IMG/VR virus record: IMGVR_UViG_3300033154_000149
Location: 1 to 22,994 of that record
Reading direction: 5' to 3' (one strand)
DNA from: a virus
Length of the DNA stretch: 22,994 nt
Each line of letters opens with the position of its first letter. Positions within the stretch are counted from its first letter, which is position 1. Below the pieces are notes generated by a model. The model ran no database searches. It saw only the letters and a list, made by a program, of their open reading frames with translations, and was not told the origin of the DNA. This document shows, piece after piece, positions 1-22,994 of this stretch. The position numbers and the translations under genes were made by a program.

Positions 1-222
1 GAAAAGAAAAAAGAAGGTCGTTGGATGGTGTGTAAGGTTCAAGTCAGTCTGAGTGGAGTACCTTCAACACTGATATATGATGAATCTAGACGATTTCATC
101 ATCAATGTGAACGTGAATTTGGAGAGAAACTGCTTGGTGATGAATTGAAGGGTTTCTTTAAAATGCGATTTCGTGACGGAGAATTATATGTCCACAAAAG
201 AGTTACAAACAGAAGTTGGTAA
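1..222 (+). CDS. Small hypothetical protein, possibly cut by window start
   Basis: This frame is open from base 1, so the gene may enter from outside the window. The first ATG is at 25, preceded by an AAGAAGG-like ribosome site at 11-17 with about 7 bases of spacing, so a complete 65-residue protein starting at 25 is also possible. The product is rich in charged residues (an RRFHHQCERE stretch and a C-terminal RVTNRSW). No membrane segment or known motif is visible. It overlaps the next ORF by about 35 bases. Function unknown. Confidence 0.5.
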   Translation, partial: EKKKEGRWMVCKVQVSLSGVPSTLIYDESRRFHHQCEREFGEKLLGDELKGFFKMRFRDGELYVHKRVTNRSW

Positions 223-370
223 GTTATATCATCACAAAACGATCAAAGAAGATGAATACATACATTATTATATTGAGGGTGTATTTATAACGAAACACCA
301 CAAAGATACAAGAATCCAGCCGATGTTAGATTTCCATTATAATCTACTTAAGAAACGAAAAATCAAGTAA
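188..370 (+). CDS. Small hypothetical protein
   Basis: The frame is open from a GTG at 173, but the ATG at 188 has a GGAG 7 bases upstream, so the 60-residue version (starting MSTKELQTEV) is preferred. The product is basic, ending in a KKRKIK tail, with several aromatic and histidine residues in the middle. No recognised domain. It is the last gene before the first strong promoter and so belongs to an upstream transcription unit. Function unknown. Confidence 0.5.
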   Translation: MSTKELQTEVGKLYHHKTIKEDEYIHYYIEGVFITKHHKDTRIQPMLDFHYNLLKKRKIK

Positions 371-400
371 TATAAATCAGTTATAATACTGTGAACATAC

Positions 401-429
401 TTGACAAAGCGTCTTCCGTGTGTTAAAAT
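401..429 (+). promoter_or_regulatory. Sigma70-type promoter P1 (extended -10)
   Basis: TTGACA at 401-406, a 17-base spacer, then TAAAAT at 424-429. The spacer ends in GTGTGT, giving an extended -10 (TGT directly before the hexamer). The same GTGTGTTAAAAT string occurs at two other promoters in this window (9398-9426 and 16768-16796). It lies about 50 bases before the small zinc protein and drives the main replication operon. Confidence 0.85.
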
Positions 430-476
430 GTTTTATCGTTTAAAATCAACCCCAAAACTATAACAGGAGGTGCTTA

Positions 477-770
477 ATGACAGTAGTTAAGAAACGTACA
501 GCCACCAGAAAAGAACAACAATGCGGTGTCTGTAATCGTAAAATCACGTTGACAGAAAGTTATTTTGACACGGATGAAAAAATAGGTAAAAAGCCTTGGG
601 ATACCAAAAAGATCTGCACGACGTGTCACCCATCAGGCGAAGTAACAGAAGTAAAGAAGGCACCGAAAAAAACAGCCGCACCCAAAGTCGAAGATACACC
701 CCCAGTAGCTGAAGAAGTTAAAGAATTACCACCAAAAGAAACGGAATTCACACCACCTGTAAACCCATAA
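477..770 (+). CDS. Small zinc-binding protein with proline-rich tail
   Basis: The 97-residue product starts 6 bases after a perfect AGGAGG (465-470) and is the first gene behind promoter P1. Residues 16-19 form CGVC and residues 47-50 form CTTC, a four-cysteine zinc-ribbon-like arrangement. From about residue 58 the chain is low-complexity, alternating Lys/Glu and Pro (TPPVAEE, LPPKE, TPPVNP), so it is probably an unstructured tail. The same Pro-rich style appears in the SSB that follows. Its position suggests an early, highly expressed replication accessory or transcription-related protein, but no specific function can be assigned. Confidence 0.75.
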   Translation: MTVVKKRTATRKEQQCGVCNRKITLTESYFDTDEKIGKKPWDTKKICTTCHPSGEVTEVKKAPKKTAAPKVEDTPPVAEEVKELPPKETEFTPPVNP

Positions 771-813
771 ATATAAACTAAATAAAAACCGTGATGATAA
801 AGGAGTATTCAAC

Positions 814-1956
814 ATGTCTAAACAGTATGCTATAATGAAAGATGGAAAATGTGTTTTTGGACCCGTTCCAGAAGCAGATTATCAAAAGATAGTAACCCAC
901 CTCAACACATTCACCCCAGAAGAAAGAAAGACTTATAAAGTCGTATTCACGACTGCGAAGTCTGAGGCACCTGCAGTAACACCTCCTGTCACAACACCAC
1001 CAGCAGCAGTCACACCACCTGCACCAGTAACACCACCAGTACAAGAGAAAGTTGCACCACCAGTAACACCTCCTGCCGCACAAGCACCTGCAGTTGAAAC
1101 ACCCCCTGCAACAGAACAGCCTGCCGATGAATATACATTTGATAATAATGCCACTGCCGCATTTTCAAGTCATGTAGAGGGCGGTGGTTCATCTGAGTAT
1201 TGGAAACCCAAAGATGGTAAGAATCTTGTCAGATTATTGCCTCTTGGTGGTATTAATCCGAATGACTGGAAGACACCATATCCAATGTTATTATCAGGGT
1301 TGCATCCTAACGTTGGGTTATCAATGCAAGAAATGGTATATTGCCCACGTTTGACGCATAATCAGGCATGTCCAATTTGTGCGTTCGTTTGGAAGTTGTA
1401 TAATAACAACAATGAAGAAGACAAGGCACTTGCAAAGAAAATCAAGTCATACAAACGTATTTTGATGAACATTATTGATCTTAGTGATCTTGATGCTGGT
1501 GTTCAAAAGTATGCATTTGGTAAGAAACTTGCAGGAAAAATTGTTTCGTATTTGCAAGATCCTGATACACGATATGTATTGCATCCTGATAAGGGTAACA
1601 ATTTCATATTAATCAAGAAAACCATCGATGGATATCCCAATTACGATGAATCTCGTTTCGAAATGAAGTCTACTCCATTATCTGGTATTTTACCAGAGTG
1701 GCGTAAGGGCATTCATGATTTACGTAAGGACGTCGTTGAGAAATCGTATGATGAATTAGCAGTTGTTTTGCGTGAGACAAAGAAGGCATTATTGGAATCT
1801 TCAACAGATGATGTTGCTCCTGTTGAATCTCATGCAGTCGAAACTGTTGCTCAAGCACCAGCTGCCGCAGATAATCAGTTTGGTGGACCCGAAGGTACCG
1901 AAGTTCAAGAGGTTTCTCTTGAAGAGTTAGACACAAAATTGAATAACTTTAAATAA
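814..1956 (+). CDS. ssDNA-binding protein, T4 gp32-like, with Pro-rich insert
   Basis: The 380-residue product starts 8 bases after AGGAG (801-805). Residues 1-50 form a short N-terminal segment. About 50-105 is a proline/threonine-rich linker built from repeats such as VTPP and APVTPP. From about residue 115 the core resembles phage gp32-type SSBs: GKNLVRLLPLGG, then a zinc site CPRLTHNQACPIC (Cys, His, Cys, Cys), which gp32 proteins use structurally. The C-terminus is acidic (EVQEVSLEELD), typical of SSB tails that recruit replication and recombination partners. Its place at the head of the replication operon fits coating of ssDNA at the fork and during UvsX-type recombination. The N-terminal extension and long linker are unusual for gp32. 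Confidence 0.85.
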   Translation: MSKQYAIMKDGKCVFGPVPEADYQKIVTHLNTFTPEERKTYKVVFTTAKSEAPAVTPPVTTPPAAVTPPAPVTPPVQEKVAPPVTPPAAQAPAVETPPATEQPADEYTFDNNATAAFSSHVEGGGSSEYWKPKDGKNLVRLLPLGGINPNDWKTPYPMLLSGLHPNVGLSMQEMVYCPRLTHNQACPICAFVWKLYNNNNEEDKALAKKIKSYKRILMNIIDLSDLDAGVQKYAFGKKLAGKIVSYLQDPDTRYVLHPDKGNNFILIKKTIDGYPNYDESRFEMKSTPLSGILPEWRKGIHDLRKDVVEKSYDELAVVLRETKKALLESSTDDVAPVESHAVETVAQAPAAADNQFGGPEGTEVQEVSLEELDTKLNNFK

Positions 1957-1977
1957 TCGGTATCATTGGGGAAAGTA

Positions 1978-2868
1978 ATGAGTGGTGTAGTTAATGCAAA
2001 ATCTGCTGGTGGAGGACGCTACATAGCGGCATGTTGTCCGTTCTGTGTAGAATCTGGTAAAACACCCGACACGAAGTATCATTTAAGAGTTGAAAAGGAC
2101 AGATACATATACTGCTATCGTTGTGGCTTTAAGAAGTCATACGCATGGTTTATTGGTCTTTACACTTTTAATGTTGAGAATACACAGTCGTTATTAAGTC
2201 GTCCTACCGTTGTTCAAGCGACTGAATTTGATGTGTACATATCACAGAATACTAAGTCGTTCGATTCAGATTCATACTACTGCAAGGCTGCACTAAATTA
2301 CCTCACAAAAAGAAAAATCAGCGAAGAATTAATCAATTGGTTGGACATCAGACTAGGAACGAAACTGATGGAAGGTAGAGTTGTATTCGTTGATGTTGTA
2401 AATCGTTATTACATGGGTCGTGGCTTTCTACCATCTGTAAAACCAAAGACACTTAACCCGTCGTCTGGTACCCGTCCGTTGATGTATTTTGACAAGTTTA
2501 GAGAAGATGACCTATATTTGGTCGAGGGTGTCTTCGACGCCATACCGTTTGTTAAGACTAACAATAACGTGTGTGCCTTGCTGGGTAAAGACATTGCTAA
2601 AAATCAGTTGGATTTGTTAAAACAGACGGGTGCTAAGACAATTTTAATTGCTCTTGATGTTGGTGCTGAAACTGATGCAGACAAACTTGCTGTGTCAATA
2701 GCCAATACTATACCACTTGTCAATATTGGTGTTTATACGTATAACAACAGAAATGATCCACGTCAAGATCCAGCTGATTATGATTTGGCTTTCTTTGACG
2801 AAACTGAAATTTTTTGGATGAGATTAATAGGAAAAGATGGTCAAGTTCATGCAAGAAGTATTGATTGA
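1978..2868 (+). CDS. DNA primase (CHC2 zinc finger plus Toprim)
   Basis: The frame is open from a TTG at 1966, but ATG 1978 has a GGGGA 5 bases upstream and is preferred (296 residues). Residues 20-23 (CPFC) and 46-49 (CYRC) form the CHC2-type zinc finger that recognises ssDNA template. The Toprim half has LYLVEGVFDAI (Glu about 183), then ALLGKD, then LIALDVGAETDADKLA. The usual Toprim DxD reads D-V-G here, with extra acidic residues just after, so metal coordination may differ. It makes RNA primers at the fork and probably works with the DnaB-type helicase two genes on; in T7 these two functions are one polypeptide. Confidence 0.85.
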   Translation: MSGVVNAKSAGGGRYIAACCPFCVESGKTPDTKYHLRVEKDRYIYCYRCGFKKSYAWFIGLYTFNVENTQSLLSRPTVVQATEFDVYISQNTKSFDSDSYYCKAALNYLTKRKISEELINWLDIRLGTKLMEGRVVFVDVVNRYYMGRGFLPSVKPKTLNPSSGTRPLMYFDKFREDDLYLVEGVFDAIPFVKTNNNVCALLGKDIAKNQLDLLKQTGAKTILIALDVGAETDADKLAVSIANTIPLVNIGVYTYNNRNDPRQDPADYDLAFFDETEIFWMRLIGKDGQVHARSID

Positions 2869-2879
2869 GGAGTTATTAG

Positions 2880-4109
2880 GTGCAACTTGAATTAAAAGAA
2901 GAACAAAAGAAGGCGCTCAAATTCATACTTGATGTACCACGTTCTGGGTTGTTTGTTGGTACTGGTTGTGGTAAGACAGTAATTACACAACTTTATTTAA
3001 AGATTTTAGATGAACCAGCGCTTATCATAATGCCAGCGTACATTCGTGATCATCAGATATGGGAAAAAGAAAATGATAAGTTTAATCTTGGACTCGATTT
3101 ATCTACTAATTGGAATATGCCAGGCAAGATATTGATGGTGTCGTATGAACATGCAAAGGCAAACCCAGAAATACTAGATGATTATGAAGTTGTCATACTT
3201 GAAGAGGCACATTGTATTGCAGACACTTCTACTATAAGATTCAAAAATTTACATACAAGAATAAAGAAAAAGAAACGTGTTGTGTTGTTGTCTGGTTATC
3301 CAGTTGAAAATCACTTGAAAGAAATATTTGTTGTTTCTCTTATTACCAATGTTCTTGGTTACAACTACAAGAAGTTTTTATTGGAATACTTTAATATAGT
3401 AGAGAAAAATCGTAGGGTTATTAAGGCAACACCAAAGAGAGGTGCTGTTAATAAGATAATTCAATTGATTAAACCATTTGTTTTTGTAGCAAATAAAGAT
3501 TTGTTCTTTGACACACCAGTTAAAAAAGAGAATTTAGTTATACGATATGAGTTATCAGATTATCAAAAGAACCTGATTAATGAATTGAGTGAAAACTACA
3601 AATACACAGATGAAAGACTGCATGTTAGTTGTAAGAATGATCTGGTCGTGTTTGGTAAAGTAATGCAAATTGTGTCTGGATTTGTGTATGAAACTGATAA
3701 TCAAAAAGAGTTGAATCCAGTTTTCTTTGACGAGAATCCAAAACGTGATAAGTTGTTAGAAGTTTTAAATGGAAAGACTAATTTTTTATTGTGGTATTTA
3801 TTTGACGCAGAGGCACCAATGGTGAAAGAATTTGGTGATAGATGCCGACTGTCAAAATTGCAAACAGATTCACGTGGGTTAAATCTTCAAGAGTACAAAT
3901 TTTCAATGTATTACACACTTCCATTATCAGGTGGTCAGTTCTTGCAGTCAGTTGATAGGTTGTATCGTATAGGTAGAACGGAAGACGTTGTATCAGTTGT
4001 ATTACTTCCAAATGGTGTTTTTGGCGATAAAATGTTTAAAATGACAGAGGGCAAACATAAATTGACAGGTAAATTCATTAAGGATTTATTAAGAGTGAGG
4101 ATTGTCTAA
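2880..4109 (+). CDS. SF2 / SNF2-like DNA helicase
   Basis: Start is GTG 2880, placed by a GAGGAG 7 bases upstream (2867-2872). In the 409-residue product, an N-terminal Q-motif-like segment (LKEEQKKALKFIL) precedes Walker A GTGCGKT (27-33), motif II LEEAH (107-111) and motif III LSGYPVEN (137-144), which matches the SNF2 pattern LTGTPxxN. The C-terminal half has GLNLQE and RLYRIGRTE, corresponding to motifs V and VI (arginine finger). At 409 residues it is a minimal version of the family. It is probably an ATP-driven translocase for fork restart or branch migration, analogous in role to T4 UvsW or Dda; which one is not decidable here. Confidence 0.8.
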   Translation: MQLELKEEQKKALKFILDVPRSGLFVGTGCGKTVITQLYLKILDEPALIIMPAYIRDHQIWEKENDKFNLGLDLSTNWNMPGKILMVSYEHAKANPEILDDYEVVILEEAHCIADTSTIRFKNLHTRIKKKKRVVLLSGYPVENHLKEIFVVSLITNVLGYNYKKFLLEYFNIVEKNRRVIKATPKRGAVNKIIQLIKPFVFVANKDLFFDTPVKKENLVIRYELSDYQKNLINELSENYKYTDERLHVSCKNDLVVFGKVMQIVSGFVYETDNQKELNPVFFDENPKRDKLLEVLNGKTNFLLWYLFDAEAPMVKEFGDRCRLSKLQTDSRGLNLQEYKFSMYYTLPLSGGQFLQSVDRLYRIGRTEDVVSVVLLPNGVFGDKMFKMTEGKHKLTGKFIKDLLRVRIV

Positions 4110-4255
4110 TGGGACAAAGACAAATAAAGAAATTCAGAAAAGAATTGCGTAAAGAAAAACAAGAGTTGTTTAATATGATAATGGAATCGATAAGAGAAAT
4201 GCCATTTAAAGAACGAATGGCGTTTGCTTGGAAGATTATAAGAAAGAAATGCTAA
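4109..4255 (+). CDS. Tiny basic protein (48 aa) between helicase genes
   Basis: It begins in a TAATG overlap with the SNF2-like helicase stop and ends exactly one base before the DnaB-type helicase ATG, so the spacing is tightly fitted. A TGAGG lies 8 bases upstream of the ATG. The product starts MGQRQIKKFRKELRKEKQEL and is strongly basic and helical-looking, with a Lys/Arg-rich N-terminus and a KIIRKKC end. Nothing identifies a function. A nucleic-acid-binding or helicase accessory role is inference from charge and position only. Confidence 0.7.
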   Translation: MGQRQIKKFRKELRKEKQELFNMIMESIREMPFKERMAFAWKIIRKKC

Positions 4256-5539
4256 ATGATTAGTACAGACGTATTCGAATTAAGTTTGTTGTCAGCAATG
4301 TTAAAAAATGAAGATATGATGAAGAAGATCATCGGCATGGTAGATAGTAACATGTTTTCTTCTTCAATGTCTGTTGAAATCTTTGATATAGTTAATGGTT
4401 ATCAAGCAGAGTATGGCAAAATTCCGTCCAAACACGACATCATTCACCTTTTTAAAAAGGGAAAGCCAATTGAAGATGTTAAGCAGTTTAGTGATTTACT
4501 TGAATTGTTGTTGAATCAGGATGTTAACCAAGACTTTGTGATGAATGAGTTAAATAAGTACATAAAGTTGAGGTCACTCGAACATCTATTTAAGAAACAG
4601 TACGACCATGCGAAGTCAGGCATGGAGGTTGACATATCAAACATCATTTCTGATATGTTCAAGATTCAGTTTGACACGTTGAAAGATAGAAAAATGTATG
4701 GTGTTGGACTTGATGAAGTTGATTTTCTAGTTGAACAGAGTAAGAGAAGAAACTACATACCAACGAACGTTTCATTTCTGAATGAGAAACTTGATGGTGG
4801 TGGGATTGCAAATGGTCAATTGGGTATTATTCTTGCACCACCTAACTATGGTAAGACGATGATGTTGTTGAATTTTGCATTACACGCCTACTTGAAAAGA
4901 TTTAACGTATTGTTTGTTACACTTGAAATGGAATCATATTCTATTATGAGACGTTGCATGACGTTACTTGCAGGTGCTCTACATGAAGAAATGACGCATG
5001 AAAAGTTGAGGCAGATAACCACCAAACTTGAGAATCAGTTCAAGATTCTATACCGACCTGTTCGTTCATTGACAGTTGATTATTTGTACTCAGTATACCA
5101 TCAGGCTATGGCAGATGGTGTAAAGTTTGACGTTATGTATATTGACTATGCTGACTTGTTGACAACAACAGTTGGTCATAAAGAGAAACGATTTGAGTTG
5201 TCTGATATATTCACTGGATTGAAGGGAATGGCACAGATTTTGGACATACCAGTTTGGTCTGCAACACAGACGAATCGTGAAGGCATGAAAGCAGAGACGG
5301 TGACGATGGAACATTTATCAGAAGATTTCAGTAAAGGCATGATTTCTGACATCATATTGTCATTGTCGAATAAGATGGCACCTGGTCGAGTAGTAAAGTT
5401 GTACCTTACAAAACAACGTGAAGGTGAATCAAATGTAACAATATCAACGTATGTAAATGGTAATTTATGGTGCGAAGAAAACGAAGAGGCATTGAATAGT
5501 GTTAATCTTGATGGAGCAGAGGAAGGAGTTGCTTTATGA
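4256..5539 (+). CDS. Replicative DNA helicase, DnaB family
   Basis: The 427-residue product has a DnaB N-terminal-type helical domain (residues about 5-110, with ELSLLSAMLKNED) followed by a RecA-fold motor. Walker A is APPNYGKT (194-201), with Ala in place of the first Gly, a variation common in phage DnaB homologues. Motif H1a-like TLEME is at 222-226, Walker B MYIDYADLL at 294-302, and SATQTNREG at 335-343 corresponds to DnaB's SQLNR sensor. It unwinds the fork as a hexamer. It sits between primase/helicase genes and the polymerase, completing the replisome core. Its stop overlaps the ATG of the next small gene (ATGA). Confidence 0.88.
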   Translation: MISTDVFELSLLSAMLKNEDMMKKIIGMVDSNMFSSSMSVEIFDIVNGYQAEYGKIPSKHDIIHLFKKGKPIEDVKQFSDLLELLLNQDVNQDFVMNELNKYIKLRSLEHLFKKQYDHAKSGMEVDISNIISDMFKIQFDTLKDRKMYGVGLDEVDFLVEQSKRRNYIPTNVSFLNEKLDGGGIANGQLGIILAPPNYGKTMMLLNFALHAYLKRFNVLFVTLEMESYSIMRRCMTLLAGALHEEMTHEKLRQITTKLENQFKILYRPVRSLTVDYLYSVYHQAMADGVKFDVMYIDYADLLTTTVGHKEKRFELSDIFTGLKGMAQILDIPVWSATQTNREGMKAETVTMEHLSEDFSKGMISDIILSLSNKMAPGRVVKLYLTKQREGESNVTISTYVNGNLWCEENEEALNSVNLDGAEEGVAL

Positions 5540-5631
5540 TTGGTGATTTTTTGATGAAACTTGGATGGACATTACTTTTATCAGGCGGTGTTTCGTTTGG
5601 GCTTGGTATGATCATTAACACATGGAGTTAA
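5536..5631 (+). CDS. 31-aa single-pass membrane microprotein
   Basis: It overlaps the DnaB stop as ATGA and has an AGGAG 7 bases upstream (5524-5528), so translation is well supported despite its size. The product begins MIGDFLMKLGW and consists almost entirely of one hydrophobic, Gly-rich helix ending NTWS. Its own end carries the GGAG (5624-5627) that serves the polymerase start, so it may exist partly to couple translation of helicase and polymerase. A true membrane function is unproven. Confidence 0.6.
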   Translation: MIGDFLMKLGWTLLLSGGVSFGLGMIINTWS

Positions 5632-5632
5632 A

Positions 5633-8074
5633 ATGGAACCGTATTCTTTATTAAATAATCAGGGTCTTGCGACTTGTTCAGAATGCCCGTTAAACGGTGC
5701 AAAACCTGTTTTCTCTTATTTTACAGACGAGAGTATTGATGTATTGGTTATTGGTCAGTCTCCCGGATACCAAGAAGTGGAACAGAGCAGACCATTTATA
5801 GGTCGTTCTGGTGAGTTGATTAATAACGTCTTACATAAGTACACGAAGAAAATTGGCTACATAAACTCAATGAATTGCAGACCACTAGATGATGGTATTG
5901 GTAAAGATAGAGCACCAGCTGCCGTAGAATTGAAATGTTGCAGAGAAAGACTAGTAGAAGACATCAAATATGCACTCGAAGAGTTGAAACCAAAAGTTGT
6001 ATTAGTGCTTGGTGGTGTTGCTAAAAAAGAGTATAAGAAGTTGATAAAGAAATACCCAGAAGTTGAGGATACAGTAACGTACATGATGGAACACCCGTCA
6101 TATATATTGCGTAATGACTTCATGATGAAACCATACATTCAAAATTTGCATAATTCATTGAAGTCAGTATTTGTGGTTGAGAATACCAACGTTGTAGATA
6201 CCTTTCTCTTATATAACAACAATATGAAGTTTAATTTTCTTGCAGACTGCAAAAAGACGAATGGTGTTGGTCTCGATATTGAGACTAATGGACTTGACGT
6301 ATTTTCTGAGGAATTCTTCATTGGTACGTTTGGTTTTACGTGCGATGATAATTCGTATTTCTTTGATTTTCGTAAGCCTGAATTCTTTGGTAAGGATGGC
6401 AAATGGTATGGAACAAGTAAGAACGACGTTTATGATTTTAGAGAATGTGAACCTTTAATACAGGTGTTGAAAGACCCGTCAATTCAGAAGGTAATTGCAA
6501 ACGTCATGTACGACGCTGTTGCTATTCATTACGCTGGAGTAGAAATCAATAATATTACTGATTTATTTCCACTTGCGTCTATGTATGACAACATGCATTA
6601 TGAGTACAGTTTAGAGGCTATTTGCATGAGATACATGCCTGAATACGCTGCCTATAAAAATAAGTTTAAGTTGAGCATTACAGATCATAACTATATGGCA
6701 GTTGATGTAAAGAATTTGATGATATACAACTGTTTTGATTCGTGGTCGACCAAGAGTTTGTATGATCTTTTGTATGCGAAACTTCCTGCAAAGACACGAA
6801 CGTTGTTTAATAATGTTTATATTCCATTGATGGCTACACTGGTCGAAGTTAAGTGTACTGGTATTAGAATTGATCAAGAGTTATTTGAAAAGTACGTAAA
6901 GACTTTTGAGGACAGATATGCTGAAATAAGTAGATTTCTTGATAGTAAATATGGTGTTACTAACATTAATTCAACACCACAGATTAAAAAGTGGTTTTTT
7001 AAGACACTAAAGTTGAAGTCAATACGAAAAACGAAGACAGGTGGTCAATCAACTGATAAGAAGGTAATTGAGTTTTATTCAGATAGAGTACCAGACGTTA
7101 AATTGTTATACGAGGCACGTCGTTATACTAGTTTATTAACGTATTTCATGCCTGCAATAAAAGAGAATATTGACAGGTTGGGTTTGATTCATCCAAACTA
7201 CAAACAATATGGCATTCAGTCTGGTCGAATTTCATGCAGAGCACCAAACTTGCAGGGTATTCCACGTGATAAAACAGGCATTAAAGTATTAGATGAAAAC
7301 CCATTGAGGCGTATGTTTACGTCTAGAGGTAAAGATTCATTTATACTTGAATTTGATTATTCACAACAAGAGGTAAGAATTGTTGCGTTCTTATCACAAG
7401 ATCCATCAATGATTCAGGCATTTAACGATGGACTTGACATTCACAGATTTGTTGCTACATTTATATTTAATAAGAAGTATGATGATATTACTGAATTTCA
7501 ACGTCAGGTAGCAAAGGGTTGTGTATTTGGCTCTATTTTTGGTGTTTCTGCAAGAGAGTTGGCTGATACCTTAAAAGTAACAGTGAAGGCTGCAGAGGCA
7601 TACATTCAGAAATTCTTCACGAAATTTCCAAGAGTTAAGTTGTATATTGACACTCAGGGTGATATTGCAGTCAATAAGAAAGAAGTTGTATCAATACTTG
7701 GAATGCCAAGAAAGTTCATGGTCAACTCCAAAAATGAGAAAGACGTTAGACGTGAGGGAGCCAATCATCAAATTCAATCGGTTGGTGCTGTGTTCACGTT
7801 TCTTTCTCTGAATAAAATAAAAGACAGTCTGAAAGAGAGTGGACTGTTGAATAATGGTGTTAAGATGATTCATTCGGTTCATGACTCCATAATGTTTGAT
7901 GTTGAAAGAATGCACATACCATACACTATTGATGTTGTGCAGTCAATTATGACTGCTGTACCACCGTCAATTGGATTCAAAATTGCATACCCAGTTGATT
8001 ATAAGATCGGGAGTCGTTGGGGACAGGATTTAAAACTTGAAGATGTGTTAAATGAACAGGTTGTATCAACATGA
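5633..8074 (+). CDS. Uracil-DNA glycosylase / DNA polymerase I fusion
   Basis: The 813-residue product has three parts. Residues 1-180 resemble a family 4 uracil-DNA glycosylase: CSECPL (C15, C18), GQSPGYQE (41-48), RPFIGRSGE, NCRPL (C82), C102/C103 (together a plausible 4Fe-4S set) and EHPSY (H154). Residues 210-380 are a 3'-5' exonuclease with D215/E217 (LDIET), D294 and YNCFD (D369), so proofreading looks intact. Residues 390-813 are a family A polymerase: motif A FDYSQQE (D575), motif B RQVAKGCVFGSIFG (R624, K628, F632), motif C SVHDS (D751). There is no 5' nuclease domain. In motif B the usual Tyr is Phe636, and in motif C the usual Glu after HD is Ser752. Its neighbour purZ suggests it copies a Z-containing genome (a DpoZ-like role), which is inference. 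Confidence 0.9.
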   Translation: MEPYSLLNNQGLATCSECPLNGAKPVFSYFTDESIDVLVIGQSPGYQEVEQSRPFIGRSGELINNVLHKYTKKIGYINSMNCRPLDDGIGKDRAPAAVELKCCRERLVEDIKYALEELKPKVVLVLGGVAKKEYKKLIKKYPEVEDTVTYMMEHPSYILRNDFMMKPYIQNLHNSLKSVFVVENTNVVDTFLLYNNNMKFNFLADCKKTNGVGLDIETNGLDVFSEEFFIGTFGFTCDDNSYFFDFRKPEFFGKDGKWYGTSKNDVYDFRECEPLIQVLKDPSIQKVIANVMYDAVAIHYAGVEINNITDLFPLASMYDNMHYEYSLEAICMRYMPEYAAYKNKFKLSITDHNYMAVDVKNLMIYNCFDSWSTKSLYDLLYAKLPAKTRTLFNNVYIPLMATLVEVKCTGIRIDQELFEKYVKTFEDRYAEISRFLDSKYGVTNINSTPQIKKWFFKTLKLKSIRKTKTGGQSTDKKVIEFYSDRVPDVKLLYEARRYTSLLTYFMPAIKENIDRLGLIHPNYKQYGIQSGRISCRAPNLQGIPRDKTGIKVLDENPLRRMFTSRGKDSFILEFDYSQQEVRIVAFLSQDPSMIQAFNDGLDIHRFVATFIFNKKYDDITEFQRQVAKGCVFGSIFGVSARELADTLKVTVKAAEAYIQKFFTKFPRVKLYIDTQGDIAVNKKEVVSILGMPRKFMVNSKNEKDVRREGANHQIQSVGAVFTFLSLNKIKDSLKESGLLNNGVKMIHSVHDSIMFDVERMHIPYTIDVVQSIMTAVPPSIGFKIAYPVDYKIGSRWGQDLKLEDVLNEQVVST

Positions 8075-8088
8075 AAGGAAGGTGAGTA

Positions 8089-9117
8089 ATGTTACAAGAA
8101 GGTAAACTTAATTTGTTGTTGGGCATTTCATTTGGTTCGGAGGGAAAAGGTAACATTTGTGAGTATATTGCCAGAAATGCCAAAATTGATCTGGCTATTG
8201 CAAACAACACTCCAAATGCAGGTCATTTTTATCATACAGATGACGGAGAAGTTCGTTTGGCTAAGATGTTGCCAGTTTCGGGTATTACCAACAAAGAATC
8301 AAATATTCTTCTTGGTTCTGGGTCAGCTATCAATTTGGAGATTCTGGACAAAGAAATTACAGAATCAGACTGTGGTAATCGTACGTTGATCGCCACATCA
8401 GCACCTGTTGTAAATCAGAAATGTATCGATTACGAAGTTGAAAATCTGCAGTACATAGCATCAACCTTCCAAGGTAGTGGGGCTGCTATCGGTCTCAAGG
8501 CTATGAGGTCTAAAGACGTTACTATCGTGCGTGATGTACCAGAATTAGAGAAATACGCACATACTAACATCGCAGACATCATTATGAATCGAGTTGTCAA
8601 GCATGGCAAGACTGCATTCGCAGAAATTTGTCAAGGATATGGACTTTCAGTTGACTCTGAATTCTATCCTTTTTGCACGTCTCGACCAGTGAATGTTGGT
8701 CAGGCACTTGGCTATCTTGATGTGCCACATGACATTGTTGGTGATGTAATAGGAGTTGCACGAACCTATATTATTCGTGTTGGTAATGTACCTGGTGGTA
8801 GTTCTGGACCCGTGTATTACGATTCTAAAGAAATGACATGGGAAGAGGTATCACAACACATCGGACGTGATGTAACAGAGAAGACGTCCGTTACGAAAAG
8901 GGTGCGTCGGGTATTCACGTTTAGTAAGTTTCTATTTGAACAGGCAGTACGCAGAAATAGTGTCAATGTTTTATATCTCACCTTTGTTGATTATTTGGTG
9001 GGTAATGAAAAGCAGGAATTCATTGATTATCTAACGTCTGAGGAGTTCAATTTCAAAGAGATTTACTTTGTATCAGGTTTTGGTGAATTCGATAAACACG
9101 TTGAAAAGATAAAATGA
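8089..9117 (+). CDS. purZ: PurZ-like N6-succino-2-amino-dAMP synthase (PurA family)
   Basis: The 342-residue product is the length of archaeal-type PurA. The P-loop is GISFGSEGKG (12-21): PurA has WGDEGKGK with a catalytic Asp, and here that position is Ser17, the substitution reported for PurZ enzymes that use dGMP instead of IMP. The catalytic His is kept in NAGH (H46), and the aspartate-binding loop TKRVRR (269-274) matches PurA's RxRR. Expected reaction: dGMP plus aspartate gives N6-succino-2-amino-dAMP, which host PurB converts to 2-aminoadenine nucleotide. T298-x-x-D301 (LTFVD) resembles the PurA guanine-reading TKxD, so GTP may be the phosphate donor. A GGAAGGTGA ribosome site precedes the start, 14 bases after the polymerase. 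A host-like PurA role is the alternative, but Ser17 argues against it. Confidence 0.82.
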   Translation: MLQEGKLNLLLGISFGSEGKGNICEYIARNAKIDLAIANNTPNAGHFYHTDDGEVRLAKMLPVSGITNKESNILLGSGSAINLEILDKEITESDCGNRTLIATSAPVVNQKCIDYEVENLQYIASTFQGSGAAIGLKAMRSKDVTIVRDVPELEKYAHTNIADIIMNRVVKHGKTAFAEICQGYGLSVDSEFYPFCTSRPVNVGQALGYLDVPHDIVGDVIGVARTYIIRVGNVPGGSSGPVYYDSKEMTWEEVSQHIGRDVTEKTSVTKRVRRVFTFSKFLFEQAVRRNSVNVLYLTFVDYLVGNEKQEFIDYLTSEEFNFKEIYFVSGFGEFDKHVEKIK

Positions 9118-9263
9118 TGCCTTATTGGTTAATGTTATCACTTCTTGCTCAGTACATAATCTTGGCAGTGATCTGTCTGATTATGAAACGGTGGGTGTTA
9201 GCATTATATTGGACTGGTGCAACACTTTTGCACACAGCTGTAATGATAGGAATGAAACCATGA
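9114..9263 (+). CDS. Small membrane protein (49 aa)
   Basis: The ATG at 9114 overlaps the purZ stop (ATGA) and the frame runs to TGA at 9261-9263. The product (starting MMPYWLMLSLLAQYIILAVI) has a hydrophobic helix at about 4-23, a KRW turn and a second hydrophobic stretch at about 28-46, so it is a probable two-pass inner-membrane protein. The next small gene overlaps its stop by ATGA. The neat overlaps at both ends favour this frame over the longer ORF starting at 9125. Function unknown. Confidence 0.6.
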   Translation: MMPYWLMLSLLAQYIILAVICLIMKRWVLALYWTGATLLHTAVMIGMKP

Positions 9264-9370
9264 AAACTTGGCAAATTGTTTTATTATCAATTGCAGGGAC
9301 ATTGTTAGTGGTGTGGATGTTCTTCTGGTATAGTTGTATACATCCATTACAAACAATGTATGGTGCATAG
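9260..9370 (+). CDS. Small single-pass membrane protein (36 aa)
   Basis: The ATG at 9260 overlaps the previous stop (ATGA), with an AGGA about 8 bases upstream. The product starts MKTWQIVLLSIAGTLLVVW, with one transmembrane helix at about 5-24 followed by a short polar tail containing one Cys. The frame is open further upstream (from 9125), but that portion only shadows the preceding small gene. It is the last gene before promoter P2, so it closes the first transcription unit. Function unknown. Confidence 0.6.
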   Translation: MKTWQIVLLSIAGTLLVVWMFFWYSCIHPLQTMYGA

Positions 9371-9397
9371 GAGTAAGTTATATATCGTGTAATTAAC

Positions 9398-9426
9398 TTG
9401 ACTTCTCAATTAAGGTGTGTTAAAAT
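9398..9426 (+). promoter_or_regulatory. Sigma70-type promoter P2 (extended -10)
   Basis: TTGACT at 9398-9403, a 17-base spacer ending GTGTGT, then TAAAAT at 9421-9426. The layout is identical to P1 and P3. An AGGAGG and the start of the next gene follow 10-24 bases later. No hairpin-plus-T-run terminator separates it from the preceding gene, so readthrough from unit 1 is likely. Confidence 0.85.
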
Positions 9427-9449
9427 GTTAATTAAAGGAGGATAACAGC

Positions 9450-9883
9450 ATGGGTAAAATAACGTTGAAGGAAGATGAAAAATTGAGTGGCTTGTTGTGG
9501 ATCAATTCGACGGGTCGTCAAAGTATGAAAGAAGAGAGAATCAACGAAGATGGTGGTCGTTGGGCTTATTCATTGAGAAGAGGCACTAAAGTTGCTCTTA
9601 TCAGTGATGATGAACAGGTGGCACTGTACGATAACAAGGAAGAGGCTATTAAGCAGGTCATTATATCATTGGTGGTTGCATTACAGGTGGTCATGAAGTT
9701 GAAGAGAAGACAGAAGAGACTGATCCTGTTGATAGTGGTGAAGAGAAGACAGAAGAAGTCGAGGAGAATGCAGAAAATACAGCACCTACTCCTGACCCTG
9801 AGCCGGAACCAGAACCTGAGGCACCTGCAGAAGAAAATCCTGAGGATGCACCAGAACCAACAGAAGAAGATACAAAAGAGTAA
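9450..9883 (+). CDS. Hypothetical protein with acidic Pro/Glu tail, apparent frameshift
   Basis: It starts at ATG 9450, 8 bases after AGGAGG (9436-9441), as first gene behind promoter P2. The first 68 codons read sensibly (MGKITLKEDEKLSGLLWINS to YDNKEEAIK). After AAG at 9651-9653 the same frame continues only as an implausible Lys/Arg/Gln-rich tail to 9902. The -1 frame reads AGHYIIGGCITGGHEVEEK and then a very acidic Pro/Glu tail (TPDPEPEPEPEAPAEE) to TAA 9881-9883. That frame has no own ATG, GTG or TTG after its last stop (9650-9652). One missing G (AAGGCAGG read as AAGCAGG) would join the two halves cleanly. It may be a base-call error, a true mutation, or less likely a programmed frameshift, since no slippery heptamer is visible. 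Function unknown. Confidence 0.6.
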
Positions 9884-9914
9884 ACTTTCATTAATCTATT
9901 AATAGGAGAGTTTA

Positions 9915-10196
9915 ATGAAAATGAATGAAATCGTATTAATGATTACAATGTTATCAGTGGCAGTGTTTTCTTACGTTGTTGGTTTGACGTGGCAGGGACA
10001 CTTCTGGATGGCATTCCTTTGTTTCTTTGGCTTAGTTGAGTTCTTGTTGAAGAAGTTTACTGACAAGACGTTAAGTGAGCATGTATGGACAAAGGCGTTA
10101 TGGGTCCGAGTAGTGTTAAGTGTGTTAATGCTGGCATCGTTTGCCTCATTAGGTTGGCACTTCATCTGGGGCTGTGGAATGCATTGTGGTCAGTAA
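9915..10196 (+). CDS. Three-helix membrane protein
   Basis: The 93-residue product starts 5 bases after GGAGAG (9904-9909). Hydrophobic helices lie at about 7-25, 30-47 and 64-86, separated by a Lys/Asp loop (LLKKFTDK) and a short HVWTKALWVR segment. The C-terminus is WGCGMHCGQ, with two cysteines and a histidine. It sits among DNA-metabolism genes but shows no enzymatic motif. Possible roles in superinfection exclusion or envelope modification are guesses; function unknown. Confidence 0.7.
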   Translation: MKMNEIVLMITMLSVAVFSYVVGLTWQGHFWMAFLCFFGLVEFLLKKFTDKTLSEHVWTKALWVRVVLSVLMLASFASLGWHFIWGCGMHCGQ

Positions 10197-10199
10197 TCT

Positions 10200-10391
10200 A
10201 TGGTAATGCAACTTGAAATCGTCAAGAGGTGGAGATGCTCGAAGTGTAATTATGTCACTTTTACATTTCCACCTCATGGTGACTGTATGAATTGTTCTTT
10301 TGGTCAAGAGTATAGTGAAGATGTTATTCCGTTAAAGGATCCACCAAAAAAGAGAAAATATACAAGAAGGAAGGTGAAGAATGCAAAGTGA
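10200..10391 (+). CDS. Small zinc-ribbon protein
   Basis: The 63-residue product has CSKC (13-16) and CMNC (29-32), a four-cysteine zinc ribbon, followed by a strongly basic tail (PPKKRKYTRRKVKNAK). This is consistent with nucleic-acid binding. No clear ribosome site precedes ATG 10200 or the in-frame ATG 10206, so expression probably depends on translational coupling to the membrane-protein gene ending 3 bases earlier. Its tail overlaps the start of the UvsY-like gene. Function unknown. Confidence 0.65.
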   Translation: MVMQLEIVKRWRCSKCNYVTFTFPPHGDCMNCSFGQEYSEDVIPLKDPPKKRKYTRRKVKNAK

Positions 10392-10863
10392 TGTTTTGGA
10401 TGATATATTGAACAAGATCAGTCTTTCATTTGGTAATGAATCGTTGGAGTTGATTATACCACATGAACAGATGATTGAAATGTCTATGTATCGTGTTGGT
10501 GCATTAGATATTGATGATTTGGATGGTGAGTTGGTGTTCCTGCCAAAGATGTACACGTTGTTTACTGCATTATTGTCGTTTGTTGTTGAGAAGTCAAATC
10601 ATGCACATACACACGTAAAGAGAATAGAGGCAACTCAATCTTTGCAGTATGAGAAACAACTTGTTGGTGCTGGTGAACGTGCAACAGATAAGAAAATAGA
10701 AAAACTTGTTATATCTGATGAAATGTATAAAGTTGCTGTTGACCAAGATTTAGATTTTAAGAATATGGTGATGTCCTTTCAGAACATACTTAAGGCACTT
10801 GAAGTGAAACGTGATTCTCTGTTGCAATTAGTTAAGAAGAGAAGACAAGAAATGGAGGCTTGA
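10381..10863 (+). CDS. Putative UvsY-like recombination mediator
   Basis: The 160-residue product starts after AAGGAAGGTGA. It is helical and charged, with VKRIEATQSLQYEKQL in the middle, a SDEMYKVAVDQDLD segment and a C-terminal KALEVKRDSLLQLVKKRRQE. T4 UvsY has the same order of elements (an RIEA-containing helix, a basic middle, a segment of acidic and helical residues, and a C-terminal helix with conserved Arg). It sits directly before the uvsX/recA gene, where a recombination mediator would be expected. The assignment rests on architecture and context rather than a diagnostic motif. It would load the recombinase onto SSB-coated ssDNA. Confidence 0.45.
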   Translation: MQSDVLDDILNKISLSFGNESLELIIPHEQMIEMSMYRVGALDIDDLDGELVFLPKMYTLFTALLSFVVEKSNHAHTHVKRIEATQSLQYEKQLVGAGERATDKKIEKLVISDEMYKVAVDQDLDFKNMVMSFQNILKALEVKRDSLLQLVKKRRQEMEA

Positions 10864-10865
10864 AA

Positions 10866-12014
10866 ATGAACAAGAAAAGTGAAAAATTGAAAACTGAGGC
10901 AGTACCTTTGGATGACTTAGGTTCTCTTGTCGGTAATCTTATTAAAGATTATCGTAAAGTTGGTCTACCTATGGAAAAAGGGAAAGTTGATTGTGAATTT
11001 ATTGATACTGGCAATCTTGCATTAAATTATATAATGTCAGGTTCGTTTGATGATGGACTACCATCTGGTCAATTAACTGAAATTCATGGCGACCCGTCAA
11101 CTGGTAAATCTCTTCTCTTGTATAACATCATCGCAAATTTCTTGATTAAGTACCCAAAAGGTGTTGTTATACTTGATGATGCTGAACAGGCTTATGTGCA
11201 ATATCTTGGGTCGAAGTTGCAAATTGATGAATCTCGTTTGATTAAGATTTCATCTGCAACCATTGAAGATCATATGAATATGGTATTTCGTGGTGGTCAA
11301 ATCATCAATCAAGTAAATGATGAATCAGATGAAATTGAAGTTGCAGATCCAATTATTCGAAAGTTGTTGAGTGCTGGTGTTACTCAAATATTGATTGCTA
11401 TTGACAGTATTGCAGTTTTGTCAACCAAACATGAACAGGCGGTTGGTCTCGATAAGCCTGACTTGTCAAAGGCAAAGGTATTAAAGGCACTCTTACGTGT
11501 TGCAGTTCCTTACATCAAGAAGTACAAACTCACCTATATTATAACCAATCACTTGATATACAAAATTGGGTCTCAAATACCTAATCAGAAAGTTACTCCC
11601 GGTGGCGGTGGTATCGTGTATCAGTCGTCTATTCGATTGGGAATGACATACACAGGTAAACTCAAAGTGAAAGACACGAATTTGATTGCAGGTGTCAAGT
11701 CAAGAGTAACGACTGTGAAGAATCGATTTGCACCTCCATTTAGACAGGCTGATATGGAGATTTTATTCAATGCAGGCATATCAAAGTATTCAGGTTTAGT
11801 TTCTCTTTTAACTAATATGGGTGTGTTGAAAATGACAAGTGGTGGTTGGTATACTATAATTGATACTGACATGAAGTTTCAACAAAAACATTTGTCTGAA
11901 AAGTGGGAAGAAATTCGAAAGTTGATAGAGGCAAAAGGTATTTTACAACGCAAACAAGAGGTTGTTGATTATGTAGATCCAAATGTAATAACACAAGACC
12001 AACTTGATGGATAA
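10866..12014 (+). CDS. RecA/UvsX-like recombinase
   Basis: The frame is open from TTG 10860, but ATG 10866 lies 7 bases after GGAGG (10854-10858) and is preferred (382 residues). Walker A is GDPSTGKS (75-82). The RecA catalytic-Glu segment is VILDDAEQA (E107), Walker B is ILIAID (175-180). YIITNHLIYKIG has Asn-His where RecA has Asn-Gln, as I recall for UvsX. The ssDNA-binding loop 2 region is KVTPGGGGIVYQSSIRL. It forms presynaptic filaments for strand invasion and recombination-dependent replication, probably with the SSB, the upstream UvsY-like protein and the SbcD-SbcC fusion that resects ends. Confidence 0.9.
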   Translation: MNKKSEKLKTEAVPLDDLGSLVGNLIKDYRKVGLPMEKGKVDCEFIDTGNLALNYIMSGSFDDGLPSGQLTEIHGDPSTGKSLLLYNIIANFLIKYPKGVVILDDAEQAYVQYLGSKLQIDESRLIKISSATIEDHMNMVFRGGQIINQVNDESDEIEVADPIIRKLLSAGVTQILIAIDSIAVLSTKHEQAVGLDKPDLSKAKVLKALLRVAVPYIKKYKLTYIITNHLIYKIGSQIPNQKVTPGGGGIVYQSSIRLGMTYTGKLKVKDTNLIAGVKSRVTTVKNRFAPPFRQADMEILFNAGISKYSGLVSLLTNMGVLKMTSGGWYTIIDTDMKFQQKHLSEKWEEIRKLIEAKGILQRKQEVVDYVDPNVITQDQLDG

Positions 12015-12029
12015 TGAGAGGAGTCAAAA

Positions 12030-13160
12030 TTGTTTAAACCTGATAAAGTATCAATTGGTCTTGACGATATAGCCGTCATACCAGAATCACCTGTTGTATT
12101 TTCTGATTCAGAAGTCGATCTGTCTATTGATATAGGTAAATTGAAGTTGGGATTGCCTATCATATCGGCTGCTATGGACAGTGTATTTTCACCTGCAATC
12201 GTATCGAGATTGAGTGAAGAAGGTGGCTATTCATTACTCAATTTGTGTGGATTGATGTCGAGATACAAGTTTGAAATGTGGGAAAAAATATTCAATAAAA
12301 TAAGCAATCTGCCTGTTATACTCATTCTACAACATTTGTACAATGACAAGCCGATGGATCATGCAATTCTCAGACACAATTTGAAAGAGTTGAAAGGTCA
12401 TACTAGTGCTAAGTTTGGTGTGTCTGCAACACCTCAAACAGCAGAAAGTCTGTTTGAAACAGCACTTGAAGTTGGTGGTTATGATACGTTTGCAATTCAG
12501 TCTTCTTTTGTATCACCATTTTGGAAGTCGAAGACAATAGAAGGTTTGGACATTATTAAGTATTTAAAGAAGTTGAAGGATCAAGGATGCACGACGATGG
12601 TTGGTAATGTAGCGTCACTTAACGTTGCACGTGTATTTATTGATGGTGGTGTTGATGCGTTATTCTTGGGTATCGGACCCGGAGTAATATGCACGACACG
12701 TAAAGTGTTGGGTATTGGTGCAGGTCACATCACGTCTATTCATAACATAAGAGAGTATATTGAAACATCATCGTCTGATACACGAATTATAGCAGATGGT
12801 GGTATTCAGTGTAGTGGTGATATTATTAAGTTAATATGCACAGGTGCTCATGCAGTAGTAATTGGTGGTATGTTTGCACGTACGGCTCAGGCTCCTTTTA
12901 TTGGGTATCACTGGGGACAATCAGCCTGTCATAGGACACTTCCTAGAGGCAATTTACAAAAGTTTGAGACCAACGAATTTGACACTATTCAAAAGGTGTT
13001 GGTGGGTCCATCTGATGTTGATGATGGAAGATTCAATTTGGTTCATGCAATTAAAAATGCCTTTAGTAACATTGGTGTCTTGAACGTTTCAGACGCTTAT
13101 CACAAGACATCAGTTGTGCAGTTTGGAGGCATGGCAACTGAGGGGAAATTGAAAAAATGA
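12030..13160 (+). CDS. IMP dehydrogenase / GMP reductase family enzyme (GuaB-like)
   Basis: Start is TTG 12030, fixed by GAGAGGAG at 12016-12023. The 376-residue (beta/alpha)8 enzyme has LPIISAAMDSV (42-52), GNVASLNVARVFIDGGVDAL, the catalytic loop GIGPGVICTTR (Cys221), ADGGIQCSGD phosphate-binding (255-264) and VIGGMFA. The CICTTR-type loop is closest to IMPDH. It lacks the CBS pair that makes typical IMPDH about 490 residues. The region after residue 290 does not show the usual RGM or Arg-Tyr flap, and the NAD-contact Asp segment is replaced by FAIQSSFVSP. It may therefore raise GMP/dGMP supply for PurZ, or catalyse a related reaction on another purine. Its place next to the DUF5664 gene supports a nucleotide-pool role. 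Confidence 0.75.
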   Translation: MFKPDKVSIGLDDIAVIPESPVVFSDSEVDLSIDIGKLKLGLPIISAAMDSVFSPAIVSRLSEEGGYSLLNLCGLMSRYKFEMWEKIFNKISNLPVILILQHLYNDKPMDHAILRHNLKELKGHTSAKFGVSATPQTAESLFETALEVGGYDTFAIQSSFVSPFWKSKTIEGLDIIKYLKKLKDQGCTTMVGNVASLNVARVFIDGGVDALFLGIGPGVICTTRKVLGIGAGHITSIHNIREYIETSSSDTRIIADGGIQCSGDIIKLICTGAHAVVIGGMFARTAQAPFIGYHWGQSACHRTLPRGNLQKFETNEFDTIQKVLVGPSDVDDGRFNLVHAIKNAFSNIGVLNVSDAYHKTSVVQFGGMATEGKLKK

Positions 13161-13576
13161 GTGAATTGAGAAAGAAACATAAAGAAAGAGCATCATCTGA
13201 CCCTGCAGTAAAAGGCGATGGTGACAAGTTGCGATTCGACCTTGTACCAATTGAGGCTATGGAAGAAGTTGCCAAAGTATACACAGTTGGTGCAGTTAAG
13301 TATGAAGATAGAAATTGGGAAAAAGGTATGAAGTGGTCACGAATGTATGCGGCCATGGAACGTCATGCGAAGGCATTTTGGAGAGGTGAGACGTATGACC
13401 CAGAAACTGGAATTCATCATATGGCTCATGCTGCTTGGAATTGTCTTGCATTGATTCATTATACAATGTTTAAACCTGAGTTTGATGATAGACCAGTTCA
13501 TGCAATACCTGTAATAAAATTGAAATTGAATAAGAAGGACTCCAAAACATTCAAGAAGTTGAATGGATTAAAATAA
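13157..13576 (+). CDS. DUF5664 family, putative dATP/dGTP diphosphohydrolase (MazZ-like role)
   Basis: The 139-residue protein starts in an ATGA overlap with the GuaB-like gene. Residues 19-103 match the DUF5664 signature: KGDGDKLRFDLVPIEAMEEV, then YTVGAVKYEDRNWEKGMKWS, then ERHAKAFWRGE.YDPETG and HHMAHAAWNCLALIHY. The family is named for dATP/dGTP diphosphohydrolase activity, and all-helical Glu/His/Asp residues of this kind bind Mg-nucleotide. In a Z-genome phage such an enzyme would make dGMP (the PurZ substrate) and lower dATP. The tight overlap with the GuaB-like gene supports a joint role in purine pools. Activity here is inferred from family and context. The C-terminal 30 residues are basic and not part of the signature. 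Confidence 0.75.
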   Translation: MSELRKKHKERASSDPAVKGDGDKLRFDLVPIEAMEEVAKVYTVGAVKYEDRNWEKGMKWSRMYAAMERHAKAFWRGETYDPETGIHHMAHAAWNCLALIHYTMFKPEFDDRPVHAIPVIKLKLNKKDSKTFKKLNGLK

Positions 13577-13582
13577 GTTGTT

Positions 13583-13655
13583 GGGGCTATAGTGTAATCG
13601 GTTAACACAGCAGGTTTTCAATCTGCTATTTCGAGTTCGAGTCTCGGTAGCCCTA
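13583..13655 (+). tRNA. tRNA-Glu (anticodon UUC)
   Basis: A full cloverleaf folds. The acceptor GGGGCTA pairs TAGCCCT with a G-U at the end. The D-stem is GTGT/ACAC, with loop AATCGGTTA. The anticodon stem GCAGG/TCTGC (last pair G-U) closes loop TTTTCAA with anticodon TTC at 13617-13619. The T-stem is TCGAG/CTCGG with loop TTCGAGT, and the discriminator is A. CCA is not encoded. It sits in the same direction as the genes, between the DUF5664 gene and a small ORF, and would read the abundant GAA codons of this AT-rich genome. Confidence 0.93.
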
Positions 13656-13676
13656 TAATGAAAAGGAGAGTGAAAC

Positions 13677-13913
13677 ATGGCTAAAGCAGTTAGAGGTGAC
13701 AAAAGATTCGATGCTAAAATTCATCGCATGATTATCGACCTAAGAAGTGCATTGGCAGGTCGAAAGTATGAATTGGATTTGGATACGATATACGCATTGT
13801 TGGAGTTTGGTTGTTACTTGATTAAAAATGCAACACCATTAATCAAGATTCGTGTTGCACAAATCAAATCTGGTAAAGATACAGCAGCCAAGAAATTGAA
13901 GAATAAAAAATGA
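13677..13913 (+). CDS. Hypothetical basic protein (78 aa)
   Basis: It starts after AAAAGGAGAGTGAAAC (strong ribosome site) just downstream of the tRNA. The product is basic at both ends (MAKAVRGDKRFDAKIHRMI and AAKKLKNKK) with a central predicted helix (DTIYALLEFGCYLIKNA). It looks like a small helical nucleic-acid-associated protein, but no family is recognised. The next gene begins in an ATGA overlap with its stop, so the two are probably co-translated. Confidence 0.65.
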   Translation: MAKAVRGDKRFDAKIHRMIIDLRSALAGRKYELDLDTIYALLEFGCYLIKNATPLIKIRVAQIKSGKDTAAKKLKNKK

Positions 13914-14104
13914 AATCAGACGACTACTTGAGAATTGTAGATGTCATACAGAAGGCAGGAGTTAAACTCAATAATTTCGAGAGTAAATTCGTGCCTTCTG
14001 TAAAAGAACAAATTGAAAAAGGTTATGCATTATCAAGTAAACAGGTAAGTACATTGTTAGGTATTTATCAACGAGTTACTGATCTAAAACCCGACGCATG
14101 GTAA
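13910..14104 (+). CDS. Hypothetical helical protein (64 aa)
   Basis: It overlaps the preceding stop as ATGA. The product (MKSDDYLRIVDVIQKAGVKL start) contains LSSKQVSTLLGIYQRVTD, a pattern (LSxKQ followed by a helix with an aromatic) often seen in small phage replication-associated proteins. No catalytic motif or membrane segment is visible. Function unknown. Confidence 0.65.
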   Translation: MKSDDYLRIVDVIQKAGVKLNNFESKFVPSVKEQIEKGYALSSKQVSTLLGIYQRVTDLKPDAW

Positions 14105-14262
14105 AAATAGACGAATTAAAAGACAAGTTTAACAGATGGTGGATGTGTGATTTCTGTGGTGGTATGGCAGACCCAATCAATGAGAGTATGTTTGTTTCTT
14201 GTATCATTGGTTCTGCTTTGGGCATTATTATTGCACTAATATTTTGGAGACTGGTATTATGA
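14098..14262 (+). CDS. Small membrane protein with CxxC (54 aa)
   Basis: The ATG at 14098 overlaps the end of the previous ORF, and the frame runs to TGA 14260-14262, which itself overlaps the next gene's ATG. The product starts MVKIDELKDKFNRWWMCDFC, carrying a CxxC, then has a single hydrophobic helix (about 31-52) at the C-terminus, so it is probably anchored with its N-terminus in the cytoplasm. No ribosome site is obvious, so translational coupling is assumed. Function unknown. Confidence 0.5.
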   Translation: MVKIDELKDKFNRWWMCDFCGGMADPINESMFVSCIIGSALGIIIALIFWRLVL

Positions 14263-14942
14263 AAATAAAGAAAGACATAACTTACAGCATTAAAGAGTTT
14301 GCAGATGAAGAATTGGCATTGTCTCAGTCGGTATTTGGGTTGGTACCACAGTCTGTGTATTTCAATTTTACGATAGACGTTGATATTGACGTTGTGAATA
14401 ATAAGTTGATTTACATTTATGGTTTGTCAGGTGAGGGAAAGTCTATACTAAAAGACGTGTTATTTGAACAACTTGATAGCACAATGCATGTTATTGATTA
14501 TGATGCCTTTGGTGATGGTCATTTCTTTGGTAGAAAGATTTCAGAGATTTTTGATTTACGAACGGACAAGGAATTTCTAGTTTCTCTTTTTTCTGCGTTT
14601 GGTCTGTTTGAAATGCGTAATTTGTTTTCTAGGTATGAAGAATTATCGATGGGACAACAAAAGAGAATTCGTTATATGTACTTGATTTATGACGCTTACA
14701 TTAAACGAGACATTGAATCAGTAATTTTGATTGATGAATTCTTGACCTTTGTTGATACTCTATCAGCCAAGGTATTTGCACAGGGTATCAGAAAGTTTAT
14801 GAAGAAGTACATGCCAGACACCTTGATATTTGCGTTTGGTTGTAATGATAACATAATAGGTTATTGGGAGGACTTGGTTATTAGTCTTCAAAACGGAAAA
14901 GTAATCGACATTGACGAGGTTAGAGATCATGAACAAGTATAA
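14259..14942 (+). CDS. Stand-alone ABC-type ATPase
   Basis: The frame is open from 14199, but ATG 14259 overlaps the previous stop and has GGAG 9 bases upstream, so a 227-residue protein is preferred. It has Walker A GLSGEGKS, the ABC signature LSMGQQKRIRY (usual LSGGQ with Met for the second Gly) and Walker B VILIDEFLTFVD. There is no membrane domain, so it is not a transporter subunit. A GNAT-like protein four genes downstream resembles the acetyltransferase half of COG2401 (ABC ATPase fused to an acetyltransferase), so the two may be a split version of that system. That partnership is inference. Confidence 0.75.
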   Translation: MKIKKDITYSIKEFADEELALSQSVFGLVPQSVYFNFTIDVDIDVVNNKLIYIYGLSGEGKSILKDVLFEQLDSTMHVIDYDAFGDGHFFGRKISEIFDLRTDKEFLVSLFSAFGLFEMRNLFSRYEELSMGQQKRIRYMYLIYDAYIKRDIESVILIDEFLTFVDTLSAKVFAQGIRKFMKKYMPDTLIFAFGCNDNIIGYWEDLVISLQNGKVIDIDEVRDHEQV

Positions 14943-15144
14943 ATACACAGAGAATATGACGTTTGGTAATTTTTTATGGAGGACTATGGCATTCTTGTTT
15001 TTATTGACGTGTTCTTGGGCTCTTATATGTGGTGTGTGGCATCTATGTACAATATCCAAATTGTTTAGGATTTTATTTATAACGTTGGCACTTGTTACTG
15101 CTGTGCCAATTATTATTGAAGAAGTTAAATGTTGGAGGGAGTGA
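14929..15144 (+). CDS. Two-pass membrane protein (71 aa)
   Basis: The frame is open from 14911. ATG 14929 follows GAGGTTAGAG and gives MNKYKYTENMTFGNFLWRTM, which overlaps the ABC ATPase gene by 14 bases. Two hydrophobic helices (about 17-42 and 47-64) are separated by a short KLFR loop, with an acidic/basic end EEVKCWRE. The second half provides the GGAGGGAG for the following gene. Function unknown. Confidence 0.6.
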   Translation: MNKYKYTENMTFGNFLWRTMAFLFLLTCSWALICGVWHLCTISKLFRILFITLALVTAVPIIIEEVKCWRE

Positions 15145-15146
15145 TT

Positions 15147-15383
15147 ATGAGTGAGATAGAAATTAAAAGAGATTCAACTAATTTTGTAATAACTGATAAT
15201 GAGAATGGTCTTAAGATTCACGTTAGAATTGATGCTGGTGGTCGTTTATCTATTCATAATAACAAATGTAAGAGAGATTTTATATTTGAAAACAGTGATC
15301 CATTGATGGTGAAGCATATTGCAAATTTATTATTGGTTGCTGCTGATAAGGCAGGTGTAATACAATTGAAAGGTGACGAATGA
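15147..15383 (+). CDS. Hypothetical protein (78 aa)
   Basis: ATG 15147 lies 5 bases after GGAGGGAG (15134-15141), so it is preferred over an upstream in-frame start at 15129. The product (starting MSEIEIKRDSTNFVITDNEN) looks beta-rich for the first 50 residues, with GLKIHVRIDAGGRLSIHN and a Cys-Lys-Arg turn, followed by a helix (VKHIANLLLVAADKAGV). No family is recognised. It overlaps the KTSC gene by four bases (ATGA). Confidence 0.65.
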   Translation: MSEIEIKRDSTNFVITDNENGLKIHVRIDAGGRLSIHNNKCKRDFIFENSDPLMVKHIANLLLVAADKAGVIQLKGDE

Positions 15384-15646
15384 ACAGAAACCCAGTTAAT
15401 TCAAGTAATCTCAAGTCGGTTGGTTATGATCCAGAAACAATGATACTAGAAGTTGAATTCAAAGGTGGTGGGGTGTATCAGTACAAGGGTGTTGAAGTAG
15501 AAACTCATAGTTTAATGACAACATCAGAATCAATTGGAAGATTTTTTAATCAGAACATAAAAAATAAATTTGAAACAATCAAACAAAATGCTGTTGAAGC
15601 AGATAAGACACAGGAAATAAATGAACAGGAAGAACGTAAAGAGTGA
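15380..15646 (+). CDS. KTSC-domain protein
   Basis: In the 88-residue product, residues 4-60 fit the KTSC family pattern: VNSSNLKSVGYDPETMILEV, then EFKGGGVYQYKGVEVE, then a Ser-containing helix and GRFFNQNIKNKF (usual A/T-S-x-G-x-[FY]-[FL]-N). KTSC domains are small and common in phages, sometimes beside nucleases or lysyl-tRNA synthetases; their activity is not established. The tail is acidic (KTQEINEQEERKE). A GGTGA ribosome site precedes the ATG, which overlaps the prior stop. Confidence 0.8.
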   Translation: MNRNPVNSSNLKSVGYDPETMILEVEFKGGGVYQYKGVEVETHSLMTTSESIGRFFNQNIKNKFETIKQNAVEADKTQEINEQEERKE

Positions 15647-16751
15647 GATTACATTTGATGTAGAAATGTATCGAACAGGTGATAAAGAATTAAAGAAAAT
15701 CAAACGCAAGGCATTTCAGAAGATCGAGACGCTTGACTTGTTGAGTTATCACTACTTTTCACAAGAGTACGATGCTGTTAGGTCTGCATTCATTCTGTTT
15801 CATCTGTATATCAAGTATGGCAAACGACGTTATTTCTGTGGTGCTGTTAGTGTTCATGTCTCAGGTATGAACAAGATTTTGAGAAATGTCTTTTTTGGTA
15901 CTGAATTCTTTGGTAAGTACCGTAAGCACATGATAGAGAAATACAACGTCAAAGCCAAGTTTGCAACTATAACAAGGTGCGTGTTGTTTCCTCAATTTCG
16001 TGGTATTGGTCTAGCCAAGGTGTTCATTGATATAGTTACTGCAAAATTAGAAGAAATTGACGATATTCACATGGTCGAAATCTTCTCTTCCATGTTGTAC
16101 AACTTTGATTTCATGCCTAAAAACTGGATTAAGTATTCAAATGTGATCAGTAATTCATTCCCATCGTTTGAGGCGTACTCTAATTTCTGCAAAAGTACCA
16201 AATTGGTAAAGAGTGTGGCGGATGCTAGAAAGATGATAAATCGTACTACTATAAAGACAGATGATGTTATTGAAGCAGGTGATGATGTAAACGAAAAGAT
16301 AACTAAGAAAAAGAGAAATCAGGTGTTTAGAACAGCCAAACAGACGCATAGACGGGTTGGTCGTGCAGGTGCCTATATACAACGAAAGTCTGGATCAATG
16401 TTTAATCGCATGGACGACGCAGATTCATTTGTCAATATAGCATCCTACATGTTCTACATACCACCAGCAAAGTTCGAGTATTTCTGCGAATTCTTTCATC
16501 TGAATACTGACGTTGTGTCTTACGATAGTCTCCTTTACTCTTACGGTGATTGTGTTGACTTGTACAAGTCAAAGATGGTGTCGTACAAGAAAAATAGAAG
16601 GCAGATGCCTATATTTCTTGAAATGTTTAAAGATTTCTGTGATCTGAGTAAGTTCAATGAGTTTGAGAAGAAGATATATAGTGAACAGAAACAGAAGAAT
16701 TATATGGCATTTAAGGAGGTTGAAGTTGGCGAGGATGGGCAAATCAAATAA
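15621..16751 (+). CDS. GNAT-like acyltransferase-domain protein
   Basis: The 376-residue product starts at ATG 15621 after AGGAAA, overlapping the KTSC gene. Residues 71-172 resemble the acetyltransferase domain of COG2401 proteins: YFCGAVSVHVSG, then ITRCVLFPQFRGIGLAKVFI (117-136, the GNAT acyl-CoA-binding V..P..RG.GL motif), then MVEIFSSMLYNFDFMPKNW. Residues 205-275 are Lys/Arg-rich (EKITKKKRNQVFRTAKQTHR) and could bind nucleic acid. The remainder is a charged helical C-terminal region. The phage Mu Mom protein shows that GNAT-fold enzymes can modify adenine in DNA, so a DNA- or nucleotide-modifying role is conceivable, but the substrate is unknown. It is the last gene before promoter P3. 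Confidence 0.6.
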   Translation: MNRKNVKSEITFDVEMYRTGDKELKKIKRKAFQKIETLDLLSYHYFSQEYDAVRSAFILFHLYIKYGKRRYFCGAVSVHVSGMNKILRNVFFGTEFFGKYRKHMIEKYNVKAKFATITRCVLFPQFRGIGLAKVFIDIVTAKLEEIDDIHMVEIFSSMLYNFDFMPKNWIKYSNVISNSFPSFEAYSNFCKSTKLVKSVADARKMINRTTIKTDDVIEAGDDVNEKITKKKRNQVFRTAKQTHRRVGRAGAYIQRKSGSMFNRMDDADSFVNIASYMFYIPPAKFEYFCEFFHLNTDVVSYDSLLYSYGDCVDLYKSKMVSYKKNRRQMPIFLEMFKDFCDLSKFNEFEKKIYSEQKQKNYMAFKEVEVGEDGQIK

Positions 16752-16767
16752 AATACATATATATTAC

Positions 16768-16796
16768 TTGACAGATTTACACGGGTGTGTTAAAAT
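16768..16796 (+). promoter_or_regulatory. Sigma70-type promoter P3 (extended -10)
   Basis: TTGACA at 16768-16773, a 17-base spacer ending GTGTGT, then TAAAAT at 16791-16796. The third copy of the promoter type seen at 401-429 and 9398-9426. An AGGAGG at 16825-16830 and a gene start follow. It would launch transcription of the DUF932-like gene and the SbcD-SbcC fusion. Confidence 0.85.
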
Positions 16797-16835
16797 ATTT
16801 GTATTAAATTTTAACAAACAAAACAGGAGGTAGTG

Positions 16836-17795
16836 ATGAGCAATGTAAAATGGTTGGGGATTGAAAATCGTATTGAATCAATTGATGATGTTGTAGTTCC
16901 AGCAAAGAACATTATTGAGGCTGACTGGAATAAGGAGTCTCATATCGTGTGTGCAGAGGCTGAAAATAAAGAAATTATTGACTTTGATTTATCTGGCATG
17001 TTTTCTCCAATTTTGGGTAACTACTGGAGAGTGTTGTACAAAGAGGGCGATTTTGATGGTATTCGTGATGCTATCTTGCGTTATTGGAAGTACAAAGATG
17101 CACCAACTGTCAAAGCCAAGATTATCAAGTTTGCTGGTGAGACACCATCTGCTGTGTTGGGTACCAAAGTCACTGCTGAAAAAGACAGAGACAAAAAGAA
17201 GTATGATGCAAATGAAATTTTAAAAGGTATTAACGATTCATTTGATTATGACCGTGTAGTAGTTGGGTCTAACAGTGAAAATGTTGAATTGCAGTTTCTC
17301 AATTCAAAGAATAGAATTGATGCCTCAAGAGACCCACAAGTTAATGATTATTTGGATCCGGGACTGTTTGTGTTCTTAAATGGTAATGTTCAAGTTTCTG
17401 CAGGTTGTAATCGTTTGATATGTACAAATGGTTTAACAGAACATTTGAACGTGTTCGAATCACGTGATTACAAGTTTGATAAAGAAATCATGGATCGTGC
17501 AATAACTTTAGCCAACTGGCTAGTAACTAAACAGGATGCAAAAGTTTGTTCTGTTCGTGAATTGTCTGTTATTCTCAATGGTTATCCGAAACCAATGGCT
17601 ACTAAGTTTTGGAAAGAGTGGTCACAAAAAATTGAGACTAAAGAATTAACGTGGTTTGAGGTTATCAACGATATCACTAATTATGCGAATAAGTACATGG
17701 ACAAAACACGACAACATCTTATTCAATTTCCTGAGACATTACGTCAATATGAAAGGGATGCTACTTGTCCTGTTTGCAGTACACATATTGAGTAA
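16836..17795 (+). CDS. DUF932-like phage protein
   Basis: The frame starts with GTG 16833, but ATG 16836 is 5 bases after AGGAGG and is preferred (319 residues). The central region contains LDPGLFVFLNGNVQVSAGCN and RLICTNGLTEH, resembling the DUF932 (YfjQ/TIGR03299-type) core where a Cys-x-Asn-x-Leu segment follows a beta-rich part. The N-terminal third has a FSPILGNYWRVLYKEGDFDG segment. The C-terminus ends CPVCSTHIE, a CxxC not typical of the family. DUF932 proteins are common on phages and plasmids with no settled function. As the first gene of unit 3 with a strong promoter and ribosome site it is probably abundant early. The family call is moderate. Confidence 0.55.
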   Translation: MSNVKWLGIENRIESIDDVVVPAKNIIEADWNKESHIVCAEAENKEIIDFDLSGMFSPILGNYWRVLYKEGDFDGIRDAILRYWKYKDAPTVKAKIIKFAGETPSAVLGTKVTAEKDRDKKKYDANEILKGINDSFDYDRVVVGSNSENVELQFLNSKNRIDASRDPQVNDYLDPGLFVFLNGNVQVSAGCNRLICTNGLTEHLNVFESRDYKFDKEIMDRAITLANWLVTKQDAKVCSVRELSVILNGYPKPMATKFWKEWSQKIETKELTWFEVINDITNYANKYMDKTRQHLIQFPETLRQYERDATCPVCSTHIE

Positions 17796-17807
17796 GAAAG
17801 GTATATC

Positions 17808-18302
17808 ATGAAGGGCGATTTAAGAGTAGAGATTGTGGTTAGAAATAAATCTGGAAACCCAATCGATTGGTCAGAGTATGGCATCAAGGACTTACCTGCA
17901 AATTGGGTATTACTTGAAACGGTACACAAGTTGTCTATCAATGTTCCACTCGATTGGGTTGGTTTTAGAGACGGTACACTTCACAGAATGTTTGCAGAAT
18001 TCAACGATTTAATCTATGTGGCTCTTGCATATTACACTGACAACACAGAAATTGTACTCGATGGAAATGGTCATGAGTTTTCGTCATACGATGCTGTTGT
18101 AGATGGTAAGTGTATGCGTAAGTACGTGAAAAAGAGACTTCGTATCATCAATGTAATAGATGAAGAACGTGGTGCTTTTGAGGTACAAGAGTACATAACT
18201 GATATTAATTCATCTACACCTGCATTCAAGGTTCTTGACGTGTATTCAGTTGGGTCAGAGAGCATTCTTAAACAAGATTATTTCATAAATGATGGGAAAT
18301 AA
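17808..18302 (+). CDS. Hypothetical protein (164 aa)
   Basis: It starts 13 bases after the previous stop with AAAGG upstream. The product looks beta-strand rich, with alternating hydrophobics (GDLRVEIVVRNKSGNPIDW, then EIVLDGNGHEF) and a KRLRIINVIDEERGAFEVQE segment. No signal peptide, membrane helix or catalytic motif is apparent. It sits between a DUF932-like gene and the SbcD-SbcC fusion with two-base spacing to the latter, so it may be co-translated with it. Function unknown. Confidence 0.65.
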   Translation: MKGDLRVEIVVRNKSGNPIDWSEYGIKDLPANWVLLETVHKLSINVPLDWVGFRDGTLHRMFAEFNDLIYVALAYYTDNTEIVLDGNGHEFSSYDAVVDGKCMRKYVKKRLRIINVIDEERGAFEVQEYITDINSSTPAFKVLDVYSVGSESILKQDYFINDGK

Positions 18303-18304
18303 AA

Positions 18305-21268
18305 ATGAAAATTGGATTATTCAGTGACCTCCATTTGCATAAGTGGATGTCGTTTGGTGTTGACGAATATGGTTTGTCTGTAAGATTGGGCGACCAGATG
18401 AAGGTTCTTGAACAAATCAAGAAAAACATAATAGAGTACAAGATCGACAAATTAGCATTTGGTGGTGATCTGTATCACAAGGTGGGCGAGATCCCAGTTG
18501 AATGCATAAACGTTGCACACGAATTCTTTGCATACCTTGAAAGAGAAGACATACCGTGTTTGATGGTCGATGGAAACCACGATTTAATAAACAGAAAATC
18601 ACCGCATTGGTATCATTCTGCAGTAAGACCGTTTGACAATACAAAAGAGTACGAAGGTGTCAAAATCAAGATAGTAAATTATATGGATGTAATTGATTAT
18701 ACTGAAATCAGAGATTATGATATTGTCATACTGCATAAACAACCAACCTTAGTGAATGATTACGGTATAAAATTTGATGGTGCAGACTGGGAAACTCTTG
18801 CTGCTAATAACAAGTTGGTTTTCTTTGGTCATTATCATGAACGTATGTTTTTATCTGGTAATTGTTTTATTATGGGTTCAGTCATGCCATTGACGTTTGC
18901 AGACACTAATGATCGTGGTATGTGGATTGTAGATACAGACAACTGGACAGTAGAATTTATTCCTATTCAATCACCAAAGTTTATCACTGTTGACACTCCA
19001 GATCAAGTGGTTAAAGATGATGGCAATTACTATCGTGTCTTACATGCAGACAAGAGAGTTGATGATCCGAACGTTGTAACTGTTGTGGAACCACAGTATT
19101 TTGAAGAAAGACTTAAATCGTGTGATTTCATGGACATACTCAATGAGTGGGTACAAATCTGTGGAAAGAATAAATCGTATATTGATGCTATTGCAGATAG
19201 AGTTACATCAAAAATGCATGTAGTCAATGACGTATTTGATGGTCGTTTGATGGGAATATCGATAATTGACTTTCTGTCTATTGGTGAGATTGAATATAAC
19301 GTTGTTAATGGATTCACGTTGGTCTCCGGACGCAACGACATATTTGATTCAAATGGTTCTGGTAAGACATCAATGTTTGAGGCAGTTTATTGGTGTTTAT
19401 TTGGAGAAACGACAAAGGGTCTTACTGGTAATGATGTAGTGCGACGTGGACTTAAAGACTGTAACGTTTCATTAAAACTGATTAGTGAAAATAAAAGATT
19501 TTCTGTAACAAGAAGTAGAAAGAATGGACTCAGTATTTTATTAGATGGAGGTAATGGTGAATTTAAAGACGTGGCTGATGGGTACAAATTGATTGACGCT
19601 CAAAAGATACTTGAAAGTTTATTGGGTTTTGATAAAACCATCTTTCTTTCATCTTGTTACTTTAGTCAAGAGTCGTTGTCCATGTTCACTATGCTTGGAG
19701 ATGCTGACCGTACGAACATGATAACAAAGTTGTTGGGATTCGAGAAATACGACGATTTGTATGTTATGTTTAAAGATTCGATTTCTGAGGCACGTAATCA
19801 AATTGAAGATTCTACTAAGACAATAAATCTTGCTGATACTAATATGGCGATTGCACAAGGTAAGTTAGATACACTTGAAGGTCAGATGGCTGATATAAAT
19901 GACGACAATGACACCACCAAGAAAAGAATTGATTTATTGAAAAAAGAGTTGACAGAATTGAACAATGCGATGTTTAAAATAAATGAAAAGAAAGACGCTG
20001 AGGCTGATGTAGTAGATTTTGATAAAGAATTGGAAAGTTTGAATGGTATGGAAGACGATGCCAACATTGCTATTAATGAATGGAGAAAGAAATCAAACAA
20101 GTTTAGTGAAGACATAGCACACAATCAAACGCAAAGAATGATAAAAGTAACAGAATCTAATGGTTTTACTGCAAGTATAAAACAACTTAAGTCTGAAATT
20201 AACCATTTTGAAAATTTGCAGTTTGGTGAACGTTGCGACAAGTGTGCCTCTATAATTAATGAAAGTAACACTCTGGTATTTATAGAAAGTAAAAATAAAG
20301 ACATTTCATTACAGGAAGAGACAGTTGCTTTGTTTAATGAGGCTATTAAAACGTATGACAAAGAATCTAGTGAATTAGCAAGTGCCAAGGCTGATGCAGA
20401 TAAGCACATAGAAAGTCTTGATACGACTGTAATCAAAAAAGAAATTAGAGAAGTGAATGAACGTAAAGACAATGCTATTTTGTTGTCACGTGCAGTTGAA
20501 GTTGAAAGGACTAGAATTCAGACTTCCATGACTGATAAGGAAGGTTCTGTGTATAACTATGAAACTGACTATAAAAACAATGAAGACAAGTTTACTAGAT
20601 TGAATCATCAAACTATGGAATTGGACAAGTCAATTCATGCGTACAAAGAAGAGATTAAACTAGTAAAAGAAGGTATTGCAAAGGTTGAGACCTTAATTGA
20701 CATTGAAGAGTTTTGGAAGATCGCATTTTCATCAACTGGAATTCGTTCTCTACTTATTGATAGGTTCTGCAACGAGTTTAATCGTATAGCCAACGAGTAT
20801 TTATCAACTGCAAGTAATGGTGTAATGAGTGTGACAATGACACCCACAAAAGTATTGAAGTCTGGTGAATCTAGAAACAAACTTGGATTTGACATAATGA
20901 TGGGCGACGTTTCAGTTAAGTATGAAAGTCTGTCTGGTGGTGAGAAGAAAAGAGTTGATGTTAGTTTGTGTCTCTCTATCAATAAGTGGATAAGCATGAA
21001 AATGGGAGTTAAACATGGTCTACTTGGAATGATGGTGTTAGACGAGTTATTTTCAGGTATTGATTCACTTGGAGAGGAGTCAATTGCAACTCTATTAAAT
21101 GAAGAAGGTAAATGTAAGGCAGTATTTGTTATTGACCATGCTTTGAGTTTATCATCTTATGCAGATAGAATCATAACTATCGTAAAGGAATTAGATGTCA
21201 GTCGTCTCGAACATACATTTGAATATGAAAACACGCAAGTTGAAAAGAGCCTTGCAAGTGTTGGTTGA
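18305..21268 (+). CDS. SbcD-SbcC (Mre11-Rad50) single-chain fusion
   Basis: One 987-residue chain joins two proteins that are normally separate (T4 gp47/gp46, SbcD/SbcC). Residues 1-230 are the metallophosphoesterase nuclease: DLHLH (D8, H10), GGD (D55), GNHD (90-93), H144 in ILHKQP and GHYH (175-178). The Rad50-type ATPase starts at about 325, with Walker A SNGSGKTS (349-356) and a QES Q-loop. Coiled coil spans about 490-800, with a zinc-hook CDKC (C644, C647). The C-terminal half has the signature LSGGEKKR (876-883), Walker B MMVLDE (909-914), D-loop SGID and H-loop IDH (H945). All catalytic residues look intact. It processes DNA ends to ssDNA for UvsX-driven repair and recombination-dependent replication. 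Confidence 0.92.
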   Translation: MKIGLFSDLHLHKWMSFGVDEYGLSVRLGDQMKVLEQIKKNIIEYKIDKLAFGGDLYHKVGEIPVECINVAHEFFAYLEREDIPCLMVDGNHDLINRKSPHWYHSAVRPFDNTKEYEGVKIKIVNYMDVIDYTEIRDYDIVILHKQPTLVNDYGIKFDGADWETLAANNKLVFFGHYHERMFLSGNCFIMGSVMPLTFADTNDRGMWIVDTDNWTVEFIPIQSPKFITVDTPDQVVKDDGNYYRVLHADKRVDDPNVVTVVEPQYFEERLKSCDFMDILNEWVQICGKNKSYIDAIADRVTSKMHVVNDVFDGRLMGISIIDFLSIGEIEYNVVNGFTLVSGRNDIFDSNGSGKTSMFEAVYWCLFGETTKGLTGNDVVRRGLKDCNVSLKLISENKRFSVTRSRKNGLSILLDGGNGEFKDVADGYKLIDAQKILESLLGFDKTIFLSSCYFSQESLSMFTMLGDADRTNMITKLLGFEKYDDLYVMFKDSISEARNQIEDSTKTINLADTNMAIAQGKLDTLEGQMADINDDNDTTKKRIDLLKKELTELNNAMFKINEKKDAEADVVDFDKELESLNGMEDDANIAINEWRKKSNKFSEDIAHNQTQRMIKVTESNGFTASIKQLKSEINHFENLQFGERCDKCASIINESNTLVFIESKNKDISLQEETVALFNEAIKTYDKESSELASAKADADKHIESLDTTVIKKEIREVNERKDNAILLSRAVEVERTRIQTSMTDKEGSVYNYETDYKNNEDKFTRLNHQTMELDKSIHAYKEEIKLVKEGIAKVETLIDIEEFWKIAFSSTGIRSLLIDRFCNEFNRIANEYLSTASNGVMSVTMTPTKVLKSGESRNKLGFDIMMGDVSVKYESLSGGEKKRVDVSLCLSINKWISMKMGVKHGLLGMMVLDELFSGIDSLGEESIATLLNEEGKCKAVFVIDHALSLSSYADRIITIVKELDVSRLEHTFEYENTQVEKSLASVG

Positions 21269-21392
21269 TTATGGTGTTGAATTTGATTATTTAAAGAAGG
21301 CACCAGTTTATCATCATGTTAATTGTTTATTGTTTGATGGTGAAGTTGAAAAATTAGCCAAAGCTATAATTAGAGTTAAAGAAAAGAGTTAG
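21225..21392 (+). CDS. Small basic hypothetical protein (55 aa)
   Basis: It overlaps the 3' end of the SbcD-SbcC fusion by 44 bases. An in-frame start at 21195 is possible but overlaps even more; ATG 21225 gives MKTRKLKRALQVLVDYGVEF. The rest contains YHHVNCLLFDGE and a helix EKLAKAIIRVKEKS. Neither start has a good ribosome site, so expression probably relies on coupling to the upstream gene. Its stop codon lies at the 5' edge of the structured RNA candidate. Function unknown. Confidence 0.5.
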   Translation: MKTRKLKRALQVLVDYGVEFDYLKKAPVYHHVNCLLFDGEVEKLAKAIIRVKEKS

Positions 21393-21492
21393 CCTGTAAA
21401 CGTCCATTAGGCTCTGGGATAGCAGCCTCCTAGGTAAACGGCTGTGAAATGACGACAGAAATATCGGGGCGTGACGGCTCGGAGAGACGAGC
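21391..21492 (+). ncRNA. Candidate structured RNA element with H-type pseudoknot
   Basis: This stretch is about 55% G+C by count in an otherwise AT-rich window. An outer helix pairs CTGT and CGTC (21394-21397, 21401-21404, with an AAA bulge between) with GACGACAG (21451-21458), 8 perfect pairs. Inside it, CAGCC (21423-21427) pairs GGCTG (21440-21444), and CTGGGA (21414-21419) pairs TCCTAG (21428-21433) in the loop of that hairpin, forming an H-type pseudoknot with no gap between its stems. A third hairpin GCTCG/CGAGC (21477-21492) has loop GAGAGA. Alternative hairpins (AGCCT 21391-21395 with AGGCT 21409-21413) compete with the outer helix, as in a switch. No known class was recognised; it could be a riboswitch, ribozyme or regulatory leader. 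Confidence 0.5.
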
Positions 21493-21502
21493 ACTTAATG
21501 TG

Positions 21503-21658
21503 ATGAAACTTAGTGATGAAAAGAGAAAAGTAATGGAAGATGAAATGCGTACGTTTCTGTCCTGCATGGAATCTTTTGACATTGAAAAGAAGGCAGAGGA
21601 ACTTGTTAAATATATGTTAAATAACAGGCACTTTGTTGCACACAAAAGGAGAAAGTGA
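21503..21658 (+). CDS. Small helical hypothetical protein (51 aa)
   Basis: The frame is open from ATG 21449, but that start lies inside the structured RNA element and has no ribosome site. ATG 21503 gives a natural-looking protein starting MKLSDEKRKVMEDEMRTFLS. It is strongly helical and charged, ending HKRRK. No good ribosome site precedes 21503 either; the nearest purine run (GGAGAGA) is in the loop of the last hairpin, about 15-20 bases upstream, so translation could be controlled by the RNA. Function unknown. Confidence 0.5.
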   Translation: MKLSDEKRKVMEDEMRTFLSCMESFDIEKKAEELVKYMLNNRHFVAHKRRK

Positions 21659-21852
21659 TGATTAAACTTAATCGTTTTAAGGCTGCTTGGATGGTGCTCA
21701 CGGGTAAGACACACACGATAGAGTTTTGGGCACTTGGTTATAAAGTTTATGTAAATGGAACCTTAATACCAAAGGATGAGTGGGTTCACATAGGTCTTGT
21801 AAAGGAGGAAAGTGATGATATGCAAATGTCTAGAGGTGAGAAGAAGATTTAA
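21658..21852 (+). CDS. Small hypothetical protein (64 aa)
   Basis: It starts at ATG 21658, 6 bases after AGGAG (21647-21651), overlapping the previous TGA by one base. The product (MIKLNRFKAAWMVLTGKTHT start) contains FWALGYKVYVNGTLIPKDEW, a short beta-hairpin-like stretch rich in aromatics, and ends with a polar tail. No domain is recognised. Its last 38 bases overlap the next gene, whose AGGAGG lies within it. Confidence 0.6.
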   Translation: MIKLNRFKAAWMVLTGKTHTIEFWALGYKVYVNGTLIPKDEWVHIGLVKEESDDMQMSRGEKKI

Positions 21853-22027
21853 TGAAACGAAAGAAATGTATCAAAGGGCGTTGAGACGTCCGTACAGTTT
21901 TGGAGTGCCACAGTCGTGGTATAATAGAAAATTGAGATACATGAAACGATTGAAGAAAATCATTAATGGTAGGAATCCATTTGAACCAGTTCAAGTTGAA
22001 ACTTTTATTGGAAAGAGATATCGATGA
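21815..22027 (+). CDS. Small basic hypothetical protein (70 aa)
   Basis: AGGAGG at 21803-21808 lies 6 bases before ATG 21815, so this start is preferred over GTG 21812. The product is Arg/Lys-rich (MICKCLEVRRRFNETKEMYQ, then YNRKLRYMKRLKKIING), with a CxC near the N-terminus, and probably binds nucleic acid. It ends in an ATGA overlap with the next gene. Function unknown. Confidence 0.6.
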   Translation: MICKCLEVRRRFNETKEMYQRALRRPYSFGVPQSWYNRKLRYMKRLKKIINGRNPFEPVQVETFIGKRYR

Positions 22028-22215
22028 TTATAAATGAAAAATGTCTTTGTGGATGCGAAACTTTTAAAATAACAACAATTATTGATGAATCAGGGAAAAA
22101 AATTACTATAATTTGTGCTAGGTGTGAATGTATAAGACGAGTAACGTCACCGGGAGTAGGAGTTAAAGTGTATAGTGTGTCTGTACCATTTTCAAAGGAT
22201 ATGAAACATGAATAG
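22024..22215 (+). CDS. Small zinc-ribbon protein (63 aa)
   Basis: It starts in an ATGA overlap, with GGAAAGAG upstream. The product has CLCGC (8-12) and CARCEC (31-36), two knuckles suited to a zinc ribbon, separated by a strand-rich segment (TFKITTIIDESGKKITII). It is the third or fourth small cysteine-pair protein in this window. It overlaps the nuclease gene by 8 bases. Function unknown, probably nucleic-acid or protein binding. Confidence 0.65.
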   Translation: MIINEKCLCGCETFKITTIIDESGKKITIICARCECIRRVTSPGVGVKVYSVSVPFSKDMKHE

Positions 22216-22909
22216 AAAATCGATTATAAAAGCACTAAAGAATTTTGATACTAAATTCGGAACGTGGAAGTCAATGAATCCTACTAAACATAGCGTACGT
22301 GAGTTTTTTAGAAAAACACTTGAAAGTATGGTTAAAAAGCCCATGAAACCTGGTATGGGTTCACAGAAAGGTAGTAAATTTGAACGTGACATAGCAAGGG
22401 ATTTATCATTGTGGTGGTCTGATGGTAAAGAGAGAAACTTGTTTTGGCGTACTCATGCGTCAGGCTCGTTTGGTACAAATGCAAAGATTAAGGCTGAGGT
22501 TGGTGATTTGATGGCTATTGAAGATGGTGGTAGAGATTTCATGAAAGTATTCAATGTTGAGTGCAGACATGGTAAAGTTATACGTGTAAAAGATTTAGTG
22601 TACGATGGTCAAGACAAGGTTGGAATGAAACAATTTATTAAAGAAGGTCTAACAAATGCTGCTGCTAGTGATAGACTTTCTCTTTGGATTTTTCGTGAAC
22701 AAAATATGCCAACGATGGCTATGATGTCTGAGTTTGATTTGTCACGATTGACTAACTTTCCATTTGAAACTGTAATGGCTCTATGTCGTGGTCGATTTCC
22801 CATGTACAATGTTGCTGTGTTCTTATATGAAGACTGGAAAAACTTGATTGAAATAAAACTTATCAAAAAGTATGCAGAATCTCCGTTTGCACTTAAAATA
22901 GGCAAATGA
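22208..22909 (+). CDS. PD-(D/E)XK-type nuclease, putative junction resolvase
   Basis: The 233-residue product starts after AAAGGAT, overlapping the previous gene by 8 bases. Residues 52-120 carry the PD-(D/E)XK pattern: GSQKGSKFERDIARDL (E59), RTHASGS, EVGDLMAIE (D100) and FNVECRHG (E118). The usual E-x-K reads E-C-R, so the catalytic Lys is replaced by Arg. Phage proteins with this layout (KG..FER..A..L, SG, GD, ECK) are usually annotated as Holliday-junction resolvases or RecB-like nucleases. It lies downstream of the SbcD-SbcC fusion, fitting recombination or genome-concatemer processing. Whether the Lys-to-Arg change leaves it active is not known. Confidence 0.65.
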   Translation: MNRKSIIKALKNFDTKFGTWKSMNPTKHSVREFFRKTLESMVKKPMKPGMGSQKGSKFERDIARDLSLWWSDGKERNLFWRTHASGSFGTNAKIKAEVGDLMAIEDGGRDFMKVFNVECRHGKVIRVKDLVYDGQDKVGMKQFIKEGLTNAAASDRLSLWIFREQNMPTMAMMSEFDLSRLTNFPFETVMALCRGRFPMYNVAVFLYEDWKNLIEIKLIKKYAESPFALKIGK

Positions 22910-22936
22910 TGATATTATTTAGCAAATAAAGACAAA

Positions 22937-22994
22937 ATGAAAGAATATAATAAACAATGGCGTGACAACAATAAAGATAAAGTAAAAGAATATA
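22937..22994 (+). CDS. Start of a Lys/Asn-rich ORF, possibly HNH-type, cut by window end
   Basis: From ATG 22937 the frame reads MKEYNKQWRDNNKDKVKEY and runs off the window. This Lys/Asn/Tyr-rich helical repeat is typical of the N-terminus of phage HNH or homing-type endonucleases (KxYxKxWRxNNKEK units). There is no clear ribosome site, and 27 non-coding bases precede it. Identity is tentative because the catalytic part is outside the window. Confidence 0.4.
   Translation, partial: MKEYNKQWRDNNKDKVKEY

What the first reader, a model, noticed from the sequence alone, without database searches (positions are those of the whole stretch)
8089..9117. PurZ-type adenylosuccinate synthetase homologue: probable 2-aminoadenine (Z) genome
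The P-loop reads FGSEGKG: Ser17 replaces the Asp that PurA uses as catalytic base, while His46 (NAGH) and the RxRR aspartate loop are kept. As I recall from the S-2L and phiVC8 literature, this Asp-to-Ser change marks PurZ, which acts on dGMP to start dZTP synthesis. The gene is directly downstream of the DNA polymerase. If right, A in this sequence is physically Z in the virion.
Basis: partly seen in the sequence, partly recalled or inferred. Interest (0 to 1): 0.85.

Follow-up and report, generated by a model that had tools for sequence, protein, structure and literature searches.

The report
Phage 2-aminoadenine synthesis gene set
This uncultured phage carries a gene set that very probably replaces the base A in its DNA with 2-aminoadenine (Z); the key enzyme is of a known kind, but the DNA polymerase appears to have become Z-adapted independently of the two known cases and the phage seems to feed the pathway with its own guanine-making enzyme.

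Summary
Confirmed: 8089-9117 (+) encodes a 342-aa adenylosuccinate synthetase homologue with Ser17 where PurA has its catalytic Asp, plus His46 and the R-V-R-R aspartate loop; it starts 14 bp after the DNA polymerase gene. Its best matches are PurZ: NCBIfam PurZ (200.8 bits, below its 300-bit cut-off) over all PurA models, phiVC8 PurZ first in the PDB, and a tree position among phage PurZ, outside PurA and PurZ0. A related 57.8-kb contig keeps the whole module in order. New points: (1) the polymerase (UDG + exonuclease + family A) has the helix-O Tyr-to-Phe change shared by both known DpoZ clades, yet a single origin is rejected; 79 of 79 nearest polymerases have Tyr. (2) A GuaB3-like IMP dehydrogenase lies next to a DUF5664 dATP/dGTP hydrolase; DatZ and MazZ are not found. 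(3) The donor pocket has Asp301, as in GTP-using PurA, not the Asn/Gln of ATP-using PurZ. Verdict: probable Z-DNA, a new variant of a known system. No chemistry was tested: substitution in the virion, donor identity and polymerase preference are inferences. Asp-to-Ser alone is not diagnostic: two plasmid-borne PurA-like proteins also have it.

The parts
8089..9117 (+). purZ: succino-2-amino-deoxyadenylate synthetase (PurZ-type)
   Evidence: NF038379 PurZ E 2.7e-59, 200.8 bits; PHROG 1211 E 5.6e-49; phiVC8 PurZ 6fko E 3.7e-39; predicted fold pLDDT 92.3, best 6fm1 Z 41.0, rmsd 2.1 over 322
8137..8139 (+). codon of Ser17, in place of the PurA catalytic Asp
   Evidence: alignments
8989..8991 (+). 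codon of Asp301, phosphate-donor base position (S-2L Gln308, phiVC8 Asn297, Asp of TKLD in E. coli PurA)
   Evidence: alignment; role of Gln308/Asn297 from PMC8342488
5633..8074 (+). DNA polymerase: UDG family-4-like domain + 3'-5' exonuclease + family A polymerase; candidate third-lineage DpoZ
   Evidence: PF03167, PF01612, PF00476; catalytic residues kept
7538..7540 (+). codon of Phe636 = E. coli Pol I Tyr766, the change shared by both known DpoZ clades
   Evidence: PMC8599892
12030..13160 (+). GuaB3-like IMP dehydrogenase (TTG start), catalytic Cys kept (GIGPGVICTTR)
   Evidence: TIGR01304 E 5.6e-60 (below its cut-off), 8p4q E 6e-51
13157..13576 (+). DUF5664 dATP/dGTP diphosphohydrolase; overlaps the end of the GuaB3-like gene
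   Evidence: PF18909 E 6.5e-36, above cut-off; phrog_801 E 1e-47
10860..12014 (+). RecA-like recombinase, part of the conserved replication module between purZ and the GuaB3-like gene
   Evidence: syntenic in G002
4256..5539 (+). DnaB-like replicative helicase of the same module
   Evidence: PF03796 E 1.2e-19; syntenic in G002

Best explanation
The gene is a phage PurZ that joins aspartate to dGMP to give N6-succino-2-amino-dAMP; host PurB and kinases would then make dZTP. The supply side is phage-assisted: a GuaB3-like IMP dehydrogenase pushes IMP towards GMP, and a DUF5664 enzyme hydrolyses dGTP to dGMP (substrate for PurZ) and dATP to dAMP (removing the competitor). A family A polymerase carrying the helix-O Tyr-to-Phe change then copies the genome with Z in place of A. 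Asp301 in the donor pocket predicts that this PurZ uses GTP (or dGTP), not ATP. Shown here: gene content, synteny, residues, tree positions. Inferred: enzyme activities, donor identity, polymerase preference, Z in the virion.
For: PurZ profile and PDB matches beat PurA. Trees place window + G002 on the PurZ side (splits 100/92 and 100/96) and with the assayed PurZ (96/91; 88/76); AU rejects grouping with the enlarged PurA set (p 0.011) and with the plasmid Ser type (p 0.017). The module is kept in order in the 57.8-kb relative G002. Helix-O Phe in window and G002, in all 34 phiVC8-like and both Wayne-type polymerases aligned, versus Tyr in 79 of 79 nearest other polymerases, only one of which has PurZ nearby; with helix-O columns removed, Phe needs three changes and one clade is rejected, p-AU 1.5e-6. 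IMPDH was found in only 2 of 72 searched PurZ-bearing records, G002 and one jumbo contig, and in none of the 79 polymerase neighbourhoods. DUF5664 hydrolyses dATP and dGTP in Wayne phage (PMC12884076). Donor-site Asp in window, G002, PurZ0 and PurA; Asn/Gln in most PurZ.
Against: PurZ and GuaB3 matches lie below NCBIfam's curated cut-offs. The stem of window + G002 is long (1.3 changes per column); with the first, smaller PurA set the AU test did not reject grouping with PurA (p 0.12) or PurZ0 (p 0.087). No DatZ, MazZ or HD_3 hydrolase was found in window or G002. Other PurZ phages have polymerases with Tyr, Asn or Thr at the helix-O site, so Phe is not required by PurZ. Both contigs are fragments. 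No chemistry was done.
Confidence: 0.78

Rival explanations
1. PurZ works as described, but the genome is only partly Z or Z is a minor base, because DatZ/MazZ are missing and the polymerase is not truly selective.
For: No DatZ or MazZ homologue in window or G002; many PurZ-bearing phages have polymerases without Phe at the helix-O site.
Against: DUF5664 can hydrolyse both dATP and dGTP (PMC12884076), so it could replace DatZ and MazZ; the independent Tyr-to-Phe change exactly in this lineage.
Confidence: 0.15
2. A divergent PurA or PurA-like enzyme (perhaps of the plasmid Ser type) that boosts adenine supply or makes another purine, with ordinary A in the DNA.
For: Profile score below the PurZ cut-off; plasmid-borne PurA-like proteins with Ser and the same LTFVDY donor motif exist; AU not significant with the small PurA set.
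Against: Score order PurZ over archaeal PurA over PurA; BLAST order: phage PurZ 125-218 bits, plasmid Ser type 111-121, PurZ0 84-108, PurA at most 79; AU rejects PurA (p 0.011) and plasmid Ser type (p 0.017) in the enlarged set; co-located DUF5664 gene and Phe polymerase.
Confidence: 0.07
3. A qualification of the polymerase claim, not of PurZ: the Tyr-to-Phe change is neutral or serves something else (for example fidelity linked to the fused UDG domain) and its match to DpoZ is coincidence.
For: A Tyr-to-Phe mutant of Taq Pol I stays functional with normal DNA (PMC8599892); only one further lineage here; the sample of 79 relatives is limited.
Against: 0 of 79 near relatives show it, 36 of them UDG-fused; three separate origins, all in PurZ or PurZ0 phages.
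Confidence: 0.3

Closest known systems
PurZ of Vibrio phage phiVC8, cyanophage S-2L and Acinetobacter phage SH-Ab 15497
   Same: Ser for Asp in the P-loop, His, aspartate loop, conserved IRV stretch of the dGMP pocket, fold (6fm1 Z 41.0, 34% identity), tree neighbourhood
   Different: About 29-34% identity, long stem, donor motif T-F-V-D instead of N-F-x-N/Q
PurZ0 (Arthrobacter phage Wayne / Gordonia phage Ghobes type, 7vf6)
   Same: Ser for Asp; Asp at the donor-base position (TMLD, SFAD); a DUF5664 gene also occurs in Wayne-type phages
   Different: Not in the PurZ0 branch, though that union is not significantly rejected (p 0.087); no DutZ or DmtZ recognised; different polymerase clade
DpoZ polymerases (phiVC8-like and Wayne-like)
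   Same: Family A with 3'-5' exonuclease, Tyr766-to-Phe in helix O, encoded near purZ
   Different: UDG-like N-terminal domain; outside both clades; rest of helix O reads like ordinary Pol I (RQVAKGCVFGSIFG)
GuaB3 (cyanobacterial IMP dehydrogenase, 8p4q)
   Same: Full-length match without a CBS module, catalytic Cys and ADGG motif
   Different: Phage-borne, score below the TIGR01304 cut-off

Membership tests
PurZ (succino-2-amino-deoxyadenylate synthetase) | Ser in place of PurA's catalytic Asp | tested here: met
   Ser17 in window and G002; but not exclusive to PurZ
PurZ (succino-2-amino-deoxyadenylate synthetase) | Curated NCBIfam cut-off (300 bits, NF038379) | tested here: not met
   200.8 bits, still the best family by 61 bits; G002 201.4. 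I therefore call it PurZ-type, not a member of the curated NCBIfam family
PurZ (succino-2-amino-deoxyadenylate synthetase) | Phylogenetic place outside PurA and PurZ0 | tested here: met
   Splits 100/92 and 100/96; AU against PurA p 0.011; PurZ0 grouping not significantly rejected, p 0.087
PurZ (succino-2-amino-deoxyadenylate synthetase) | ATP/dATP donor pocket (Asn and Gln/Asn at S-2L 305 and 308) | tested here: not met
   T298 and D301 instead; predicts a GTP-type donor, as in PurZ0
PurZ (succino-2-amino-deoxyadenylate synthetase) | Activity on dGMP + Asp | not testable with these tools
   Needs purified enzyme
PurZ0 | Branch with Wayne/Ghobes-type sequences | tested here: inconclusive
   Window outside that branch in both trees; AU of the union p 0.087
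PurZ0 | DutZ/DmtZ neighbours | tested here: not met
   None recognised among the window genes scanned
DpoZ | Helix-O Tyr-to-Phe shared by both known clades | tested here: met
   Phe636
DpoZ | Membership of the phiVC8-like or Wayne-like clade / NCBIfam DpoZ cut-offs | tested here: not met
   86 bits against 500 and 54.9 against 350; outside both clades
DpoZ | Preference for dZTP over dATP | not testable with these tools
   Needs polymerase assay
Z-cluster (datZ-mazZ-purZ) | DatZ and MazZ next to purZ | tested here: not met
   No homologue by phmmer in window or G002, no HD_3; DUF5664 present instead
GuaB3 IMP dehydrogenase | Full-length similarity and catalytic Cys | tested here: met
   8p4q E 6e-51 over residues 8-374; GIGPGVICTTR; TIGR01304 cut-off not reached (203.5 of 342.1)

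The most novel reading that the evidence does not exclude
A third, independently evolved Z-DNA replication system: a UDG-fused family A polymerase that became Z-selective on its own by the same helix-O Tyr-to-Phe step, coupled to a GTP-driven PurZ and a phage IMP dehydrogenase that together turn the host's purine flow from adenine to guanine, with one DUF5664 enzyme replacing DatZ and MazZ.
Probability: 0.45. Interest if true: 0.75.

Novelty: new variant of a known kind. Interest (0 to 1): 0.62.

Why it matters
How a polymerase comes to prefer Z over A is unsettled; the 2021 DpoZ structure paper could name only one change shared by both clades, and the 2026 survey counts two origins (PMC8599892, PMC12884076). 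A third origin with the same single change makes that residue directly testable by one swap in each direction. A guanine-making enzyme and a GTP-type donor site would add a new way of supplying dZTP, useful for building Z-DNA in laboratory bacteria.

Tried and rejected
Single-protein scan with the polymerase in IMG/VR found no relative; alignment A1 was too loose for genome contigs; the genome-contig scan with A2 gave only an ordinary Algibacter PurA, so no host was identified. A faecal 'phage' record with a GuaB-like gene (L090) looks like a bacterial fragment and was dropped. UDG fusion as a Z-specific feature: rejected, 36 of 79 related phage polymerases have it. Trees with only three PurA rows could not reject PurA grouping; more PurA rows were added. 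Searches for papers joining PurZ with IMP dehydrogenase, UDG-fused polymerase or jumbo phages found none relevant.

Full report
Observation. It begins 14 bp after the polymerase stop codon behind a GGAAGG motif. A 68%-identical orthologue shows mainly third-position changes (92/65/204 by codon position). The window is a 22,994-base virus record, probably a fragment.

What the enzyme is. NCBIfam gives PurZ 200.8 bits, archaeal-type PurA 139.8, PurA 99.7; the PurZ cut-off of 300 is not reached. PHROG 1211 '2-aminooxy adenylosuccinate synthetase' matches at 5.6e-49. Among solved structures phiVC8 PurZ (3.7e-39) and S-2L PurZ (6.8e-35) lead by far over PurZ0 and PurA (about 1e-15). A confident model (pLDDT 92.3) has 6fm1 (phiVC8 PurZ with ATP and dGMP) as best structural match, Z 41.0, rmsd 2.1 over 322 residues; archaeal PurA is close behind (Z 40.3), so the fold alone does not decide.

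Trees. With 66 rows, window + G002 (100/100) lie on the PurZ side of a split supported 100/92 and inside a clade with the three assayed PurZ (96/91). With more PurA rows the split is 100/96 and AU rejects union with PurA (p 0.011) and with the plasmid Ser-type proteins (p 0.017). With the smaller PurA set the AU test was not significant for PurA (0.12) or PurZ0 (0.087); the stem is long, so the exact branching point is open.

Context. A 57,849-base IMG/VR contig (G002; a second, 7,958-base contig is an identical piece of it) keeps the module in the same order: SSB, primase, SNF2-type helicase, DnaB, UDG-exo-PolA, PurZ, RecA, GuaB3-like, DUF5664, SbcCD, with 42-68% protein identity. Between PurZ and RecA, G002 also has an adenosylcobalamin-dependent ribonucleotide reductase (TIGR02504, 662 bits against a cut-off of 400), not seen in the window. 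IMP dehydrogenase genes were found in only 2 of 72 searched PurZ-bearing records, G002 and one 371-kb contig, and in none of 79 neighbourhoods of related polymerases. The GuaB3-like proteins keep the catalytic Cys and match cyanobacterial GuaB3 over the full length. DUF5664 of Wayne phage hydrolyses dATP and dGTP to monophosphates (PMC12884076). No DatZ, MazZ or HD_3 protein was found.

Polymerase. Czernecki et al. (PMC8599892) name one change shared by both DpoZ clades, the helix-O Tyr (E. coli Tyr766 in my alignment) to Phe. The window (Phe636) and G002 have it, as do all 34 phiVC8-like and both Wayne-type polymerases I aligned; other PurZ phages have Tyr (6), Thr (7) or Asn (2). Of the 79 nearest relatives in IMG/VR all have Tyr, 36 are UDG-fused, and one has PurZ nearby; a search of 33 of their whole records found PurZ in that one only. 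On a tree without the helix-O columns, Phe needs three changes, all forced by well supported branches, and one clade is rejected (p-AU 1.46e-6). So Phe arose three times in this sample, each time in a PurZ or PurZ0 phage. The 2026 survey counts two origins.

Donor pocket. In S-2L PurZ, Asn305 and Gln308 (phiVC8 Asn297) hold the adenine of the donor. The window has Thr298-Phe-Val-Asp301 and G002 Thr-Phe-Thr-Asp; PurZ0 has TMLD or SFAD, E. coli PurA TKLD, and nearly all other PurZ have Asn or Gln at the last place. Five changes are needed on the tree. I predict GTP or dGTP as donor. That PurZ0 uses GTP is from memory of the PurZ0 paper (not held here); the archaeal PurA structure 5k7x was solved with GTP. 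One sentence of PMC12884076 gives the preferences the other way round, in conflict with its own introduction.

Mechanism. IMP to GMP via the GuaB3-like enzyme and host GuaA; reduction to dGDP/dGTP by a host (or, in G002, phage) reductase; DUF5664 gives dGMP and destroys dATP; PurZ makes dSMP; host PurB and kinases make dZTP; the Phe polymerase incorporates it. Every catalytic step is inferred from homology.

Limits. Both contigs are fragments; host unknown; no chemistry. The Ser mark is not exclusive: Agrobacterium rubi and Methylobacterium bullatum plasmids carry PurA-like proteins with GSEGKG and an LTF(A/V)DY donor motif.

Noticed in passing
L195 43-1656 (Agrobacterium rubi pW2_73_2), L196 (Methylobacterium bullatum plasmid 1): Plasmid-borne adenylosuccinate synthetase homologues with Ser for the catalytic Asp, a phage-like LTF(A/V)DY donor motif and an N-terminal P-loop extension; they branch with PurA, not phage PurZ. 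Substrate unknown.
   Followed up: partly
L002, L026, L052, L063, L073, L086 (contigs of 355-427 kb), L048, L050 (157 and 197 kb): PurZ with Ser in contigs of jumbo-phage size, in their own PurZ branch together with some smaller contigs (13 rows, 100/100); no paper on PurZ in jumbo phages was found. The record of L052 (G022) also has a full IMP dehydrogenase.
   Followed up: partly
L027, L038, L047, L069, L020, L132; L011, L012; L024 group: PurZ-bearing phages whose family A polymerases have Tyr, Asn or Thr at the helix-O site; whether their DNA holds Z is open.
   Followed up: partly
L100 6519-10001 and G002 31191-33248: Apparent inteins in the relative: one at the UDG motif GQ/SPG of the polymerase, one near the helicase Walker A motif; both absent from the window.
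   Followed up: no
window 5747-5767 (polymerase residues 39-45 region): UDG motif reads GQSPG in window and G002 where nearly all other UDG-fused phage polymerases read GEAPG or GEGPG; the iron-sulphur cysteines are kept. Excision activity may be lost or changed.
   Followed up: partly
L194 589-1596 (Rhizobium leguminosarum pRL23b2): Archaeal-type short PurA on a conjugative plasmid between folE and purB.
   Followed up: no
window 13582-13656: tRNA-Glu (TTC) right after the DUF5664 gene.
   Followed up: no

Follow-up and report, generated by a model that had tools for sequence, protein, structure and literature searches.

Is the gene at positions 18305-21268 of this viral sequence really a fusion of Mre11 and Rad50, and if so, what might the virus use it for? 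The window (the whole stretch of DNA that we analysed, at its full length) is a virus record of 22,994 bases and is probably a fragment. According to the original prediction, homologues of the Mre11 nuclease (SbcD) and of the Rad50 ATPase (SbcC) are joined here in one chain, with complete motifs for both in one uninterrupted frame. Our sequence comparisons support a true in-frame fusion that is conserved across a clade of phages.

A single open frame encodes both proteins

18305..21268, + strand: sbcDC fusion gene, 987 amino acids, a single open frame (open reading frame, Pfam, PHROGs, conserved junction)

The frame runs from ATG to TGA for 987 codons and contains no internal stops. At the window's base composition, a stop-free run of this length has a chance probability of about 9e-36, and each of the other five frames contains 27 to 144 stops. 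Pfam finds Metallophos at residues 1-178, AAA_23 at 318-554, and SbcC_Walker_B at 870-931 (slightly below the curated cut-off). In PHROGs, residues 1-298 match an SbcD-like family (E 1e-36) and residues 318-976 an SbcC-like family (E 3e-74), which places significant matches to both proteins in one reading frame, SbcD first. When we aligned ten fused proteins, including a distant pair that is described below, the catalytic residues were all invariant: D8, H10, D55, N91, H92, H144, H176, and H178 in the Mre11 half and G351/K354, C644/C647, S877/G879/E880, D913/E914, and H945 in the Rad50 half. Frame, domains, and invariant residues all agree with the predicted completeness of both motif sets.

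Could the fusion be an artefact of assembly or sequencing, with two separate genes in the actual genome? Most split pairs whose genes are near each other are in different frames (56 of the 60 distinct close split junctions, most often with an ATGA or TAATG overlap; the other 4 are in the same frame), and a one-base indel in such an arrangement could mimic a fusion. But seven other viral contigs, whose proteins are 37-43% identical to the window's, show the same uninterrupted frame, with conserved residues at the junction. Also, the fused clade is monophyletic (support 100/100), and the base composition by codon position runs on across the junction. Because seven independent and diverged contigs have the same open junction, an error is very unlikely, to the point that we consider the chance negligible. 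That the same fusion is kept in these contigs also bears out the claim that the two homologues form one chain.

The Mre11 half

18305..18838, + strand: Mre11/SbcD phosphoesterase (nuclease) domain, residues 1-178 (Pfam Metallophos, invariant residues, structure match)
18839..19099, + strand: last part of the phosphoesterase fold, with the capping region, roughly residues 179-265 (structure and profile matches)
19127..19216, + strand: helix-loop-helix where the Rad50-binding domain would sit, residues 275-304 (model, alignments to full-length Mre11 chains)

The full set of nuclease motifs is present, with metal ligands D8, H10, D55, N91, H144, H176, and H178 and the catalytic H92. A model of the SbcD half alone (residues 1-318) has a pLDDT of 88.8. 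Residues 1-266 match the core of Mre11 crystal structures with Z about 22 over 237-252 residues at an rmsd of about 3 A (for 4tug_D, Z 22.3, rmsd 3.2, and 252 aligned residues), and the matches to core chains extend to residue 261-266. Beyond the core, the full-chain model has helices at residues 275-285 and 291-304, which are also present in the SbcD-only model and are aligned by profile. Full-length Mre11 chains (3tho_B, 6s6v_A, and 3qg5_C) align up to residues 306-309. If these C-terminal helices are included, the superposition is poor (rmsd 10-19 A), so in the models they are a putative Rad50-binding helix-loop-helix, which would dock on the root of the coiled coil but whose placing is loose. 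An SbcD profile aligns residues 1-343 of the query to residues 1-370 of Mre11 from T. maritima (3qg5_C), which is nearly its full length (E 3e-26). Given this near end-to-end match, the core at Z about 22, and the two C-terminal helices, the SbcD half does not appear to be truncated. We predict that it is a nuclease of the Mre11 type, with motifs and fold intact.

The Rad50 half and its zinc hook

19241..19738, + strand: SbcC/Rad50 N-lobe, residues 313-478 (Pfam, PHROGs, model, fold match)
19349..19372, + strand: Walker A, SNGSGKTS, residues 349-356 (sequence, alignment)
19739..20212, + strand: ascending coiled coil, residues 479-636 (model helices 479-559 and 573-636)
20234..20245, + strand: zinc hook, CDKC, residues 644-647 (sequence; CxxC invariant)
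20261..20725, + strand: descending coiled coil, residues 653-807 (model)
20726..21217, + strand: SbcC/Rad50 C-lobe, residues 808-971 (sequence, Pfam, invariant residues)

The C-lobe carries the signature LSGGE (876-880), Walker B with D913/E914, a D-loop around D920, and the H-loop H945; together with Walker A and the Q-loop these complete the bipartite ABC head. Residues 313-972 match the Rad50 fold with Z about 31 (for 3tho_A, Z 31.3, rmsd 4.2, and 347 aligned residues). In the model, the hook cysteines C644 and C647 are flanked by helices 479-636 and 653-807, which form an antiparallel coiled coil with CxxC at its tip.

The original prediction drew attention to a CDKC hook in place of the common CPxC. 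CDKC is indeed present, but it is not unusual: it is the commonest form in the clade of eight close fusions to which the window's protein belongs (5 of 8, with CEIC, CTKC, and CDYC in the remaining three). The distant fused pair has CPTC, and hooks in split phage proteins include CDMC (SPO1), CPVC, CKSC, CYVC, and others. Across the phages that we compared, only the two hook cysteines are constant. The glycine that usually follows the hook is alanine in the window.

The junction

19217..19240, + strand: junction or linker, residues 305-312 (Rad50 alignment, model loop, conserved junction)

How closely are the two halves joined? When the model is compared with many PDB entries, the first residue of Rad50 aligns with residue 313. 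In the full-chain model, a loop of about 9 residues (305-313) separates the last Mre11 helix from the first Rad50 strand; if the SbcD half is folded alone, the last helix extends to residue 311, and there is almost no linker. A survey of such fusions from 2011 (PMC3175470) put the length needed to span the gap of 28 A in the complex of T. maritima at 9-12 residues. The modelled link of the full chain is close to this prediction for a link made in place, while that of the SbcD-only model is shorter. For the whole chain, the AlphaFold model is of moderate confidence (mean pLDDT 77.5, pTM 0.56), which makes the position that it gives to the Mre11 half relative to the Rad50 half unreliable. The proposal that fusion would fix the stoichiometry and constrain the geometry is reasonable, and the short predicted linker agrees with it.

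Two other arrangements would make the gene's products less simple than one fused chain. First, the gene might yield both the full chain and an SbcC-only protein that starts within it, at M316. The window does have TTG and ATG codons at residues 315-316, right where SbcC would begin, but there is no Shine-Dalgarno-like sequence upstream of them. Furthermore, four of the fused relatives (L010, L091, L092, and L164) have no equivalent ATG near the junction, and in three others (L011, L090, and L176) the ATG lies within the first strand of Rad50. Judging from these sequences, a second product is unlikely. Second, the chain might be made in one piece, from which a protease then releases SbcD and SbcC as separate proteins. 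We found nothing positive in favour of this, beyond the fact that a protease could in principle cleave a junction that is short and exposed. The junction residues (G313 and the hydrophobic first strand of Rad50) are conserved as elements of the fold, and when we looked at the junction alignment by eye, we did not find a shared cleavage motif, so we think that proteolytic maturation is slightly less likely still.

Phages have probably fused the pair at least twice

How widespread is the fusion? A scan for close relatives with the single fusion protein as the query gave no match, and alignments were needed. We collected relatives from IMG/VR with alignments of SbcD, of SbcC, and of the fused clade, and classified their frames mechanically. 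A search for other fused SbcDC proteins had been proposed along with the original prediction, and it was productive. The window and seven other contigs (L010, L011, L090, L091, L092, L094, and L176) are mutually close and encode fusions of 941-1031 amino acids. Two more contigs, L164 and L190, also encode fusions, which are distant from the window's (about 22% identity). These two proteins (L164 4912-7851, 980 amino acids; L190 1814-4738, 975 amino acids) share 28-29% identity with split proteins from phages of Bacillus and Enterococcus. In all of the other loci that contain both genes, 189 when any repeated contigs are counted, the two are split. We set aside a 46-row alignment that mixed fused and single-domain rows, as the single-domain rows were apparently misaligned.

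In trees of SbcC with 113 and 51 rows, the eight fused proteins form one clade (support 100 and 100/100), and one old fusion event is well supported for them. L164 and L190 form a separate clade, and the fused or split label changes twice on these trees. Because this pair lies elsewhere in the tree, phage fusions probably arose independently at least twice. The trees speak against a single origin of the ten fusions: the ten are not united in any of 200 bootstrap trees, and the AU test goes against one origin just barely (p 0.046, which is borderline). As nearly all of the other loci are split, a change from a split pair to a fusion is the simpler history. The step need not have been a large one. 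Because split pairs overlap or share a frame, a small indel or the loss of a stop would suffice. For example, the Acinetobacter plasmid p5768 (L229 2499-2505) gave a one-piece match over both domains, and we rejected it as a fusion: SbcD and SbcC are two genes in the same frame, with a stop codon and one further codon between them. This arrangement is one step from a fusion.

The cultured-phage relatives that we inspected, a selection from more than a thousand records that matched, are split, and in a search of cultured phages for matches that span the junction, the best 30 of 696 are all annotated as two or more genes. When we used the clade alignment to scan genomes of bacteria and archaea, no relative turned up, though the scan was pattern-based and does not prove absence. 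PHROG profiles detect no separate SbcC or SbcD on any of the fused contigs, which are fragments or of uncertain completeness and reach up to 107 kb.

Is the intact fusion a stable form that has evolved repeatedly in tailed phages? This broader account would take in two unrelated groups, one an old clade that comprises at least eight lineages and the other a pair, with the fusion apparently the sole copy in each, and it would have selection for a fixed 1:1 complex formed in place as the cause. We find the case for the account as a whole to be evenly balanced.

A proposed role in recombination

17808..18302, + strand: gene upstream of the fusion, with no match in Pfam, PHROG, or PADLOC (kept beside the fusion in L010, L011, and L176)
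10860..12014, + strand: RecA/UvsX-like recombinase (homologues near the fusion in L011, L090, L091, L092, L094, and L176)
814..1956, + strand: single-strand DNA-binding protein, or SSB (homologues near the fusion in L011, L090, L091, L094, and L176)

In most contigs of the clade, the neighbours of the fusion include an SSB and a RecA/UvsX-like recombinase. By analogy to gp46/47 of phage T4, whose role in recombination-dependent replication and repair is established (summarised in PMC3175470), the fusion product is probably the phage's nuclease for recombination and end resection. Taking everything together, we think it very likely that a tailed phage encodes here a complete Mre11-Rad50 (SbcDC) nuclease in a single chain, with such a role.

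The complex might work as follows. An adjacent or overlapping sbcD-sbcC pair would have become fused, which would hold the two halves at 1:1. Two chains would then dimerise, most likely through two Mre11 and two Rad50 heads, to give the usual 2:2 head complex. On binding ATP, the Rad50 heads would close over a DNA end, and the CxxC hooks at the tips of the coiled coils would join two complexes or arms. Mre11 would cut or resect the end to leave 3' single strands on which the SSB and the RecA/UvsX-like recombinase of the phage could act, and the outcome would be recombination-dependent replication and the repair of breaks, as for gp46/gp47 of T4.

Alternatively, the protein might not be a recombination nuclease but an SMC-like protein that acts in defence or superinfection exclusion, along the lines of JetC or of LmuB from Lamassu. 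The LmuB profile of PADLOC matches the ATPase part (E 3e-20), and chains of JetABC and Lamassu systems are among the fold-search matches. But the match to the phage SbcC family is far stronger (E 3e-74), neither LmuB nor JetC explains the Mre11 half, and the gene lies among SSB and RecA-like genes with no recognisable Lmu or Jet partners. A role in defence therefore seems most improbable, and we prefer the recombination nuclease.

Other features of the window

The window shows signs of a Z-genome (2-aminoadenine) phage, at 8089-9117, 13157-13576, 5633-8074, and 12030-13160. A PurZ-like enzyme matches the NCBIfam PurZ model with E 3e-59, which is below the cut-off, and has the motif FGSEGKGN, with Ser in place of the Asp of PurA. 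There is also a dATP/dGTP diphosphohydrolase of the DUF5664 type (PF18909), and the window's family A polymerase matches DpoZ weakly. This DNA polymerase I (5633-8074) has an N-terminal domain of the uracil-DNA-glycosylase superfamily fused to the exonuclease and polymerase domains. Directly before the DUF5664 gene, a GuaB3/IMP-dehydrogenase-like enzyme (12030-13160) retains the active-site Cys (GIGPGVICTT). It could be a new part of the Z-type pathway, because neither IMP dehydrogenase nor GuaB appears in the text of a 2026 survey of the nucleotide enzymes of Z phages (PMC12884076). We considered PurZ as a correlate of the fusion and rejected it: among the fused contigs, PurZ is present only in the window and in the contig of its closest relative, L010.

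Three genes without Pfam or PHROG matches (15621-16751, 16833-17795, and 17808-18302) are kept near the fusion in some relatives; the first and third are 54% and 35% identical in L010, and the second is 36% identical in L090. A small ABC-type ATPase (14199-14942) has weak family matches and is 59% identical in L010. A tRNA-Glu (anticodon TTC; 13582-13656) lies within the replication gene cluster. The region 21385-21520 was rejected as a structured RNA, as it folds no better than shuffled sequences (z 0.28) and matches no Rfam family.

Comparison with known systems

Fusions of Mre11 and Rad50 are not new. They were first described in 2011 by Yoshida, Claverie and Ogata, who listed R555 of Mimivirus, proteins from five bacteria (some on plasmids) and six eukaryotes, and one from Bacillus phage 0305phi8-36; the hosts named include Deferribacter, a plasmid of Clostridium kluyveri, and Dictyostelium (PMC3175470). 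The same authors reported that the fusions were not one clade and noted signs in viral metagenomes that there are many others (PMC3175470). In the later literature that was accessible to us, we found no survey of phage Mre11/Rad50 fusions. So our find is genuine but will not surprise specialists who are aware of the 2011 work. What is new is that complete and compact fusions are kept throughout a clade of phages. Our results suggest that phages fused the pair more than once and that a fusion can endure over a long evolutionary distance, as the 2011 survey suspected but was unable to trace in tailed phages. They do not change the accepted mechanism of the Mre11-Rad50 complex. A compact and natural single-chain Mre11-Rad50 would be useful for biochemistry, cryo-EM, and other structural work, since every chain has a single nuclease and a single ATPase and the gene itself determines how the partners pair.

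The window's protein resembles the 2011 fusions in that Mre11 precedes Rad50 in one chain, the predicted link is short, and there are probably multiple origins; it also resembles the viral ones in that the fusion is apparently the sole copy. It differs from R555 of Mimivirus, which has 1351 amino acids and, by its description, a long, cell-like coiled coil, whereas the window's clade is compact. Bacillus phage 0305phi8-36 was the only tailed-phage case at that time, and its protein is missing a P-loop segment as well as the capping/HLH part, while the window's fusion is complete.

Among split systems, SbcD and SbcC of the Herelleviridae (gp21.3/gp21.9 of SPO1, Lysinibacillus phage LysYB2, and Kayvirus) have the same domain content, order, and sizes as the window's fusion (for LysYB2, 356 + 633 amino acids) and the same setting of replication and recombination genes, at an identity of about 25-27%. 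They are encoded by two genes that overlap, are adjacent, or lie up to several genes apart, instead of by one. T4 gp47/gp46 are also two proteins, and a role like theirs in recombination-dependent replication and end resection would be expected for the window's protein too. Finally, E. coli SbcCD and the Mre11-Rad50 complexes of T. maritima and M. jannaschii share both folds and all of the catalytic motifs with the window's protein, but they are built from two chains rather than one, and E. coli SbcC, at 1048 amino acids, has a longer coiled coil.
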